A stretch of 64,000 nucleotides of DNA from Brachyspira innocens ATCC 29796 (GTDB lineage Bacteria > Spirochaetota > Brachyspiria > Brachyspirales > Brachyspiraceae), in the NCBI RefSeq assembly GCF_000384655.1, contig NZ_ARQI01000118.1:1-64000 (forward strand). The letters run 5' to 3'. The translations under genes and the position numbers were made by a program. Positions 1 to 64,000 of the stretch are shown here, piece by piece (within the stretch, counting starts at the first letter, position 1; each line of letters starts with the position of its first letter). A model generated the notes under the pieces. It was not told the DNA's origin, made no database searches, and saw nothing but the letters and a program-made list of their open reading frames with translations.

Positions 1-363
1 GACATGCCTATACAAGCAAATCAGCTTCCAAAAAAAGCTCAGGATTTTATAAGTGCTAATTTTGCTAATGACCCTGTTGTATATGCTGAACAAGACAGAA
101 ATAGTTTTAAGGCAGAACTTCAAAGCGGAGTAGAAATTGACTTTGACAGAAACGGTGATTGGACTGATGTAGGCTCTGAACGTACCCCTTTACCTACAAA
201 ATTTATACCTGCAAATATAATGAAAGCTGTTGAAGGAAAATATCCTCAAGTTCCAGTATTAGAAATAAGCAAAGAATATTTAAGCTACAAATTAAAACTA
301 GGAAACAATAGAGAAGTTTATGTTGATAACAACGGTAAAATAGTAGGTGATAAATTAGACTAA
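1..363 (+). CDS. PepSY-like (DUF2874-type) protein, 5' end cut by the window
   Basis: The reading frame is already open at base 1, with an Asp codon before the first Met, so the gene probably starts upstream and loses its signal peptide to the window edge. The visible part holds two PepSY-like units. Each has the pattern of a short helix (LPKKAQDFI and IPANIMKAVEGKYP) followed by strands with an acidic turn (VEIDFDRNGDW and VYVDNNGKIVGD). Such proteins are usually small periplasmic or surface proteins of unknown function, related to PepSY protease-inhibitor modules. A strong hairpin terminator follows 23 bp after the stop. The family call is from pattern only; the role is unknown. Confidence 0.65.
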   Translation, partial: DMPIQANQLPKKAQDFISANFANDPVVYAEQDRNSFKAELQSGVEIDFDRNGDWTDVGSERTPLPTKFIPANIMKAVEGKYPQVPVLEISKEYLSYKLKLGNNREVYVDNNGKIVGDKLD

Positions 364-386
364 TAGTTTAAATATTAAATAATTAA

Positions 387-427
387 AAAGGACTTATGAT
401 TATTTTCATAAGTCCTTTATTTTTTAT
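387..427 (+). terminator. Rho-independent terminator after the PepSY-like gene
   Basis: A 13-bp perfect stem (AAAGGACTTATGA at 387-399 pairs with TCATAAGTCCTTT at 406-418) with a 6-nt loop is followed by ATTTTTT. An almost identical hairpin lies at 705-735. Confidence 0.85.
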
Positions 428-431
428 AAAT

Positions 432-575
432 AGACTTGTTTCAAAACTATTTTTATTTATAATTTCGGGGACTAGCCCCCGCACCCCACTTCTTTTGCCG
501 AATAGGCACCTACTCGGTGGTGACCCAAAGAAGCAGGCACAGCCCGCAGACGCGAAAGACTGCATATTTATATAT
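432..575 (-). repeat. GC-rich dispersed element, copy A (reverse orientation)
   Basis: A GC-rich island in an AT-rich gap. Read on the minus strand it begins GCAGTCTTTCGC, carries CTTCTTTGGG, a CCGAGTAGG/CCTATTCGG pair, AAGAAGTGGGG and the palindrome GGGGGCTAGTCCCCG, and ends ATAGTTTTGAAACAAGTCTA. The same blocks in the same order occur at 11369-11544, 34213-34285 and 56706-56806. Open frames across it on both strands are GC-driven and not believed to be genes. Its role is unknown; it could be a non-autonomous mobile element or a structured RNA. Confidence 0.7.
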
Positions 576-704
576 TAAAATGATAAATTATACAACATGT
601 AAAACATACGATTTATTTAATAATTAATATTATATAATTTAGCATAAAATAATAAACTCATGAAATTATTTGTCAAGTACTTTTAAAAGAAGTCTAATAA
701 CTAA
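576..704. other. AT-rich spacer without a recognisable gene
   Basis: The rest of the 364-754 gap is plain AT-rich sequence between the GC-rich element and the second copy of the terminator hairpin. I see no conserved open frame or RNA here. Confidence 0.5.
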
Positions 705-735
705 AAAGGACTTATGGAATAATCATAAGTCCTTT
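705..735 (-). terminator. Terminator hairpin downstream of the metzincin-like lipoprotein gene
   Basis: A 12-bp perfect stem (AAAGGACTTATG at 705-716 with CATAAGTCCTTT at 724-735) has A-runs on the left and T-runs on the right, so it could work in both directions. It ends the minus-strand gene whose stop is at 755. About 26 bases (724-749) are identical to 407-432 beside the first hairpin. Confidence 0.8.
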
Positions 736-754
736 ATTTTTTATAAATATTTAA

Positions 755-1603
755 TTATTTCACATTAGGATCAAATATACTGTCTTCTGTCAATAAATCT
801 TTGTATTCTGTAAGGTAATAAGCTATAAGTTCCTCAACCTGTTTTTTATATTTATCTTTTAAACTTGGCTTAGTACCGTTTATTGCATCTCTCCATAATA
901 TTCTATTTAAAATGTCAGTTACTATGCCCTGAAGAGCATAAGGAACTTTATAATCTCCAAAATGATTAAAACCAAGATTATGCAAATGTTCATGAAACAT
1001 TAAACCTGCTAAATTAGCATATGGTTGACTTTGCTTAAGATAAGTAAAATAATCTCCAAACAAAACAGACTCAGAACTTCCCCAATTACCTGTGCTAAAT
1101 CCTACCCATTTTCCAATAGGTATTTGACTTTCTGGCTGAAGTCCGTAACGTAAATATCTTGATTTTCCTTCTTCGCCTGTACCAGAACCAGCAGCAGTAC
1201 CCATCTTCACATATACAAAATCGTATTTAAGAGAACGTATACAGTCAATTAGTTTTTGAGGTTCATATTGGTCTCCATATACTAAATTATGTCCGTCATA
1301 AGAATCCCCAACAGAAGATTTTAATTCATTCTTCTTTTCATTTACACCATTTACAAACTCCTCAGTATTAAGTGCAAGTCTAAGAAGTGCCATACATATT
1401 AGCATATATCTTTTTTCATCTACTGTAATAGTGGTGTATTTTGTCAATCTGCTGTCTATCTCAAAACGCTCTATACCTACCTGCCAGTAAGGATATTTTT
1501 CATCTATAGTTTCTTTACTAAAATCTTTTGGCTTTAATGCACTATTAGTACATCCAAAAACAGACAATAACACCAAACTAAATACAAATAATTTTTTTAT
1601 CAT
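755..1603 (-). CDS. Lipoprotein with a metzincin-type zinc motif, putative metalloprotease
   Basis: The 282-residue product starts with a short lipoprotein signal (MIKKLFVFSLVLLSVFGC); the predicted lipidated Cys is residue 18. Around residues 204-214 is HEHLHNLGFNH, which matches HExxHxxGxxH, the three-histidine zinc site of metzincin proteases. That makes an envelope-anchored zinc protease likely. No Met-turn is obvious after the motif and the rest matches no family I can name, so specificity is unknown. It is the last gene of a minus-strand group behind two outer-membrane-like paralogues (spacing 15 bp to the nearest), so co-transcription is plausible. The start is supported by an AAGGAG-like site upstream. 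Confidence 0.7.
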   Translation of the reverse strand: MIKKLFVFSLVLLSVFGCTNSALKPKDFSKETIDEKYPYWQVGIERFEIDSRLTKYTTITVDEKRYMLICMALLRLALNTEEFVNGVNEKKNELKSSVGDSYDGHNLVYGDQYEPQKLIDCIRSLKYDFVYVKMGTAAGSGTGEEGKSRYLRYGLQPESQIPIGKWVGFSTGNWGSSESVLFGDYFTYLKQSQPYANLAGLMFHEHLHNLGFNHFGDYKVPYALQGIVTDILNRILWRDAINGTKPSLKDKYKKQVEELIAYYLTEYKDLLTEDSIFDPNVK

Positions 1604-1618
1604 ATATATCTCCTTAAA

Positions 1619-2407
1619 TTAATTGTTGGGAAGTATTTTAACACCTACCTGAAAACCTATATCAAAACTAGATACTGTTTGTTTAGTAAGTGCTGCAATA
1701 TTCTGATTAGCAATAGTTTGATTATTTATAGAAGGTTTTTTCAATGATAAGCCGAAATCTCCTCCTATATATCCGCCCAATACTAATGCAAATTTCTTAT
1801 CCGTATAAACAGAATAATCTACAGAAAATCTAATATAACCCATTGCCTGAACTTTAAACAAGTCTTTTACTTGAAAAGCATTATAATACTCTATGTTTCT
1901 ATCGATATTCTTATTCTTATAATCTGTATATGCAGAGATTGATTTTGCATATAATGGAATTTTTAATCCTAAATTTAATCCGAATGAAAACTTTTTCCAA
2001 TTAAATTTGGGATATACTCCTATAGCTAAACTTTCAAGTGTATAATTTAGCGTATCTTTATAATTTTTATCACTGCTGTTTCTATAAAAAGAAAACTCAT
2101 CATGAGCATATCCTAATTCGCCAAGAACACCAACACTCATATCTTTATTAATCTCAAATCTGTATCCTATATGAAATGAAGCCCCAGCATCAAACCCCAC
2201 AGCAGATTTTCTCTCAAACTGTTTTACTGCAGTTTCAAAATTATCCTGCTGCTGTTTAGTAGGATTTTTGTTGGTTAGAGAATAACTGTTTAACCCAACA
2301 CTCATTCCAATAGGAACAAATATACCTATCTCTATGCCGCTTTTAGCAAAAAGACTGCTTGCTGCAAATAAAAGCAATATTATAAATATATTTAATAATC
2401 TTTTCAT
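1619..2407 (-). CDS. Outer-membrane beta-barrel-like protein, paralogue 1
   Basis: The 262-residue protein has a clear signal peptide (KRLLNIFIILLLFAASSLFA) and then alternating polar and hydrophobic stretches rich in Gly and Tyr, as in outer-membrane barrels. The mature start KSGIEIGIFVPIGMSVGLN closely matches the neighbour at 2452-3237 (KSGLELGVFVPMGIGVGIH), and both keep similar blocks such as YRFEINKDMS, GELGY and KFALVLGGYIGGDFGL. The C-terminus ends GFQVGVKILPNN, again like its neighbour. The two are tandem duplicates. No function can be assigned; surface exposure or porin-like roles are inference only. Confidence 0.65.
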   Translation of the reverse strand: MKRLLNIFIILLLFAASSLFAKSGIEIGIFVPIGMSVGLNSYSLTNKNPTKQQQDNFETAVKQFERKSAVGFDAGASFHIGYRFEINKDMSVGVLGELGYAHDEFSFYRNSSDKNYKDTLNYTLESLAIGVYPKFNWKKFSFGLNLGLKIPLYAKSISAYTDYKNKNIDRNIEYYNAFQVKDLFKVQAMGYIRFSVDYSVYTDKKFALVLGGYIGGDFGLSLKKPSINNQTIANQNIAALTKQTVSSFDIGFQVGVKILPNN

Positions 2408-2451
2408 AATTTTCTCTGTTATTATTTTTTTACTACAATTTTTTACTTAAA

Positions 2452-3237
2452 TTAATTCATAGGTCTTATTCTAGTACCTATCTGAATTCCTAAATCCACA
2501 CTAGACATATTACCTATAGGAACATCTACTTGAGTACCGCTGATTTTACCTACACTGCTAGGATATTTTAAAGCAAAGTCATATCCCAAATATGCCCCTA
2601 CAACAAAATCAAATTTAGCAGATGTATATACTGCATAATCAATAGTTACTTTTAAATATGGTATTATATTAGAAGAAAAATAATTTTTATAATTTTTTGT
2701 GTCAAGCATTTTAATAGTTTCTGTAGAATAGCCCAAAAGTTTATTATAGCTGGAATCATTAAATGTACCGCTTATAATAATTTTCATGCCGAATCCTATA
2801 CCTAAAGAAAATCTTTGATAATTAAATCGAGGAAGTACACCTATAACAATGCTATTAAAATTATAGTATCTATACTTCTGCATTTTTAGAGACAAAGAAT
2901 CTGTATTAATATCATTTGCTCTGTAATTAAGAGTATCTCTGCTGTATCCAAACTCTCCCATAAAACTAAAACTCATATCGCTGTTGAGTTCTAGTCTGTA
3001 TCCCGCCTGAAACAAAACTCTTGCTTCAAAACCTACATGCGAAGTTCTTGTATTATTGCTTATATAGCTGTTATAAGTATTGCTTTGAGCTTTGTCTAGA
3101 CTTGAAGGCGGTTTATTATAGTAGTGAATTCCTACTCCTATTCCCATAGGAACAAAAACACCTAATTCAAGTCCGCTTTTTGCAAACGAAACAGAAGTAA
3201 AAGCAAATAATACCAATAATATTTTTGCTGCTTTCAT
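2452..3237 (-). CDS. Outer-membrane beta-barrel-like protein, paralogue 2
   Basis: I place the start at the ATG at 3235-3237 (MKAAKILLVLFAFTSVSFA, a good signal peptide). It has an AAAGGA site at suitable spacing, while the open frame upstream begins only with TTG. The 261-residue product aligns along its length with the gene at 1619-2407, sharing the mature N-terminus, a YRLELNSDMSF/GEFGYS block and the end LGIQIGTRIRPMN. It is likely exported and inserted in the outer membrane. It is the first gene of the minus-strand group that ends with the zinc-motif lipoprotein; function unknown. Confidence 0.65.
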   Translation of the reverse strand: MKAAKILLVLFAFTSVSFAKSGLELGVFVPMGIGVGIHYYNKPPSSLDKAQSNTYNSYISNNTRTSHVGFEARVLFQAGYRLELNSDMSFSFMGEFGYSRDTLNYRANDINTDSLSLKMQKYRYYNFNSIVIGVLPRFNYQRFSLGIGFGMKIIISGTFNDSSYNKLLGYSTETIKMLDTKNYKNYFSSNIIPYLKVTIDYAVYTSAKFDFVVGAYLGYDFALKYPSSVGKISGTQVDVPIGNMSSVDLGIQIGTRIRPMN

Positions 3238-3431
3238 CTTTATCCTTTTATTTAATATAATTTTTATACTACCATATGTTAACATATTATTCAAGCACTT
3301 TTTTTACATTTCAAACAAGTATGCATATTGTCATATAAACAATTAAGCAAAAATAAACAAAAAATAAATTGTGTAAAAAAAATTATATAGTATAATTTAA
3401 CATTAATATATTTTATACTTCGGATAATAAT

Positions 3432-5180
3432 ATGAAATACAATACATTAAAAAATAATAGTTTTTTGATAATATCATTAATACTGATAATAATAATGTAC
3501 TATCTTATAACACAATTAATATTTCCAATGTTCTCTGTAAACAAAATGAATTTCAGCATTATAGATATAATTTATGTATATGTGTTTTCAATAATATCAT
3601 ATATACTTTCAAATAAAAATAAATTAACTTCATACTTTTTTATAATAGTAGCAGTATTTTCTTTTTTCACAATAGAACCATTAGGAATGACAATAGAAGC
3701 AAAACCTTTATTTTTTACTGATATGCCAGACATGTATCCTTCTCTTATAGAGGTACTTCCGCTATATATGCAAATAATCACTATTACTGCAACAGTTCTT
3801 TATTTCGGACTATTACTTGCTTATGCTTTATACTTTATATACGGGCTTTATAAAATGTATAAAACAAATATAAAAAAAGCCGTTGTAATGACAATAGTAG
3901 TTATATTTGTAACTTATATATCATTTTTCAGACCTGTAAAAATTAATTCAATATACGCTGACTATAATGATATAGCAAATAAATACGGAATTATCAACAC
4001 CATAAGCTATAGAATATCATACGATAAATCTGTAGAAGCAAGAGACAATAAAGAAAGTGTTAAAGAGGCATTAAAATTATTAACAGACATTCAAAATAAA
4101 AGAGATATATCAAACTTAATACTTCCATATGATACCGATAAAAAAAGAAATGTATTTGTAATATTTATGGAATCATTTTACGATTATGAACATTTTATTC
4201 CTCTTATGGATAAAGATCCTTTCCCAAAAGAATACAGAGAATGGGCAAGTAATTCTACAAGAGTGGGACCTAATGATAGCTACGGAAGTTTATTTGCAAG
4301 AACATCTGGACTTATAGCTTCTTCTCCTTTATTTCCTAAAAAACAAAAAACTCCTATATATACAGCTTTGCCTTATATTATGAAAGATAACGGATATCAT
4401 ACAATAGCATTAGAAGAATCGGGAGTAACTTATTATCTTGATGCATTGCTTCCAAATATTGGAATGGAAGAAGTAGTTTTCAGTTTGGGACTTACTAATA
4501 TAAAAAATTATATAAAAACTAATAATTATGATAAGCCTATATTTTTGGCAGGTTTTACATTTATGGGGCATGCTGGAAGCCATGTTGAAAATGATTTAAA
4601 CGTATATGACAACAATAAAAGATTGATGGATAAAATAAGTAAAAAAGATATACCAGTACTTATAGAGACTATGGAAAACTCTGCATTAGCAGCCAAAGAT
4701 ATAATAGATACAAGAGACACTATATTAGAAAAATATCCTGATGCAATTATAATATTTAAACATGATCACTTATATCCGTATTTAAAAACAATAATAGAAA
4801 ACTCATCTATAGATAACAACATAAAAGAAGATTTCTTCAATGATAATACAATATCTCCTATGTTAATATGGAATGGCACAAACGGAGCTTATAGATTTGA
4901 AGAAGACGGATTTCCTCCAGAAAATATTCCTATGTTTGTAGCAGTAAATACAAAAGCAAATTATACCAACTCTATAATATCACTTTTATATAAGGATAAA
5001 ATAGATAATATTATAAGATATTATAACGCTTTCTATACTAATGATAATGGAAGTATAAAAAAAATAGAAGTAAAAAAAGACAGCACTTCATATATAGTTA
5101 ATCATGCTCAAAAAATATTATCTGAAGATATACTAAGAGGCAAAAAATATATTTATACTTATATAAATAATGACAAATAA
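3432..5180 (+). CDS. LtaS/MdoB-type sulfatase-family membrane protein (phosphoglycerol or phosphoethanolamine transferase-like)
   Basis: The 582-residue protein begins with about five membrane segments in the first 165 residues, followed by an extracytoplasmic alkaline-phosphatase-superfamily domain. Family landmarks are NVFVIFMESF with a likely metal-ligand Glu247, a candidate nucleophile Thr291 in SLFARTSGL, and HDH at 444-446 where the family often has a GDH-like metal site. Relatives move phosphoglycerol or phosphoethanolamine groups onto envelope glycans or lipids, or hydrolyse sulfates; the substrate here cannot be told. A TATAAT box lies at 3391-3396. It stands alone, divergent from the outer-membrane gene group. 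Confidence 0.75.
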   Translation: MKYNTLKNNSFLIISLILIIIMYYLITQLIFPMFSVNKMNFSIIDIIYVYVFSIISYILSNKNKLTSYFFIIVAVFSFFTIEPLGMTIEAKPLFFTDMPDMYPSLIEVLPLYMQIITITATVLYFGLLLAYALYFIYGLYKMYKTNIKKAVVMTIVVIFVTYISFFRPVKINSIYADYNDIANKYGIINTISYRISYDKSVEARDNKESVKEALKLLTDIQNKRDISNLILPYDTDKKRNVFVIFMESFYDYEHFIPLMDKDPFPKEYREWASNSTRVGPNDSYGSLFARTSGLIASSPLFPKKQKTPIYTALPYIMKDNGYHTIALEESGVTYYLDALLPNIGMEEVVFSLGLTNIKNYIKTNNYDKPIFLAGFTFMGHAGSHVENDLNVYDNNKRLMDKISKKDIPVLIETMENSALAAKDIIDTRDTILEKYPDAIIIFKHDHLYPYLKTIIENSSIDNNIKEDFFNDNTISPMLIWNGTNGAYRFEEDGFPPENIPMFVAVNTKANYTNSIISLLYKDKIDNIIRYYNAFYTNDNGSIKKIEVKKDSTSYIVNHAQKILSEDILRGKKYIYTYINNDK

Positions 5181-5220
5181 TAAATTAATTATACAACTAT
5201 ATCAATACCATCTACTAAAC

Positions 5221-5249
5221 TTTACTTTTATAATTATTTTTTGTATAAT
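5221..5249 (+). promoter_or_regulatory. Promoter of the first Rpn-family gene, -10 box 6 nt before ATG
   Basis: TATAAT at 5244-5249 lies 6 nt before ATG 5256, with a weak TTTACT -35 at 5221-5226 and a 17-nt spacer. A start site about 7 nt after the -10 would fall on the ATG, so the mRNA is probably leaderless. No ribosome-binding site is seen. Confidence 0.6.
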
Positions 5250-5255
5250 AGTATT

Positions 5256-6150
5256 ATGAGAAATATTAATGTTTTGAATGATTATTTTATGAGATATCTA
5301 TTTTCATCACAAGACAGCAATCCTATATTGCTTGATTTCATTAACTCTATAATGCTTGATTCTAATATGAAAACTTTTAGATCAGTAGAAATACTGACAC
5401 CTTCGCCGAAGGCGGGCAGATGCCTTAACTATAAAGAAAATTACGAAGACAAAGAAACTATTGTTGATGTAAAATGCATTACTCAGAATGGAACGGTTGT
5501 AATTATAGAAATACAATTACAAGGTAATTCAAGATTCCCAGAACGAATATTATATTATTGGGCTTCAAATTACAGTAAATTATTAAAGCATGGAGAAAAA
5601 TACGATGCTTTAACTCCAGTAATTAGTATTAATTTGCTTAATTTTAATTTAGATGATAATGATAACGTACATTCCCTGCTATATGATTTATGATACTAAT
5701 AATAGATTACTAACAGACCATCTGCAGATACATATAATAGAATTAGATAAGTTCAAATATAATTTACTAAATCCTGATTTGAATTGCTGGATTAAATTTT
5801 TTACTATGAAAGAGAAAGATAATAAGGAGGTTATAATGTCAGAATTAGTAAAAGAAAAACCTATAATGGAAGAAGTACAAAAAAGATACAATAACTTTAT
5901 TAAAGATAGATTAATGATGAATGAATATGATAAAAGACAGGCATATCTATACGGCAATCAGATAATGCTTGAAGAAGAAAGAAGATTGGGTATTGAGGAG
6001 GGTATCATAAAAGGAAGAGAAGAAGGTATCAAAGAAGGTATTAAAGAAAACAAAATCACAATAGCTAGAAATTTAAAAAATTCTGGTTTAGATATAAAGT
6101 TTATTAGTGATAATACAGGATTAAGTATAGAAGAAATAGAAAAATTGTAA
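5256..6150 (+). pseudogene. Rpn-family recombination-promoting nuclease, frameshifted
   Basis: Two overlapping frames together encode one Rpn-type protein of the PD-(D/E)XK superfamily. The first (5256-5693) holds VLNDYFMRYLFSS and the nuclease core IVDVK (Asp71) with IIEIQ (Glu85, Gln87). The second frame carries the rest: DHLQIHIIELDKF, KRQAYLYGNQIMLEEE, and a Gly/Glu/Ile repeat tail. The frames join if one C is removed from CCC at 5674-5676, giving HSCYMIYDTNN, so a single +1 change breaks the gene. A GC-rich insert (5399-5425) adds about seven residues relative to the paralogue at 51509. Relatives promote RecA-independent recombination and cut DNA; this copy is probably inactive unless the shift is a read error or programmed. 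Confidence 0.75.
5399..5425. repeat. Short GC-rich in-frame insert within the Rpn gene
   Basis: The stretch containing CTTCGCCGAAGGCGGGCAGA is far richer in GC than the gene around it and contains CGCCTTCGGCG-type self-complementarity. It encodes PSPKAGRCL, which has no counterpart in the paralogue (IINPYNLPENEN). Confidence 0.5.
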
Positions 6151-6175
6151 GTGATTAAAATTACTAATATAAAAG

Positions 6176-6198
6176 TATTTATAAGAAACTTATAAATA
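6176..6198 (+). terminator. AT-only hairpin after the Rpn pseudogene
   Basis: TATTTATAAG at 6176-6185 pairs perfectly with CTTATAAATA at 6189-6198 around a 3-nt loop. There is no clear T-run, so the terminator call is weak. Confidence 0.35.
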
Positions 6199-6254
6199 TA
6201 CAGATATCATGAAATTTATATATTAAAAATAAGTAATAAAACTTCGATATTCAA

Positions 6255-6785
6255 TTAATTATCTCGAATTACAGACTTATCGCTACATAATACCATAGTA
6301 ATAATACCTACTATACTGCCAGTTATAAGCGAAAGTATAAATACAGGCACTATCAAAAAACTAATGTCTGGAAGACTAAATAAATACTTTGATAAAAATG
6401 CCTGCGATAAATTACTTACAAGAGAACCTGCTAAACTTATACCAAAAATAGAAAATACATTTTTAAAATAGCTCATTAATTTCATCACTATAATAGAACT
6501 AATTCCTCCGCATAACCCCAAATAAAAAGGAGGCGTAAATATATATGCAAACACTAAAGCAACCGATACATTTTTTATAAGTATAAGAAGAATAAATTCT
6601 TTGAAACTAAATACATCTATTACCATTAATATTACAATAAAAGAAAAACCTATTCTAAAATAAGGTATAGGTCTTGGAAACATATTTTCAACAGCAGCTA
6701 TAAATGATGATATAAAAGCAAAAAATATTATATCATATATTCTTCTTTTTCCAGTATGATTTTTTATGTCATTAAAAAATTTCAT
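6255..6785 (-). CDS. Gx transporter family membrane protein (heptaprenyl diphosphate synthase component I-like)
   Basis: I use the ATG at 6783-6785 (MKFFNDIK), 8 nt after AGGA; the longer frame starts only with TTG. The 176-residue protein is nearly all membrane segments, about five, with the family pattern AAVENMFPRPIPYFRIG near the start and GLCGGISS in the middle. The family was named for heptaprenyl diphosphate synthase component I but looks like a small-molecule permease component. It lies 9 bp after a NusG domain II gene, a pairing seen in other bacteria, and is the last gene of the cdaA operon. Substrate unknown. Confidence 0.75.
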   Translation of the reverse strand: MKFFNDIKNHTGKRRIYDIIFFAFISSFIAAVENMFPRPIPYFRIGFSFIVILMVIDVFSFKEFILLILIKNVSVALVFAYIFTPPFYLGLCGGISSIIVMKLMSYFKNVFSIFGISLAGSLVSNLSQAFLSKYLFSLPDISFLIVPVFILSLITGSIVGIITMVLCSDKSVIRDN

Positions 6786-6794
6786 AAACAATTC

Positions 6795-7157
6795 CTATTG
6801 TACAATAGAATCTATCTCTATATCATTTTCAAGATTTTTTTCAAATCTTATAGATATACCATTAGGCATGCATATTATAGGAGCATTTTTCAAAATACCT
6901 GCTTTAACACATAATTTATCTCTGCAGCATGAATCTAAAAACATTACATTTCCGTTAGTTATAACTATTTTAGACTCACCAAGCAAGCCTTCAATGATAA
7001 TTTCTCTGTCAGTATTTAAATCATATCTTAATGATTTATTATATGAATCTATTATTATTTTACTGCTTTTATTTTGTATAAGAGTTTTGGCGTAAAGAAA
7101 AGAAAATAATATTATAAAAATAAATATAATAATATCTCCGAATCTTAAATTTCTCAT
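6795..7157 (-). CDS. NusG domain II-containing membrane-anchored protein
   Basis: The ATG at 7155-7157 gives 120 residues: an N-terminal membrane anchor (about residues 8-26) and a small beta-rich domain outside. The pattern IVITNGNVMFLDSCCRDKLCVKAG and the following PIICMPNGI, with Cys pairs, are typical of the NusG domain II family. That family shares a fold with part of NusG but not its transcription role. Its function is unknown and it usually travels with the Gx transporter gene, as here. It directly follows the cdaR stop, so translation is probably coupled. Confidence 0.75.
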   Translation of the reverse strand: MRNLRFGDIIIFIFIILFSFLYAKTLIQNKSSKIIIDSYNKSLRYDLNTDREIIIEGLLGESKIVITNGNVMFLDSCCRDKLCVKAGILKNAPIICMPNGISIRFEKNLENDIEIDSIVQ

Positions 7158-7160
7158 CAA

Positions 7161-8180
7161 TTACTGAGCTGCCTCTTCATTAGTTGATTCAATCATATTA
7201 GTAATGCCTGACTCTCTGTCAATAACTTCTACATCAAAATATGAAGGCTCTATCTGAACCAATTTTGTATGAATAGGTATATTTGCCTCCACAGATATAT
7301 TTGAATATACGCCTGCATTTGTAATATCTTTCAAATCTATAGAAAGCAAAATATCATTTAAAGATACATTTGTAAGCAAGACCTTATTAGCCTCTAGTAC
7401 TACCTTATTAACAATAAATGCACTATCGCTATTAATATTAAATCTGCTATTTAAATTATCTATATTAACTGCAATATTATTAAACTCCATTCTCTCAACA
7501 TCTTTATTAAAAATAACATTAACATTAACCCTAGATACATCAGATTTGATATTTCTAGGCAAATTAAGTCTTGATATTGCTGAATAGTCTAAATACTTAT
7601 CAGTTAAATCAAGATTATAAGTTTTTATCTCGTCTATAGAAGATATTAAACTTTTAGGTCCAGATATAATAGTATTTGAAGGATTAACTATAATATCATC
7701 AACACTAAGCCCTAGAGAAGCTACCCCTATAGTAGGCACTTCTATAGGCACAGTTTTGTATGCTAATTCATCTAAAACTATAGGAAGTTTACTAGGAGAT
7801 ACTGTAATATTCATTTTACTATAATCTATATCTCCTGCTAAATAAATTTCATACATATTACTTCCTATTGAAGCATTTGTAAGGTCTATATAGGCACTGA
7901 ACTCTGTAGGAAGTTCATAAACATTATCTTTAAAACCTTTTAATGTTATAGTAACATTTTCTGGTACCTGATTTGCTATAAGAAGCCTTGAAGGTATATT
8001 TTTGATTTCTATTTTAGTAATATAATCTTTAGTATATTCTTTTTGATATCTTACAAATAAAAAGAGCAAAAAAGACATAAGAAGACATAATAACTTTATC
8101 CAAAATCTATTCGTTATATAGTATAACACTTTTTTATAGCTAAACTTTTTTTTAAACTCTGTTTTTCTTTTTTCACTCAT
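7161..8180 (-). CDS. cdaR: YbbR-domain protein, CdaR-type partner of the diadenylate cyclase
   Basis: The 339-residue protein has one N-terminal membrane segment (about residues 28-45) and a long outside part made of repeated YbbR units, visible as recurring VPENVTITLKGF, VPIEVPTIGVAS and SGPKSLISSIDEI patterns. CdaR binds the membrane cyclase CdaA and tunes c-di-AMP synthesis in Firmicutes. Here its ATG overlaps the cdaA stop by 4 bases, the arrangement expected for stoichiometric partners. The C-terminus (ESTNEEAAQ) is short and acidic. Confidence 0.8.
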   Translation of the reverse strand: MSEKRKTEFKKKFSYKKVLYYITNRFWIKLLCLLMSFLLFLFVRYQKEYTKDYITKIEIKNIPSRLLIANQVPENVTITLKGFKDNVYELPTEFSAYIDLTNASIGSNMYEIYLAGDIDYSKMNITVSPSKLPIVLDELAYKTVPIEVPTIGVASLGLSVDDIIVNPSNTIISGPKSLISSIDEIKTYNLDLTDKYLDYSAISRLNLPRNIKSDVSRVNVNVIFNKDVERMEFNNIAVNIDNLNSRFNINSDSAFIVNKVVLEANKVLLTNVSLNDILLSIDLKDITNAGVYSNISVEANIPIHTKLVQIEPSYFDVEVIDRESGITNMIESTNEEAAQ

Positions 8181-8959
8181 TTTTTTATCTCTAAAAGCTC
8201 CCCTATTCTTCTGTCAAGCTCTTCTCTGCTTAAATTATATTCAAGTATTCCGTTATGCACTATAGATACGCACTGAGTCTCCTCTGAAACAACTATAACA
8301 ACAGCATCTGTCTGCTCAGAAACACCAAGTGCTGCTCTATGCCTAGTACCAAGTCTTCGGTTTTTTATCTGAGGCTCTATTTCTGTAAGAGGCAAATATG
8401 CACTGGCAGCAGCTATTCTGTTTTCCATTATTATAGCAGCACCGTCATGAATAGGATTATTCTTAAAAAATATAGACTCTACAAGCTCCATAGATATATC
8501 GGCATTGAGTTTAACTGCTCTGTCTACTAAAGAGTGAAGAGATATATTTCTTTGAAAAACGATTAATGCTCCGTATCCTTTATATGATAAATTAAAAGTA
8601 GCACTCAATATTTTTTGAATTTGATCTTCATCATATCTAAATGACTTTTTTAAAAAAGCCCTTCCGCCTAATATTCTAAGCCCATGTTTAATTTCTGCCT
8701 GAAAAAGTACAACTATAGCTATAAGTCCAACTTGAAAGAATTTATCAAATATCCATGATAATGTAGAAAGTCCGAATATTTTTGCTATTATTGTAATGAA
8801 GAAAAGGATAATAAAGCCCACTGCTATGCTGTATGCTCTGGTATTATACATAAGCATATATATTATATAAAACAGTATTGCAACTAATATTATATCCAGA
8901 CCATAAAAGAAATATCGCCAATTTGTTGTTGATATAAAATTACTAACACTGTAAAACAT
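8177..8959 (-). CDS. cdaA: Diadenylate cyclase CdaA (c-di-AMP synthase)
   Basis: The 260-residue protein has three N-terminal membrane segments (first about 85 residues) and a DisA_N catalytic domain. Catalytic signatures are DGA at residues 172-174 (IHDGAAII) and RHR at 206-208 (GTRHRAALG). It condenses two ATP to c-di-AMP, a second messenger for osmolyte transport and wall homeostasis. It leads a four-gene unit with cdaR, a NusG-II gene and a Gx-transporter gene, all overlapping or nearly so. There is no ribosome-binding site; a TATAAT box ends 9 nt before the ATG, so the mRNA is probably leaderless or nearly so. Confidence 0.92.
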   Translation of the reverse strand: MFYSVSNFISTTNWRYFFYGLDIILVAILFYIIYMLMYNTRAYSIAVGFIILFFITIIAKIFGLSTLSWIFDKFFQVGLIAIVVLFQAEIKHGLRILGGRAFLKKSFRYDEDQIQKILSATFNLSYKGYGALIVFQRNISLHSLVDRAVKLNADISMELVESIFFKNNPIHDGAAIIMENRIAAASAYLPLTEIEPQIKNRRLGTRHRAALGVSEQTDAVVIVVSEETQCVSIVHNGILEYNLSREELDRRIGELLEIKK

Positions 8960-8968
8960 AGCTGTAAT

Positions 8969-8997
8969 ATTATAGCATAAATATAAAGATTTGTAAA
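8969..8997 (-). promoter_or_regulatory. Promoter of the cdaA operon
   Basis: On the minus strand TTTACA (8992-8997) and TATAAT (8969-8974) are separated by 17 nt. The expected start site is about 2-3 nt before the cdaA ATG. Confidence 0.65.
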
Positions 8998-9043
8998 TAA
9001 CTTTATACGTTTATAAAAAAGTTTGATATTATTAAAACATTAT

Positions 9044-10732
9044 TTATTTTTTTGTATATAAAGTTTTTCCTTCTTTGATAGTTTCAAGCACTTCTATATC
9101 CTTTATTTTCATAGGGTCGCATGTTAGAGGATTATCGCTTAATATCACCAAATCTGCAAATTTACCCTCTTCAATGGTTCCTTTTATATCCTCTTCTTTA
9201 TTTTGATAAGCAGCATTAATGGTGATAGCCTTTAAAGCTTCATAATGAGTAACTTTCTGATTTTCGCCTAGTAATACACCGTCTCTTGTAACCCTATTAA
9301 CAGCACACCAAATAGTCTCAAGCATATTAGGTTTTATAACGGGTGTGTCCTGATGATATGTGAATCCCAAATTATTATTTAATGCTGTTTTTGAAGCACT
9401 AATCTGAGAAGCTCTTTCCATACCTAAATTTGCTAAATGTACATCTCCCCAATAATATACATGTGCTACAAATATAGAAGGTATTATATTAAGATTTGAC
9501 ATAGAAGTATACTGTTCTTCTCTTATTATCTGACTATGTACTAAAACTGCTCTGTAATTATTTGTAGTATTTCTTTTTATCATAACGTTACTGAATGCAT
9601 TGATATACTGATCTGCTGCTGCATCACCATTGCAATGAGCCTGAAGCTGCATTTTATCATCTAATGCAGTTTCTACAAATTTTTCTACATCGCTGTTACT
9701 ATATATTCCATATCCTCTGTATCTTGCAGGTCCGCTTACATAAGGCTGTTCTAACCATGCTGTCTTTGCTTGAGGAGAACCGTCTAAAAATATTTTATAC
9801 CCTCCTATTTTAAATCTGTTGCTATAATTACCTATCATATCACTATTAGTTTTTGCTAATGAATAAGAATTTTTCAAATCTATAAAACCTATAACATCAA
9901 TTCTAAATCTGTTATTAGTTATCATATTATTTATAAGAGGAAATTCTGCCGTAGAAATTAATGCATCCTGTGCTGTTGTAATACCATATCCCAAATAAAC
10001 ATCTTCTGCCTGATTAATGAAGTTCATCAAGTCCTCATCTGTAAAAGAAAATTTGATACTCTGTGCATAATGCATAAATGCAGCCTCTTCCATATATCCA
10101 GTAGGTTTTCTGCTGTTAGGATATCTTTCTATTACACCGCCTGGTATATCTGGAGTATTTTCATTAACTCCAAACTCTTCTAATGCCTTTGAGTTCATAG
10201 CTCCTACATGTCCTGAAGCATGAGTTATAAATATTGGGTGAGTAGTAGAAATTTTATCTAAATCATCTCTGTCTGGATTTTTTTTATTTGGCAGTAAATT
10301 ATTATCATATCCGAAACCAACTACCCAAGCATCTGGTTTTAATTTATTAACTTCTATATAATTAGTAATTTTTTGAGCAATCTCAAGCATATTAGTAGAG
10401 CCTGTCAAATCTACTGTAGTAAGCGACTGAGCAAATCTCACCATATGACTATGTGCATCTATAAAAGAAGGCATTAAAGTTTTTCCTTTTAAGTCTACTA
10501 TTTCAGCATATACATTATTTACTAAACTTTTTTTATCTTCTTCTGTATAGGCTACTTTCATAATAGTATTATCTCTTACTTCAATAGCTTTAGCATAAGA
10601 AGCCTCATCTCCTTTCATAGTGAGTATATTACCATTATGATAAACTTTTATTTTATGCGATGTTTTATCATAGCAAGAGTTAATAATAAAACCTATTAGT
10701 AAGCAAAAGATGAAGAAGTATGTATTTTTCAT
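9044..10732 (-). CDS. Amidohydrolase (YtcJ-like, Amidohydro_3) lipoprotein
   Basis: The 562-residue protein starts with a lipoprotein signal (FCLLIGFIINSC), so it is probably envelope-anchored, which is unusual because most YtcJ-like enzymes are cytoplasmic. The metal-dependent hydrolase core is clear: FIDAHSHM near the N-terminus (first metal site), later THASGHVG, QAHCNGDAAA, and the C-terminal GTIEEGKFADLVILSDNPL that closes the small beta-sandwich domain. The family hydrolyses amide or formamide bonds of varied substrates; the substrate here is unknown. It sits 10 bp downstream of a VOC gene on the same strand, likely one transcript. Confidence 0.85.
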   Translation of the reverse strand: MKNTYFFIFCLLIGFIINSCYDKTSHKIKVYHNGNILTMKGDEASYAKAIEVRDNTIMKVAYTEEDKKSLVNNVYAEIVDLKGKTLMPSFIDAHSHMVRFAQSLTTVDLTGSTNMLEIAQKITNYIEVNKLKPDAWVVGFGYDNNLLPNKKNPDRDDLDKISTTHPIFITHASGHVGAMNSKALEEFGVNENTPDIPGGVIERYPNSRKPTGYMEEAAFMHYAQSIKFSFTDEDLMNFINQAEDVYLGYGITTAQDALISTAEFPLINNMITNNRFRIDVIGFIDLKNSYSLAKTNSDMIGNYSNRFKIGGYKIFLDGSPQAKTAWLEQPYVSGPARYRGYGIYSNSDVEKFVETALDDKMQLQAHCNGDAAADQYINAFSNVMIKRNTTNNYRAVLVHSQIIREEQYTSMSNLNIIPSIFVAHVYYWGDVHLANLGMERASQISASKTALNNNLGFTYHQDTPVIKPNMLETIWCAVNRVTRDGVLLGENQKVTHYEALKAITINAAYQNKEEDIKGTIEEGKFADLVILSDNPLTCDPMKIKDIEVLETIKEGKTLYTKK

Positions 10733-10742
10733 TTTTATCCCC

Positions 10743-11126
10743 TTATATTGTTATTTCTATTTTATTATTTTCATTGTCTAGTATTACGCTCTCATAATAT
10801 CCATCGCCTGTAGTTCTTGGATATGATGCGATTTTAAATCCATCACTCTCTAATTCTTTTGTAAGGCTGTCAACTTTTTCTTTGCTTCCAACAGATACTG
10901 CAATATGAGCAAAACCGTATATATCATAATTAGTGTTTCTTTCTTTTATATCCTTTCTAGTCATTATTTCTAATCGGCAATTATCTTCAAATGTAAGAAA
11001 ATATGATTCAAAGCCTTTTTTCTCATTAACATATTTATCATTGCATTTACAGTTAAAATACTTAATATAAAAATTTTTAATACTCTCTAAATCTTTAACC
11101 CAAACAGCAATATGAGATATTTTCAT
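10743..11126 (-). CDS. VOC-family (glyoxalase/dioxygenase fold) protein
   Basis: The 127-residue protein has the paired beta-alpha-beta-beta-beta layout of the vicinal oxygen chelate fold. The first half is HIAVWVKDLESIKNFYIKYF and LTFEDNCRLEIMTR; the second is FAHIAVSVGSKEKVDSLTKE and YYESVILDNENNKIEIT. Metal-ligand candidates are His5, Glu in RLEIM, His in FAHIA and Glu in KIEI. Glyoxalase-I-like activity is possible but the substrate is not shown. A GAGG site precedes the ATG. It appears to be co-transcribed with the amidohydrolase. Confidence 0.85.
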   Translation of the reverse strand: MKISHIAVWVKDLESIKNFYIKYFNCKCNDKYVNEKKGFESYFLTFEDNCRLEIMTRKDIKERNTNYDIYGFAHIAVSVGSKEKVDSLTKELESDGFKIASYPRTTGDGYYESVILDNENNKIEITI

Positions 11127-11634
11127 GTTATAGCCTCATAATAAAATTCTTATATTATTATAACATTAATATAAAAATAAAAAACAGCTATTTTCTTTTT
11201 ATATGAGTAATTACAGCAAAAATAATGAACTATCGATTAAAAATTATTAAGAATTTATTTTAATAGAAATAATTGGACTTGTTTCGAAACTACTTGACAG
11301 AATTATATATAAAAATTTAGAAATTTATCAATCATAAAAATAATGTTTTATAATCCTATCGTTTTAGTATATAAATATGCAGTCTTTTTGCTTCTTTGTG
11401 CCACGCCACGGGCGGACAGCGTCCAAAAGAAGTGGGATTTTGCGAAGCACGCAGAGCTGGGGGCAAAGCCCAAACTATAATCAAAAAAATATTAAATTAA
11501 AAAACTATAAATATTAAAAAATTGAGTTTTGAAACAAGTCTATTATAATAAAAATCACTTTTCAAAACTATTGATATAATAACTATTGCATATATAATCA
11601 TTATATTAAAAAAATTAATTAGGAAATAGTATCA
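11127..11634. other. Long intergenic region before purL holding a GC-rich element
   Basis: No gene is seen in these 508 bases. They hold the divergent start region of the VOC gene, a reverse fragment of the repeat end (GGACTTGTTTCGAAACTAC at 11276-11294), GC-rich element copy B (11369-11544), and an AT-rich leader with AGGAAA before the purL ATG. Confidence 0.6.
11369..11544 (+). repeat. GC-rich dispersed element, copy B
   Basis: It begins ATATGCAGTCTTTTTGCTTC, contains GGGCGGACAGCGTCC, AAAAGAAGTGGG and GCGAAGCACGCAGAGC, and ends GTTTTGAAACAAGTCTATTA. The last 82 bases (11463-11544) match 56143-56224 in copy D with about five differences by eye and no gap. Confidence 0.75.
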
Positions 11635-14600
11635 ATGAATTATCGTATCTTTATAGAAAAAAAAGACGGCTTTAATTTGGAAGCTAAAAGATTAGAAAAT
11701 CAATTAAAAGAAAATTTTAAAATAAAATCTAGTGTAAGACTTCTCAATGTTTATGATATATTTAATATAGAGGAAAGTCAGTTACAAAACTCCATTAAGG
11801 TAATATTTTCAGAGCCTCCTACTGATAAAATAGTTGAAAAGAAAGATTTTGAAAACTTAAAACATTTTGCAGTGGAATATTTACCAGGGCAGTTTGACCA
11901 AAGGGCAGATTCAGCAGTTCAATGCCTTAAACTAATATATAACAATATCGAAAATGTTTCTATAGTAAGCGGTAAAGTAATAGTTTTTGAAGGCAATATT
12001 GATGAAAGCACTATAGAAAAAATAAAAAAATTCTATATTAACCCTGTAGAAAGCAGAGAAAAAGATTTAAGCAAATTAGAAATAGAAGAATCTCAAAAAG
12101 CTGATGATATAAAAGAAGTAGAAAACTTTATTAATTTTAACAGTAATGAATTATCAGAGTATAGAAATAATCTTGATTTGGCTATGACATATAAAGATAT
12201 AGAGTTCGTACAGAATTATTTTAAAAACGAAGAGAAAAGAAACCCGACAGAAACAGAAATAAAAGTTCTTGATACATATTGGTCAGATCACTGCAGACAC
12301 ACAACATTTATGACAAAAATTAATGATGTGCAATTAGAAGAATCACTAAAAGAAAATAAAAGTAATTTTGCAGAAATTGTACTTAATGCCATTAACAGAT
12401 ACTATGATATGAGAAAAGAGCTTTACGGAGAAGATGTTGACAGTAAAAGAGATATTAACTTAATGGATATGGCTACAGTATCAGCAAAATATATAAAGAA
12501 AAAAGGCAAACTTGAAGATTTAGAGATTTCAGATGAGATAAATGCATGTTCTATCTATATAGATGTTGATGCTGTAGATGAAAACGGAAAAAATAAAACA
12601 GAAAAATATTTATTAATGTTCAAAAATGAAACTCATAATCACCCAACTGAAATTGAACCTTTTGGAGGAGCTTCTACTTGTTTGGGAGGTGCTATAAGAG
12701 ATCCTCTCTCTGGAAGAAGCTATGTATATCAGGCTATAAGAGTTACAGGAAGTGCTAACCCTTTAGAAAAATTAGAAGATACTTTGGCTGGAAAACTTCC
12801 TCAAAAGAAAATTACTACTACTGCAGCAGCTGGATATTCTTCTTACGGAAACCAAATAGGACTTACAACTTGTTTAGTTAATGAAATATACGATGAAGGA
12901 TATAAAGCAAAAAGACTTGAAGTAGGTGCAGTTGTAGGGGCTGTTCCAGTAAGCTATGTAAGAAGAGAGAAACCAAAAGCAGGCGATATTGTTATAGTGC
13001 TTGGCGGAAGAACAGGAAGAGACGGATGCGGCGGAGCTACAGGTTCATCAAAAAGCCATACTGACACATCTTTAAGACTTTGCGGTGCTGAAGTGCAGAA
13101 AGGTAATGCCCCAGAAGAGAGAAAAATACAGAGATTGTTTAGAAATAAAGAAGTTACAAAATTAATAAAAAAATGTAATGATTTCGGTGCTGGCGGAGTT
13201 TCAGTTGCTATTGGAGAATTATCTGACGGAATAGATATTAACCTCGATGTGCTTCCTGTAAAATATTTAGGATTAAATGGCACTGAACTAGCAATATCAG
13301 AATCTCAGGAGAGAATGGCTGTTGTAGTTGAAAGTAAAGATGCTGATAAGTTTATAAAATTAGCCAATGATGAAAATATTGAAGCTACAAAGGTGGCTGT
13401 AATAACTGACACTAACAGACTTGTAATGTACTTGAAAGGCAAAAAAATTGTAGATATAAGCCGTAAGTTTTTAGATACCAACGGAGCTAAACAGGAAACT
13501 AATGCAGTATTAAAAAATATTGATTTTGAAAATAATCCTTTCAGCACAAAAAATGCATGCTCTTTAAAATCGCATTGGTTTAATATGGTGGAAGATTTAA
13601 ATGTTGCTTCTCAAAAAGGGTTAATTGAAATGTTTGACTCATCAATAGGAGCTTCTACAGTGTTAATGCCTTTCGGCGGAAAATACCAAATGACTCCAAG
13701 CGATGTAAGCATTCAAAAAATACCAATATTTGACAACAATGCAAAAGAAATAAATACGGCTTCCGCTATTACTTGGGGGTACAATCCTTCTATTATGAAA
13801 TGGTCAGAGTTTCATGGCGGAATATACTCTGTAATAGAATCTATGTCAAAACTTGTTTCTGTTGGAGCAGATTATAAAAATATAAGATTATCATTCCAAG
13901 AATATTTTGAAAAACTAGGCAATGACGCTAAAAAATGGGGAAAAGTTTATTCTGCATTACTTGGTACAATATATGCTCAGACAGAGTTTGACATACCAGC
14001 TATAGGCGGAAAGGATTCTATGAGCGGAACTTTTAATAATATATCTGTGCCTTCCACTTTAATATCATTTGCAGTAGCAGCTATTAACAGCAATGATGTT
14101 ATATCTCCAGAGTTCAAATCCTCTAATAATTATGTTTACTTAATAAAGCATAATATGAAAGAAAATTATATGCCTAATATAGAAGAGATAAAAGAAAACT
14201 TTGACTTCTTACATCAAAATATAAAAGACAAAAAAATATTATCCGCATACACTATTAAATTTGGAGGTATTGCTGAGGCTTTAACAAAAATGTCTTTCGG
14301 TAATAGAATAGGTGTTGATATAAAAGATGAGCTTTACTTCTTTAACATCATGCCTGCTTCATTTATAGTAGAAACAAAAGAAGAGATTAATTATAAAAAT
14401 GCCATTCTAATAGGAAAAACTATCAATGAATACAAAATAAAAGTATGCGGTGAAATTGTAGACTTAGAAGAAATAGAAAAATCATGGCTTGAAAAATTAT
14501 CATCTGTATTTCCATACAAAACTAATGAAGATATAGAAACTTACACGCTAGCTATTTATGAGAGAAAAACTCCTTTTATATGCAAAAATAAAAAAGCTAA

Positions 14601-15393
14601 ACCTAATGTTTTAATAGCTTCATTTTTGGGTACAAACTGCGAATATGATACTCAAAAAGCATTTTCTGATGCAGGGGCAAACACTGACATCTTTGTATTT
14701 AGAAATATAAAACCAGAGTACATAAAAGAATCAATAGAAGAGATGTCTAAAAAAATAGATAATTCACAAATATTTATGATACCGGGCGGATTTAGTGCTG
14801 CAGATGAGCCAGACGGTTCTGGAAAGTTTATTTCTGCAATACTTACAAATGAAAAAATAAAAACTTCTATACATAAATTATTAGAAAGAGACGGACTTGT
14901 TTTAGGTATATGTAATGGTTTTCAGGCATTAATAAAATCTGGACTTCTTCCTTATGGAAAAATAGGAAACATTACAGAAAACTCCCCTACTCTTACATTC
15001 AATAAAATAGGAAGGCATATTTCTCAAATGGTAACAACAAAGGTAGTGTCAAACAATTCTCCTTGGCTTTACAATATACCTGTTGGAAGCGAATTAGTTG
15101 TTCCTGTTTCTCATGGTGAGGGCAGATTCTTTGCTGATGAAAATATTATAAAGGCGCTCATCAAAAAAGGACAAGTTGCTACTCAGTATGTTAACTTCAA
15201 ATCAGAGCCTACTAATGAGTTTAGATTTAATCCTAATGGCTCAGCCTATGCTATAGAAGGTATAATTTCAGAAGATGGAAAAGTGTTCGGTAAAATGGGA
15301 CATAGCGAAAGATACTCAAATAATCTATACAAAAACATCATTACAAAAGATATTTACAATATTTTTGAAAATGGTGTGAACTATTTTAAATAA
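11635..15393 (+). CDS. purL: Phosphoribosylformylglycinamidine synthase, fused PurL-PurQ type
   Basis: At 1252 residues this is the large single-chain form. It converts FGAR, ATP and glutamine to FGAM in purine synthesis. The N-terminal part leads to YWSDHCRHTTF and NETHNHPTEIEPFGGA (ATP and substrate site), followed by two AIR-synthase-like halves (GGRTGRDGCGGATGSS, then FGGKYQM and GGKDSMSG). From about residue 1000 comes a glutamine amidotransferase domain (FLGTNCEYDTQKAF, nucleophile Cys1093 in LGICNGFQ, later SHGEGRF and FNPNGS). The start is supported by AGGAAA upstream. No other pur genes are adjacent, and a terminator follows. Confidence 0.95.
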   Translation: MNYRIFIEKKDGFNLEAKRLENQLKENFKIKSSVRLLNVYDIFNIEESQLQNSIKVIFSEPPTDKIVEKKDFENLKHFAVEYLPGQFDQRADSAVQCLKLIYNNIENVSIVSGKVIVFEGNIDESTIEKIKKFYINPVESREKDLSKLEIEESQKADDIKEVENFINFNSNELSEYRNNLDLAMTYKDIEFVQNYFKNEEKRNPTETEIKVLDTYWSDHCRHTTFMTKINDVQLEESLKENKSNFAEIVLNAINRYYDMRKELYGEDVDSKRDINLMDMATVSAKYIKKKGKLEDLEISDEINACSIYIDVDAVDENGKNKTEKYLLMFKNETHNHPTEIEPFGGASTCLGGAIRDPLSGRSYVYQAIRVTGSANPLEKLEDTLAGKLPQKKITTTAAAGYSSYGNQIGLTTCLVNEIYDEGYKAKRLEVGAVVGAVPVSYVRREKPKAGDIVIVLGGRTGRDGCGGATGSSKSHTDTSLRLCGAEVQKGNAPEERKIQRLFRNKEVTKLIKKCNDFGAGGVSVAIGELSDGIDINLDVLPVKYLGLNGTELAISESQERMAVVVESKDADKFIKLANDENIEATKVAVITDTNRLVMYLKGKKIVDISRKFLDTNGAKQETNAVLKNIDFENNPFSTKNACSLKSHWFNMVEDLNVASQKGLIEMFDSSIGASTVLMPFGGKYQMTPSDVSIQKIPIFDNNAKEINTASAITWGYNPSIMKWSEFHGGIYSVIESMSKLVSVGADYKNIRLSFQEYFEKLGNDAKKWGKVYSALLGTIYAQTEFDIPAIGGKDSMSGTFNNISVPSTLISFAVAAINSNDVISPEFKSSNNYVYLIKHNMKENYMPNIEEIKENFDFLHQNIKDKKILSAYTIKFGGIAEALTKMSFGNRIGVDIKDELYFFNIMPASFIVETKEEINYKNAILIGKTINEYKIKVCGEIVDLEEIEKSWLEKLSSVFPYKTNEDIETYTLAIYERKTPFICKNKKAKPNVLIASFLGTNCEYDTQKAFSDAGANTDIFVFRNIKPEYIKESIEEMSKKIDNSQIFMIPGGFSAADEPDGSGKFISAILTNEKIKTSIHKLLERDGLVLGICNGFQALIKSGLLPYGKIGNITENSPTLTFNKIGRHISQMVTTKVVSNNSPWLYNIPVGSELVVPVSHGEGRFFADENIIKALIKKGQVATQYVNFKSEPTNEFRFNPNGSAYAIEGIISEDGKVFGKMGHSERYSNNLYKNIITKDIYNIFENGVNYFK

Positions 15394-15424
15394 AAATTTT
15401 TTAATAAAATAAATAATATTATAG

Positions 15425-15457
15425 ACAAGCATATGTAAATATTTTAACTATGCTTGT
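15425..15457 (+). terminator. Terminator after purL
   Basis: ACAAGCATA at 15425-15433 pairs with TATGCTTGT at 15449-15457, followed by TTATATTTTTT. Confidence 0.7.
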
Positions 15458-15480
15458 TTATATTTTTTAAGGATATATTT

Positions 15481-16281
15481 ATGAATATCTCAAAAGGAAA
15501 AATTAAATTAATAGCTGCTGACTTAGACGGAACTTTACTTAACAGCAACAAAGAAATTTCAGAGTATAATCAAAAAATAATTAAGAAACTTATTAATGAA
15601 TATAATATAAACTTTATATTATCAAGCGGAAGGCCTTATGAAGGAATAAAAAATTATAATAAACTTTTAGAAAATAATAATTTATCCATTATTTTTAACG
15701 GAGCTTCTATTGCTGATAATAACGGGAAAATAATATTTCAAAAGACTATTGAAGAAGATTATTCTAAACAAATAATAGAATTGTCAAAAAAATATGATGT
15801 ATGTATGCATGTTTATAATAACGGCAAATATATAATATCAAAAGAAGATTTCCCTATAAAATCATATGTTCAAAGAGAAAAAACTGTCAATGTAGTTGTA
15901 GGACTTGAAAATACTGATGACTATAATTTTGATAAAATACTTATATTAGGTCAAAGAGATATTTTAGAAAAATTAAAAAAAGAAATTGACTCATTAAATT
16001 GTGTTCACACTTGTTTTTCAGGGGATTTATTTTTAGAAGCTATAAATAAAGAAGCAAATAAAGGAAATGGATTGAAAGAAATATGCGAAATAAAAAAAAT
16101 AGATATAAAGGATACTATAGCTTTTGGAGATAATTTTAATGATATAGAGATGATAGAGTATGCTGGTATTGGCGTTGCTATGAGAAATGCTGAAGAAAAA
16201 GTAAAACAAAAGGCTGATTATATTACGCTTTCTAATGAAGAAGATGGAGTTGGTAAGTTTTTAAGTGATTTATTTTATTGA
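15481..16281 (+). CDS. HAD-superfamily Cof-type phosphatase
   Basis: I choose the ATG at 15481, 8 nt after AAGGA; the alternative start at 15454 would lie in the purL terminator hairpin. The 266-residue protein shows HAD motif I LIAADLDGTLLNSN, motif II ILSSGRP and the C-terminal metal motif AFGDNFNDIEMIEYAGIGVA, with a Cof-type cap between. Such enzymes dephosphorylate sugar phosphates, flavin or pyridoxal phosphates; specificity cannot be read from sequence. It is a single gene behind purL. Confidence 0.88.
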   Translation: MNISKGKIKLIAADLDGTLLNSNKEISEYNQKIIKKLINEYNINFILSSGRPYEGIKNYNKLLENNNLSIIFNGASIADNNGKIIFQKTIEEDYSKQIIELSKKYDVCMHVYNNGKYIISKEDFPIKSYVQREKTVNVVVGLENTDDYNFDKILILGQRDILEKLKKEIDSLNCVHTCFSGDLFLEAINKEANKGNGLKEICEIKKIDIKDTIAFGDNFNDIEMIEYAGIGVAMRNAEEKVKQKADYITLSNEEDGVGKFLSDLFY

Positions 16282-16679
16282 TGTAAGTAAAACTTAAATT
16301 ATGAATGACAATTATATTCCATAAACAATTCATTAATTATTTTAGGGTTAGCAATACAAATAATAAAATTTAAAACTAATAAATTATAATTAGAGCTATT
16401 TAAATTTATACAAGTAAATAATTATAAATATTAATTTAATTTTAACAATCTTCCACGCATATAAATACTAGTTTCTTTTGCTGCCGCTATTCAATGCCAT
16501 AGGCATAAAATAAGCAAAAAGTATAAAAACAATTTTTATATTAACTGTAAATACAAATTACAACAGGTATATATAATTTAATCTTATAAGAAATAAAGTA
16601 ATATTAAAAATTATTCCAAAAATTTTAAGTTTATATACTATTAGTAATTTTATTTATATTCAAAATTAAACTGACTTAA
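16282..16679. other. Intergenic region with a small GC-richer patch
   Basis: These 398 bases between convergent genes hold no believable frame. At 16475-16521 CTTTTGCT and AGCAAAAAG flank TGCCATAGGCA, a weak nested hairpin that resembles a decayed piece of the GC-rich dispersed element. Confidence 0.35.
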
Positions 16680-18065
16680 TTAAATAAAAAACCTATTTAC
16701 ATAATCTATTACAAATATAGCAAGCACTATAAAAGGAAGTATATAAGACACATAAAATCTAGCCCATTTAGGAAATTTAATACCTTTTCCAGTATCGGCC
16801 TCTTTTATAAAATTATCCCATCCCCAGCCAAAATTTCTAGTACAGAATATAAGTATTATTATACCGCCTAAAGGAAGGAAATTATTGCTCACCAAAAAAT
16901 CAAGCCCATCAGCTATAGTGCTTCCCTCTCCAAGAGGTTTTATAAATGAAAGCACATTAAATCCCAAAGCAGTAGGAAGACTTAATATAAATATAGTTAC
17001 AGCTACAATTATAGTAGTTTTTTTACGAGGCATTTTAGTTTCAGACATAGTAAAAGCTATTATATTTTCAAATACAGCTATGATTGTTGTTAAAGCCGCC
17101 ATAGACAAAAATAAGAAAAATAAAGCTCCCCAAAGTCTTCCTAAAACCATAGAATTAAATATATTAGGCAAAGTAACAAATGCCAAACCAGCACCTTCCC
17201 CCGGATTAATACCGAAAGCAAATGTAGTAGGAAATATTACAAGTCCAGAAAGAAATGCTATTAAAGTATCAAGCCCTACAACCATAATAGATTCTCCTGT
17301 AAGAGAATAGTCTTTTTCTATATAGCTTCCAAATATAGTCATAGCACCAATACCCAAACTTAAAGTAAAAAATGACTGCCCTATTGCAGCATAAGCTACA
17401 GAGAAAAATCCTTTTAGTCCTCCGCTGAACATCTTACTAAAATCTGGTAAGAGATAGAATTTTAATCCCTCTTTAGCATTAGGTAAAGTAATAGCCCTTA
17501 TTATAAGCACAAAAAGAACAAGTAAAAGCAATGTCATCATTACCTTTGTAACTTTTTCCACTCCGTTTTCAAGACCCATCATACAAACAATAGTTGCTAT
17601 TACTATAGATACAGTCATCCATAGTATTAATGTAGAAGGAGAAGCAAGCACTGTATTAAAAAACTCCCCAACCTGCTGAGGATTAAGTCCCTGAAGTTTT
17701 CCAGCCGCCATAAAATAACAGTATGATAAACACCAGCCTGCTATAGTAGTATAAAACATCATAAGAAGCACACAGCCGAATAACTGTATATATCCCACAA
17801 TGTGCCATTTATATCCTTTTTTCTGTAAAGCTCTGTAAGAACCAGCCAAATCTCTCTTACCCGCTCTTCCCACAGAAAACTCCATAACAAGTATAGGAAG
17901 CCCCAATATAACAAGGGATATGAGATAAAGTACAACAAATAAAGCTCCGCCGTACTTGCCTGTAATATAAGGAAATCTCCACACATTGCCAAGCCCTATT
18001 GCACAGCCTGCTGAAACTAATAAAAACCCTAATCTGCTTGAAAGTTTTTCTCTGTCATTATGCAT
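16680..18065 (-). CDS. Sodium-dependent transporter, SNF (NSS) family
   Basis: The 461-residue protein has about 11-12 membrane segments. It opens with the family signature SSRLGFLLVSAGCAIGLGNV and WRFPYITGKYGGALF, which forms the sodium and substrate site in LeuT-type transporters. Bacterial members move amino acids such as Leu, Trp or Tyr with sodium. Length and N-terminal motif fit the bacterial branch. Substrate is unknown. It is a stand-alone gene; the OmpA-like gene lies 52 bp upstream on the same strand. Confidence 0.92.
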   Translation of the reverse strand: MHNDREKLSSRLGFLLVSAGCAIGLGNVWRFPYITGKYGGALFVVLYLISLVILGLPILVMEFSVGRAGKRDLAGSYRALQKKGYKWHIVGYIQLFGCVLLMMFYTTIAGWCLSYCYFMAAGKLQGLNPQQVGEFFNTVLASPSTLILWMTVSIVIATIVCMMGLENGVEKVTKVMMTLLLLVLFVLIIRAITLPNAKEGLKFYLLPDFSKMFSGGLKGFFSVAYAAIGQSFFTLSLGIGAMTIFGSYIEKDYSLTGESIMVVGLDTLIAFLSGLVIFPTTFAFGINPGEGAGLAFVTLPNIFNSMVLGRLWGALFFLFLSMAALTTIIAVFENIIAFTMSETKMPRKKTTIIVAVTIFILSLPTALGFNVLSFIKPLGEGSTIADGLDFLVSNNFLPLGGIIILIFCTRNFGWGWDNFIKEADTGKGIKFPKWARFYVSYILPFIVLAIFVIDYVNRFFI

Positions 18066-18117
18066 AAGTGTATACCTAAAAATTGTTATTTTTATATTAA
18101 TTAATTATATAATAAAA

Positions 18118-18681
18118 TTAAAGATTTGACATTATTAATTTATTTATATAGTTAGTATATATATTCATATCATTAGTATTTTCTATTAAAATAAACTCAA
18201 CTCTTCTATTTTTTTTGACATCTTTATATTCATTCAGTAAATCCTGAAGCCCGTAATTTGTCAATTTGCTTGTATCTCCATTAGTTATGGACAAAAACAC
18301 ATTATATGAACGCTGATATGATAATTCATCAATATTTCTTCTATTGTAGAGAAATAGAATATCTTTTTTATCATAACCATTTGTAATTCTTTTTATTTCA
18401 TCGATGCTGGAATGCCCTTCAATAATAATATCCATAATATTTGTGCTAGTAGTTACATCGCCTACATATTTCAAGGTTTTTAAATATTTTTTTAAATCAA
18501 GACTGCTGCTGTTAAAATCAAATAATATATTTTTAGGAACTATTAATACCTTACCTCTTTCAGTAAGTTTATATTTATATTTTATTTCTTTAGGCTTTCT
18601 GTATGTTGAAATAACTATAGCTCCGTAAGCATTAACAGCTATTAAAAATACTATAATTATTATATTTATTTTTTTTAACAT
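18118..18681 (-). CDS. OmpA C-terminal-domain-like envelope protein
   Basis: The 187-residue protein has an N-terminal hydrophobic signal or anchor (INIIIIVFLIAVNAYGAIVI). The following domain shows the OmpA peptidoglycan-binding layout: ILFDFNSSSLDLKKYL, IIIEGHSS, LSYQRSYNVFLSI and NRRVEFILI. Several positions differ from classical NxxLSxxRA, so it is a divergent member. A periplasmic role near peptidoglycan is the likely reading. A hexapeptide-like loop between the conserved blocks is enlarged (residues about 95-125). Confidence 0.65.
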   Translation of the reverse strand: MLKKINIIIIVFLIAVNAYGAIVISTYRKPKEIKYKYKLTERGKVLIVPKNILFDFNSSSLDLKKYLKTLKYVGDVTTSTNIMDIIIEGHSSIDEIKRITNGYDKKDILFLYNRRNIDELSYQRSYNVFLSITNGDTSKLTNYGLQDLLNEYKDVKKNRRVEFILIENTNDMNIYTNYINKLIMSNL

Positions 18682-18872
18682 TTATACTGTTTCCTCTTTT
18701 TCTGTTAATTATACAATAGATAAAAAAAATTTAAATATCTTTTTAATGTTCGACTAATACATATAGAAATTTTAATTTGTCTATATTTAATATAACAATC
18801 ATCTTTTGCAGCGTTATAGATAGTTAAAAATTTAAATAACAAAAAAAATTTACATAAATATTCACAATGAAA

Positions 18873-18900
18873 TTGACAATAAGAAAAATACTAATATACT
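18873..18900 (+). promoter_or_regulatory. Promoter of ppdK
   Basis: TTGACA (18873-18878) and TATACT (18895-18900) are 16 nt apart; the ppdK ATG with AGAGGAGAG site follows about 60 nt on. Confidence 0.65.
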
Positions 18901-18959
18901 TAATATATAGTAGTAAGTTTAAATTTATATAAATATTTTATTTTAGAGGAGAGTTTATT

Positions 18960-21947
18960 ATGGCATCAAAAAAGTTGGTTTACTTCTTTGGCAATGGTAA
19001 ATCTGAAGGCGCTAAAGAAACTAAAGCACTCCTAGGCGGAAAAGGTTTAGGACTTGCACAGATGACAGAAAGTAAAGTACCAGTACCAGCTGGCTTTACT
19101 ATCACTACAGAAGTATGTGATTATTATTCAAAAAATAAGTCATATCCTAAAGGCTTAGAAAAACTAGTTGATGAAAATATTAAAAAACTAGAAAAAGCTA
19201 TGAATATGCAGTTTGGAAATCCAAAACAACCGCTTTTGGTTTCAGTTCGTTCAGGTGCTGCTATATCTATGCCTGGTATGATGGATACTATACTTAATCT
19301 AGGTATTAATGAAAAAGTAGTAGAGGGTCTTGTAGAAAAAACTAATAATCCTAGATTTGCTTGGGACGCTTACAGAAGATTTATACAGATGTTCGGCGAT
19401 GTTGCTATGGGCGTTGACCATGATAAATTTGAGGAAATTTTGGACGAAGCAAAAAAATCTATAGCATCTAAAGTAGGAAAAGCTGAAAAAGATGTAAAAG
19501 ACACTGACTTAGATGTTGAAGATTTAAAAGTGGTTGTTGAAAAATACAAAGCTATGTATAAAGAAGAAAAAGGCGAAGAGTTCCCAACTGATCCTAAAGT
19601 ACAGTTATGGCATGCTATTAATGCTGTATTTAGAAGTTGGAATAACCCTAGAGCTGAAGCATACAGAAAATTAAATGACATAAGAGGTCTTTTAGGTACT
19701 GCTGTTAACGTTCAGGCTATGGTATTCGGAAATATGGGAGACACTTCTGCTACTGGAGTATGTTTCTCACGTAACCCTGCTACTGGTGAAAACAAATTCT
19801 ATGGAGAGTTTTTAATCAATGCACAAGGTGAAGACGTTGTTGCAGGTATCAGAACTCCTCAGGAAATTACATTAGAAGGCAGCTTGGAATGGGCTAAAAA
19901 TAATGGCATAAGCGAAGAAGACAGAAAAAATAAATATCCTTCTCTTGAAGAAGTTATGCCTAATGTATATAAACAATTAGTAAGCTATAAAAATCAATTA
20001 GAAAAATACTACAGCGATATGCAGGATATGGAATTTACTATTCAGGAAGGCAAGCTTTATATGCTTCAAACACGTAATGGTAAAAGAACTGCTGCTGCTG
20101 CTGTAAGAATTGCCGTTGAACTTGCTGAAGCTAAGATAATATCTAAAGAAGAAGCTATAATGAGAGTTAATCCTTCAGATTTGGATCAATTGCTTCACCC
20201 TATGTTTGACCCTGCTGCTAAAAAATCAGCTAAAGTTATAGCTAAAGGATTAAATGCTTCACCTGGTGCTGCTGTTGGTAAAGTAGTATTTGCTGCTGAC
20301 AGAGCTGAAGAAATGAAAGAGGCTGGAGAGCAAACTATACTTGTACGTATAGAAACTAGCCCTGAAGACATTAAGGGAATGAATGCTGCTGAAGGTATAT
20401 TAACAGCAAGAGGCGGTTCTACTTCACATGCTGCTGTTGTTGCACGCGGTATGGGTAAATGCTGTGTTGCAGGCTGCAGTGCTTTAGAAATTGATTATGA
20501 ATCAAAATCTATGAAAGTAGGCGATGAAACTGTAAAAGAAGGCGACTATATATCTATAGACGGTTCTACTGGCGAAGTTATGCTAGGAAAAGTTGCTACT
20601 AAAGAAGCTGAAATGTCTGAAGACTTCAAAAAACTTATGGAATGGGCTGATGCTGCTAGAAAACTAGAAGTACATACTAATGCTGATACTCCTCATGATG
20701 CACAAATTGCTAGAAGTTTCGGTGCTGAAGGTATAGGTTTATGCCGTACTGAACATATGTTCTTCAATGCTGACAGAATTAAAAGCGTAAGACAGCTTAT
20801 ACTTGTTGCTGAAGAAGTAAAACAATTAAAAGAAAAATTGGAAGCTGCTGAAAAAATAGGCGACAAAAAAGCTATAGAAGAGCTTGAACCTCTATATAAA
20901 GAACCTAGAAAACTTTATGATGATGCTTTAGCAAATATTCTTCCTATGCAAAGAGAGGACTTTATAGGTATATTTACTGCTATGAGCGGATATCCAGTAA
21001 CTATAAGACTTTTAGATCCGCCTTTGCATGAATTCATTCCTCATGAAGATTCTCAATTACAAGAGCTTTCTAGTGAAATGAATGTTCCTTTTGAAAAACT
21101 TAAAGCTATAAGAGATTCTTTACATGAATTTAACCCTATGCTTGGACACAGAGGTTGCCGTCTTGGTATCACTTATCCAGAAATCTATGATATGCAGGCT
21201 AGAGCTATTATTGAAGCTGCTGTTAAAGTTAAGAAAAATGGTGTTGATGTTCACCCTGAAATAATGATTCCGCTTGTTGGTACTTTGAAAGAGCTAAAAA
21301 TGATAAAAGACAGAATTATCAAAATAGCTGATGAAGTATTTGAAAAAGAAGGTTCTAAAGTTACATATAAAGTAGGTACTATGATAGAAGTTCCTAGAGC
21401 TGCTTTAGTTGCTGACAAAATTGCCACTGAAGCTGAGTTCTTCTCATTCGGTACTAATGACTTAACTCAAATGGGCGGCGGTTTCTCAAGAGATGATGCA
21501 GGTAAATTCTTAAAAGATTATGTTAATAAAGAAATATACGAAAGAGATCCTTTCCAATCATTAGACCAAGAAGGTATCGGAGAGCTTTTAAGAATAGGTG
21601 TTACTAAAGGAAGAGCTGCTAATAAAAAACTTGTTGTTGGTATATGTGGTGAGCATGGAGGAGATCCTGCTACTGTTATGTTCTGTAATGATATAGGACT
21701 AGATTATGTAAGCTGTTCTCCTTACAGAGTACCTATAGCAAGACTTGCTGCTGCTCAAGGAGCTATAAAATCTAAACCAGCTAAAAAAGCTACTGCTAAG
21801 AAAGCTCCTGCTAAAAAAGCTGCTGCTAAAGCATCAGCCAGTGCTAAAAAAACAGCTGCAAAAGTAGAAGTAAAAAAATCAGCTTCTAAAAAAGCTGCTG
21901 TTGCTAAAAAAACACCTTCTAAATCTTCAAGTAAGAAAAAGAAATAA
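18960..21947 (+). CDS. ppdK: Pyruvate, phosphate dikinase with a basic histone-H1-like tail
   Basis: PPDK interconverts pyruvate, ATP and phosphate with PEP, AMP and pyrophosphate. The N-terminal nucleotide domain (GGKGLGLAQMTESKVPVPAGF), the phosphohistidine domain (GGSTSHAAVVARG, His490) and the C-terminal PEP/pyruvate barrel (LCRTEHMFF, CGEHGGDP with the catalytic Cys) are all intact. The normal enzyme ends near residue 937 (RLAAAQGAIK). It is followed by 58 residues of Lys/Ala/Ser repeats (AKKATAKKAPAKKAAAK) up to the stop. This tail is in frame, uses similar codons, and is unlike usual PPDK ends. A TTGACA/TATACT promoter and a GAGGAG site support the start. Confidence 0.95.
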   Translation: MASKKLVYFFGNGKSEGAKETKALLGGKGLGLAQMTESKVPVPAGFTITTEVCDYYSKNKSYPKGLEKLVDENIKKLEKAMNMQFGNPKQPLLVSVRSGAAISMPGMMDTILNLGINEKVVEGLVEKTNNPRFAWDAYRRFIQMFGDVAMGVDHDKFEEILDEAKKSIASKVGKAEKDVKDTDLDVEDLKVVVEKYKAMYKEEKGEEFPTDPKVQLWHAINAVFRSWNNPRAEAYRKLNDIRGLLGTAVNVQAMVFGNMGDTSATGVCFSRNPATGENKFYGEFLINAQGEDVVAGIRTPQEITLEGSLEWAKNNGISEEDRKNKYPSLEEVMPNVYKQLVSYKNQLEKYYSDMQDMEFTIQEGKLYMLQTRNGKRTAAAAVRIAVELAEAKIISKEEAIMRVNPSDLDQLLHPMFDPAAKKSAKVIAKGLNASPGAAVGKVVFAADRAEEMKEAGEQTILVRIETSPEDIKGMNAAEGILTARGGSTSHAAVVARGMGKCCVAGCSALEIDYESKSMKVGDETVKEGDYISIDGSTGEVMLGKVATKEAEMSEDFKKLMEWADAARKLEVHTNADTPHDAQIARSFGAEGIGLCRTEHMFFNADRIKSVRQLILVAEEVKQLKEKLEAAEKIGDKKAIEELEPLYKEPRKLYDDALANILPMQREDFIGIFTAMSGYPVTIRLLDPPLHEFIPHEDSQLQELSSEMNVPFEKLKAIRDSLHEFNPMLGHRGCRLGITYPEIYDMQARAIIEAAVKVKKNGVDVHPEIMIPLVGTLKELKMIKDRIIKIADEVFEKEGSKVTYKVGTMIEVPRAALVADKIATEAEFFSFGTNDLTQMGGGFSRDDAGKFLKDYVNKEIYERDPFQSLDQEGIGELLRIGVTKGRAANKKLVVGICGEHGGDPATVMFCNDIGLDYVSCSPYRVPIARLAAAQGAIKSKPAKKATAKKAPAKKAAAKASASAKKTAAKVEVKKSASKKAAVAKKTPSKSSSKKKK

Positions 21948-21977
21948 TAATAAAATATTTATATAAATAATAAAGAG

Positions 21978-22008
21978 GGGCTTACAGTAATCTGTAAGCC
22001 CTGATTTT
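21978..22008 (+). terminator. Terminator after ppdK
   Basis: GGGCTTACA at 21978-21986 pairs perfectly with TGTAAGCCC at 21993-22001, followed by TGATTTTTT. It lies between the convergent ppdK and EamA genes. Confidence 0.85.
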
Positions 22009-22025
22009 TTAATAAAATTGACTAA

Positions 22026-22883
22026 TCATCTCTTACTTCCAATAACCATACTAATAGTTGAAAGTATTATCAAAACAGAGCCTATAACTATATTAAAAGT
22101 TAAATCTTCATTATATATAAAAATCGAAGCCACAACTGTAGTAGTAGGTTCAAACATATTAAGTATTGATGCTAGAGAAGAGCCTAATTTTTTAACCCCG
22201 TAAAGTAAAAGCCCTAAAGAAAATATAGTGCATAAAAGCGATACAGCAATAAAATTATAAAAAACATTAATATTGTTTAAAATCTGCAAAGAATTTGTAA
22301 ATATTCCAGCTGTAAAAAAAGCTGCAGAAACAATCAAAGACATATAAAAAAGAGAGACAATAGTATCAATACTAGAAAAACTGCATTTTTTATTTGCCAC
22401 TATATAGCTTCCGTATGTAACTGTTGTAACTAGTGCGTATATTACTCCCAAAAATGATTCTACTTTTACAACTTTTGTGAGGAGAACTATTCCAGAAACG
22501 GCAAACAGCATTGAAAGTATTTTTAATATATTTATCTTCTCTTTAAACAAAAATATCATTATAAGCAAAACTATCACAGGATATCCAAAATGTATCATAT
22601 TGCTTAATCCTGCTGATATATAGAGCAATGACTGAGACAAAAAGAAAAAAGTAAGTCCAAGACCCGTAATACTAAATATTAATAATTCTATAAATTGTCT
22701 TTTTGTTATCTTAAAACTTTTTCTTGTAATAAGTATAATTATAAATAAAAAAATAGCAGTAAAAAAATATCTATAAAAAACTATAGAAAGTGATGAATAA
22801 TTATATGCTATAATATTTTTAACGAAAATTGGTAAAAATCCATAGGCAATAGAGCCTATTATAACTAATAAAACATTTAACAT
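22026..22883 (-). CDS. EamA-family (DMT) transporter
   Basis: The 285-residue protein has ten membrane segments in two similar halves, the layout of drug/metabolite exporters. The first half is GSIAYGFLPIFVKNIIAYNY with FYRYFFTAIFLF; the second is VIYALVTTVTYGSYIVANKK with LASILNMFEPTTTVVASIFI. These match EamA repeats. The family exports amino acids, nucleosides or other metabolites; the substrate is unknown. It is convergent with ppdK. Another EamA gene is at 39241, but the two are not close paralogues by eye. Confidence 0.85.
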   Translation of the reverse strand: MLNVLLVIIGSIAYGFLPIFVKNIIAYNYSSLSIVFYRYFFTAIFLFIIILITRKSFKITKRQFIELLIFSITGLGLTFFFLSQSLLYISAGLSNMIHFGYPVIVLLIMIFLFKEKINILKILSMLFAVSGIVLLTKVVKVESFLGVIYALVTTVTYGSYIVANKKCSFSSIDTIVSLFYMSLIVSAAFFTAGIFTNSLQILNNINVFYNFIAVSLLCTIFSLGLLLYGVKKLGSSLASILNMFEPTTTVVASIFIYNEDLTFNIVIGSVLIILSTISMVIGSKR

Positions 22884-23197
22884 TGAAATCCTCTATAATT
22901 AAAAATTTAAATTAAAAAAATTTAGAATAAAATATTTGAATATGATTTAAAATTTATGAAATAAAAGAAATTATTAATGCATATATTAACCCTAAAACTA
23001 ATTATGATTATTAATAATATATAATATTTTTAATAAATCAATAGAAAATATAAAATTATGTATTTTACTTATTAATTATTTACTTTTAAAAATCAATTTT
23101 TTCTACTTTATTATATTTACATTTTATGTTATTATTGAGTTTTAATAAAAAATGTTATTAGTTTAGACAATTTTACCTTTAAGGAGATTTATATCTG
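22884..23197. other. AT-rich divergent start region before secA
   Basis: These 314 bases separate the divergent EamA and secA genes. I see only AT-rich sequence and the AAGGAG site (23181-23186) of secA; no clear consensus promoter stands out. Confidence 0.4.
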
Positions 23198-26140
23198 ATG
23201 GGAGCAATGGATTTAGTATTCAAATTGATATTCGGCTCTAAAGAACAAAATGACGCTAAAGTATTAAAACCTATAGCAGAAAAGACATTATCATTTGAAG
23301 AAGAGATAAAAAAATTAAGCAATGAAGAACTTACAAATAAAACTAAAGAGTTCAGAGAAAGAGTAGAAAAACATATAGGCTGTAAAACAGAAGAATTGGA
23401 TTTAAGTAAAGAAGAAAATAAGAAAAAACTTCAGGATATATTAGACAGTATACTTCCAGAGGCATTTGCTGTAGTACGTGAAGCCAGTATAAGAACTACA
23501 GGTATGAGACACTTTGATGTTCAGGTGATGGGAGGAACTGTACTTCATCAGGGAAGAATAGCTGAGATGAAAACAGGTGAAGGTAAAACACTTGTTGCTA
23601 CTCTTGCAGTATACCTTAATGCTTTAACAGGACTTGGAGTGCATGTAGTTACAGTAAATGATTATCTTGCTAAGCGTGATGCTGAATGGATGACTCCTAT
23701 ATACTCTATGCTTGGAATAAGTGTGGGTATACTTGATAATACTAGACCTCATTCCCCAGAAAGACGTGCTGTTTATAACTGCGATGTTGTTTATGGTACT
23801 AATAATGAGTTTGGATTCGATTATTTAAGAGATAATATGGTTACAAGAAAAGAGGATAAAGTTCAGAGAAAATTCTATTTTGCCATAGTGGATGAGGTAG
23901 ACAGTATTTTGATAGATGAAGCTAGAACTCCTCTTATAATATCAGGACCAGCTGAAAAAAACATAAAAATGTATTATGAAATTGACAGAATAATACCTAT
24001 GCTTAAACAGGCAGAAGTAGATGAGAGAATGCGTGAGGTGGCAGGCACTGGTGATTATGTACTTGATGAAAAAGATAAAAATGTATACCTTACAGAAGAA
24101 GGTGTACATAAAGTAGAAAAACTTCTTAATGTAGAAAATTTATACGGTGCTCAAAGCAGTACAATAGTTCACCATGTTAATCAGGCTTTAAAGGCTCATA
24201 AAGTATTCAAAAAAGATGTTGACTATATGGTTACAGACGGAGAAGTTTTGATTGTAGATGAGTTTACAGGACGTGTACTTGAAGGAAGAAGATACAGTGA
24301 CGGACTTCACCAAGCAATAGAAGCTAAAGAAAAAGTTGCTATACAAAATGAATCGCAAACTTATGCTACAATAACATTCCAGAACTATTTCAGAATGTAT
24401 CCTAAACTTTCTGGTATGACAGGTACTGCAGAAACAGAAGCAGAAGAGTTTTATAAAATTTATAAATTGGATGTTGCAGTTATTCCTACTAATAAACCTA
24501 TAGCAAGACAGGACTTATCAGACAGAATATACAGGACTAAAAAGGCAAAATTTGAAGCATTAGCAAAATATATAAAAGAACTTCAAGATGCTGGAAAACC
24601 TGCACTTGTTGGTACAGTATCGGTAGAGATGAACGAAGAGCTTTCTAAAGTGTTCAAAAGGCATAAAATTAATCATGAAGTATTAAATGCTAAAAACCAC
24701 TCAAGAGAAGCTCAAATAATAGCACAGGCTGGAGAACCAGGGGCTGTTACTCTTGCTACAAACATGGCAGGACGTGGTACGGATATTGTACTTGGAGGTA
24801 ACCCAGTTGCAAAAGGGGTAGCTGAGATAGAACAAGTGCTTGTACTTATGAAAGACAAAGCATTCAAAGAAAGAGATCCTTATAAAAAAGAAGAATTGAC
24901 AAAAAAAGTTAAAGCTATAGACCTTTACAAAGAAGCATTTGTAAGAAGCGTTATTGCTGGAAAAATAGATGAAGCTAAAGAATTGGCAGAAAAAAATAAT
25001 GCTTCTGAAATGATAGAAAAAATTGACAGAATTATTCAGATAAATGAAAAATCCAAAATAGACAAAGAAAAAGTTCTAGCTGCTGGCGGTTTGCATGTTA
25101 TAGGAAGTGAGAGACATGAGGCAAGACGTATTGATAATCAGCTTAGAGGAAGAAGCGGAAGACAGGGAGATCCCGGACTTAGCGTATTTTTCTTATCGCT
25201 TGAAGATGATTTAATGCGTTTATTCGGCGGTGAGAGAGTATCAAAAATGATGCTTGCTATGGGAATGGGCGAAGAAGAAGAGCTTGGTCATAAATGGCTT
25301 AACAAATCTATAGAAAATGCTCAAAGAAAAGTAGAAGGCAGAAACTTTGATATAAGGAAACATTTGCTTGAGTATGATGATGTTATGAATCAGCAGCGTA
25401 TGGCAGTTTATGGAGAGAGAGATTATATACTTTATTCTGATGATATATCTCCTAGGGTAGAAGAAATTATAGCTGAAGTAACAGAAGATACTGTTAAAGA
25501 TATAAGCGACAATAAAAAACATGTTGATCCTTTGGAAGTAACAAAATGGCTTAATAGTTATTTAATAGCTATAGATGAAGATGCAGCAAATAAGGCTGTA
25601 GAAGGCGGTGTTGATAATGCTGTGAAAAATCTTACTAATTTACTTTTAGAAGCGTACAGAAAAAAATCTTTGGAAGTAAATGAAAAAATATTCAGAGAAG
25701 TAGAAAAAAATATATTCCTATCAATAATAGATAACAGATGGAAAGATCATCTATTTGCTATGGACAGTTTAAGAGAAGGTATAGGTTTAAGAGGATATGC
25801 TGAAAAAAACCCTCTTACTGAATATAAACTTGAAGGCTATAAAATGTTTGTTGCCACTATGAATGTAATACATAATGAGCTTGTAAATTTAATTATGAGA
25901 GTTCGTATTATACCTAATTCATTTGATGCCATGGAAAGAGAAAGTGCCTTTGACGGAGGAGTCGAGGAGAAAAGCAGTGCTAGTGCTATGAATGGAAACA
26001 ATACTCAAAATATTCAAAGCAAAGTAAAAACTGCTCAGGCTAATGTAAAAATGACTCAGAAAATAGGAAGAAATGATCCTTGTCCTTGCGGAAGCGGAAA
26101 AAAATATAAACATTGTCATGGTAAAGATAATCAGCAATAA
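23198..26140 (+). CDS. secA: Protein translocase ATPase SecA
   Basis: The 980-residue motor drives proteins through SecYEG. Visible landmarks are Walker A MKTGEGKTLVATL, VNDYLAKRDAEWM, Walker B region VDEVDSILIDEARTPL, TGTAETEAEEF, TNMAGRGTDIVLGG, and GSERHEARRIDNQLRGRSGR. The C-terminus has the zinc-binding SEC-C motif NDPCPCGSGKKYKHCHG used for SecB or ribosome contact. The protein is longer than E. coli SecA, mostly through inserts in the middle (about residues 555-625). ATG 23198 follows AAGGAG by 11 nt; ATG 23207 with GGAG is an alternative. Confidence 0.97.
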   Translation: MGAMDLVFKLIFGSKEQNDAKVLKPIAEKTLSFEEEIKKLSNEELTNKTKEFRERVEKHIGCKTEELDLSKEENKKKLQDILDSILPEAFAVVREASIRTTGMRHFDVQVMGGTVLHQGRIAEMKTGEGKTLVATLAVYLNALTGLGVHVVTVNDYLAKRDAEWMTPIYSMLGISVGILDNTRPHSPERRAVYNCDVVYGTNNEFGFDYLRDNMVTRKEDKVQRKFYFAIVDEVDSILIDEARTPLIISGPAEKNIKMYYEIDRIIPMLKQAEVDERMREVAGTGDYVLDEKDKNVYLTEEGVHKVEKLLNVENLYGAQSSTIVHHVNQALKAHKVFKKDVDYMVTDGEVLIVDEFTGRVLEGRRYSDGLHQAIEAKEKVAIQNESQTYATITFQNYFRMYPKLSGMTGTAETEAEEFYKIYKLDVAVIPTNKPIARQDLSDRIYRTKKAKFEALAKYIKELQDAGKPALVGTVSVEMNEELSKVFKRHKINHEVLNAKNHSREAQIIAQAGEPGAVTLATNMAGRGTDIVLGGNPVAKGVAEIEQVLVLMKDKAFKERDPYKKEELTKKVKAIDLYKEAFVRSVIAGKIDEAKELAEKNNASEMIEKIDRIIQINEKSKIDKEKVLAAGGLHVIGSERHEARRIDNQLRGRSGRQGDPGLSVFFLSLEDDLMRLFGGERVSKMMLAMGMGEEEELGHKWLNKSIENAQRKVEGRNFDIRKHLLEYDDVMNQQRMAVYGERDYILYSDDISPRVEEIIAEVTEDTVKDISDNKKHVDPLEVTKWLNSYLIAIDEDAANKAVEGGVDNAVKNLTNLLLEAYRKKSLEVNEKIFREVEKNIFLSIIDNRWKDHLFAMDSLREGIGLRGYAEKNPLTEYKLEGYKMFVATMNVIHNELVNLIMRVRIIPNSFDAMERESAFDGGVEEKSSASAMNGNNTQNIQSKVKTAQANVKMTQKIGRNDPCPCGSGKKYKHCHGKDNQQ

Positions 26141-26685
26141 AATAATAGAAGCATAATAAAAATAATTTTTAAAAGGCGTATATATAAATTATATATGCCT
26201 TTTTTATTTTGTATAAGAATTATAATCAAACTCATTCATAATTAATAATAAATTAAAATAATATATCCAAACTTTATTCAGTATAATGAAAATTTTATTC
26301 TTATCTCCAAAAACATATATCAATTTTTACTTGTTATTATGATATTACATTTATTTTTTAACTTTTACTTCCACCCTAGCTTTATTTAAACTTAAAACCG
26401 AAGACAATGCATGTTAAACAATATTATAATTTATAATTAGGCAGTAAAAATAATTATATTAGAGTAAAAAAATAACATTATAAAGATAAAGTGCGGTAAT
26501 ATAAATAAATTGTTATTTTATGAAATATTTATCCATAAATAAGTCAGAAGTAATATAAAACAATACCAAATATAAGATGAATTCATACTTAGAAAAATAT
26601 AAAAGTCATCTTTTAAAATGTTGTATACAGACAAATATTATTTATAATATCTTAATTAAACTAATCGATAATAAATTATATAGTT
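26141..26685. other. AT-rich intergenic region after secA
   Basis: Apart from the secA terminator (26171-26203) I see nothing definite in these 545 bases. A 64-codon open frame at 26577-26771 overlaps the nuclease gene start, has no ribosome site and looks like chance. Confidence 0.4.
26171..26206 (+). terminator. Terminator after secA
   Basis: AAAAGGCGTATATA pairs with TATATGCCTTTT (one G-T pair), followed by more T. Confidence 0.8.
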
Positions 26686-27264
26686 ATGAAACAATATATT
26701 TTTTATTTAATATTTATGTTTTTTTTGCTTTCATGCAAAACAAATCAAGTATACAATATAAGAGATTATGATGATAAATCTCATTTTGTAAAAATAGACA
26801 AAATAGAATATTTAAAACCAAATATAAAATACAATATAGACGGTACAGAATATAATACTGATACACTTTCAAGAATATATAAAGTTACAAGAAAAAATAC
26901 TTTAATACTCTCTAATGCCAAAAGAAATAATTATGCCCAAAGAAAAATAGTAAATCTTTATGGTATAAAAGGCTGTGATCAGGGAGGACATATCATAGGC
27001 AGACAATTCGGAGGCTCTCCTAATATTGATAATTTAATACCTATAAATAAAAGACTAAATATAGGCGAAATGAGAAAAACAGAAATGGAATGGAGAGATA
27101 ATCTAAATGAAGGCAATGAAATAAAAGATATAATAATCAATATAGAGTACATATATACCAATATGCGTCCAAATATAATAAAGATTAATTATACAGTAGA
27201 TAAAGATTATACCAATTATAAAGTAATAAAAATATTTACAAACATAGCAGAAACAAACAATTAA
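26686..27264 (+). CDS. Lipoprotein DNA/RNA non-specific endonuclease
   Basis: The 192-residue protein has a lipoprotein signal (FYLIFMFFLLSC, lipid Cys near residue 17). The catalytic part contains DQGGHIIGRQFGGSPN (Asp98, His102) and NLIPINKRLN, the D-x-G-H and downstream Asn of beta-beta-alpha-metal nucleases of the NUC/Endonuclea_NS_2 type. The family cuts DNA and RNA without sequence preference. Anchored in the envelope, it could degrade extracellular DNA for nutrition, biofilm escape or uptake; that is inference. It lies alone, convergent with clpC. No ribosome-binding site is obvious. Confidence 0.8.
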   Translation: MKQYIFYLIFMFFLLSCKTNQVYNIRDYDDKSHFVKIDKIEYLKPNIKYNIDGTEYNTDTLSRIYKVTRKNTLILSNAKRNNYAQRKIVNLYGIKGCDQGGHIIGRQFGGSPNIDNLIPINKRLNIGEMRKTEMEWRDNLNEGNEIKDIIINIEYIYTNMRPNIIKINYTVDKDYTNYKVIKIFTNIAETNN

Positions 27265-27267
27265 AAA

Positions 27268-27302
27268 ACGCCCCAAAATTATGAGACAATTTTGAAGCGT
27301 CT
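27268..27302 (-). terminator. Terminator of clpC, shared between convergent genes
   Basis: On the minus strand ACGCTTCAAAATT pairs with AATTTTGGGGCGT (small internal mismatch), followed by TTTTTAA. It also lies just after the nuclease gene stop. Confidence 0.8.
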
Positions 27303-27326
27303 TAAATATTTATAGGAGTATGTTAA

Positions 27327-29813
27327 CTAACTTTTGGATAATTCCTTATCTTCAGTCTTAACTGACTTAGTATAAGAAAATATCAAAGAGCCATCATTAG
27401 CATCAACATTAATAATATCACCCTCTTCTATATTACCAAACAATATTTCCGTACTCACATAATCTTCTATCTCTTTTTGTATAGCTCTTCTCAAACTTCT
27501 AGCACCATACTTCTTATCAAAGCCTTTATCTATAATATAGCTTTTGGCTTCTTCAGTCAAATTGATTACTATATTTCTTTCTTTAATAGCCTCGTTCAAT
27601 TCTTTAAGCATTATATTAATGATATCTTTAAGATCATCTTTAGTGAGGGTATGGAAAACTATAATATCATCTATTCTGTTTAAAAACTCTGGATTAAAGT
27701 TTTGTTTTAATTCTTCTAAAGCGAAATTTTTGATATCATTAGTATCTTTTTCGCTTCCAACAGCATTAAATCCTAAAGAACTGCCCTTAACTATATCTCT
27801 GGCACCTAAATTGCTTGTTATTATAATTATAGTATTAGAAAAATCAACCTTTCTTCCAAAATTATCAGTAAGCTGCCCCTCTTCAAGCACCTGCAAAAGT
27901 ATATTAGTAACATCAGGGTGAGCTTTTTCTATTTCATCAAAAAGTATAAGAGAATAAGGTTTTCTTCTTACTTTCTCAGTAAGTCCGCCGCCTTCTTCAT
28001 AACCGACATATCCCGGAGGAGCTCCTATAAGCCTGCTTACAGCAAATTTTTCCATGAACTCACTCATATCTATTCTTATAAGTGCATCGCTGTCTCCGAA
28101 CATAAACTCTGAAAGCACTTTAGCTAAAGCAGTTTTTCCAACTCCAGTAGGTCCCAAGAAAATAAAACTTCCAAGCGGTCTTTTAGAAGTTTTAAGCCCT
28201 GCTCTGCTTCTTCTTATAGCTTTAGATATGGAAGCTATGGCCTCTTTTTGACCTACAACTTTCTGATGAAGTTCGTCTTCCATACCTATAAGTCTTTTAC
28301 TTTCTGAGTTTAAAAGTCTTTTTATAGGTATATTAGTTATTTCTGATATTACATGTCTTATATCATCTTCTTCTATATAAGTTTCAATTTTTTCTCTTTC
28401 TTCACGCCATTTTTCTTCTTTTTTGGCAAGCTCTTCCTGCAAAGCAGTAATTTCATCTCTTATTTTGGCAGCCTCTTCAAAGTTCTGATTATCAACAACA
28501 TTCTTTTTCTCTTGGTTAAGTTCTTCTATTTTCTTTTCTAAATCTTTGAACTCCTGAGGTCTTGTCATATTCATAAGCCTTGCTCTTGAACCAGCTTCAT
28601 CTATCAAATCTATAGCTTTATCAGGCAAATGTCTTTCAGAAATATATCTTTTACTTAAAACAGCAGCAGCAGCAATAGCTTCATCAGTATATTTTACTTT
28701 ATGATGTTCTTCATATTTTGATTTTATACCGTTTAATATCTCTATAGTATCCTCTATGCTAGGCTCTTCAACATTGATAGGCTGAAATCTTCTAACCAAA
28801 GCACCATCTTTTTCTATATATTTTTTATATTCATTGATTGTAGTAGCTCCTATACATTGAATTTCACCGCGTGAAAGAGCAGGTTTTAACATATTAGCCG
28901 CATCTAAAGCACCCTCAGCCCCTCCAGCACCTATTAATGTATGAAGCTCATCTATAAATATTATTATATTATTAGCTTTTTTTATTTCCAAAACTATATT
29001 TTTTATTCTCTCTTCAAACTCACCTCTATATTTAGTACCTGCCACAACAGATGACAAATCAAGAGTCAATACACGTTTTTTAAGAAGTATATCAGGTACA
29101 TCAGCAGCTACTATCTTCTCTGCCAAACCTTCAACTATAGCTGTCTTACCTACACCGGGCTCGCCTAAAAGTATAGGATTATTCTTTTTTCTTCTTGAGA
29201 GTATTTGCACCACTCTCATAACTTCATTTTCTCTTCCTATAACTTTATCTAAAGCCTTATCACGTGCGAGTTTAGTTAAATCGCGGGCAAACTGATCTAA
29301 TGTAGGAGTTTTTACTTTTTTTACAGTTTCATCTTGATGAGTCTGCTCTGAAGAAGATATATTACTTCCAGCCACACCAAGCATTTTTAATATTTCCTGT
29401 CTTAATATCGTAAGTTCAAGCCCCATACTTGTAAGTACATTATATGCAGTACCTCCCTCTTCTCTTAAAAGCCCAAGAAGTAAATGTTCTGTACCTATAT
29501 AGTTATGGCTTAAAGCTCTAGCCTCTTCAGCTGACCTGCTTATAAGTTTTTGTACTCTTGGAGCAGTAGGCAATGTACCAAATACTTTTGTAGATGAAGA
29601 TTTAACCATAGCAGATTCAAGCTCAAGTTTTAATCTATCCAAATCAATTTTCAATCTAAGTAAAACACGTGTAGCTAAAGCCTCTGATTCATGAAGAAGC
29701 CCCAAAAGAATATGCTCTGGAGTAACCATATCATGATTTAATCTTTTAGCTTCTTCCTGAGCATATAGTTCTATAACCTTTTTTGCTTTACTTGTTAAAT
29801 GAAATTGAAACAT
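27327..29813 (-). CDS. clpC: ClpC-type Hsp100 AAA+ unfoldase
   Basis: The 828-residue protein has the full ClpC layout. Two N-terminal repeats ([40 protein letters not shown]) precede AAA domain 1 with Walker [15 protein letters not shown] and Walker [11 protein letters not shown]. Then come a UVR-type coiled segment (about residues 425-470), AAA domain 2 with [16 protein letters not shown], and the D2-small domain. It unfolds proteins for ClpP, often in stress. It lies 169 bp after a sigma/small-membrane-protein pair on the same strand, so it may be in their regulon, but no promoter motif proves it. No mcsA or mcsB gene is adjacent. Confidence 0.93.
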
Positions 29814-29982
29814 ATTACAATCCTATATATAACATTATATATAATTATTTTTATAATTTTTAGTTTAGTAGCTATTATCGGCTATAATAGAAATACTATT
29901 ATTAATTAAAGCCTGATAAAATCATAGATTTAATATATAATGGTGCTAAGATATAAAAGTATTAATAACAATTTATATTTTT

Positions 29983-30312
29983 TTAAATAAAACTGCTATT
30001 AGCTACATTAACAACATTTATATTAGTTCTAGCAGTTGATGCAGTATTTGTCTTAGTATTAGTTTCATCTTGAGGATTAGAATATAATAATGATAACACT
30101 AACGCTAAAACTATTGCCGAAGACAGAGCAAAAGAAAGCCTAGCAGAACACATAAAGGCATAAAAAGGATTAAATTCATTTTTTTTGGAACTTTCCATCT
30201 TAGCCCTTTGAAGCATATACTGCCATTCTCTATCAGGCAAACTAGGCAAATCGAAATAATGTTTTCTTCTTTCAATTTTGCTTTTAAATTGCATCATCTC
30301 ATGTAATTTCAT
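29983..30312 (-). CDS. Small membrane protein paired with an ECF sigma factor, possible anti-sigma factor
   Basis: The 109-residue product has a charged cytoplasmic N-terminus (about residues 1-55), one membrane segment (about 58-78, LSFALSSAIVLALVLSLLY) and a Thr/Asn-rich outside tail. Its ATG overlaps the sigma-factor stop by 4 bases, the usual place of an anti-sigma gene. It lacks the HxxxCxxC zinc site of ZAS anti-sigma proteins and is very short, so it would be an atypical one. Function is inferred from position only. Confidence 0.5.
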   Translation of the reverse strand: MKLHEMMQFKSKIERRKHYFDLPSLPDREWQYMLQRAKMESSKKNEFNPFYAFMCSARLSFALSSAIVLALVLSLLYSNPQDETNTKTNTASTARTNINVVNVANSSFI

Positions 30313-30896
30313 AAAAGAGTCCTTTCTTTTTCTAATAGCGATTTCATTTTTTTAAGAGCATAAGAATAATTACTCTTAGCTGAATCGCTTGATATATTTA
30401 AAATATCAGCTATTTCTTTATATGAGTAATTCTCATAATATCTCAATATAAAGACATCTCTTTGTTTTCCTTTTAATTTTGTAGAGGCATTATATATTTT
30501 CTCCTGAAGGTATATCCTCTCATATTCTTTTTCGGTATTATACCTCTTATCATCTACTACCTCTAATTTTTCTAAATAAGGCGACTCTCTTCTATAAGCC
30601 TTAGAATACATGTTTATAGCAGTATTGCTTATTATACGGTATAGCCAGCCTTTGAAATAATTACGTTCTTCATATCTGTCTATAGCCTTATAAACACGTA
30701 TAAGTACATCTTGTGTTAAATCCATAGCATCTTCATAATTATGCATAAAACGATATGATAAATTAAATATATAATTTTTATATCTAGTTAATAATAAGTC
30801 CAATGCTTCGCTGTCGCCTTTTTTATGTGCTTCTATAAGTTCATAATCTTTTAATAATTCTTTTTCTTTAGTTTCTATCATCTCTGCAAACTCCAT
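30309..30896 (-). CDS. ECF-type RNA polymerase sigma factor
   Basis: The 195-residue protein has sigma region 2 (NLSYRFMHNYEDAMDLTQDV, then LIRVYKAIDRYEERNYFKGW) and region 4 with a helix-turn-helix (YKEIADILNISSDSAKSNYS). Region 3 is missing, as in ECF factors. It directs RNA polymerase to a small regulon, usually for envelope stress. It sits 63 bp after the ClpX-like gene and overlaps a small membrane protein, so its targets may include these or the downstream clpC. That is inference. Confidence 0.9.
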   Translation of the reverse strand: MEFAEMIETKEKELLKDYELIEAHKKGDSEALDLLLTRYKNYIFNLSYRFMHNYEDAMDLTQDVLIRVYKAIDRYEERNYFKGWLYRIISNTAINMYSKAYRRESPYLEKLEVVDDKRYNTEKEYERIYLQEKIYNASTKLKGKQRDVFILRYYENYSYKEIADILNISSDSAKSNYSYALKKMKSLLEKERTLL

Positions 30897-30959
30897 TATC
30901 TGTTCTTAAAATAATATATACACATTATTTATAACAAATACAATAACATTTAAGTAAAA

Positions 30960-32774
30960 TCAGGCCATATAACTTTCTTTAACAAAATTCTTATTAGAAC
31001 CATCTGTTTTCTTTTTATCATTTCCTGAGTTTACTGCCTCTTTCTCATTAAATGCACACTCTATATCATATTTAGTAAGAGTAAGAGTGCTGCCTTTTAT
31101 GCCGTCCAAATTAAAAAGTATATTAACCATTGCTGTTTCTACTATACTTTTTAATGATCTTGCCCCCATATTCATACTAGAAGCCTTATCAACTATAAAA
31201 TTGATAGCTTCTGAGGTTACAGTAAGTTTTTTACCTATACTCCTAAAAAAGTCTGTATATTTTATAATAGGAGATTCTTTAGTTTTTGTCAAGATATCTT
31301 TTAAATTTTCCTTAGTAAGCTCATTTAAAGTTACGATTATAGGTATTCTTCCTATAAACTCTGGTATCATACCATATTTTTCTATATCTTTAACATCAAC
31401 CTGACTTAATATTCTATCCTTTTGAAGTTTATTAATAACTGCATTAGAACCGAAACCTAAGCTGTTTTCTCCTTTCAAACGCATTTTTATAATATCATCA
31501 AGCCCCACAAAAGCACCGCCAAATATAAATAATATATTTTTAGTATTCATAAGTATGCCGTCACTTGAATGCATCATACGTCTGTCGCCGAACTCTGGAA
31601 CCCTTATGTCCTCCCCATTCATCATAGAAAGCAAAGCCTCCTGAACAGCTTTATCTGAAGGATTGCCAGTAGTAGACTGATGTGCATCCGCTTTCGCTAT
31701 CTTATCAACCTCATCTAAAAATACTATACCATGCTGAGCATGCTCTAAATCCCCATTAGCCTTTCTATAGAGATTGTATAAAACAACCTCTACATCATCT
31801 CCTACATATCCTGTTTCGGTAAGTGTAGTAACATCAGCACGGGCAAATGGAAGTCCTAAAATATCTGCTAATGTCTTTACCAAATAAGTTTTTCCTACAC
31901 CAGTAGGTCCTATCATAAGTATATTAGACCTAAAAGGTATTTCTTTATTTCCGCTTATTCTAAGGCAATGCAAATATGCATGTACTGCCAATGCTTTTTT
32001 AGCCTCGTCCTGACCTATAACTGTTTTATCAAGTTCTGCTACTATTTCTTTTGGTGTAAGTATATCTGATGATTTTTTCTTACCTGATACATTATTTTCT
32101 GATGTATATTTTCTTATAACTTCTTCGCTGTTTATAACTCCTTCTATAATACTATAATTTTCTTTCTCCAAAAAAGCAAAAATAATTTTAGAGTTAATAA
32201 ATGTTATAAGTGTATTTGATATCTCTAATATACCCCCGCTTGGATATGGTTCATGAGATAAAGTAAATATACCGCTTGACATTAATTTACCTTTAGGGTC
32301 AAAATAATGATATTTATTTATATATATATCTGAATTTAGAGTAATAAGTTCTAGTATACGTCTGATAGATATAGCAGACATAGAATCCCCGTAAATTGTA
32401 TATACCAAAACTGAATATAATATAAATCTCTCATCTAAATTAAGTTCTCTATCAGATATAAATTTTTCTATATTAAAATTATATTTCTTAAAACTAGATA
32501 TTTTTCTTACATCACCCTTTAATGAATTAACAAGCAAATCAACTTCATTGGCATTATTGACAGCTTTTTCATTATTGGAAACCATTTCATCTTCATAGCC
32601 CAAAGCTCTGTCAATATTGCTGGATAGTCTTCTAGTCATATCATTTCTGTCAGATATCAAATTTAGTGTATAAACTATCTTAGTAATTATTTCAAAATAT
32701 GCTCTGAAAGCATCTTCTCTGTCTTTATATTTTTCCTGATTTTCTTTAGCTTCTTCATTATTTTTCTTCTTCAT
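30960..32774 (-). CDS. ClpX-like AAA+ unfoldase with a different N-terminal domain
   Basis: From about residue 240 the 604-residue protein is ClpX-like: TPKEIVAELDKTVIGQDEAK, Walker A GPTGVGKT (about 289-296), TETGYVGDDVE, Walker B IVFLDEVDK (about 349-357) and a GARSL sensor-2 site. LGFG at 439-442 resembles the IGF loop that docks ClpX on ClpP. The classical four-Cys zinc domain is absent. Instead there are about 235 residues with a possible winged-helix-like part (LNLDERFILYSVLVYTIYG). It is also much longer than ordinary ClpX (about 420 residues). It lies 17 bp after rimO. Adaptor and substrate choice would differ from normal ClpX. Confidence 0.82.
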   Translation of the reverse strand: MKKKNNEEAKENQEKYKDREDAFRAYFEIITKIVYTLNLISDRNDMTRRLSSNIDRALGYEDEMVSNNEKAVNNANEVDLLVNSLKGDVRKISSFKKYNFNIEKFISDRELNLDERFILYSVLVYTIYGDSMSAISIRRILELITLNSDIYINKYHYFDPKGKLMSSGIFTLSHEPYPSGGILEISNTLITFINSKIIFAFLEKENYSIIEGVINSEEVIRKYTSENNVSGKKKSSDILTPKEIVAELDKTVIGQDEAKKALAVHAYLHCLRISGNKEIPFRSNILMIGPTGVGKTYLVKTLADILGLPFARADVTTLTETGYVGDDVEVVLYNLYRKANGDLEHAQHGIVFLDEVDKIAKADAHQSTTGNPSDKAVQEALLSMMNGEDIRVPEFGDRRMMHSSDGILMNTKNILFIFGGAFVGLDDIIKMRLKGENSLGFGSNAVINKLQKDRILSQVDVKDIEKYGMIPEFIGRIPIIVTLNELTKENLKDILTKTKESPIIKYTDFFRSIGKKLTVTSEAINFIVDKASSMNMGARSLKSIVETAMVNILFNLDGIKGSTLTLTKYDIECAFNEKEAVNSGNDKKKTDGSNKNFVKESYMA

Positions 32775-32791
32775 AAATAATACTCCTAAAA

Positions 32792-34114
32792 CTATTTAAC
32801 CAAATCGCCTATTAAATCATATTCTGTATGATGAGTGATATTAACTTTGACTATATCACCTATCTTTATATCATAATTATTTTCATTAAAAACCTCAACA
32901 CAGCCGTCAACCTCTGGGGCATCATATTTGCTTCTGCCTATGAACTTATTATCATCTTCTTTCTCTTCTATCAATACATCTATAGTCTTTCCTATAAATC
33001 TTTCAAGCCTCTCTTCAGAAACCTCTATAGCAGCCCTCATAAGTCTCTCTCTAAGCATCATTTTTTTGTTTCTGCTTATTTTAGGCTTATCTATAGTCAA
33101 TGCTTTTGTATTCTCCTCTTCAGAATATGTAAACACCCCTACCCTATCTATTTTGGCACTTCTTACGAATTTTATTAATTTCTTAAAACTCTCTTTAGTT
33201 TCACCGGGGAAACCCACTATTAAAGAAGTTCTTATTACAGCATTTTCATCATAACTTCTTATTCTATTAATCATATTTCTGTAAAATTTGTACGCTCTTT
33301 TTCCTCTGTTCATATCTTTAAGTATTTCTTCGTCAACATGCTGCAAAGGTATATCAAAATAAGGAACAACTTTATCTATTGTAAAAAATGCCTCTATTAT
33401 ATCATTATTTAATACAACAGGATTTTGATATAATACTCTTATCCATTCAATACCTTCAATTTTTGAAAGTTCTTTGAGCAAGTCTGGCAAAGCTAGCCTT
33501 TTATAAATATCATGTCCGTAATATGTGGTCTCCTGTGCTATCAAATTAATTTCCTTAGCACCATTTTTAGCATAATTCTCTGCCTCTTTAACTATATCTT
33601 CAATCTTTCTGCTTCTATGCTCTCCCCTAATATTAGGTATAGCACAGAAACTACAATTAGCATGACATCCATCGCTTATTCTTATATAAACACTATGTTT
33701 AGAGCCAGTATTTATTCTATCTCCATACTCTTTATATTCTGTATTATCTTCTCCATCATGAAAACCATCTTTATTTACAGCTTCCAATATCTTTTCCAAA
33801 TCATGTATGCCAATAGCTGCATCAACCTCTTTAAACATATCAAGAAAGTTATCTTTATATCTTTCACTCATACAGCCAGAAACTATAAGCCTTTTACATT
33901 TTCCGTATTTTTTGTACATAGAATGGTCAAATATAGCGTCAATAGATTCTCTTTTTGAGTCTTCTATAAAAGCACAAGTGTTTATAACTATAACATCAGC
34001 TTCTTCTGGATTATTGGTAACATTAAATCCGTTTTTTTGTAATATAGCTAATATATGCTCCCCATCAACAGTATTTTTCTCACATCCTAAACTGTGTAAA
34101 TATATATTTTGCAA
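32792..34114 (-). CDS. rimO: Ribosomal protein S12 methylthiotransferase RimO
   Basis: The 440-residue radical-SAM enzyme adds a methylthio group to an Asp of ribosomal protein S12. The N-terminal MTTase domain begins IYLHSLGCEKNTVDGEHIL with cluster Cys residues (LGC, NTCAF, SGCMS). The radical-SAM core has CHANCSFC (CxxxCxxC, near residue 150) and GEHRSR, and a TRAM domain ends the protein. The start is a TTG at 34112-34114, preceded at 8 nt by AAAGGA and giving the usual short N-terminus. Downstream genes run on without a terminator. Confidence 0.93.
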   Translation of the reverse strand: MQNIYLHSLGCEKNTVDGEHILAILQKNGFNVTNNPEEADVIVINTCAFIEDSKRESIDAIFDHSMYKKYGKCKRLIVSGCMSERYKDNFLDMFKEVDAAIGIHDLEKILEAVNKDGFHDGEDNTEYKEYGDRINTGSKHSVYIRISDGCHANCSFCAIPNIRGEHRSRKIEDIVKEAENYAKNGAKEINLIAQETTYYGHDIYKRLALPDLLKELSKIEGIEWIRVLYQNPVVLNNDIIEAFFTIDKVVPYFDIPLQHVDEEILKDMNRGKRAYKFYRNMINRIRSYDENAVIRTSLIVGFPGETKESFKKLIKFVRSAKIDRVGVFTYSEEENTKALTIDKPKISRNKKMMLRERLMRAAIEVSEERLERFIGKTIDVLIEEKEDDNKFIGRSKYDAPEVDGCVEVFNENNYDIKIGDIVKVNITHHTEYDLIGDLVK

Positions 34115-34212
34115 ATTAATTATCCTTTCCTAATTGATTATATATTAAAAATATACTCAAAATCATTAAAATGTCAATTATCATATTAACTAAAAAATAA
34201 TAATTTTTAATT

Positions 34213-34285
34213 TATGGGGGCTAGCCCCCATACCCCCACTTCTTTTGTTGTTACAAAGAAGCAAAAAAACTGAATTTTTATATAT
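34213..34285 (-). repeat. GC-rich dispersed element, copy C (partial, reverse)
   Basis: It contains the palindrome GGGGGCTAGCCCCC, CCCCACTTCTTTTG and CAAAGAAGCAAAAA, matching copies A and F, but lacks the GTTTTGAAACAAGTC end. It lies between the PD-(D/E)XK nuclease gene and rimO. Confidence 0.65.
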
Positions 34286-34296
34286 AGGTATATTTA

Positions 34297-35367
34297 TTAT
34301 TTATACTCTTGGCATTTCATTTCTATATTTTTAACTAAATTAATTAATTCATCTTTACTTTTTAAAACTAAATTTAGTTCATCATAATCGTTATAATAAT
34401 TTTTATCAAAATCATTATAATTATACAATATATTTTGTAAAAAAATATTTAATTTATCACTAATTTTTATAACATTTCCTTTTTTTCTAAAATATATATA
34501 AATATTATATTCATCATCAATATTGTTAATATAAATTTCAATAACTAATTCATTTTCATTATCATAAAAATATCCCTCTAAACTCAAACATATAGCTATT
34601 GTCCATTCAGGTTTTTTAATAGAAGATTTAAAAATATTTAAATTCAAATCACTTCTTAATTCATTAGCTTTAGCCTCAAACAATTTCCTAACTTCACAAA
34701 TATTAGAAAAAATATTTTCAATCTTATTATATTTATCTTCATCTTTTAAAAGTTTCAAAAAATCTTTATTCATATTTACTCCTCTGCTAATAAATAAAAT
34801 ATTCTCCAAAAAATCATTAAGAAAATAATAATATTTATTATGGATTAAAGATTTCTTATATTTTTGCAAATTAAATAAAATTTTATCTGCTAATTCTTTA
34901 TGAGAAATATTAATAACATCATTATATTTATTAGTTTTAGAAAGAACTATAAATATACTTTTCTTGTTTTCTTGCCGAGACAATAATTTCACATGATTAT
35001 TATATTCTTCTAAATCATTATTTAAAATTGCTTCTATTTTTGTCTCAATGCCAATTATATAATGTTCACTTTTTATAAGTATATCTATTAGCTTACCATT
35101 TATTGTTGACTCTTCCCTAATAACATATTGTGTATGATCATCGATAATATTAATAATATTTTCTTTTTCTTTTAAAATTTCTAATAATGATGTAAAAACT
35201 AAATTACCAAAATTATGACATTCATCACTATTCATAAAAAAAGCAAGTACATTATTAAAAACTATTTCATAGTGAGGAAATCCAGAAATCTCAAAAAAAT
35301 TTTTTTTAGACCTCACAGTTTCAATTATTTTATATTTATTTAAAAAATTTATTAAACTATTGTCCAT
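34297..35367 (-). CDS. PD-(D/E)XK nuclease-superfamily protein
   Basis: The 356-residue protein has a nuclease core DILIK (Asp95) followed by IGIETKIEA (Glu108, Lys110), the D...ExK catalytic pattern. An N-terminal block (FPHYEIVFNNVLAFFMNSDE) resembles PDDEXK_4-type proteins found in defence or phage-related settings. The C-terminal half is low in known motifs. It lies 11 bp after the rodZ-like gene and is followed by a GC-rich element copy, so it looks like an accessory insertion into the lolA-rodZ-rimO run. Target and role are unknown. Confidence 0.7.
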   Translation of the reverse strand: MDNSLINFLNKYKIIETVRSKKNFFEISGFPHYEIVFNNVLAFFMNSDECHNFGNLVFTSLLEILKEKENIINIIDDHTQYVIREESTINGKLIDILIKSEHYIIGIETKIEAILNNDLEEYNNHVKLLSRQENKKSIFIVLSKTNKYNDVINISHKELADKILFNLQKYKKSLIHNKYYYFLNDFLENILFISRGVNMNKDFLKLLKDEDKYNKIENIFSNICEVRKLFEAKANELRSDLNLNIFKSSIKKPEWTIAICLSLEGYFYDNENELVIEIYINNIDDEYNIYIYFRKKGNVIKISDKLNIFLQNILYNYNDFDKNYYNDYDELNLVLKSKDELINLVKNIEMKCQEYK

Positions 35368-35378
35368 AAAATAAATAA

Positions 35379-36704
35379 TTACTTAGTATCAGACATAATA
35401 AGATTATATCTAGTAGAATCATTAAGATTCTTAACCCATTTTATAGTCTTATTAACAGTCTCTCCAGCACCGCCTACATTAATAGTTTTTCCATTAACTT
35501 TAACTACCACCTCTCCAGCATTACCTATAGTAAGCATAACAACATCTTTAGCTTCTAAATATAATGTCTTTCCACTTAAAAGGTTTGTTGTAGCAGGTCT
35601 GTTGGAATCTATAAAATATCTTACATATACAAAATGTTTAGCTGTTATCTCTATCCTGATATCAACTTTTTCTGTATCTTGCTCTATATAAGTTTCACCG
35701 TTTATAACAAGAAGATTAGTAGAAACTGTATTATTATAGTTGGTGCTGTTTAATTCTGTTTGATCTATTTCTGTATTATAGCCTGTATTAACCATCTGAT
35801 CTTCTTCAAGTCTTTCCATTTCAACTGTAGCAGAATTATCATACACTTCTATAACGCTTATCTTAAAATCATTTATACCATTTCCATTTAAATCCAATAT
35901 TATAGGATTGCTCTTAGAAAATGATAAATCCTGACCGTTTACATTAATATGAACAACATTGCCTATGGTATTAAATTTTATAGTAGCAGATATGCCTAGA
36001 GGCTTAAAGTATATAATATCACCTACTTTAACACTCTGTCTTGCCTTGCTGTCAACTATATTTTTGGATATTTCTGTTTCATTTCTATTTTGTTTTTTAT
36101 TTGAAGTAAAAAAGCCCAATATATTATTTCTATTAACAAATATAACAGCAAGAACAACAATTATCGCAAGTATGATAATTATTGTTGGAATTATAGATCT
36201 GTTTCTATTTCTTAATTTATACAAATCTCTTTTAGCCATAAAAAGCAAATCTGCTTCGGCATTACCAGAATTCATATTTTTATTTCTTTTATTGGTTTCT
36301 TTTATAGTTTTTTCTTCATTTTTTTCTGTATTTATAGTATCTTTTAGGCTTTCTTTGGCAGGAGGCTGATTTTCTTTTTCTTTACTGTTATCTTGTTCAG
36401 TATTTTCTTTTGATTTTTTTACATTTTTACTGCTTTTAGTATTTTTTAGTAAATCCTGCTCTGATTTTATACCGTTTTTTTGTAAATTATACCTTTCCAA
36501 AACCATATTGGCATCTAATGATAATTTGTCGCTTAGATTCTTTATAAATCCTTTAACATATATCTCACCTGGTAATACATCAAATTCTTCATTTTCCAAT
36601 GCTTTTATAAATCTTGCAACTATATGAGTAGAAGCCTCCAACTCTTCTATTGTAAGCCCTTTTTTCTCTCTAGCATTCTTTAATATTTGACCAATAGTTT
36701 CCAT
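35379..36704 (-). CDS. RodZ-like helix-turn-helix membrane protein with DUF4115
   Basis: The 441-residue protein starts with a RodZ-type helix-turn-helix (IGQILKNAREKKGLTIEELE, then STHIVARFIKALENEEFDVL, VYVKGFIKNLSDKL). A charged linker (about 85-160) and one membrane segment (about 168-190) lead to a beta-rich outside region ending in a DUF4115-like domain (about 340-435). RodZ ties MreB to the membrane in rod-shaped cells; spirochaete homologues may shape the cell cylinder. It follows the LolA-like gene by 27 bp. The long middle region between membrane and DUF4115 is larger than usual. Confidence 0.8.
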   Translation of the reverse strand: METIGQILKNAREKKGLTIEELEASTHIVARFIKALENEEFDVLPGEIYVKGFIKNLSDKLSLDANMVLERYNLQKNGIKSEQDLLKNTKSSKNVKKSKENTEQDNSKEKENQPPAKESLKDTINTEKNEEKTIKETNKRNKNMNSGNAEADLLFMAKRDLYKLRNRNRSIIPTIIIILAIIVVLAVIFVNRNNILGFFTSNKKQNRNETEISKNIVDSKARQSVKVGDIIYFKPLGISATIKFNTIGNVVHINVNGQDLSFSKSNPIILDLNGNGINDFKISVIEVYDNSATVEMERLEEDQMVNTGYNTEIDQTELNSTNYNNTVSTNLLVINGETYIEQDTEKVDIRIEITAKHFVYVRYFIDSNRPATTNLLSGKTLYLEAKDVVMLTIGNAGEVVVKVNGKTINVGGAGETVNKTIKWVKNLNDSTRYNLIMSDTK

Positions 36705-36731
36705 ATAAATTTCCTAATAAATCCTTAAAAA

Positions 36732-37466
36732 TTAATTATTTGGTACTAAACCATCTTTTAATACCTGCATATTTTCTTCTATTACTGGTTCAAAATCCTT
36801 ATTTCCGTCTTCATATTTTGGATTGTATCTTATGCTTGTAAATAAATACTCTACTGGAACATTAGTTGTAGTTATACCTAATATTCTTATAATCATACCA
36901 GTATCATCTACCCATAAATGTATTTTTGTAAAACCTGTTCTGTCTACACTGGCCTGCTTAGAAGTTAAAAGCATATGATAGGCTCTTCTATTATCATTAC
37001 CAGCATAAGAAGCACTATTATATTTAGCAATGCCAAGTTCAGAGTCTTTAAAACTATTAATAGCCACCAATTCACGTTCATTATAAAAATCTATATTAAA
37101 TTTACTTGTTAGTCTTAATATACCTTCTGCTGTATAAATAGCCCCAGAATCTCCGTAATTAAGTTTCTGCTCTGCTACAACATTATTTCTAGGGAAAATT
37201 ATCCATAAAGTCTCACCATTGCAGTATATTGACTGTCCGTTGGCACCGCTTGTATATTCCATTTTAAATAGATTTGGATTTTTAGTTATTAGTTTTCCGT
37301 AGGATAATTTTTCTCCGTTACGTTCTACAAAATTGGCTGAAAATCCGTTTATTTTTGAGAATCTATTGGATATCATGCTGACAACTCTTTCGGGGGTCAT
37401 TATTTGAGTATATGCTATTGAAGATAATGATAGAGATAATAAAATAAAAGGTATTATTTTTTTCAT
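36732..37466 (-). CDS. LolA-type outer-membrane lipoprotein carrier protein
   Basis: The 244-residue protein has a signal peptide (IIPFILLSLSLSSIAYTQ) and the LolA pattern: RFSKINGFSANFVERNGEK, GKLITKNPNLFKMEYTSG, SIYCNGETLWIIFPRNN, and a later VDDTGMIIRILGI block. LolA carries lipoproteins across the periplasm to the outer membrane, fitting the many lipoproteins nearby. It heads a long minus-strand run with the rodZ-like gene. Confidence 0.82.
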   Translation of the reverse strand: MKKIIPFILLSLSLSSIAYTQIMTPERVVSMISNRFSKINGFSANFVERNGEKLSYGKLITKNPNLFKMEYTSGANGQSIYCNGETLWIIFPRNNVVAEQKLNYGDSGAIYTAEGILRLTSKFNIDFYNERELVAINSFKDSELGIAKYNSASYAGNDNRRAYHMLLTSKQASVDRTGFTKIHLWVDDTGMIIRILGITTTNVPVEYLFTSIRYNPKYEDGNKDFEPVIEENMQVLKDGLVPNN

Positions 37467-37791
37467 AGATATTTTTATTTGTCCTTAAATAAAGTCGGTA
37501 TAATTTATACTAAAATTATATGATATAATAAAAATATATAAAAAACAAGTATTTTATTTTTTATTTGAAATCATTATTTTAAATAAATCACAAAAAATTC
37601 ATACTCATTTTTTGTCAAAAACGGGTATGAAACTTGATTTTTTTATCTATATATATCATTTTTGTCAATTATAGGAACTATATATTACCTCATATTAATG
37701 ACTTATTTTAAATATAAAGTATATTTAAAAATAAACTATCAAAACAAATCACATTATATATAATAAACTATATACATTTAGGAGGATAACT
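37467..37791. other. Divergent intergenic region with a hairpin
   Basis: No gene is seen in these 325 bases. TTCATAC (37598-37604) pairs with GTATGAA (37625-37631) with an inner TTTTTG/CAAAAA pairing, giving a possible stem-loop between the lolA-like and STAS gene starts. ATCATTTTTGTCAATTA repeats part of it at about 37657. Confidence 0.35.
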
Positions 37792-38037
37792 ATGAAAATA
37801 AAAAAAATAGATAATACTAAATATAACATGTCAAAATATAAAAGCATATACAGCAACAGAAGTGCAATAATACAAAATGATGAAGAAATAGTACTTCTTC
37901 TTGGAAATGAAATGCGTAAAGAGGGAGTTGTAGATGTAGAAGCCGCTGTATATTTATCTTTACCTAGTTTCTTAAGACTATATGATACTTTGAAAGAAAA
38001 AATTGATATGTTTAGAAAAGGCGGAAATTTATTATAG
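37792..38037 (+). CDS. Small conserved-looking protein of unknown function upstream of a STAS protein
   Basis: The 81-residue protein has a good AGGAGG site 8 nt before its ATG. It has no signal peptide or membrane segment. The region IIQNDEEIVLLLGNEM and VYLSLPSFLRLYDTLKEKI faintly resembles DUF3467-type small proteins, but I cannot confirm this. It is 22 bp upstream of the STAS gene and probably co-transcribed, so a regulatory partner role is possible. Confidence 0.6.
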   Translation: MKIKKIDNTKYNMSKYKSIYSNRSAIIQNDEEIVLLLGNEMRKEGVVDVEAAVYLSLPSFLRLYDTLKEKIDMFRKGGNLL

Positions 38038-38059
38038 TTATAAGGAGATTATTAAGCTT

Positions 38060-38425
38060 ATGAAAAATGATTATATAAAAGAATACTGTATTAAAAATGA
38101 TAAAAATATTATTCTTATAATAGAAAAAGATATTAATAAAAAAATGTATAATGAACTTTATAGTACATTAAATAGACTTTTAGAAAATGGAAGTAAAAAT
38201 ATCATAATATATTTTAGAAATAGTATAAAATATATTGTATCAAATGCTATATATTTAATGCTTGAAACACAAAAGGTGCTTGAGTTTAGAGGAGGTAAAA
38301 TGATACTTACTGGATTAAACGAATATGCAAAATGGTCTGTAAAATCACTAGAAGCTCATAAAAAAATAAAGATATTCGATAATATTCAAAATGCAATAGA
38401 AGATATAGAAGAAATTACAGCATAA
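38060..38425 (+). CDS. STAS-domain (anti-anti-sigma-like) protein
   Basis: The start at 38060 follows TAAGGAGA. The 121-residue protein has the STAS order: a beta strand NIILIIEKDINKKMYNELYS, NIIIYFRNSIKYIVSNAIY in place of the usual DLS(x)V(x)YIDSSGL, then GGKMILTGLNEYAKWSVKSL and IFDNIQNAIEDI. The phosphorylatable Ser region is altered (FRNSIKYIVSNAI), so control by an SpoIIAB-type kinase is uncertain. It likely takes part in a partner-switch or membrane-associated regulator with its 81-residue neighbour. Confidence 0.65.
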   Translation: MKNDYIKEYCIKNDKNIILIIEKDINKKMYNELYSTLNRLLENGSKNIIIYFRNSIKYIVSNAIYLMLETQKVLEFRGGKMILTGLNEYAKWSVKSLEAHKKIKIFDNIQNAIEDIEEITA

Positions 38426-38454
38426 TGAAATAATAAAATAAATATAATAAACAA

Positions 38455-38487
38455 AAAGCAAGGAAAAAACTCCTTGCTTTATTTTTT
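38455..38487. terminator. Bidirectional terminator between STAS and rhodanese genes
   Basis: AAAGCAAGG at 38455-38463 pairs perfectly with CCTTGCTTT at 38472-38480, with A-run left and ATTTTTT right. Confidence 0.85.
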
Positions 38488-38493
38488 AATTAT

Positions 38494-38889
38494 TTAATTC
38501 TGATTTGTTAATAAGGCATTTACAAAATCTGTATAATTAATATTAGCCAAATTATAAACATGCAAAAAACCATTTGTAAACATTATAGATGAGGCTATAG
38601 TAGATCTGTTTCCGCTTCTGCAGTATACTATATACTCTTTATTTTTATCTAAAAGATTTATTTTGCTTGTAAAATCAGTATTTAACACATCAATATTAAT
38701 TGAATTAGGGGCACTTCCAGACATATACTCTTCTGGTGTTCTTACATCTAATAGAACCAAATTTGTAGATTTGCTCATTAAATCCAATGCCTTTTTTATA
38801 TTAATATTATCATAACCATTTTTAGAGCATGATGATATCATTAATAAAAATCCTAAAATCAAGGAAAAACATAATAAATATTTTCTCAT
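38494..38889 (-). CDS. Rhodanese-domain lipoprotein
   Basis: The 131-residue protein has a lipoprotein signal ending MISSC (Cys21). One rhodanese domain follows: LVLLDVRTPEEYMSGSAPNS, then the active-site loop CRSGNRS with Cys90. It may transfer sulfane sulfur or act in redox processes at the envelope. Rhodanese lipoproteins are known in many bacteria, but the partner is unknown. It converges with the STAS gene across a shared terminator. Confidence 0.85.
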   Translation of the reverse strand: MRKYLLCFSLILGFLLMISSCSKNGYDNINIKKALDLMSKSTNLVLLDVRTPEEYMSGSAPNSINIDVLNTDFTSKINLLDKNKEYIVYCRSGNRSTIASSIMFTNGFLHVYNLANINYTDFVNALLTNQN

Positions 38890-39066
38890 ATTTTATATAT
38901 CCTTTTATAATTATTTTTTCTTAAATATTATGTTAATTAATAATACTAATAATATTATATTTATATATTTTGTCAAACTCTTTTAATAATAAAATAATTT
39001 TAATTTTATATTTTCTTTACTTTTCTGTTTTATATAGTAAAACTTTCGTACGGGAAATTTTAGATA

Positions 39067-39222
39067 ATGATAAAAAAAGTATATTGTTTATTAAGTATAA
39101 TAATGTTATTATTAATATCATGTGCTGATAAAAGTGAGAAAGAATCAAAAGAAAAAAAATCTCCTAATATTATGGAAGATGATGAATATATAAAAAATAT
39201 AATAAAGGATTCTTCTAAATAA
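39067..39222 (+). CDS. 51-residue lipoprotein, unknown function
   Basis: An ATG at 39067 opens a 51-codon frame ending TAA at 39220-39222. The product begins MIKKVYCLLSIIMLLLISCA, a good lipoprotein signal with lipid Cys19, followed by a short charged tail rich in Lys, Glu and Asp. The lipobox makes a chance frame unlikely. It lies 18 bp before the EamA gene on the same strand. No function can be given. Confidence 0.6.
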   Translation: MIKKVYCLLSIIMLLLISCADKSEKESKEKKSPNIMEDDEYIKNIIKDSSK

Positions 39223-39240
39223 TTAAAAAACACTTAAAAA

Positions 39241-40167
39241 ATGGAAAAAACAATCATGTTTATTAATCAAAAAACAAAAGCCTATGCTGGAACTATTTTT
39301 AGCGTATTAATTTGGGGTATAACTTTTATTTCTACAAAAATATTATTAAATGATTTTTCGCCTATAGAAATTCTTTTAAGCAGATTTGTATTAGGCTTCA
39401 TACTTTTAATGATAATATATCCTAAAAACAATAAAATCTACTCAAAAAAAGAAGAAGCATTATTTGCAGCCGCTGGGATAACAGGTATAACGCTTTACTA
39501 TCTATTTGAAAACATGGCGTTAAATTATTCTCTTGCATCAAATGTAGGAATTTTGGTTGCTGTAGGTCCTTTATTTACTGGTATTTTTTCATCTCTAATA
39601 TTAAAAGAAAGATTAAGAATAAATTTTATTATAGGTTTTATATTTGCTATAGTAGGAATAGCAGTAATAACATTTAATGGAAAGTTTATATTAAAAATAA
39701 ATCCTCTTGGAGATATGCTCGCTATTCTTGCCGCTGTTATGTGGGGGCTTTATTCTGTACTTATAAAAATGATAGGCGATATGGGATTTCACTCTGTTAC
39801 AATAACAAAAAAGACATTTATGTACGGCATAATATTTATGATACCAATAATGTTTTTTGTTGGATTTGATGTTAATATTAGCGATTATATAAAACCTATA
39901 AATCTTATAAACTTTTTATTTTTATCATTTGTAGCATGTACTTTATGCTTTATAGCTTGGACATATTCTACAAAGATTTTGGGTGCTGTTAGAAACAATA
40001 CTTATATATATTTCATACCAATAATAACTCTTATAGCTTCAAAAATAATATTAAATGAAAATATTACAATATTTGCTTTGATAGGAGTAGTATTAATATT
40101 ATTAGGAGTTATAATATCAGAATCAAATTTTGCCTCTTTTTTATTAAAGAAGAAGAATAGTATTTGA
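39241..40167 (+). CDS. EamA-family (DMT) transporter
   Basis: The 308-residue protein has ten membrane segments in two EamA repeats: GTIFSVLIWGITFISTKILL with LSRFVLGFILL, and LAILAAVMWGLYSVLIKMIG with FIPIITLIASKIILNENIT. A metabolite exporter is the family role; the substrate is unknown. ATG 39256 (MFINQKTK) is an alternative start; neither has a strong ribosome site. It follows the 51-residue lipoprotein gene closely. Confidence 0.85.
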   Translation: MEKTIMFINQKTKAYAGTIFSVLIWGITFISTKILLNDFSPIEILLSRFVLGFILLMIIYPKNNKIYSKKEEALFAAAGITGITLYYLFENMALNYSLASNVGILVAVGPLFTGIFSSLILKERLRINFIIGFIFAIVGIAVITFNGKFILKINPLGDMLAILAAVMWGLYSVLIKMIGDMGFHSVTITKKTFMYGIIFMIPIMFFVGFDVNISDYIKPINLINFLFLSFVACTLCFIAWTYSTKILGAVRNNTYIYFIPIITLIASKIILNENITIFALIGVVLILLGVIISESNFASFLLKKKNSI

Positions 40168-40180
40168 TGCTAGAATTTAT

Positions 40181-40295
40181 TATATACTGAAAAATTTTTA
40201 AGTTTGTCAATTTTTATGTTGTTGCTTTCCCGCTGCGACTTCGTAAAAGAACCTTATATCCTCAACAAGTTTGGATACGCTTCGTGAAATTGCAA
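40181..40295. repeat. Intergenic repeat: shared AT motif plus GC-richer patch
   Basis: TATATACTGAAAAATTTTTA followed by AGTTTGTCAA (40181-40210) recurs at 56034-56060. A GC-richer patch with GACTTCGTAAAAGAAC and GGATACGCTTCGTGAA follows, resembling the CTTCGTAAGAGC part of copy D at 56133. Confidence 0.45.
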
Positions 40296-40314
40296 ATATA
40301 AAAATAATACTGTT

Positions 40315-40998
40315 TTATTTACTTTTTTTAGAAGGCTTTTTTTCTTTATATTCGTTTTTAAAATAATCGCAATACTGTGATACTGTGCATTTAGAACATA
40401 AAGGAGAAACAGGCTTGCATAGATTCTGACCGTAAACTACCAAAGTATCATTATAAACCCTCCAATACTCTTTAGGCAGCTTATCACGCAAAGCAAACTC
40501 AGTCTCTTCAGGTGTTTTTGTATGAACATAACCGAATCTGTTTGATATTCTATGCACATGCGTATCAACACATATTCCGTCCTTATCAAATGCTTCAGTT
40601 ACAACTAAATTGGCAACCTTTCTTCCAACACCTTTAAGTTTAAGAAGCTCATCTATCTCATCAGGCACTTTTCCGCCGAAATCATCTATAATCATTTTTG
40701 ATACTTCAAGTATATTTTTTGCCTTTACTTTATAAAAACCTACTGGATATATAAGTTTTGCTATTTCTTCTTCTGTGAGTTTTAGCATATCTTCCGCTGT
40801 GCCTGCTTTTTCAAACAAACGCATAGAAGCATCTCTTGTAGTAGGGTCTTTTGTTCTAAGAGAAAGCATTGTAGATATTAAAATTTTATAAGCATCTCTG
40901 TTTGTAATTATTTTTATTTCAGTTACAACAGGCATAGGCATTTCTTTTGTAACTTTAGTAAGTTCTTTCATTATTGGGTGAATATCATTGTCATTCAT
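40315..40998 (-). CDS. nth: Endonuclease III (DNA glycosylase/AP lyase)
   Basis: The 227-residue enzyme removes oxidised pyrimidines and nicks at the abasic site. The helix-hairpin-helix [16 protein letters not shown] carries the catalytic Lys, the catalytic Asp is in [12 protein letters not shown], and the [4Fe-4S] ligands are C-x6-C-x2-C-x5-C ([17 protein letters not shown]). A basic tail (KKPSKKSK) is added. The single gene is followed by the GC-richer repeat at 40181-40295. Confidence 0.94.
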
Positions 40999-41020
40999 AA
41001 AATAAAACCTTTATAATATA

Positions 41021-42070
41021 TTATTTATCAAACAAATACCAAAATTTAGAATCTCTTTTTACAAAAGGTTTTAATTCTAAATATGTAAAATCAATTTCTA
41101 TAATACCCTGAGCATATCCTGATATTTTATATAATGGCCATATAAATTTAATGCCAGAGGGAGTAATATCAAATACATCACTAAGTTCTATAGAATGAAA
41201 ATCAAAAAAATCTCTTTCTGTAAAATTTCTAAGTAATTTACTTTGCATTAAATTGATAAGCTCTCTGTCATTCTTATTTTCTAAAAGTTCTGATGAATTA
41301 AGCCCTATTCTCTCTCCAGTCGAAATTAAATATATAGAAGGTATAAAATTATATATTCCATGCGTTCCGCCTGCATATGAGTAGTTATAAACAGAGAAGG
41401 ATATTATTTTTTCATCTAAAAAAGAAACATTAATTTCCTTCTTCATATAAAAATCTGAACTGCTGTATGATGAATCTTTCCAGCTTTTATAATCATCTAT
41501 AATCTCATTATTTAAAAGTAATTCTATTCTTTCAGAATTAAGAGATCTTATACCATCAATATCTAAAGAAATTTTATCTACAGAATTAAGCCCTTTTTCA
41601 TTATCAACAATAACAGCATCTTTACTCGACTCAAAAACATAATCTCCATAATCTATTTTTAATGATGAATTAATAATATCTAAATTGTTTATAGGATAAG
41701 ATTTGTTATTTGCAAACTCAAAATTATATTTACTATTTCCGTCATAAGAAGACCATTCTCCAGAAAATACCATACCATCAGAAACAGTGCCGTTAAAATA
41801 TCCTGTTATTCTATTATTTACTTTTTCATTTATACTAATAGTGTTATTTGATATACTGCCTTCTATATTGATAAACTGATTTATACCGTCATAATAATAT
41901 TTACCTGTAATAGCCTTATCATTAATATATAAATATAAATATATTTTAGAGTTTCCTATATTACCGCTGCAAAAATAAAATTTCTTCACATGTGATTCAG
42001 GCGATTGAGAAAACAAGATATTTGAATAAAAAACAAATACCAATATAAAAAAAATTCTAAACAGCTTCAA
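41021..42070 (-). CDS. Exported protein with DUF3298-like C-terminal domain
   Basis: The 349-residue protein has a signal peptide (FRIFFILVFVFYSNILFS). Its C-terminal half matches the RsiV/PdaC-type DUF3298 pattern: YAGGTHGIYNF, then ERIGLNSSELLEN, and GIKFIWPLYKISGYAQGIIE. The N-terminal half is beta-rich with repeated IEGSISNN/FNGTVSDG turns. In other bacteria this domain binds lysozyme or sits beside a deacetylase; here the role is unknown. The start codon is a TTG (42068-42070), with only a weak ribosome site. Confidence 0.65.
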   Translation of the reverse strand: MKLFRIFFILVFVFYSNILFSQSPESHVKKFYFCSGNIGNSKIYLYLYINDKAITGKYYYDGINQFINIEGSISNNTISINEKVNNRITGYFNGTVSDGMVFSGEWSSYDGNSKYNFEFANNKSYPINNLDIINSSLKIDYGDYVFESSKDAVIVDNEKGLNSVDKISLDIDGIRSLNSERIELLLNNEIIDDYKSWKDSSYSSSDFYMKKEINVSFLDEKIISFSVYNYSYAGGTHGIYNFIPSIYLISTGERIGLNSSELLENKNDRELINLMQSKLLRNFTERDFFDFHSIELSDVFDITPSGIKFIWPLYKISGYAQGIIEIDFTYLELKPFVKRDSKFWYLFDK

Positions 42071-42179
42071 ATTACACTCTTTTATGAGATTTTTAATTTT
42101 ATTATATATATTTACAAAAATAAAACAAGTACTTTATAATCATAATTAATATAACAATTTTTTAATATAATACAAAAAA

Positions 42180-42209
42180 AGAGTACATCATATAAAATGA
42201 CATACTCTG
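42180..42209 (-). terminator. Terminator after tpiA
   Basis: On the minus strand AGAGTATGTCAT pairs with ATGATGTACTCT (two mismatches), followed by TTTTTTT. Confidence 0.65.
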
Positions 42210-42230
42210 TAATATTAAATAATTTATTTT

Positions 42231-42992
42231 TTATTTAGCAATATAATTAACTATTCTTGCAAATTTATCAGCTACTAATGAAGCTCCGCCAACCAAAGCA
42301 CCATCTATATTAGGCATATTAAGCAAATCATCAGCATTTTTTTCATTAACACTTCCGCCGTAAAGTATAATCATTCCTTCAGCAACATTTTCATTATAAA
42401 GAGATTTCAAAGTTTCTCTTATAGTTTTATGCACTTCATCAGCGTCCTGAGGAGTAGCAGTTTTACCAGTACCAATAGCCCAAACAGGTTCATATGCTAT
42501 AACAACTTTTTTAGCTTCAGCTTCGCTTAAACCTTTAAATGCTTCTTTAGTTTGATTACTTACTATATCAGAAGTAATTCCTTTTTCTCTTTCTTCTAAA
42601 TGTTCGCCAACACATAAAACAGGTATAAGATTTTTATCTAAAGCTCTCTTTACTTTTTTATTTATAAGTTCATCTTTCTCACCGAAAATATCTCTGCATT
42701 CAGAGTGTCCTACAATAACATATTCGCATCCTACAGCCAAAAGCATGTCAGCAGAAATTTGACCAGTAAAAGCACCTTTCTCTTCAAAATATAAATTCTG
42801 AGCTCCTAATTTTATATTACTTCCTTTAAGAGCATTATGTACATCGCTCAAACAAGTAAATGTAGGAGCTATCATAATATCTCTGTCTTTAACATCTTTA
42901 ACCAAATCTTTTAACTGATTAACTAATTCTAAAGCTTCTTTATTAGAATTATTCATTTTCCAGTTACCCGCAATAAGTTTTCTTCTAGCCAT
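42231..42992 (-). CDS. tpiA: Triosephosphate isomerase
   Basis: The 253-residue glycolytic enzyme interconverts DHAP and glyceraldehyde-3-phosphate. Landmarks are GNWKMN at the start (Asn, Lys), the catalytic His in VIVGHSECR, the catalytic Glu in AYEPVWAIGTGKTAT, and the phosphate loops LYGGSVN and GALVGGASL. Length is typical. A GGAGGA-type site precedes the ATG. A terminator follows; the isochorismatase gene is 29 bp upstream on the same strand. Confidence 0.97.
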   Translation of the reverse strand: MARRKLIAGNWKMNNSNKEALELVNQLKDLVKDVKDRDIMIAPTFTCLSDVHNALKGSNIKLGAQNLYFEEKGAFTGQISADMLLAVGCEYVIVGHSECRDIFGEKDELINKKVKRALDKNLIPVLCVGEHLEEREKGITSDIVSNQTKEAFKGLSEAEAKKVVIAYEPVWAIGTGKTATPQDADEVHKTIRETLKSLYNENVAEGMIILYGGSVNEKNADDLLNMPNIDGALVGGASLVADKFARIVNYIAK

Positions 42993-43021
42993 TTTAAAAA
43001 TCCTCCGATTATTTTTTAATA

Positions 43022-43582
43022 TTATTCTTTTAATAATTTACTAAGCTCTTTAAAACAATCAACCTTAGAATGTTCTATATGCCAGAAAAGAATCATTTCA
43101 GTACTTACAATATTAGCACCGATTTTTCTCATCTGTTCTAAAGCTATATGTTTATTTTCTTTAGTTCTCGACGAGCAGGCATCAGCAACAACATAAACAT
43201 TATAACCATTATCTATTAAATGCAATACACTATAATATACACACACATGAGTCTCAATGCCAAAAACTATAATATTTTTTTTATCAAAAGAATTAAACTC
43301 TTTTACAAAATCTTCAGTTCCAAATATACTAAAATAATCCTTAGCAAATAATTTATAATCCTTTGGAAATACTATCCTTTCATCAGTAGCACCAAGACCT
43401 TTTGGGTATTGTTCTGTAACTAAAACTGGAATATTATAAATATCAGCAGTTCTTAATAAAATATTCGTATTCTTGATTAAAGGATCAATATCACTCATAG
43501 TAGGTATTATTTTACTTTGCAAATCTATACAAATATATAATGAATCCTCTTTATCAAGTATAGGTTTATTCATTAATTTCAT
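43022..43582 (-). CDS. Isochorismatase-family cysteine hydrolase
   Basis: I take the ATG at 43580-43582, 7 nt after AAGGA; the longer frame begins with TTG. The 186-residue protein has the triad pattern: Asp in YICIDLQ, a Lys in the middle (FPKDYKLFAKDYFS), and nucleophile Cys in FGIETHVCVYYSVL. Relatives include nicotinamidase-like and YcaC-type hydrolases of unknown substrate. It lies directly upstream of tpiA on the same strand. Confidence 0.85.
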   Translation of the reverse strand: MKLMNKPILDKEDSLYICIDLQSKIIPTMSDIDPLIKNTNILLRTADIYNIPVLVTEQYPKGLGATDERIVFPKDYKLFAKDYFSIFGTEDFVKEFNSFDKKNIIVFGIETHVCVYYSVLHLIDNGYNVYVVADACSSRTKENKHIALEQMRKIGANIVSTEMILFWHIEHSKVDCFKELSKLLKE

Positions 43583-43649
43583 AAATAAGTCCTTAATATG
43601 ATTTTGATATAAATTATAAGACAAAATGATAAAAAATACAAATAAAAAA

Positions 43650-43675
43650 AAGGGGAAACTTTTAAGTCTCCCCTT
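43650..43675 (-). terminator. Terminator after flaA
   Basis: AAGGGGAGACT pairs with AGTTTCCCCTT on the minus strand (one mismatch), followed by a run of T. Confidence 0.85.
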
Positions 43676-43707
43676 AATTTTTATATTTAGTTATACTAAA
43701 TTCTAAA

Positions 43708-44670
43708 TTATTGAGCTTGCTCTTCAGCAGCACCTGTGTCAGCAGCAGCACCGTTATCAGCAGCAGCTTGATCTTGTTGTTCAGTACCATCGCCGATACG
43801 TCTTTGTTCAAGATCTCTTAATTCTGCTTGTTCACGTATTCTAGCAGCTTCTATAGCTTGTTTTCTGTCATTTTCAGTTTTTAAGATCTGCCAAGTACCT
43901 TCATCATCGATATCTTCTTCAGCATCAACAACTACTACATCGTACTCAACTGTTATATCTTTAACATAAGTAATGAAATCGCCGCCTTGAGTATCTTTAG
44001 TTCTATAGAAACCTAAAGAATCTAATTTTATAGAAGGAACCATTCTAGGATAAAGAGGTTCTCTTACTAATACTCTGTCGCGAACATTAGGCAAATATTC
44101 TCTGTTTTCCCATCTTACTTGTCTCCAGCCATTGAAGTAAACAGTACCCATAGGATAAGATTTTAATTCACCAAATTCATTTTGTAAATTTACGAAGTAG
44201 CTAACTAAGAAATTACGTCCGTAAACCCAAGAGCTTATAGATTTAATTTCGCCAACGTTATGTATAACACCTTTACCTTCTGTATATTTAGTACCGTTAG
44301 TACCACCATACATTTCAAGTTCATATACTGGTTTTACTAAAGCATAACTGTTCCAAGCTGCTAATGGGAAATGTACTCTTATACCAAGAACTTTACCAGC
44401 TTCCCAAGCACCATTGTTACCTTTACTGTCTACGTTAGTAACATAAGAATTTCTGCGATTTTCTGTTAATCTAGCAGATTCATTCAACCACACTACCCAG
44501 TTATCATTATAAAGATTTTCTGCAACTGGAACTAATTCATTTGTATCACCTTCTCCACCTAAGTTATCAGCATTACCAGTTAAAGCAAAATCAATCAAAG
44601 TTGAGTTTGTTAAACCGTAAGCAGATGCAGCGATAAAAATGGAAGTTAATACTACGAATAACTTTTTCAT
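43708..44670 (-). CDS. flaA: Periplasmic flagellar filament outer-layer (sheath) protein FlaA
   Basis: The 320-residue protein has a cleavable signal peptide ([18 protein letters not shown]). The body fits spirochaete FlaA proteins: [57 protein letters not shown] and a late [16 protein letters not shown]. FlaA coats the FlaB core of the periplasmic flagella and affects stiffness and motility. The C-terminus is Gln/Ala/Asp-rich and low complexity. The gene stands alone, with a strong promoter, AAGGAG site and strong terminator, as expected for an abundant protein. This is the best taxonomic marker in the window. Confidence 0.93.
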
Positions 44671-44717
44671 AATTTATTGCACTCCTTGTACTAATTAATA
44701 AGCATAATAATACAACT

Positions 44718-44746
44718 TTTATACACTAAATTTCTTAATTTGTCAA
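44718..44746 (-). promoter_or_regulatory. Sigma70-type promoter of flaA
   Basis: On the minus strand TTGACA (44741-44746) and TATAAA (44718-44723) are 17 nt apart, about 50 nt before the ATG. This suggests sigma70, not a sigma28 flagellar promoter. Confidence 0.75.
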
Positions 44747-44775
44747 GCAAATTTAATTAAAAAATAAATCATTAT

Positions 44776-44803
44776 TTGACATTATCTATTATTAATGTAC
44801 AAT
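44776..44803 (+). promoter_or_regulatory. Promoter of the SDH-type protease gene
   Basis: TTGACA (44776-44781) and TACAAT (44798-44803) are 16 nt apart, 52 nt before the ATG at 44856. Confidence 0.6.
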
Positions 44804-44855
44804 CTTATAAAAAAAATGTAGTTATGTAAATTAAACAGACCCTAAAGGATAGAAA

Positions 44856-45878
44856 ATGGCTTCAAAAAATACATCTAGTAAAACTCATACTAAAACTATT
44901 AAACCGCCTATACTGTTTTCAAAAACACAGGAAATTATTAATAAAATTACAAAACAATTAGATGCACCGCTGCTTTCTTATTGGAATTCCAATGGCGGAA
45001 GTGTATGTCAAAATGATGTTATAGTATTATCTGATGTACTTAAACATATTGGAAAATGCGATAAAATATATTTTTTTATAAAAAGCTCTGGAGGAAGCGG
45101 ACAGGCTTCTCTTAGAATAGTTCATCTGCTTAGACAGTCATGCAAAAAAATTGTGGCATTACTGCCTTTAGAAGCTGCAAGTGCTGCTACTATGCTTTGT
45201 TTGGGTGCTGATGAAATACAAATGGGACCTTTAGCATTTATAACAGCTGTAGATACTTCCCTTCAGCATGAACTTTCTCCTGTGAATAAAGATAATAATT
45301 TGGTTTATGTAAGTCAGGACGAACTTGCAAGAGTCATAAAGCTATGGAAAGAGCAGGCAAATAATAATGACAATAATCCATATGAACATATATATAAATA
45401 CATACACCCATTAGTTTTGGGAGCCGTTGACAGAGCCTCAAGTTTATCAATAAAACTATGCAAAGATATTTTATCATATCATATGGATAATCAAAAATTA
45501 ATAGACAACATATCAAATTCTCTAAACTCTGCTTATCCTTCTCATAACTACCCTATCACTATAAGAGAAGCAAAAAAATTGGGGCTGAATGTAAAAGAAA
45601 TGGATGAAAAATTAAATGAATCATTAATGGCTCTAAATGAATACTATTCCGAAATGGGACAGAAATCATGTACTGATTATGATGAATTTAACTATCATGA
45701 CAATGAAATACTCAATATACATGAAGGTGCTGGAGTTCAAATATACTATCAGGAGGATAAAGACTGGCATTACAGATCAGAAGAAAGGAGATGGATACCT
45801 ATGAATGATAACAGCGGATGGATAAAAAATACTTTAATAAATGGAAAACATGTTAAAAATATATTTCATATAAGATAG
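44856..45878 (+). CDS. SDH-type Clp-fold serine proteinase-like protein
   Basis: The 340-residue protein resembles the serine dehydrogenase proteinase (SDH_sah) family of the ClpP/SppA fold. It has FFIKSSGGSGQASLRIVHLL and KIVALLPLEAASAATMLCLG, with candidate nucleophile Ser109, then ADEIQMGPLAFITAVDTSL. No signal peptide or membrane segment is seen, so it is probably cytoplasmic. The last 70 residues (from about Tyr270) add a WG-like tail with HYRSEERRWIPMNDNSGW, absent from simple members. Activity and substrate are unknown. Confidence 0.75.
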   Translation: MASKNTSSKTHTKTIKPPILFSKTQEIINKITKQLDAPLLSYWNSNGGSVCQNDVIVLSDVLKHIGKCDKIYFFIKSSGGSGQASLRIVHLLRQSCKKIVALLPLEAASAATMLCLGADEIQMGPLAFITAVDTSLQHELSPVNKDNNLVYVSQDELARVIKLWKEQANNNDNNPYEHIYKYIHPLVLGAVDRASSLSIKLCKDILSYHMDNQKLIDNISNSLNSAYPSHNYPITIREAKKLGLNVKEMDEKLNESLMALNEYYSEMGQKSCTDYDEFNYHDNEILNIHEGAGVQIYYQEDKDWHYRSEERRWIPMNDNSGWIKNTLINGKHVKNIFHIR

Positions 45879-46083
45879 TTTTATTTTTCAAGAATAAATT
45901 TACAAATATCTATAGTAATTTTTATTTGCCGTTTATAATTTGGGTTTTAACAGAAGTACGTTTTAATATTTATAAATTAAAAAATAATACAGCATATAGA
46001 ACATTATTTCTAATTAAAATAATTTTATAAATAACTCTATAAACAAGTCTGTTAAAAAGAATTTATATAATTGTCTTTAAAAA

Positions 46084-47085
46084 TCAATTAATTAATTCTT
46101 CAAACTTCTTTATAACTTCATCAGGTTTTATAATTTCCCTGCACTCAAAAGTATTAAGTTCGCATTTCTTTCCGCCGCATATGCAGGCTTTATTATCAGG
46201 CTTTTTCTCTATTGCATGACTATTTATACCTATTGGGAAGTTTTGATAAGCTGGTGTTGCAAAATAAAGTGCCAAAGTAGGAATACCAACTATAGAAGCC
46301 ACATGCATAGCTCCAGAATCATTTCCTATAAAACCGCTGCATAAGCTTAAAATTGCTGCTATCATATCCAGTGACATATATGGTATAATAGGCTCATCTA
46401 AAAGCATAGCTGATATTCTGTCTGATATCTCTTTCTCATTCGGCGTAGTAATAAACAATGTTAAAGCGTCATATTTTTTTGACAAATAATTAGCAGTTTC
46501 AGCAAAATATTCCTCTTTCCAAATCTTTCCAAAACTATTAGTTGCCCCTATGCCATATGCAAATATTTTTTTATTATCAGGATTTACAGTTTTTAAATAA
46601 TCTTTAGCTTTATTGAGTAATTTTTCTTTTATATTTAGTTTAATAACAGGTCTTTTCTCATCTATTCCTATAGCTTTAAGAAGATTAACATAATAATCAG
46701 CAGTGTGTATCCACCTTACTTCCTTTCTGTCAACAGCATCTGTAAGCATAAGTTCTCTGTAATCAGCCTTATATCCTATACGCCTTTTTATACCATGTCC
46801 GAAAACCCTGAAAGCACTCTCAAATGAATTAGGAAACAATATTACAGTGTCAAAACGGTATTTTCTTAAATGAGGAAATCTTTTTACTTCCAAACACTCA
46901 TCAACCAAATCACTAGCTTTAAATATGCCGAACATAGACTTTTTTGTCATTACTGTAATTTTTGCCTCTTTGTACTTTTCCCTTATAAGATAAATAGCTG
47001 GAAAAGACATAATTATATCTCCAAGCCAATTAGGCGAATGTATAAGTAAATTCTTAATATTTTTCATAAATAATCTTAAAAACAT
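46084..47085 (-). CDS. Heptosyltransferase-like glycosyltransferase (family 9)
   Basis: The 333-residue protein matches the WaaF/WaaC family: LIHSPNWLGDIIMSFPAIYL at the N-terminus, and the nucleotide-sugar site FIGNDSGAMHVASIVGIPT in the C-terminal half. It probably adds a heptose or other sugar to the lipooligosaccharide core. A Cys-rich segment near the end (KACICGGKKCELNTFECRE) fits core heptosyltransferases with extra Cys. ATG 47067 (MKNIKNLL) is an alternative start. It is 8 bp downstream of an unknown gene on the same strand. Confidence 0.88.
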   Translation of the reverse strand: MFLRLFMKNIKNLLIHSPNWLGDIIMSFPAIYLIREKYKEAKITVMTKKSMFGIFKASDLVDECLEVKRFPHLRKYRFDTVILFPNSFESAFRVFGHGIKRRIGYKADYRELMLTDAVDRKEVRWIHTADYYVNLLKAIGIDEKRPVIKLNIKEKLLNKAKDYLKTVNPDNKKIFAYGIGATNSFGKIWKEEYFAETANYLSKKYDALTLFITTPNEKEISDRISAMLLDEPIIPYMSLDMIAAILSLCSGFIGNDSGAMHVASIVGIPTLALYFATPAYQNFPIGINSHAIEKKPDNKACICGGKKCELNTFECREIIKPDEVIKKFEELIN

Positions 47086-47093
47086 AATAAAAT

Positions 47094-47870
47094 TCAGATA
47101 TCGTCAAGATCATCTAAATCTATAAAATCATCCATAAATCTTTCATATCCCGATATTATGTTTTTATAAACACTCCCTTCCATAATCAAATTATTAGATT
47201 TTCTAAGATTTATAAAATATTCATAAAGCATAGAAAAATCATTCTTAAAAGTATTTTTCCATACATCTTTAGCAGATTCAATAACATCAATATTACGGCA
47301 GTTTATTATCATGTATCTTAATCTGCTGCTGTTTACTGATTGCTGAGTAGAAATAACCATATCTATATGCTTATCATTAACAAATGCTAATTGATCCTGA
47401 CAATATACAGAATTAATAACGCCTTCATCTACAGGTATTAATTTCTCATTTTCATCTAAACAATTATTGGCATAGTAATTAATACCGTTAAATATCAAAG
47501 TAATATAAAAAGGCTCTATACTTTTATCCATAGACTTAAGCTCAATTAATGTATTAGCTAAATTAGTTAAAGCTATATCATTTAATTTCATTTTTATTTG
47601 AGCATCTGTAACTTGCATATCCTCTATAACAGCACTATGCATCTGATTAACACCTATATAATCAATGCTTTTTCCTAATCTTGACGAATTAGAAAATAAA
47701 AAATTTTTATATACATTATCTGAAACATAGCATTTTTCAAAAGTTTCATCATCTAAAATAATGGCATCTTTATCTGAACGTCCCTGATACTGACTATAAA
47801 ACACAGTTTCATATACACTTGGTGAAAGCATAGAAGCTATCTCATATAATCTGACGTTATTATAATCCAT
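47094..47870 (-). CDS. Unknown protein paired with a MinD/ParA-like ATPase
   Basis: I do not recognise this 258-residue protein. It has no signal peptide or membrane segments and is mixed helix and strand. It has a Tyr/Asn-rich middle and a very acidic end (FMDDFIDLDDLDDI). It lies 9 bp after the MinD/ParA-like gene and 8 bp before the heptosyltransferase gene, so the three are probably co-transcribed. A partner of the ATPase is the simplest guess. Confidence 0.6.
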   Translation of the reverse strand: MDYNNVRLYEIASMLSPSVYETVFYSQYQGRSDKDAIILDDETFEKCYVSDNVYKNFLFSNSSRLGKSIDYIGVNQMHSAVIEDMQVTDAQIKMKLNDIALTNLANTLIELKSMDKSIEPFYITLIFNGINYYANNCLDENEKLIPVDEGVINSVYCQDQLAFVNDKHIDMVISTQQSVNSSRLRYMIINCRNIDVIESAKDVWKNTFKNDFSMLYEYFINLRKSNNLIMEGSVYKNIISGYERFMDDFIDLDDLDDI

Positions 47871-47879
47871 AATTAAAAA

Positions 47880-48566
47880 CTAAAAAACATTTCCTATACT
47901 TTTTATATCATAGTCCATCACAAATAAATCATATTTAGTAGTTATATTAGGATTCCTGCTGTAAAAATCCTTATTGACACAAGTAAACTTAACTGGAATA
48001 TTTTTTTCTTTTGAAACTTCTAAAGCTATCATCTCGCCTTTTTCTATATCTTCAAATAAGGTATCATTCATTAAATGTGTATTATTAATTATAGCCGTAA
48101 CTTTTAATCCAAGGGTCGCCTCTATACTTATCAAATGACCCAAAGCATATTCTGATGTAGAGTTTTCTTCTCTATTAGCATTAAGTACAAAAAATACATC
48201 TGTTTCAGAAATATCAGTATTATCTCTAAAAGTAGCAAAAGACAAACTTCCTGCAGAGTTTCCTCCCATATCCACTATTCCTATAATATCTTTCCTATCA
48301 AATATAGAATAAACTTCAGCAGATACAGCAGGTATATCGGCACCAGACTGCGGAAGATAAGTACCTATTACTTTAATATTTTGATTCTTTAAATACTCTG
48401 AATGCTCTCTAGACCTGAAATAAGGATTTACTACGTCCAAATCAGCTATATAAATTTCTTTATCAGTATTTTTTCTAATATACAAACCATAATTAATAGA
48501 AAAAGTGGTTTTTCCAGCTCCGTAATGACCGCATATTATTGTTACACGATTGTAGTATTTACTCAT
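47880..48566 (-). CDS. MinD/ParA-like P-loop ATPase
   Basis: I use ATG 48564-48566, 8 nt after AGGA. The 228-residue protein starts VTIICGHYGAGKTTFSINYG, a deviant Walker A. It continues with IYIADLDVVNPYFRSREHSE, in which Asp and the RSREH block resemble CobQ/CbiA-type ATPases seen beside corrinoid and metal-enzyme genes. Walker B is IGIVDMGGN. The second signature Lys of true ParA is missing, so it may not dimerise as a DNA segregator. Role unknown. Confidence 0.75.
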   Translation of the reverse strand: MSKYYNRVTIICGHYGAGKTTFSINYGLYIRKNTDKEIYIADLDVVNPYFRSREHSEYLKNQNIKVIGTYLPQSGADIPAVSAEVYSIFDRKDIIGIVDMGGNSAGSLSFATFRDNTDISETDVFFVLNANREENSTSEYALGHLISIEATLGLKVTAIINNTHLMNDTLFEDIEKGEMIALEVSKEKNIPVKFTCVNKDFYSRNPNITTKYDLFVMDYDIKSIGNVF

Positions 48567-48798
48567 CAAATAATCCTAACAAATTACCAATATCTAAAAT
48601 ATAATATATTTAATAATTTTTTCAAATTTTTTTTACTTAAAAATAATTTAATAATTATAAAATTTATTTTCATAATGTCAAATTTAATATACCTAGAAAT
48701 CACTATAAAAAATAAAATTTACTGCTTGAAAATTTTAATAAAGCCGATATTATATAATAAGACTTTATTTTGATAACTTAAAAAATTAGGAATAAACT

Positions 48799-49473
48799 AT
48801 GAAAAAATATATAATTATTTTGATGTTTATATTTGGCTGTTATCTGTTTCCGCAATATGCAACAAACGATGCATATGTGCCAAATAACAATAATAACAAC
48901 AATACAGTAACAGAAAATAATAATAATCAAGATAATAACAATACAGAATATATAACTAATGATGCTGTTATGGGAAGAAAGCCTTCTGTAATAGATACAC
49001 CTATAACTGGTTTTAAAAATATTACTTTAGGTGCCACAAGAGAAGACACTATAAATGCTATATTAAGCGACAATACTATGACTTTACCAAAACAATATAT
49101 GACAGGTACTGTAGATTTATCCGCTGAAGAAAGTGCTAATTTCCTAGCATTGGAAGAAAATAAATTTTATAAAAGCGGGTATTTTGTTTTTAAAGATGAT
49201 TCGCTATACTCAATAACTATCAATTTTCAGCCTAATCAGGTTGATTTTTTGGAGCTGTTATCTGCTTTAAATGCTAAATACAGTAAAGGCTCATTTTTAG
49301 ATGCTAATACTGTAGCTTGGCAGAATGGAGATATAAGAATAATATTAGAAAGACCAAGCGTTGTTAAATATATCAATATGAGCAATATTACAAGTACTTC
49401 CGATACAAGGATAAAAGAAAAAGAAGAGTCTCCTCCTCAAAATACAAGAAAATCTATATTGGAAGGGCTTTAA
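48799..49473 (+). CDS. Exported protein with Asn-rich linker, unknown function
   Basis: The 224-residue protein has a signal peptide (IIILMFIFGCYLFPQ) and then an Asn-rich linker made of AAT/AAC codons at about 48890-48945. That tract is a low-complexity stretch that could vary by slippage. The rest contains ITGFKNITLGATREDTINAI, a pattern like small periplasmic domains with repeated ADP-like turns, but I cannot name a family. A GC pair FGC near the signal might act as a lipobox, but the spacing is poor. It precedes a lipoprotein gene by 5 bp. Confidence 0.6.
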   Translation: MKKYIIILMFIFGCYLFPQYATNDAYVPNNNNNNNTVTENNNNQDNNNTEYITNDAVMGRKPSVIDTPITGFKNITLGATREDTINAILSDNTMTLPKQYMTGTVDLSAEESANFLALEENKFYKSGYFVFKDDSLYSITINFQPNQVDFLELLSALNAKYSKGSFLDANTVAWQNGDIRIILERPSVVKYINMSNITSTSDTRIKEKEESPPQNTRKSILEGL

Positions 49474-49478
49474 TAAAA

Positions 49479-49997
49479 ATGCATAAATATAAAGTAATAC
49501 TAATCATTACAATAACATTATTCGCATCATCATGCAGTAAAAATAGTAATGAAAAAAAAGAAAATATGCCAAATAGAGTAGAAATTATTTTAAGCGATGA
49601 TATAGATAATATAAATGAAGAAAATAAAGAAGTAAAAGAATATGATGAAGATAAGTTAAAACAAATGGCTTTAACATCTTTAAAAGAGTTCTATTCTATG
49701 CCTTATAACAAAGAAAATGTACGCATAGCTTATGAAAAATTCTATTCTGCCAACTACAAAGAAATATTAAGAAAAAGCAGAAATATAAAAAACGCTGATG
49801 AGTATGTACAAAGCGATCCTTCGCTTGATTTTGAATTTGAAACCAAAATAGATAAAGTATATGATATAAAACTAGACGGACAAAAAGCATATATTGATGT
49901 AGACTCTTCAGTATATGACAGAGTAGAAGATACCACTTCAAAAGCAAGACAAACATTTATAATGTGCTATGAAAATAACAGATGGGTTATAATGTAA
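49479..49997 (+). CDS. Lipoprotein, unknown function
   Basis: The 172-residue product starts with a lipoprotein signal (VILIITITLFASSC). The mature part is charged, with a helical middle (DKLKQMALTSLKEFY) and a beta-rich end (AYIDVDSSVYDRVE, TFIMCYENNRWVIM) that resembles NTF2-like or DUF4878 folds. It is 5 bp after the Asn-linker protein gene, so the two are probably one transcript before ftsA. Function unknown. Confidence 0.65.
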   Translation: MHKYKVILIITITLFASSCSKNSNEKKENMPNRVEIILSDDIDNINEENKEVKEYDEDKLKQMALTSLKEFYSMPYNKENVRIAYEKFYSANYKEILRKSRNIKNADEYVQSDPSLDFEFETKIDKVYDIKLDGQKAYIDVDSSVYDRVEDTTSKARQTFIMCYENNRWVIM

Positions 49998-50094
49998 AAA
50001 TATCAAAATGCTTATAAAAAATTATTATTAATCATACTTTATATTTTTCCGACATTATTAACATAATATTATACTATTTAACTAGGAGTTTACC

Positions 50095-51342
50095 TTGAAA
50101 GAGCCAATTATAGCGGGATTAGATGCAGGAAGTGCATCAATAAAAACCGTCATTGCCCGTGTTAATGATGATAAATTAGATGTTATAGGAATAGGCGAAA
50201 GCGAAAGCGAAGGCATTAAAAAAGGTGTAATAATCAATATAGATGCTGCTGCTAATGCTATAGAAAAATCTATCAATGAAGCCGAACATATGGCTGGCTT
50301 GCAGGCTCCTGATATAATCGCTGCAATAGGCGGAGATCATATTAAAGGATTAAACAGCAAAGGTGTTATCGGGGTAAACACAAAAGATAAAGAAGTTACT
50401 CCTCTTGAAGTTGACAGAGTTTTGGAAAGTGCTAAAAATATATTAATACCTGCTGATAGAGAAATAATAGAGGCTATAGAACAAGAATACTCTTTAGACG
50501 GACAAGATGAAATAAAAAATCCTGTAGGTATGTCTGGTACAAGACTTGAAACCAAAGTGCATATTATAACAGGTCTTAAACATGTAAGCGAACATCTTAG
50601 AAAAACTTTAAATAAAATGCGTTTTTCTGGAAAGGATTTTATAGTTAATATACGAGGAAGTGCTGAAGCATGCCTTACTGATGATGAAAAAGAATTAGGA
50701 GTTGTTGTATTTGATATAGGGCATTCTACTACCTCTATGATGGTATATTTGGAAGGTTCTGTTTGGCATACTGCTGTTATACCTGTTGGAAGTCAGCATA
50801 TCACTAATGATATAGCAGAAGGTCTTAGAATAACAATACCTTCTGCTGAAAAATTAAAAAAAGATCATGGATTTGCTTTTATCGATATGGTAGGAGAAAA
50901 AGAAATTATTGAAGTGCCTACAGCAAGCGGACAAATGCGTACTATACCTAAAAGAGTTTTAACTGAAATCATACAGCCTAGAGTAGAAGAAATATTCAGT
51001 TTATGCGGAAAGGAATTAAGCAAAATGAAATATATTGATTCTCTTTCAGCTGGAATGGTATTTACTGGGGGCGGATCATTACTTCCGGGGCTTGTAGAGC
51101 TTGCTAAGGCTTATCAGACTGCTGTAAAAGGTGCAGCCCCAATAACCGCAAGAATAGGTGTACCTGATAAAATAGAAGGTATAAGAGATATAGCAAATAA
51201 TCCTGCCTACTCTGCTGTTGTTGGAATACTTATGATGAGTTTAGATGAAGCTACTCAGGTTAATGTGCCTCATAAAAAAACTTCTGAAAAAGGTAAGTTT
51301 AAATTCAACTTTAAAAATCCTTTCTCTGAGTTTTTCAAATAA
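50095..51342 (+). CDS. ftsA: Cell-division protein FtsA, TTG start
   Basis: The 415-residue actin-fold protein links FtsZ to the membrane. It begins IIAGLDAGSASIKTVIARV, shows GVINIDAAANAIEKSINEAE, LGVVVFDIGHSTTSMMVY and GMVFTGGGSLLPGLVELAKA. It ends in a short amphipathic helix (KFNFKNPFSEFFK) for membrane binding. The start codon is TTG with AGGAG 7 nt ahead. No ftsZ follows; instead a terminator and a broken Rpn gene do. Confidence 0.92.
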   Translation: MKEPIIAGLDAGSASIKTVIARVNDDKLDVIGIGESESEGIKKGVIINIDAAANAIEKSINEAEHMAGLQAPDIIAAIGGDHIKGLNSKGVIGVNTKDKEVTPLEVDRVLESAKNILIPADREIIEAIEQEYSLDGQDEIKNPVGMSGTRLETKVHIITGLKHVSEHLRKTLNKMRFSGKDFIVNIRGSAEACLTDDEKELGVVVFDIGHSTTSMMVYLEGSVWHTAVIPVGSQHITNDIAEGLRITIPSAEKLKKDHGFAFIDMVGEKEIIEVPTASGQMRTIPKRVLTEIIQPRVEEIFSLCGKELSKMKYIDSLSAGMVFTGGGSLLPGLVELAKAYQTAVKGAAPITARIGVPDKIEGIRDIANNPAYSAVVGILMMSLDEATQVNVPHKKTSEKGKFKFNFKNPFSEFFK

Positions 51343-51370
51343 TTTGGAATTTAATATATAAACATAATTA

Positions 51371-51415
51371 ATATTATACCTCATATATAACTTATTGAGG
51401 TATAATATTTTATTA
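51371..51415 (+). terminator. Terminator after ftsA
   Basis: ATATTATACCTCA at 51371-51383 pairs perfectly with TGAGGTATAATAT at 51396-51408, followed by TTTATTAT. Confidence 0.8.
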
Positions 51416-51473
51416 TACCCAATAATCAGATATTCATAACTTTTATAATACTAAAAATCAATTATATACATTT

Positions 51474-51502
51474 TTGACAAATTAAATCATTTTTAGTATA
51501 AT
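51474..51502 (+). promoter_or_regulatory. Consensus promoter of the second Rpn gene, -10 box 6 nt before ATG
   Basis: Perfect TTGACA (51474-51479) and TATAAT (51497-51502) are 17 nt apart; ATG follows at 51509. No ribosome-binding site fits in between, so a leaderless mRNA is expected. Confidence 0.8.
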
Positions 51503-51941
51503 TAAACTATGAAAGAGATTAACAGACTTAATGATTTATTTGTACGATACTTAATCGGTACTGAAGGCGATGAAGATATATTAGAAAATATTGTTAATGC
51601 CGTTTTAAATGATGTAGGCTTTGAATCTGTGAGTAATCTTGAAATTATAAATCCTTACAACTTACCTGAAAATGAAAATTTAAAAGAATCTATACTTGAT
51701 GTTAAAGCAAAAACTAAAGATGGTAAGAAAGTGCTTGTTGAAATACAATTAGTAGGCAACAATAATTTTATAAAAAGGATATTATACTACATAGCTAAAA
51801 ATATAGCTTCTGAATTAAAAGAAAGTGATTTATACATTAATATAAGCCAGATGATTAGTATTAGTTTTATAAATTTTAATTTAGATATTGGAAGTGAAGC
51901 TGATATAAAAAAAGAACATAAATGTTTGATGTTATTTATAC

Positions 51942-52006
51942 ATAAAAAACTTGCTCGCTTTTATAGTCTAGTAAATAGATTTACTAGACGCTCACAAGTT
52001 TTTTAT
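51942..52006. mobile_element. 65-bp palindromic insertion in the Rpn gene
   Basis: The ends are a perfect 12-bp inverted repeat (ATAAAAAACTTG and CAAGTTTTTTAT). Inside, GTCTAGTAAAT and ATTTACTAGAC pair around AG. The left arm has seven extra bases. TTATTT flanks it on both sides as a possible target duplication. It is too small to code, so a MITE-like or transposon-relic nature is inference. Confidence 0.6.
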
Positions 52007-52364
52007 TTTTGCTGATATTAACAATCCTAGCATTAGACTGGACGATTTTCAGATACATTTTATCGAGATTAAAAGATTTGCCGAAATATTAAAAAATGCT
52101 AGTACTAATGACTATAATAAAAATAAACTTTTATCTTGGATTGATTTTTTTACAACAAAAGATTTAGAAAAAGATATTAATAAACTTATAGGAGGTAATG
52201 ATATAATGACTAAAGTTATAGATAAATATAAAAGATTTGTAGCCGATGAAAAAGAGATGTCTGCCTATAATGAAAGAGATACTTTTCTTTACGGACAGTC
52301 TGTAATGCTCCAGTATGAAAGAGAAGCAGGAAAAAAAGAAGGTATAGAAATAGGATTTCAGCAG

Positions 52365-52412
52365 GGTATAGAAAAAGGTATAGAACAAGGTATAGAAAAG
52401 GGTATAGAGAAA
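52365..52412 (+). repeat. 12-bp tandem repeat coding GIEK/GIEQ units
   Basis: Four units of GGTATAGAAAAA-like sequence code GIEK, GIEQ, GIEK, GIEK in the Rpn tail. The other Rpn copy has a similar but less regular tail at about 6001-6047. Confidence 0.75.
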
Positions 52413-52528
52413 GGTGAAATAAATAAAGCAAAAGACATAGCACTAAATTTAAAAAACATGAATATGAGTAATGAAGATATAAGCAGAATTACAGGTTTAA
52501 GTATAAATAAAATAAAAAAATTATGAGC

Positions 52529-52552
52529 ATCTGATAAGTTTACTTGTCAGAT
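52529..52552 (+). terminator. Hairpin after the second Rpn gene
   Basis: ATCTGATAAG and CTTGTCAGAT pair (one mismatch) with a TTTA loop, followed by ATTTT. Confidence 0.55.
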
Positions 52553-52640
52553 ATTTTCAGCGAATAATTTTTTTATGTATATATTATAAAAGAAATAGAA
52601 AAACTATAATAAAAAAATTAAAAATAATTAGGAGTTATTT

Positions 52641-53747
52641 ATGTATGAATATAGCGATTTCAAAATATCAATATATGCACCAAAAGAAAGTATTATAAAT
52701 ATAATTTCATATTTACATAATAATCAAATTTTCAATAATAATACATCAGGGTATTTAAATATAAATTTGTATTATTATGACAGTCATGTAGTAATTGACA
52801 CAGGTATAAATAAAATTTATGAATATTCTATTCGTAAAAAATTTGAAGGCGGTCTTTATTTTAACAGTAATGGTACATTTAATATAGAAAGATCATATTC
52901 ACAAAACTCTGATAAATATAAAAGTATAATTAAGTTTACTAAAGAATTTGTTAAGATTAATAAAAAACATTTTAATTTGCTTAAACTATCTTTAAAAAAT
53001 TTCTTAAAAGTTAATAATATACCAATTATAAAAGATAAAGAATGTAAGTCTAAATATGGTCATACTCATTATAATTCGAACTTCTTCAGGATCCCTAAAG
53101 AATATAATAAAGATGAATATTTTACTTATATTGATGAAGACATAAGAACTCTTTTAGCCTCATTAGCTGTATATATTGAAAACAAGTTATATGACAGTAC
53201 TAATATTGATGATTATAAATGCGATGAAGTTTTTACATTAGATGATGAAAATAATGAAATTTTAGAAGCAGCTGATAACAAAACGAATAACGAGATAAAT
53301 ACTGAAACTGTTAATGATAGTAAAGAAGAAACACCATCTTCTAACGATACAGATAAAAATATTTTGGACGATGATATAATCAAAAAACTGTTTCTTAAAT
53401 ATATTGATAATGCTAAAAAAGGAGTATTGGAATTTGAAAACTCTTTTAAAAAGAATGAAAATATAAAAGATGCTGATAAAAAAGAAGCTGAAGAAAAGAT
53501 AAAAGCTGCTAATTTCTTTATTTTATCTGCTGAGTATAATATAGAAAAAGAAAATGATGCAATGAATTATATAAATAACTATAATAAAACAATATGTCAA
53601 ATCAATAGTGACTTTAATAATATTATGAATAGATATAGAAAAATATCATCTTTAGTATATGTAATGGATATTGATATGGAAGATTTAATTGACATATATA
53701 TACCTAAATTTGATGTCAATAATATATTAAAAGGTTTACTTAATTAA
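52641..53747 (+). CDS. Unknown 368-residue protein
   Basis: I do not recognise this gene. The N-terminal 190 residues are Tyr/Asn-rich mixed sequence. An acidic linker (about 190-245, DKTNNEINTETVNDSKEE) leads to a helical, coiled-coil-like C-terminal part (KKEAEEKIKAANFFILSAEY). No signal peptide or membrane segment is seen. An AGGAG site 7 nt before the ATG supports expression. It is part of the accessory-looking block between ftsA and the DUF368 gene. Confidence 0.6.
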   Translation: MYEYSDFKISIYAPKESIINIISYLHNNQIFNNNTSGYLNINLYYYDSHVVIDTGINKIYEYSIRKKFEGGLYFNSNGTFNIERSYSQNSDKYKSIIKFTKEFVKINKKHFNLLKLSLKNFLKVNNIPIIKDKECKSKYGHTHYNSNFFRIPKEYNKDEYFTYIDEDIRTLLASLAVYIENKLYDSTNIDDYKCDEVFTLDDENNEILEAADNKTNNEINTETVNDSKEETPSSNDTDKNILDDDIIKKLFLKYIDNAKKGVLEFENSFKKNENIKDADKKEAEEKIKAANFFILSAEYNIEKENDAMNYINNYNKTICQINSDFNNIMNRYRKISSLVYVMDIDMEDLIDIYIPKFDVNNILKGLLN

Positions 53748-53774
53748 TTTTAAGCATTATAATATTGATTAATA

Positions 53775-53816
53775 GTTATAGAAAATAATAATTGCAAAAT
53801 AATTATTTTCTATAAC
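53775..53816. repeat. AT-rich perfect inverted repeat between two genes
   Basis: GTTATAGAAAATAAT (53775-53789) and ATTATTTTCTATAAC (53802-53816) form a 15-bp perfect stem around a 12-nt loop. No T-run follows, so it is a weak terminator or a protein-binding palindrome. Confidence 0.5.
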
Positions 53817-53845
53817 ATAACAATTAATTGTTTTGGAGCTATTTT

Positions 53846-54361
53846 ATGGGTTGTCTTGGTGTATTCTTTGCTTTAAGTGATAAGGATTTAAATAAATTAT
53901 TAAAAACTTCAAGACTTGAAAGACCTGATTTTGTTTGTGAATATTTAGAAGAGATATACTTTGAAAAACATAAAAAATATATTTATGAACTTGATAAATC
54001 TTGGGACGCTATGCATAGATGTCTTTCTAATGATGGGCTTTTGGTATTTGGTGATGATAATTATCCTTTCGGCTCTGTTATAATGGGAGGAGATGTTTTA
54101 TACGGAAATGGTGATGAAGAAGAGGATTATATTATAACATTAAAAAAAGCAAATGTAGTTAAAGACATTGCTCAAAAAATAGAAACTATCACAAAAGAAA
54201 AGTTCAAAGAAAAATATTTTAAGATAGATGAAAAAGATTATGAGTATCCGTTAAATGATGAAGACTTTGAATATACTTGGGACTATTTTTACAGAAGTAT
54301 AGAGTTTTGGAAAAATGCTTCTGAAGCAAACAGAGCTGTAATATTTACAGTTGACCAGTAA
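53846..54361 (+). CDS. DUF1877 (YfbM-like) family protein
   Basis: The ATG at 53846 follows TTGGAG by about 8 nt; a longer frame starts only with TTG. The 171-residue protein has the DUF1877 pattern: GCLGVFFALSDKDLNKLL at the start, LDKSWDAMHRCLS, then PFGSVIMGGDVLYG and a Tyr/Trp-rich C-terminal half. Such proteins are cytoplasmic and often occur in immunity-like or accessory settings, but their function is unknown. It lies in an accessory-looking block. Confidence 0.75.
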   Translation: MGCLGVFFALSDKDLNKLLKTSRLERPDFVCEYLEEIYFEKHKKYIYELDKSWDAMHRCLSNDGLLVFGDDNYPFGSVIMGGDVLYGNGDEEEDYIITLKKANVVKDIAQKIETITKEKFKEKYFKIDEKDYEYPLNDEDFEYTWDYFYRSIEFWKNASEANRAVIFTVDQ

Positions 54362-54390
54362 AATTATTTTTTAATATTGTTAATAAATAA

Positions 54391-55014
54391 ATGCATAAAT
54401 ATTTCATTTTTTTATTTTTTACTATTTATTATATAAATGCCTTTTCAATTATGCCTGATGATATTTATAAATTAAGCGATTTAAAATATAAAGGCTATGA
54501 TATACTCAGAGAAAAGTCTGATATAATAGGTTTTCATAAAGATGAATATAATTACAATTTATTTTTAGAAGATGATAATTTTGACACTAATAATTTATAT
54601 ATAGAAACATTTGACAAAGATGCCAATATAGAATTAAAAATAACTGCAAAACAAAATATAAAATACAATATAAAAATTTTAGAAATAAATATAATTAAAT
54701 TAGGGCGTATATTAAACACATATAAAATTAATATATACCCTACTCTATTTAATATAGAAATTACAGATGGATACAATAATTATAAATCTGTAAAAGAAAA
54801 TAAATCATTCATAATACAAATACCAAAAAATATTTATGACAGTATAAACGAAAAAAATATAAACTCATTTCTAAAAACAGACTTCTATTTGAATGGCAGT
54901 AAAAAAATAAAACATTATAAAGAAAACAATAATTATAAAACTTTTGATATAGAGCTTTTCAGCAGATATCCGTACTATTTTAATATTTATAATATAAAGC
55001 TAATATACAATTAA
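54391..55014 (+). CDS. Exported protein of unknown function
   Basis: The 207-residue product begins with a signal peptide (KYFIFLFFTIYYINAFS) and is then Asn/Ile/Lys-rich with alternating strands. That suggests a beta-sandwich outside the cytoplasm. I recognise no family. It lacks a clear ribosome-binding site. It is 29 bp after the DUF1877 gene and converges with the DUF368 gene. Confidence 0.55.
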   Translation: MHKYFIFLFFTIYYINAFSIMPDDIYKLSDLKYKGYDILREKSDIIGFHKDEYNYNLFLEDDNFDTNNLYIETFDKDANIELKITAKQNIKYNIKILEINIIKLGRILNTYKINIYPTLFNIEITDGYNNYKSVKENKSFIIQIPKNIYDSINEKNINSFLKTDFYLNGSKKIKHYKENNNYKTFDIELFSRYPYYFNIYNIKLIYN

Positions 55015-55026
55015 TATCATAAAATA

Positions 55027-55896
55027 TCATCTATTATCAGGGTCAAATCTCTGCAAAAGCCTTATAAGAAAATAAGCCGCTAAAAACATTACAGGACATA
55101 ATGCCCACTCTATGCCTTTTGGAAGACCAGGGAACACCTGTATAATAGAGCCTAATACAAAACCAGATATTATTAAATAAGAAGCCTTTACATAATGCTC
55201 CATCCAATATTCTAAAATTTTTGTAGTAAGAACAACTCCCAAAATAGCACCTACAGCTAAAGGTATTAAATATGGAAAATATAAATTATGTACAGCATCA
55301 ATAGTTTCCTGATATATACCCAAAAGCAAAAACATATATGACACACTTATACCCGGAAGTATCATAGCAATGGCTACTATCAAACCAGCTATTATAAGTA
55401 TAAAATACATAAATAATTCGCTTCTATCTGATGAACTACTGAAAAAACCTTCTGGAATAATTGATATTAAATATACTATTGCTGCTCCTAATAGTATGTA
55501 TATAATACTCAAAAAATTAAATTTATATTCTTTAGTTTTATTATAAACTGTATTAAAACCTCCAAGTGCTGCCCCCATAAAAAAGAAAGCAGATACAGTA
55601 TAATATCTTTCTATCAAGTTTGATAAAGGTTTTGATATTATCACCATTCCTAAAAGAGAGCCTGCAGAAAAAAATATTAAAAATAAAAAGTTAAACTTAT
55701 TTTTAATAAAATAATTCTCATTTTTTGAGAAAGTCAAAATACCGCTTAAAGAGGATATTAATTTATCGTATATACCAAGTATCATAGCCATAGTGCCTCC
55801 GCTGAAACCAGGTACCAGCATTGAAGCTCCTATAATAAATCCCTTTATGACTGTGTATATATAATTCATAAATCCTAAAAATTTCATATTTTTCAT
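55027..55896 (-). CDS. DUF368 membrane protein
   Basis: The 289-residue protein has about eight membrane segments. Its N-terminal motif GASMLVPGFSGGTMAMILGI and the repeat AMILPGISVSYMFLLLGIYQ are the paired P-G-x-S-G-like signatures of the DUF368 family. Some family members are linked to undecaprenyl-phosphate (C55-P) recycling across the membrane; that link for this protein is inference. GAGG precedes the ATG. A 1-kb repeat-rich gap lies upstream. Confidence 0.85.
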   Translation of the reverse strand: MKNMKFLGFMNYIYTVIKGFIIGASMLVPGFSGGTMAMILGIYDKLISSLSGILTFSKNENYFIKNKFNFLFLIFFSAGSLLGMVIISKPLSNLIERYYTVSAFFFMGAALGGFNTVYNKTKEYKFNFLSIIYILLGAAIVYLISIIPEGFFSSSSDRSELFMYFILIIAGLIVAIAMILPGISVSYMFLLLGIYQETIDAVHNLYFPYLIPLAVGAILGVVLTTKILEYWMEHYVKASYLIISGFVLGSIIQVFPGLPKGIEWALCPVMFLAAYFLIRLLQRFDPDNR

Positions 55897-56060
55897 AATC
55901 CTCTAAAATATAATTTTTTACTTGATATTAGAGAAAGGATAATACAATGTAAAACAATTTTAATCAATAGTATTTTTACAATTATTTTACAATATTTACA
56001 ATTTAAGTATAATTTAGACTATTTTTTTAAAATATATACTGAAAATTTTTAAGTTTGTCA

Positions 56061-56224
56061 AAAGTCAGTTTTTCAAATTTATTGTTGTGGTAGTTTTGCC
56101 CTGCGAAGCACGCAGAGCGGTCACACTGTGTACTTCGTAAGAGCAAAGCCCCAACTATAATTAAAAAAATATTAAATTTCAAAACTATAAATATTAAAAA
56201 ATTTAGTTTTGAAACAAGTCTATT
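56061..56224 (+). repeat. GC-rich dispersed element, copy D
   Basis: It carries GCGAAGCACGCAGAGC and CTTCGTAAGAGCAAAGCC. The last 82 bases match copy B with about five differences, ending GTTTTGAAACAAGTCTATTA. Confidence 0.7.
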
Positions 56225-56253
56225 AATAAAAATACAAGTCTATTAATAAAAAT
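56214..56253 (+). repeat. Two tandem 20-bp units at the end of copy D
   Basis: ACAAGTCTATTAATAAAAAT is repeated exactly at 56214-56233 and 56234-56253. Confidence 0.85.
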
Positions 56254-56309
56254 AAATGTATAAATTTTTGATAAAGTTTTTATTTAATGAATATCTTATC
56301 AACTTTTTT
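56242..56309 (+). repeat. Direct repeat, unit 1
   Basis: ATTAATAAAAATAAATGTAT through TTATCAACTTTTTT is repeated at 56524-56590 with a few changes. Confidence 0.8.
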
Positions 56310-56523
56310 TTCGTCAAAAAAAGTTGCAAAAAAAGACTTGGGTCTTGAAGGTTTAGAATTAATAAAAATTTATTAACTTATTCTTAATTCATGCAATTTC
56401 ATTTATTAATAATTTTTTACTATCTAGCTATTAAATATAAAACTTGTAGAAATATTTATGATGTGTAGAGTTTTATCTATAGATTTTCAAACGCTTCAAA
56501 GCATTGTTTTTGATAGAGAAAAT

Positions 56524-56590
56524 ATTAATAAAAATAAATGTATAAATTTTTGACAAAGTTTTATTTAATGAATATATTATCAACTTTTTT
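56524..56590 (+). repeat. Direct repeat, unit 2
   Basis: Second copy of the unit at 56242-56309. It is followed by a different GC-rich patch (CCATACACGCTCTGCGGGAT), while unit 1 is followed by TCGTCAAAAAAAGTTGC. Confidence 0.8.
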
Positions 56591-56705
56591 GCCATACACG
56601 CTCTGCGGGATTCGCCAAAAGTTTCCGCTTTGTGAAAGTGCAAGTCACAAATAATAATAAATTGTACCAATTATGTTTTACATGTATGATAAATTATTAA
56701 ATTCA

Positions 56706-56806
56706 GTATAAAATGCAGTCTTTTTGCTTCTTTGGGCCACCAAAAGAAGTGGGGAGGCTAGTCCCCGCAATTATAAATAAAAATAGTTTTGAAAAAAGTC
56801 TATTAT
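56706..56806 (+). repeat. GC-rich dispersed element, copy F (short form)
   Basis: A compact form: ATGCAGTCTTTTTGCTTCTT, then CAAAAGAAGTGGGGAGGC, TAGTCCCCG and ATAGTTTTGAAAAAAGTCTA. In reverse this is close to copy A without its central hairpin. Confidence 0.75.
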
Positions 56807-56861
56807 TTAATAAGAAATAATAGTTTTATATCCTAGCAATAAAATAAATAAATTAATAATA

Positions 56862-56902
56862 AAAAAGACAGCTTCTTAAAAATTTTAAGAAACCGTCTTT
56901 TT
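56862..56902 (-). terminator. Terminator of the DAACS symporter gene
   Basis: On the minus strand AAAAAGACGGTTTCTTAAAA pairs with TTTTAAGAAGCTGTCTTTTT (small mismatch), followed by T. Confidence 0.8.
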
Positions 56903-56931
56903 ATATTCTCATTCTAATTTAAATAATAAAA

Positions 56932-58113
56932 TCAAGCAGCATCTTTTTTAACTTTATTTTGATAATACCAATCAACAAATACAGCAATAGCATTATCTCC
57001 AGAAACATTAGCAGCAGTACCGAATGAATCCTGAGTTAAATATAATGCTATCATTAGTCCCTGCAATTCTTCTCCAGTAATTCCAACCATATAAAGGAAA
57101 GGCAAAGCACTCATTATAGCACCGCCGGGAGCACCTGGAGCTGCTACCATAGCAATTCCTAACATAAGGATAAAAGGAAGTATTGAGCTATATGTAGGGT
57201 TTTGTCCCAATATTAATATAACAGCAGTAGAACAGCATGTAATAGTTATCATAGAGCCTGCCAAGTGTATAGTAGCACAAAGAGGTATTACAAATTTTCT
57301 AATTTGTTCAGATACTCCGTTTCTCTCTGCCGCTATCAAACTAACAGGTATAGTTGCCGCACTGCTTTGAGTACCTATAGCTGTAAAGTAAGGAGGTATT
57401 TGATTTTTGATAAGCATTAAAGGTGATTTCTTTCCTATAATACCAGAAATAATAAATAAAGCTGTTATATAAAGCAAATGAAGAATAATAACAACAACAA
57501 ATACTTTAGCAAATATTACTATAATATGCTGTATGCTTCCTGCATATGCTAAATTAGCAAATGTACCCAAAATATGAAGAGGAAGTATAGGAATAATGAT
57601 ATTTTTTAATATAGTTTGTATAACCTCTTCAGAATCTTTTACTATAGAAAATAATTCTGCTCCCTGTCCTTTAGGTCTTAATAAAGTAATTCCGATACCT
57701 AATATAAAAGCAAATATTACAGCTGATGTAACATCAAATAGAGGCTTCAAAGGTATAGTAAAATAACTTTCCAAACCAGACTCTAATTTTATATTACTCA
57801 AGGTAGCTGAACCTAAAAGCGTAGGGAAAAGATTGGAAGCTACAAAAAATGCTATACTTCCTGCTACCAATGTAGAAGCATATGATATAATAACTGTAAT
57901 ACCTATTAACTTAGGAGCTCCTTCCGTTAAATTAGCAATACCATAACCTATAAAAGTTACCACCATCAAAGGTATAATAAAGTTTAAAAATAAACTGAAT
58001 ATTGCACTTATAGTTACAAATATCCTCACTATAGGTGCGGGAAGAAACATACCAACTAATATACCCAAAATTATACCTATTATAATTCTAGGCAAAAGAC
58101 CTATTTTTTTCAT
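56932..58113 (-). CDS. Dicarboxylate/amino-acid:cation symporter (DAACS/GltP family)
   Basis: I choose ATG 58111-58113 (MKKIGLLPRIIIGIILGILV) with GGAG 9 nt ahead, rather than the ATG 57 bases upstream. The 393-residue protein has about eight membrane segments and two re-entrant loops: the Ser-rich AIGTQSSAATIPVSL, and GAPGGAIMSALPFL with SGDNAIAVFVDW, which bind Na+ and substrate in GltPh-type carriers. It imports glutamate, aspartate, other amino acids or C4-dicarboxylates; which one is unknown. Confidence 0.9.
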   Translation of the reverse strand: MKKIGLLPRIIIGIILGILVGMFLPAPIVRIFVTISAIFSLFLNFIIPLMVVTFIGYGIANLTEGAPKLIGITVIISYASTLVAGSIAFFVASNLFPTLLGSATLSNIKLESGLESYFTIPLKPLFDVTSAVIFAFILGIGITLLRPKGQGAELFSIVKDSEEVIQTILKNIIIPILPLHILGTFANLAYAGSIQHIIVIFAKVFVVVIILHLLYITALFIISGIIGKKSPLMLIKNQIPPYFTAIGTQSSAATIPVSLIAAERNGVSEQIRKFVIPLCATIHLAGSMITITCCSTAVILILGQNPTYSSILPFILMLGIAMVAAPGAPGGAIMSALPFLYMVGITGEELQGLMIALYLTQDSFGTAANVSGDNAIAVFVDWYYQNKVKKDAA

Positions 58114-58293
58114 CTGTTTTGCTCCGTAATTTTTTCTATATATAGTATTATATAAATTTTTTCTATGCATTCAACGTATATTATGTAGAATTTAATTTTT
58201 TTTAATGTATACATCATATTAAGTATATATTTAATACTACATATAACACATATAATAAACCATATAATTAATATTGCAGGTACATAAAATAGT

Positions 58294-58321
58294 TTGACAA
58301 ATTAATCTATTTTTGTATAAT
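58294..58321 (+). promoter_or_regulatory. Promoter of ispF
   Basis: TTGACA (58294-58299) and TATAAT (58316-58321) are 16 nt apart, about 33 nt before the ATG at 58355. Confidence 0.75.
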
Positions 58322-58354
58322 TTATACATAAAAATAAAACAGGAAATTAATAAA

Positions 58355-58834
58355 ATGAAAATAGGTCATGGTTACGATTTGCATGTACTTACTGAAAATC
58401 GTAAACTAATATTAGCTGGCATTGAAATACCATATGAGTTAGGACTTAAAGGTCATTCTGATGCTGATGCAGTTATTCATGCAGTAATAGATTCTATATT
58501 CGGAGCATTAGCTCTTGGAGATATAGGAAGTCATTTTCCAGATAATGATGAAAAATATAAAGATATATCTTCAGTTATTTTATTAAAAAAAACTGTTTCT
58601 ATAATGAAAGAAAAAAACTATAATATTGGCAATATAGACATCACAATAATTTTGGAAAAACCAAAACTAAGAAATTATATAAATATAATGAGAGAAAATC
58701 TATCCAAATTACTATCAACTGATATAGAAAACATTTCAATAAAAGCAAAAACAAATGAAAAGATGGACTCTGTAGGAAGAGGAGAGGCTATTGCTGTTCA
58801 TTGTGTATGTTTATTAGAAAAAATAAAGTGTTAG
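58355..58834 (+). CDS. ispF: 2-C-methyl-D-erythritol 2,4-cyclodiphosphate synthase
   Basis: The ATG at 58355 after AGGAAA gives 159 residues, the family norm; the longer frame starts with TTG upstream of the promoter's expected start. It makes MEcPP in the non-mevalonate isoprenoid pathway. Metal ligands are in GHGYDLHVL, and GLKGHSDADAVIHAVIDS and GDIGSHFPD follow. KAKTNEKMDSVGRGEAIAVH closes the active site. It is 12 bp before a squalene/phytoene-synthase-like gene, joining isoprenoid precursor and prenyl-transfer steps. Confidence 0.95.
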   Translation: MKIGHGYDLHVLTENRKLILAGIEIPYELGLKGHSDADAVIHAVIDSIFGALALGDIGSHFPDNDEKYKDISSVILLKKTVSIMKEKNYNIGNIDITIILEKPKLRNYINIMRENLSKLLSTDIENISIKAKTNEKMDSVGRGEAIAVHCVCLLEKIKC

Positions 58835-58846
58835 GAAAAATAATAT

Positions 58847-59839
58847 ATGGCTGCTGCAAAAATTAATACTAAATATTTACTAGATCTAGTTTCAAGAAGT
58901 TTTGCTTTAACTATACCTTTACTAGATAAAAATAAAAAAACTAAAGTAGAAGTTCAGTACCTACTTGCAAGAATAATAGATACTATAGAGGATTCAAGCC
59001 ATACGGTAGAGGATAAAGAAACATTAATAACTGGATTTATAAATATATTAAAATCAGAAAATACTGATAATTTAGAAAATTTAAAAAAGGTAGTTATAGA
59101 GCATACTATCAATGAAAATGACAAAATATTGATAGAAAACATAGAAGTAGTATTAAAGGCATTTTTTGCTTTTAAACAAGAGATAAAAAATATGTCTGTA
59201 TCCTATTTAAGAGAAATGGGTTATGGAATGGTATATTATCAGGATCACACCATATCTACATTTGAAGATTTAGATGATTACTGTTATTATGTAGCGGGTA
59301 CTGTTGGAGTTTATCTTACAGAGCTTGTAAAAATGCTTGATAACTTGGAACTAGACAGAGAAAAAGCAAAAAGTTTGGGAAGATTCCTACAAAAAGTAAA
59401 TATTATAAAAGATGCCAAAATTGATTATAAAGAAAAAAGAGTATTCTGGCCTTTAACTTTATTTGATAATGAAAATCCAGCTCCATATTTTGAAGACGGT
59501 GCTTATATGGATAAATCTATGGAAATTTTAAGTCAAATGATAAAATCGGCTATGAATGAGTTTAAAAACTCTATAGAATATATAATGACCATAGAAAAAA
59601 AATCTTTAGGCTACAGACATTTCTGCCTTCTTACAACGCTTATGGGATATGAAACCATAAAACTTATGAAAAATAATTATAATATATTTATGGGCGAAAC
59701 TATCAAAATACCTAGAAAAACTACTTTAGAAATAGCAGCCAAAGTAAAAGCAGACTTTTATACCAATAAAAAATTAGAAGATTTGCTTGAAAAGGCATTT
59801 GCTAAAGAAGCTGAAGAAAAACCTAAAGAAGAAGAATAA
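58847..59839 (+). CDS. Squalene/phytoene synthase-family protein
   Basis: The 330-residue protein has the trans-isoprenyl head-to-head synthase pattern. It opens SRSFALTIPLL, and the first Asp-rich motif is in YLLARIIDTIEDS. YCYYVAGTVGVYLTELV follows, with the second motif in VNIIKDAKIDYKEKRVFWP (Asp and Arg/Lys for diphosphate and NADPH). This suggests squalene or a related C30 product. Downstream cyclases are not visible here, so the product is unknown. It has an AGGAAAA site and is translated just after ispF. The C-terminus is Lys/Glu-rich. Confidence 0.8.
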   Translation: MAAAKINTKYLLDLVSRSFALTIPLLDKNKKTKVEVQYLLARIIDTIEDSSHTVEDKETLITGFINILKSENTDNLENLKKVVIEHTINENDKILIENIEVVLKAFFAFKQEIKNMSVSYLREMGYGMVYYQDHTISTFEDLDDYCYYVAGTVGVYLTELVKMLDNLELDREKAKSLGRFLQKVNIIKDAKIDYKEKRVFWPLTLFDNENPAPYFEDGAYMDKSMEILSQMIKSAMNEFKNSIEYIMTIEKKSLGYRHFCLLTTLMGYETIKLMKNNYNIFMGETIKIPRKTTLEIAAKVKADFYTNKKLEDLLEKAFAKEAEEKPKEEE

Positions 59840-59951
59840 TTAAATCATTTCTTTTATACTATCCTAATATAACAATATATACATATTTTGTATATTGATA
59901 TAAATGCCGATATATATTAAAATTATGTAAACTTTAAAAAATTCTGGAGTT

Positions 59952-61883
59952 ATGAGTAGTATGTTTAGACTTATTAGTATTGTATTGCTGATTTTTAGTA
60001 TGGCAGTTAGTATATCATTTGCCCAAACTAATGAAAAAAACGTGTATGAAGGTGCACAGTATATAAGAAATGAAGAAGAAGCAAAAGCAGCTTATAGTTT
60101 AGCTTTGTATTATAAAGAAAGAGCATTAGCTTCCAAAACTGCAACAGCAGAAACTATTAAAGACTTGGAAAGTGCAAAAGTAATACTTTTAGAAGTTCTT
60201 AAATATGTTCAAAATAAAGATATATATATAACATTAGCAGAAACACATGAAGCTTTGGGAGAATATTATCAAAGTTCAAAAATTTATGATAATTTGGTTT
60301 TAAATAATCCTGAAGATATAGAACTGTTAGTTAAAGCAGCAGAAAGAAATATTTTTATAATAAACAATACAGACAAAGCAAGATATTATCTGCAGACTGC
60401 TTATGAAATAGATCCTTCAAATAATGATGCATTGATATTATTAGGTTTTACATACTATCAAAAAAGAGAATTTGAACAGGCTGTATATTATTTTAATAAA
60501 GTAAATGAAAATAACAGAGCAAGCAATAATTATATACAGTATTATAACTTTTATTATGGTATGAGTGAGTTTTATTTAAGTAAGTTTAATAATGCTCTAT
60601 TAAAATTAAATAAACTTCAAAATGTTCAGTTAGCACCTAATGATGAGTATAGTGCTTCTTATGCAGTAGTAAAAAGCTATCAGGCATTAGAAAAATATAA
60701 TGAAGCCTATTCCAACAGTATTCTAATTGATGACGCTTTATTTTTAAGTGCATATTTAAGTTTTATGGCTGATAAATATAATAATGAATTATTTGATGAA
60801 ATAGATCCTTCATACCCTAATACTCCTAAAATATTATCAATAATTATGGAAGCAGAAACCAATGGATACAGCAATGCATTAAATATGATAGAAACTGATT
60901 TAGACAGAAGAGAAATAGATTTGGATATTATACAAACCTATTATAAAATGGTAAATGAAACAGGAAGCAAAGATGATAAAATAAAATCAGAAATGGATAT
61001 AATATCATTCTATCTTATGATAAAAAATATAGATGCTTTACCTAAACATATAGACAATTTATTAAATTATGATAAAAGCGGAAAGTTTAATAATTTATAT
61101 TTGCAGGCAGCATTAGAGTTTAAAAACCAGAATAATTATAAATCATCTAAAGAAATGATAGAAAAATATTTATCTTTGGATAATAAAGATATAAAAGAAA
61201 ATGAATTAGTATCATTAGTATTAACAGCAAGCGATATAGGAGAGGCTAATTTAGCAATAAGTGCCGCTGAAAAATATGAAAAAACAAAATATTCATACAG
61301 CTATTTAAAAGCATATGCCTCATTTATCAATAAAGACAATGAAAATACTATTAAATATCTTAATGAAGACTTTGAATATTTTTCAAATAACAAATCAAAT
61401 ACAAATGATTATAGGATAAATATTCCCTATGTAACAGCATTAGCATCAGATAGTAAAGACTCAGCATTACTATATGCTAATTACAAATATTCATTAGACA
61501 CAAACTCAGCTGAAAATATAAATAGCCTATCTTGGGCATTAACTGATTTAGGCGAAGATTTGGACAGAGCAATAAGTCTTTCAAAAAATGCCGTATCATT
61601 AGAACCAAAATCTCCTCACTATATAGATACTTTAGGAGTGGCATACTATAAAAAAGGCGATTATGATAATGCTTTAAGAACTTTATTAAAGGCATTATTA
61701 TATATAGATGAAGGCTCTAAAGCTGAAATATACGCTCATATAGCAGATACTTATTACGCTAAAAATGATTATAAAAATGCTCTTAAATACTATAGAAAAT
61801 CAATATCCTCTTATGAAAAAGAATTTGATTATGATGAAAATAGAATAAAAGAAAAAATAAAAAGTTTAACTGAGAATAATTAA
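59952..61883 (+). CDS. Exported TPR-repeat protein
   Basis: The 643-residue protein has a signal peptide (RLISIVLLIFSMAVSISFA) and many tetratricopeptide repeats. Clear ones are ARYYLQTAYEIDPSNNDALI with LGFTYYQKREFEQAVYYFNK, and SPHYIDTLGVAYYKKGDYDN with AEIYAHIADTYYAKNDYKNA. Such scaffolds hold protein complexes in the periplasm or at the outer membrane. It is 45 bp before a LolA-like gene on the same strand, hinting at an envelope-biogenesis role. Exact function unknown. Confidence 0.8.
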   Translation: MSSMFRLISIVLLIFSMAVSISFAQTNEKNVYEGAQYIRNEEEAKAAYSLALYYKERALASKTATAETIKDLESAKVILLEVLKYVQNKDIYITLAETHEALGEYYQSSKIYDNLVLNNPEDIELLVKAAERNIFIINNTDKARYYLQTAYEIDPSNNDALILLGFTYYQKREFEQAVYYFNKVNENNRASNNYIQYYNFYYGMSEFYLSKFNNALLKLNKLQNVQLAPNDEYSASYAVVKSYQALEKYNEAYSNSILIDDALFLSAYLSFMADKYNNELFDEIDPSYPNTPKILSIIMEAETNGYSNALNMIETDLDRREIDLDIIQTYYKMVNETGSKDDKIKSEMDIISFYLMIKNIDALPKHIDNLLNYDKSGKFNNLYLQAALEFKNQNNYKSSKEMIEKYLSLDNKDIKENELVSLVLTASDIGEANLAISAAEKYEKTKYSYSYLKAYASFINKDNENTIKYLNEDFEYFSNNKSNTNDYRINIPYVTALASDSKDSALLYANYKYSLDTNSAENINSLSWALTDLGEDLDRAISLSKNAVSLEPKSPHYIDTLGVAYYKKGDYDNALRTLLKALLYIDEGSKAEIYAHIADTYYAKNDYKNALKYYRKSISSYEKEFDYDENRIKEKIKSLTENN

Positions 61884-61928
61884 ATAGGTTTTATCATATA
61901 TAATTTTTAGAAAGAGGATTTACAAATA

Positions 61929-62651
61929 ATGATAAATAAAAATACTATTTTTTTAATTATATTTATATTAGTGTCGTCGGTTACTTTATTTGCTCAAAAT
62001 GAAAAAGATGTAATGAAAGAGGCTTTTAACAGATTCTCAAAATCTCCTTTTACATCTATATATTCATCAGGCGGAGCGTTTTACAGCGGTGATGATTTAG
62101 ACCAAATGCCTATGCTTGTTAATTATTATAAAAACAGCAATAATAAATATATGAATGTAGTTGACGGTCTCTTAGGAAGCCTTATATTTGATGCCGAAGT
62201 TAATAATAACAATCTTACATTAGACTTGCCTGAATCAGAAACTCCTTTAAAAAGAAATTTTGATGAGTTTGCATTGGAAGCTCCTATTATGCGTTTTCCA
62301 AAGGTTTATGCTGATATACTAGATTATAAATTTATAGACTTATCAAAAAAAATAGTAAGCAGTAACATCACACTTGGTAAAAATTGGCATACTCTAAAAA
62401 TAGGCTATATAGACAGAGTAGATACAATAGTCTTTTCAGCTAGCTCATACAGAGTAAGAAGTTTTTCTACTGCTTTTATGGATAATGTTATTGATGTACA
62501 ATTAGGCTCTTACACTACAGTTAATAATATACCCTACCCTCAGGAGTTTATTATGAAAAGCAAAACCGATAAAAGGGAGATAAGATACAATATTACAAAT
62601 GTATCAGCAGGCGATAAAGCAAAACAAGATGCTAAAAAACTAGGCTGGTAA
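61929..62651 (+). CDS. Exported LolA/DUF4292-like protein
   Basis: The 240-residue product has a signal peptide (IFLIIFILVSSVTLFA) and is mostly beta strands, with KVYADILDYKFIDLSKKIVS, LKIGYIDRVDTIVFSASSYR and NNIPYPQEFIMKSKTDKREI. The last block resembles the end of LolA-like or DUF4292-type lipid-binding half-barrels. The call is tentative. It follows the TPR gene and lies 7 bp before rsmG. Confidence 0.5.
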   Translation: MINKNTIFLIIFILVSSVTLFAQNEKDVMKEAFNRFSKSPFTSIYSSGGAFYSGDDLDQMPMLVNYYKNSNNKYMNVVDGLLGSLIFDAEVNNNNLTLDLPESETPLKRNFDEFALEAPIMRFPKVYADILDYKFIDLSKKIVSSNITLGKNWHTLKIGYIDRVDTIVFSASSYRVRSFSTAFMDNVIDVQLGSYTTVNNIPYPQEFIMKSKTDKREIRYNITNVSAGDKAKQDAKKLGW

Positions 62652-62658
62652 TAAAATA

Positions 62659-63279
62659 ATGTTTGATTATAATTCTATACTTGAAGATATAAGCTCTGTT
62701 ACAAATATACAAATAACTGAAGAAAAGAAAAATAAACTTCTTAAATATGCAAATCTTGTAATGGATTATAATAAAAATGTTAATATTACAGGTGCTAAAA
62801 CTACAGAAGATTTTTTTTATGACCATATAGCAGACAGTCTTTTGGCATTAAATATATTTCATGACTGTGATAATATAATAGATATAGGAAGCGGAGGAGG
62901 ACTTCCGTCTATACCGCTTGCTATTATCTATAATAATAAAAAGTTCACATTATGCGAATCCAAAAATAAAAAGTGTGAATTTTTAAGACTTGCCAAAAAA
63001 GAATTAGAATTAAACAATATAGAAATAAAATGCATCAATGTTTATGAAATAAAAGAAAAATACGATACAGTAACTTCAAGAGCTTTTTCGGATATATCTA
63101 CACTTATAAAAATTTTTAACAAACTTAAAAAAAATAAAAATTCAAAACTAGTATTGTATAAAGGCAAAATAGAAAAGATAGAAGAAGAACTATCTAATAT
63201 CCAGAAAAATAAATATAATATAGAAATAAAAAAATTAGAAAATATAGATAAAGAACGCCATATATTAATTATCTCTTAA
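62659..63279 (+). CDS. rsmG: 16S rRNA (guanine-527-N7) methyltransferase RsmG
   Basis: The 206-residue enzyme methylates G527 of 16S rRNA (loss gives low-level streptomycin resistance in many bacteria). The SAM site is IIDIGSGGGLPSIPLAI with LCESKNKKCEFLRLAKKEL; VTSRAFSDISTLIKI is the family's catalytic-side motif, and N-terminal NITGAKTTEDFFYDHIADSL is typical. It is 7 bp after the LolA-like gene and its stop overlaps the convergent flippase-like gene by 4 bases. Confidence 0.94.
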   Translation: MFDYNSILEDISSVTNIQITEEKKNKLLKYANLVMDYNKNVNITGAKTTEDFFYDHIADSLLALNIFHDCDNIIDIGSGGGLPSIPLAIIYNNKKFTLCESKNKKCEFLRLAKKELELNNIEIKCINVYEIKEKYDTVTSRAFSDISTLIKIFNKLKKNKNSKLVLYKGKIEKIEEELSNIQKNKYNIEIKKLENIDKERHILIIS

Positions 63280-64000
63280 TTTGCTTCGTTATTATCACCT
63301 TTAGTAGCGGTCTTCAAATCTACTCCAAGCATAAATAAGAATATAAAACCAATTACTACTATAGGCACTATCCCCATCATATGATAAACAAGAGCATAAG
63401 GAGCAGCAACAGTTCTGTCTACACCTATTAAAGAAAGTCCAAATATAATAGCCCATTCAAAAGGTCCTATTCCAGAAGGAGCAGAAGGCACAGCAAAACC
63501 AAAACCTCCCACAGCAAACATAAATAATGCTATTATAGGAGAAGCTTTAATATCAAAAGCCATAAGAAGGAAACTTATAGTAAGTATCTGACCTATAAGA
63601 TAAAGAATAGTATAGAAAAATATTAAAAATATATGTTTGGCATCATTTTTAAATCCTATTCCGTCTATAAAATTGCATGAAAATAAAATTAGTTTATCAC
63701 CAATATTTTTGGGAAGTATACCAAATACTTTATGAAATACCTTATGAGCAAAATCACGTTTCCAAACCAAAAATATTAATACCAAAAAACCAACTATAGA
63801 TAAAACAAATAAAGCAATGGCTGCATATGTAACAGTCTGAGGCAGATTAGGTATAAATATAACAGAAAGACAAAGTATAACTCCTCCTGTTATAACATCA
63901 AAAAGTCTTTCAGTAACAACTGAGGCTATCAATGCAGATTTGCTTACATCCTCTTTAACACCTAATATATAAGCACGTGCTACCTCACCAAGTTTGGCTG
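63276..64000 (-). CDS. Flippase-like (lysylphosphatidylglycerol-synthase-TM / UPF0104) membrane protein, 5' end cut by window
   Basis: The frame is open to the right edge, so the N-terminus is missing; the partial frame begins AKLGEVARAYILGVK before ASVVTERLFDVITGG. These two blocks, plus ISFLLMAFDIKASPIIALFM and VPSAPSGIGPFEWAIIFGLS, are typical of the flippase-like LPG_synthase_TM family. At least six membrane segments are visible. Roles include lipid flipping; no synthase domain is seen here. It is convergent with rsmG. Confidence 0.82.
   Translation of the reverse strand, partial: AKLGEVARAYILGVKEDVSKSALIASVVTERLFDVITGGVILCLSVIFIPNLPQTVTYAAIALFVLSIVGFLVLIFLVWKRDFAHKVFHKVFGILPKNIGDKLILFSCNFIDGIGFKNDAKHIFLIFFYTILYLIGQILTISFLLMAFDIKASPIIALFMFAVGGFGFAVPSAPSGIGPFEWAIIFGLSLIGVDRTVAAPYALVYHMMGIVPIVVIGFIFLFMLGVDLKTATKGDNNEAN

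Follow-up and report, generated by a model that had tools for sequence, protein, structure and literature searches.

The window, a 64,000-nucleotide stretch at the start of a contig of Brachyspira innocens ATCC 29796, harbors five copies of a short GC-rich intergenic element. The original prediction described five copies sharing the same blocks, and all of them were found in the sequence as described, with cores richer in GC than their surroundings (42% for copy D versus 11-19% for its flanks). The shared blocks form the GC-rich core of a MITE of about 200-370 bp with 5'-AGACTTGTTTCAAAA ends. The copies, their target-site duplications and their cores are as follows.

429..431, no strand: AAT target-site duplication of copy A, one side
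432..695, minus strand: copy A, complete MITE of 264 bp; right end exact, left end with 3 mismatches
460..563, minus strand: hairpin core of copy A, rich in GC; nested palindromes lie ahead of hairpin 1 and within it
696..698, no strand: AAT target-site duplication of copy A, other side
11272..11274, no strand: ATT target-site duplication of copy B, left
11275..11541, plus strand: copy B, complete MITE of 267 bp
11379..11480, plus strand: GC-rich core of copy B, with nested palindrome CGCCACGGGCGGACAGCGTC in the loop of hairpin 1
11542..11544, no strand: ATT target-site duplication of copy B, right
34213..34285, minus strand: copy C, reduced to its core (hairpins 1 and 2)
56035..56061, plus strand: left end of a second MITE family (TATACTGAAAATTTTTAAGTTTGTCAA, 1 mismatch), left of copy D
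56062..56221, plus strand: copy D, whose core contains nested palindromes and whose right end belongs to the IS5-type family
56657..56801, plus strand: copy E, in which an internal left arm is followed by a simple core and an IS5-type right end

Anatomy and abundance of the elements

Copy A runs from a TTGACA-bearing left end at 695 to its right end at 432. Its core and one of its ends had been recognized previously; its full extent, 432-695, had been missed. The interval initially assigned to copy B (11369-11544) was likewise incomplete, the corrected span being 11275-11541 with ATT on both sides. No end was detected alongside copy C in a search allowing up to 4 mismatches, and this copy is a decayed core remnant. 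Copies D and E retain intact or near-intact right ends of the IS5-type family (56205-56222 and 56785-56802, respectively), and no matching left end of that family was found for either of them. Copy D aligns with the right-hand part of a complete MITE at 90% identity over 80 bp; copy E, which lacks its left end, aligns with a complete MITE at 85% identity over 139 bp. Between copies D and E, there are two occurrences of an AT-rich repeat that terminates in CAACTTTTTT (window positions 56263-56309 and 56544-56590); hairpins of the type CAACTTTTT...AAAAGTTG, which resemble this repeat, were seen in the composite elements L066, L083, L084, and L098.

The general layout was deduced from a set of 60 elements with paired inverted ends (132-672 bp, most of them 200-370 bp) collected from the own genome and related genomes. 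It consists of a left end AGACTTGTTTCAAAAGTACTTGACAA, an AT-rich arm, the core, and a right arm ending in TTAGTTTTGAAACAAGTCT. The core starts with GCAGTC and continues with hairpin 1 (CTTCTTT...AAAGAAG) and hairpin 2 (GGGG...CCCC). The sequences that were read contained only the core and the arms, without a transposase gene, and the open frames over the core palindromes were shorter than 100 codons. The base located immediately outside the two ends was the same on both sides in 47 of the 60 elements. Two adjoining MITEs were observed at L017:1398-1852, where a second core with its own right end begins at the right flank of the first element.

BLAST searches of the own genome (3.28 Mb in 130 contigs) with copy E (101 bp) returned 64 matches, including nine with E<1e-22. 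The right block AGTTTTGAAACAAGTCTA was found, with up to 3 mismatches, 88 times in the forward and 88 times in the reverse orientation, versus 8 and 8 times for the reversed control. With the 17 bases of the right-block end and at most 1 mismatch, the corresponding counts were 42 and 49, versus 0 and 0. The block ATAGTTTTGAAACAAGTCTA constitutes an end of a longer element. It is present in both orientations and often in inverted pairs 150-400 bp apart. The end was detected within 1 mismatch in 24 of 26 genomes of the genus (0 to 207 matches per genome, with almost all controls at zero). The genome-wide and genus-wide searches thus revealed many copies with shared ends rather than a few isolated repeats, and the elements are common in most Brachyspira species. 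They provide an abundant mobile family for these gut spirochaetes of pigs, birds, and people.

Empty sites and the parent insertion sequence

The flanks of nine insertions were joined and compared with the 26 genomes. For most of them, a single BLAST alignment crossed the junction in a sister species, and base-level alignment identified clean empty sites for six insertions (L095, L034, L005, L022, L002, and L011). The empty sites of L095 (ACATTAATA) and L034 (GATATTTAAA) allow only one reading, namely a 3-bp ATT duplication flanking an element AGAC...GTCT. A TA or TAW duplication, which was our first guess, was ruled out by these two alignments. A seventh insertion, L014, is common to three species (genomes G000, G009, and G015), indicating that it is older than their split. 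Comparison of orthologous gaps therefore revealed precise empty sites in sister species, as expected from a mobile family, and the elements offer presence/absence markers between species. These alignments demonstrate past transposition with AWT duplication, whereas the IS5-type mechanism is judged from the ends and from the parent element described below.

Searches for DDE transposases in the genus led to remnants whose 3' end continues directly into a MITE-type right end. One of the genomes with such remnants, that of B. pilosicoli PC5538III-hc, yielded a minimum of 13 right and 14 left ends of a single insertion sequence, nearly all of them at contig ends, as expected for a repeated insertion sequence that the assembler did not resolve. 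All of these ends contained the exact 17-bp end, and most were flanked by AAT or ATT. The transposase fragment matched Pfam DDE_Tnp_1/DDE_Tnp_4 (1e-19) and the NCBIfam IS5 model (7.6e-28), the latter with a score under the curated cut-off, as a fragment would give. The insertion sequence and class-2 MITEs share the first 26-29 bp of their left ends without a difference. In genome G004, a bridging element (L192) combines a MITE-like left arm, a C-terminal remnant of the transposase (58% identity, E 5e-20), the right end of the insertion sequence, and AAT on both sides; this intermediate ties the family to its parent. On the basis of its transposase and ends, the parent is assigned to the IS5 family of insertion sequences.

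The proposal that the repeats are a non-autonomous mobile family is borne out: the ends form inverted pairs, 3 bp of the target are duplicated, orthologous sites without the element exist, and a parent insertion sequence was identified. The elements have the features of MITEs, since they are short, bounded by terminal inverted repeats, flanked by target-site duplications, absent from empty sites, and devoid of an internal transposase. Taken together, we consider with a probability of about 0.9 that they are MITEs with 5'-AGACTTGTTTCAAAA ends moved by an IS5-family transposase made elsewhere, with duplication of AWT, and that their core is a structural cassette containing palindromes. According to this model, the transposase would recognize the MITE ends in trans and insert the element at a T-AWT-A site, of which AWT would be duplicated. 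The core would be kept as a structure, and the palindromes of about 20 bp would lengthen its hairpins.

No intact insertion sequence encoding this transposase could be retrieved as a single piece; contig ends split the copies of B. pilosicoli, and the only frames seen were one of 192 codons and decayed ones. The own genome contained decayed remnants and no intact transposase gene. The copies of the B. innocens strain are therefore probably relics of past activity or reliant on incoming copies of the insertion sequence, and their current mobility is doubtful. The longest transposase remnant (L187, in G011:C74) lacks its 5' part and adjoins, on both sides, genes that look by eye like those of IS3 or IS481.

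Several other candidates were discarded. RUP, which is linked to IS630, and other IS630 derivatives such as Correia elements are associated with a TA duplication and a DDE_3 transposase. An IS630 parent was rejected since DDE_3 was not detected in the own genome and the duplication is AWT, not TA. Two candidate autonomous copies turned out to contain ordinary genes: the 3.6-kb gap at the L005 site of G009 (L179) and, in G006, two ends 2.7 kb apart (L185). Orphan ends in the fetched loci had no adjacent transposase, and these ends were not encountered in those flanks of Acinetobacter homologues (39-63% identity) that were read.

A core shared by two families and interrupted by palindromes

A second MITE family has 27-bp ends, TATACTAAAAATTTTTAAGTTTGTCAA / TTGACAAACTATAATTGTTTAGGTATA and relatives, with 22 end pairs, some of which overlap. 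A core of the same kind was detected in 13 of these 22 pairs with a loose pattern. Members of this second family are located as follows.

L012:1463-1689: second-family MITE
L285:1426-1747: second-family MITE
L098:821-1137: second-family MITE
56035-56061 of the window: second-family end

L012, from the second family, and L002, from the first, are 90% identical over 84 bp, in their interior only. Copy D of the window is a hybrid, which begins with a second-family end and closes with a first-family end. The GC-rich core is best read as a passenger cassette of two stem-loops common to two MITE families. The association of one hairpin cassette with two types of ends means that the interior of a MITE can change vehicle. 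When read outward, both second-family ends display a promoter-like TTGACA-17-TATA arrangement completed by flanking target bases.

At a few points, the core is broken up by GC-rich palindromes of about 20 bp, which are apparently nested within the hairpins. The loop of hairpin 1 varies from 11 to about 90 bases in length, in a list that also contains some chance matches unrelated to the element. Nesting deeper than one level was judged by eye from the list of loops. The palindrome CACGCAGAGCGG occurs 69 times in the own genome with at most 1 mismatch (control, 0), some of these occurrences being in a separate tandem-like repeat. This different repeat, CACCCGCCCAAGCG...CCTAAACGCACGCAGAGCGGATTTTTTAAATA, was found at L275-L304 (e.g. 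L277, L279, and L300-L304) with several copies on one contig at spacings of about 350 bp or 1 kb, and these are probably unrelated tandem units. Exact copies of CGCCACGGGCGGACAGCGTC were present in seven fetched loci, counting copy B and some places fetched more than once. At the orthologous L014 locus, the 19-bp CGCCACGGGCGGACAGCGTC is present in the loop of G000 and G009 and absent from G015, the remainder of the element being nearly identical. This difference is a single 19-bp indel, which fits a gain as well as a loss.

Two explanations may account for the multiplication of these palindromes. The first, to which we give about even odds, is that the palindromes are not mobile and have spread by recombination or gene conversion among MITE copies and by template switching at hairpins. 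Conversion predicts the recurrence of identical palindromes at identical core positions, which was observed, and the sole difference between species, the simple indel at L014, may be read in either direction. However, the same palindromes are also found at other core positions, in the second family, and in other hairpins, and the flanks at L014 are nearly identical on both sides, so that a conversion tract would need to be very short. The second explanation, which we regard as tentative and the less probable of the two, is that the palindromes are independent micro-mobile elements that target hairpin loops, entering the hairpins of several transposon families as well as one another, nested hairpins being built stepwise with the fold kept. 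Cyanobacterial small dispersed repeats and Rickettsia palindromic elements are short palindromes found inside other repeats, structured RNAs, and genes. The Brachyspira palindromes resemble them by description and differ in sitting in MITE hairpins, apparently with more than one level of nesting. Since one orthologous insertion already differs by species, the family lends itself to studying, in a natural setting, the multiplication of palindromes of about 20 bp.

Structure of the core, genomic context, and related elements

Four cores fold better than shuffled sequences (z of -2.1 to -3.8), with a predicted energy of -43.7 kcal/mol for the RNA fold of the core of copy A (z -2.1). The pair closing hairpin 1 is C-G in 19 instances and G-C in 8. 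For hairpin 2, complementarity of the two outer pairs was seen in 29 of 34 instances, with five combinations, related copies being counted more than once for both hairpins. These pairs were counted directly on the sequences; automatic alignment had placed hairpin 1 of the GTTCTTT class one base off. Since the stem pairs covary, the structure is probably under selection, although pairing at the DNA level would leave an identical signal. Among 52 elements with flanking open frames, 22 were located between convergent genes and 5 between divergent genes (p 0.0015). For the 25 elements located between co-directional genes, 19 were in the orientation of the genes and 6 in the opposite orientation (p 0.015). 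The frames were called mechanically and some of the elements are related, so that this orientation bias is only a lead.

These observations bear on the proposal that the repeats are a structured RNA or a terminator. The structured core is supported by two conserved stems with compensatory changes. The core might then be the functional unit, i.e. a repeated structured RNA (a small RNA or an element of mRNA ends) under selection, for which the transposon ends are only a vehicle. The covarying stems, the folding scores, the presence of the same core in two families with different ends, and the orientation bias are in favor of this possibility, which we nonetheless consider unlikely. Indeed, Rfam gave no match above the gathering score in the window, the number of end matches per genome ranges from 0 to 207, the copies lie between unrelated genes, and the covariation is equally expected if the hairpin acts as DNA. 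Amplification by chance of transcription terminators is very improbable, and strongly disfavored because of the empty sites. It was suggested by the hairpin-rich, gene-free character of the repeats and by the excess of convergent over divergent neighbors, a position bias that is explained by avoidance of gene 5' ends. Terminators would leave the inverted ends, the duplications, and the empty sites unexplained, and in the copies read by eye neither strand showed a T-run after the hairpins.

We therefore retain the transposition of IS5-derived MITEs as the preferred reading. Transcription through an element would leave neighboring mRNAs with a stable double hairpin at their untranslated ends, thereby altering mRNA ends. 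With less confidence, we infer that the likeliest effect on the host would be exerted at the RNA level, in line with reports on Correia and ERIC elements. Correia/NEMIS elements of Neisseria and ERIC elements of enterobacteria are reported to affect mRNAs via RNase III cleavage or 3'-end insertion (PMC10969869). They are intergenic MITEs with transcripts that fold into hairpins (PMC10969869), as those of the Brachyspira family would. In contrast, the Brachyspira ends are different and the hairpin is an internal cassette that is not formed by the ends.

MITEs derived from the IS5 family are known in bacteria, as exemplified by a P. gingivalis MITE with a minisatellite (PMC4596501). The Brachyspira elements resemble such derivatives of insertion sequences in being short, non-coding, and intergenic, with ends similar to those of insertion sequences and a short target duplication. 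They differ by a Brachyspira-specific sequence, a hairpin core found across two types of ends, and nested palindromes. No description of the Brachyspira MITE was found in the open-access literature searched. A MITE of an IS5-family insertion sequence is a known kind of element; what sets the present family apart from an ordinary MITE is its shared hairpin cassette together with its nested palindromes. Finally, the RUP and BOX repeats of Streptococcus pneumoniae are modular small repeats thought to depend in trans on an insertion sequence (PMC3049150). The Brachyspira family is similarly modular, with modules in a fixed order, and differs from RUP in its link to IS5 and in its AWT duplication.
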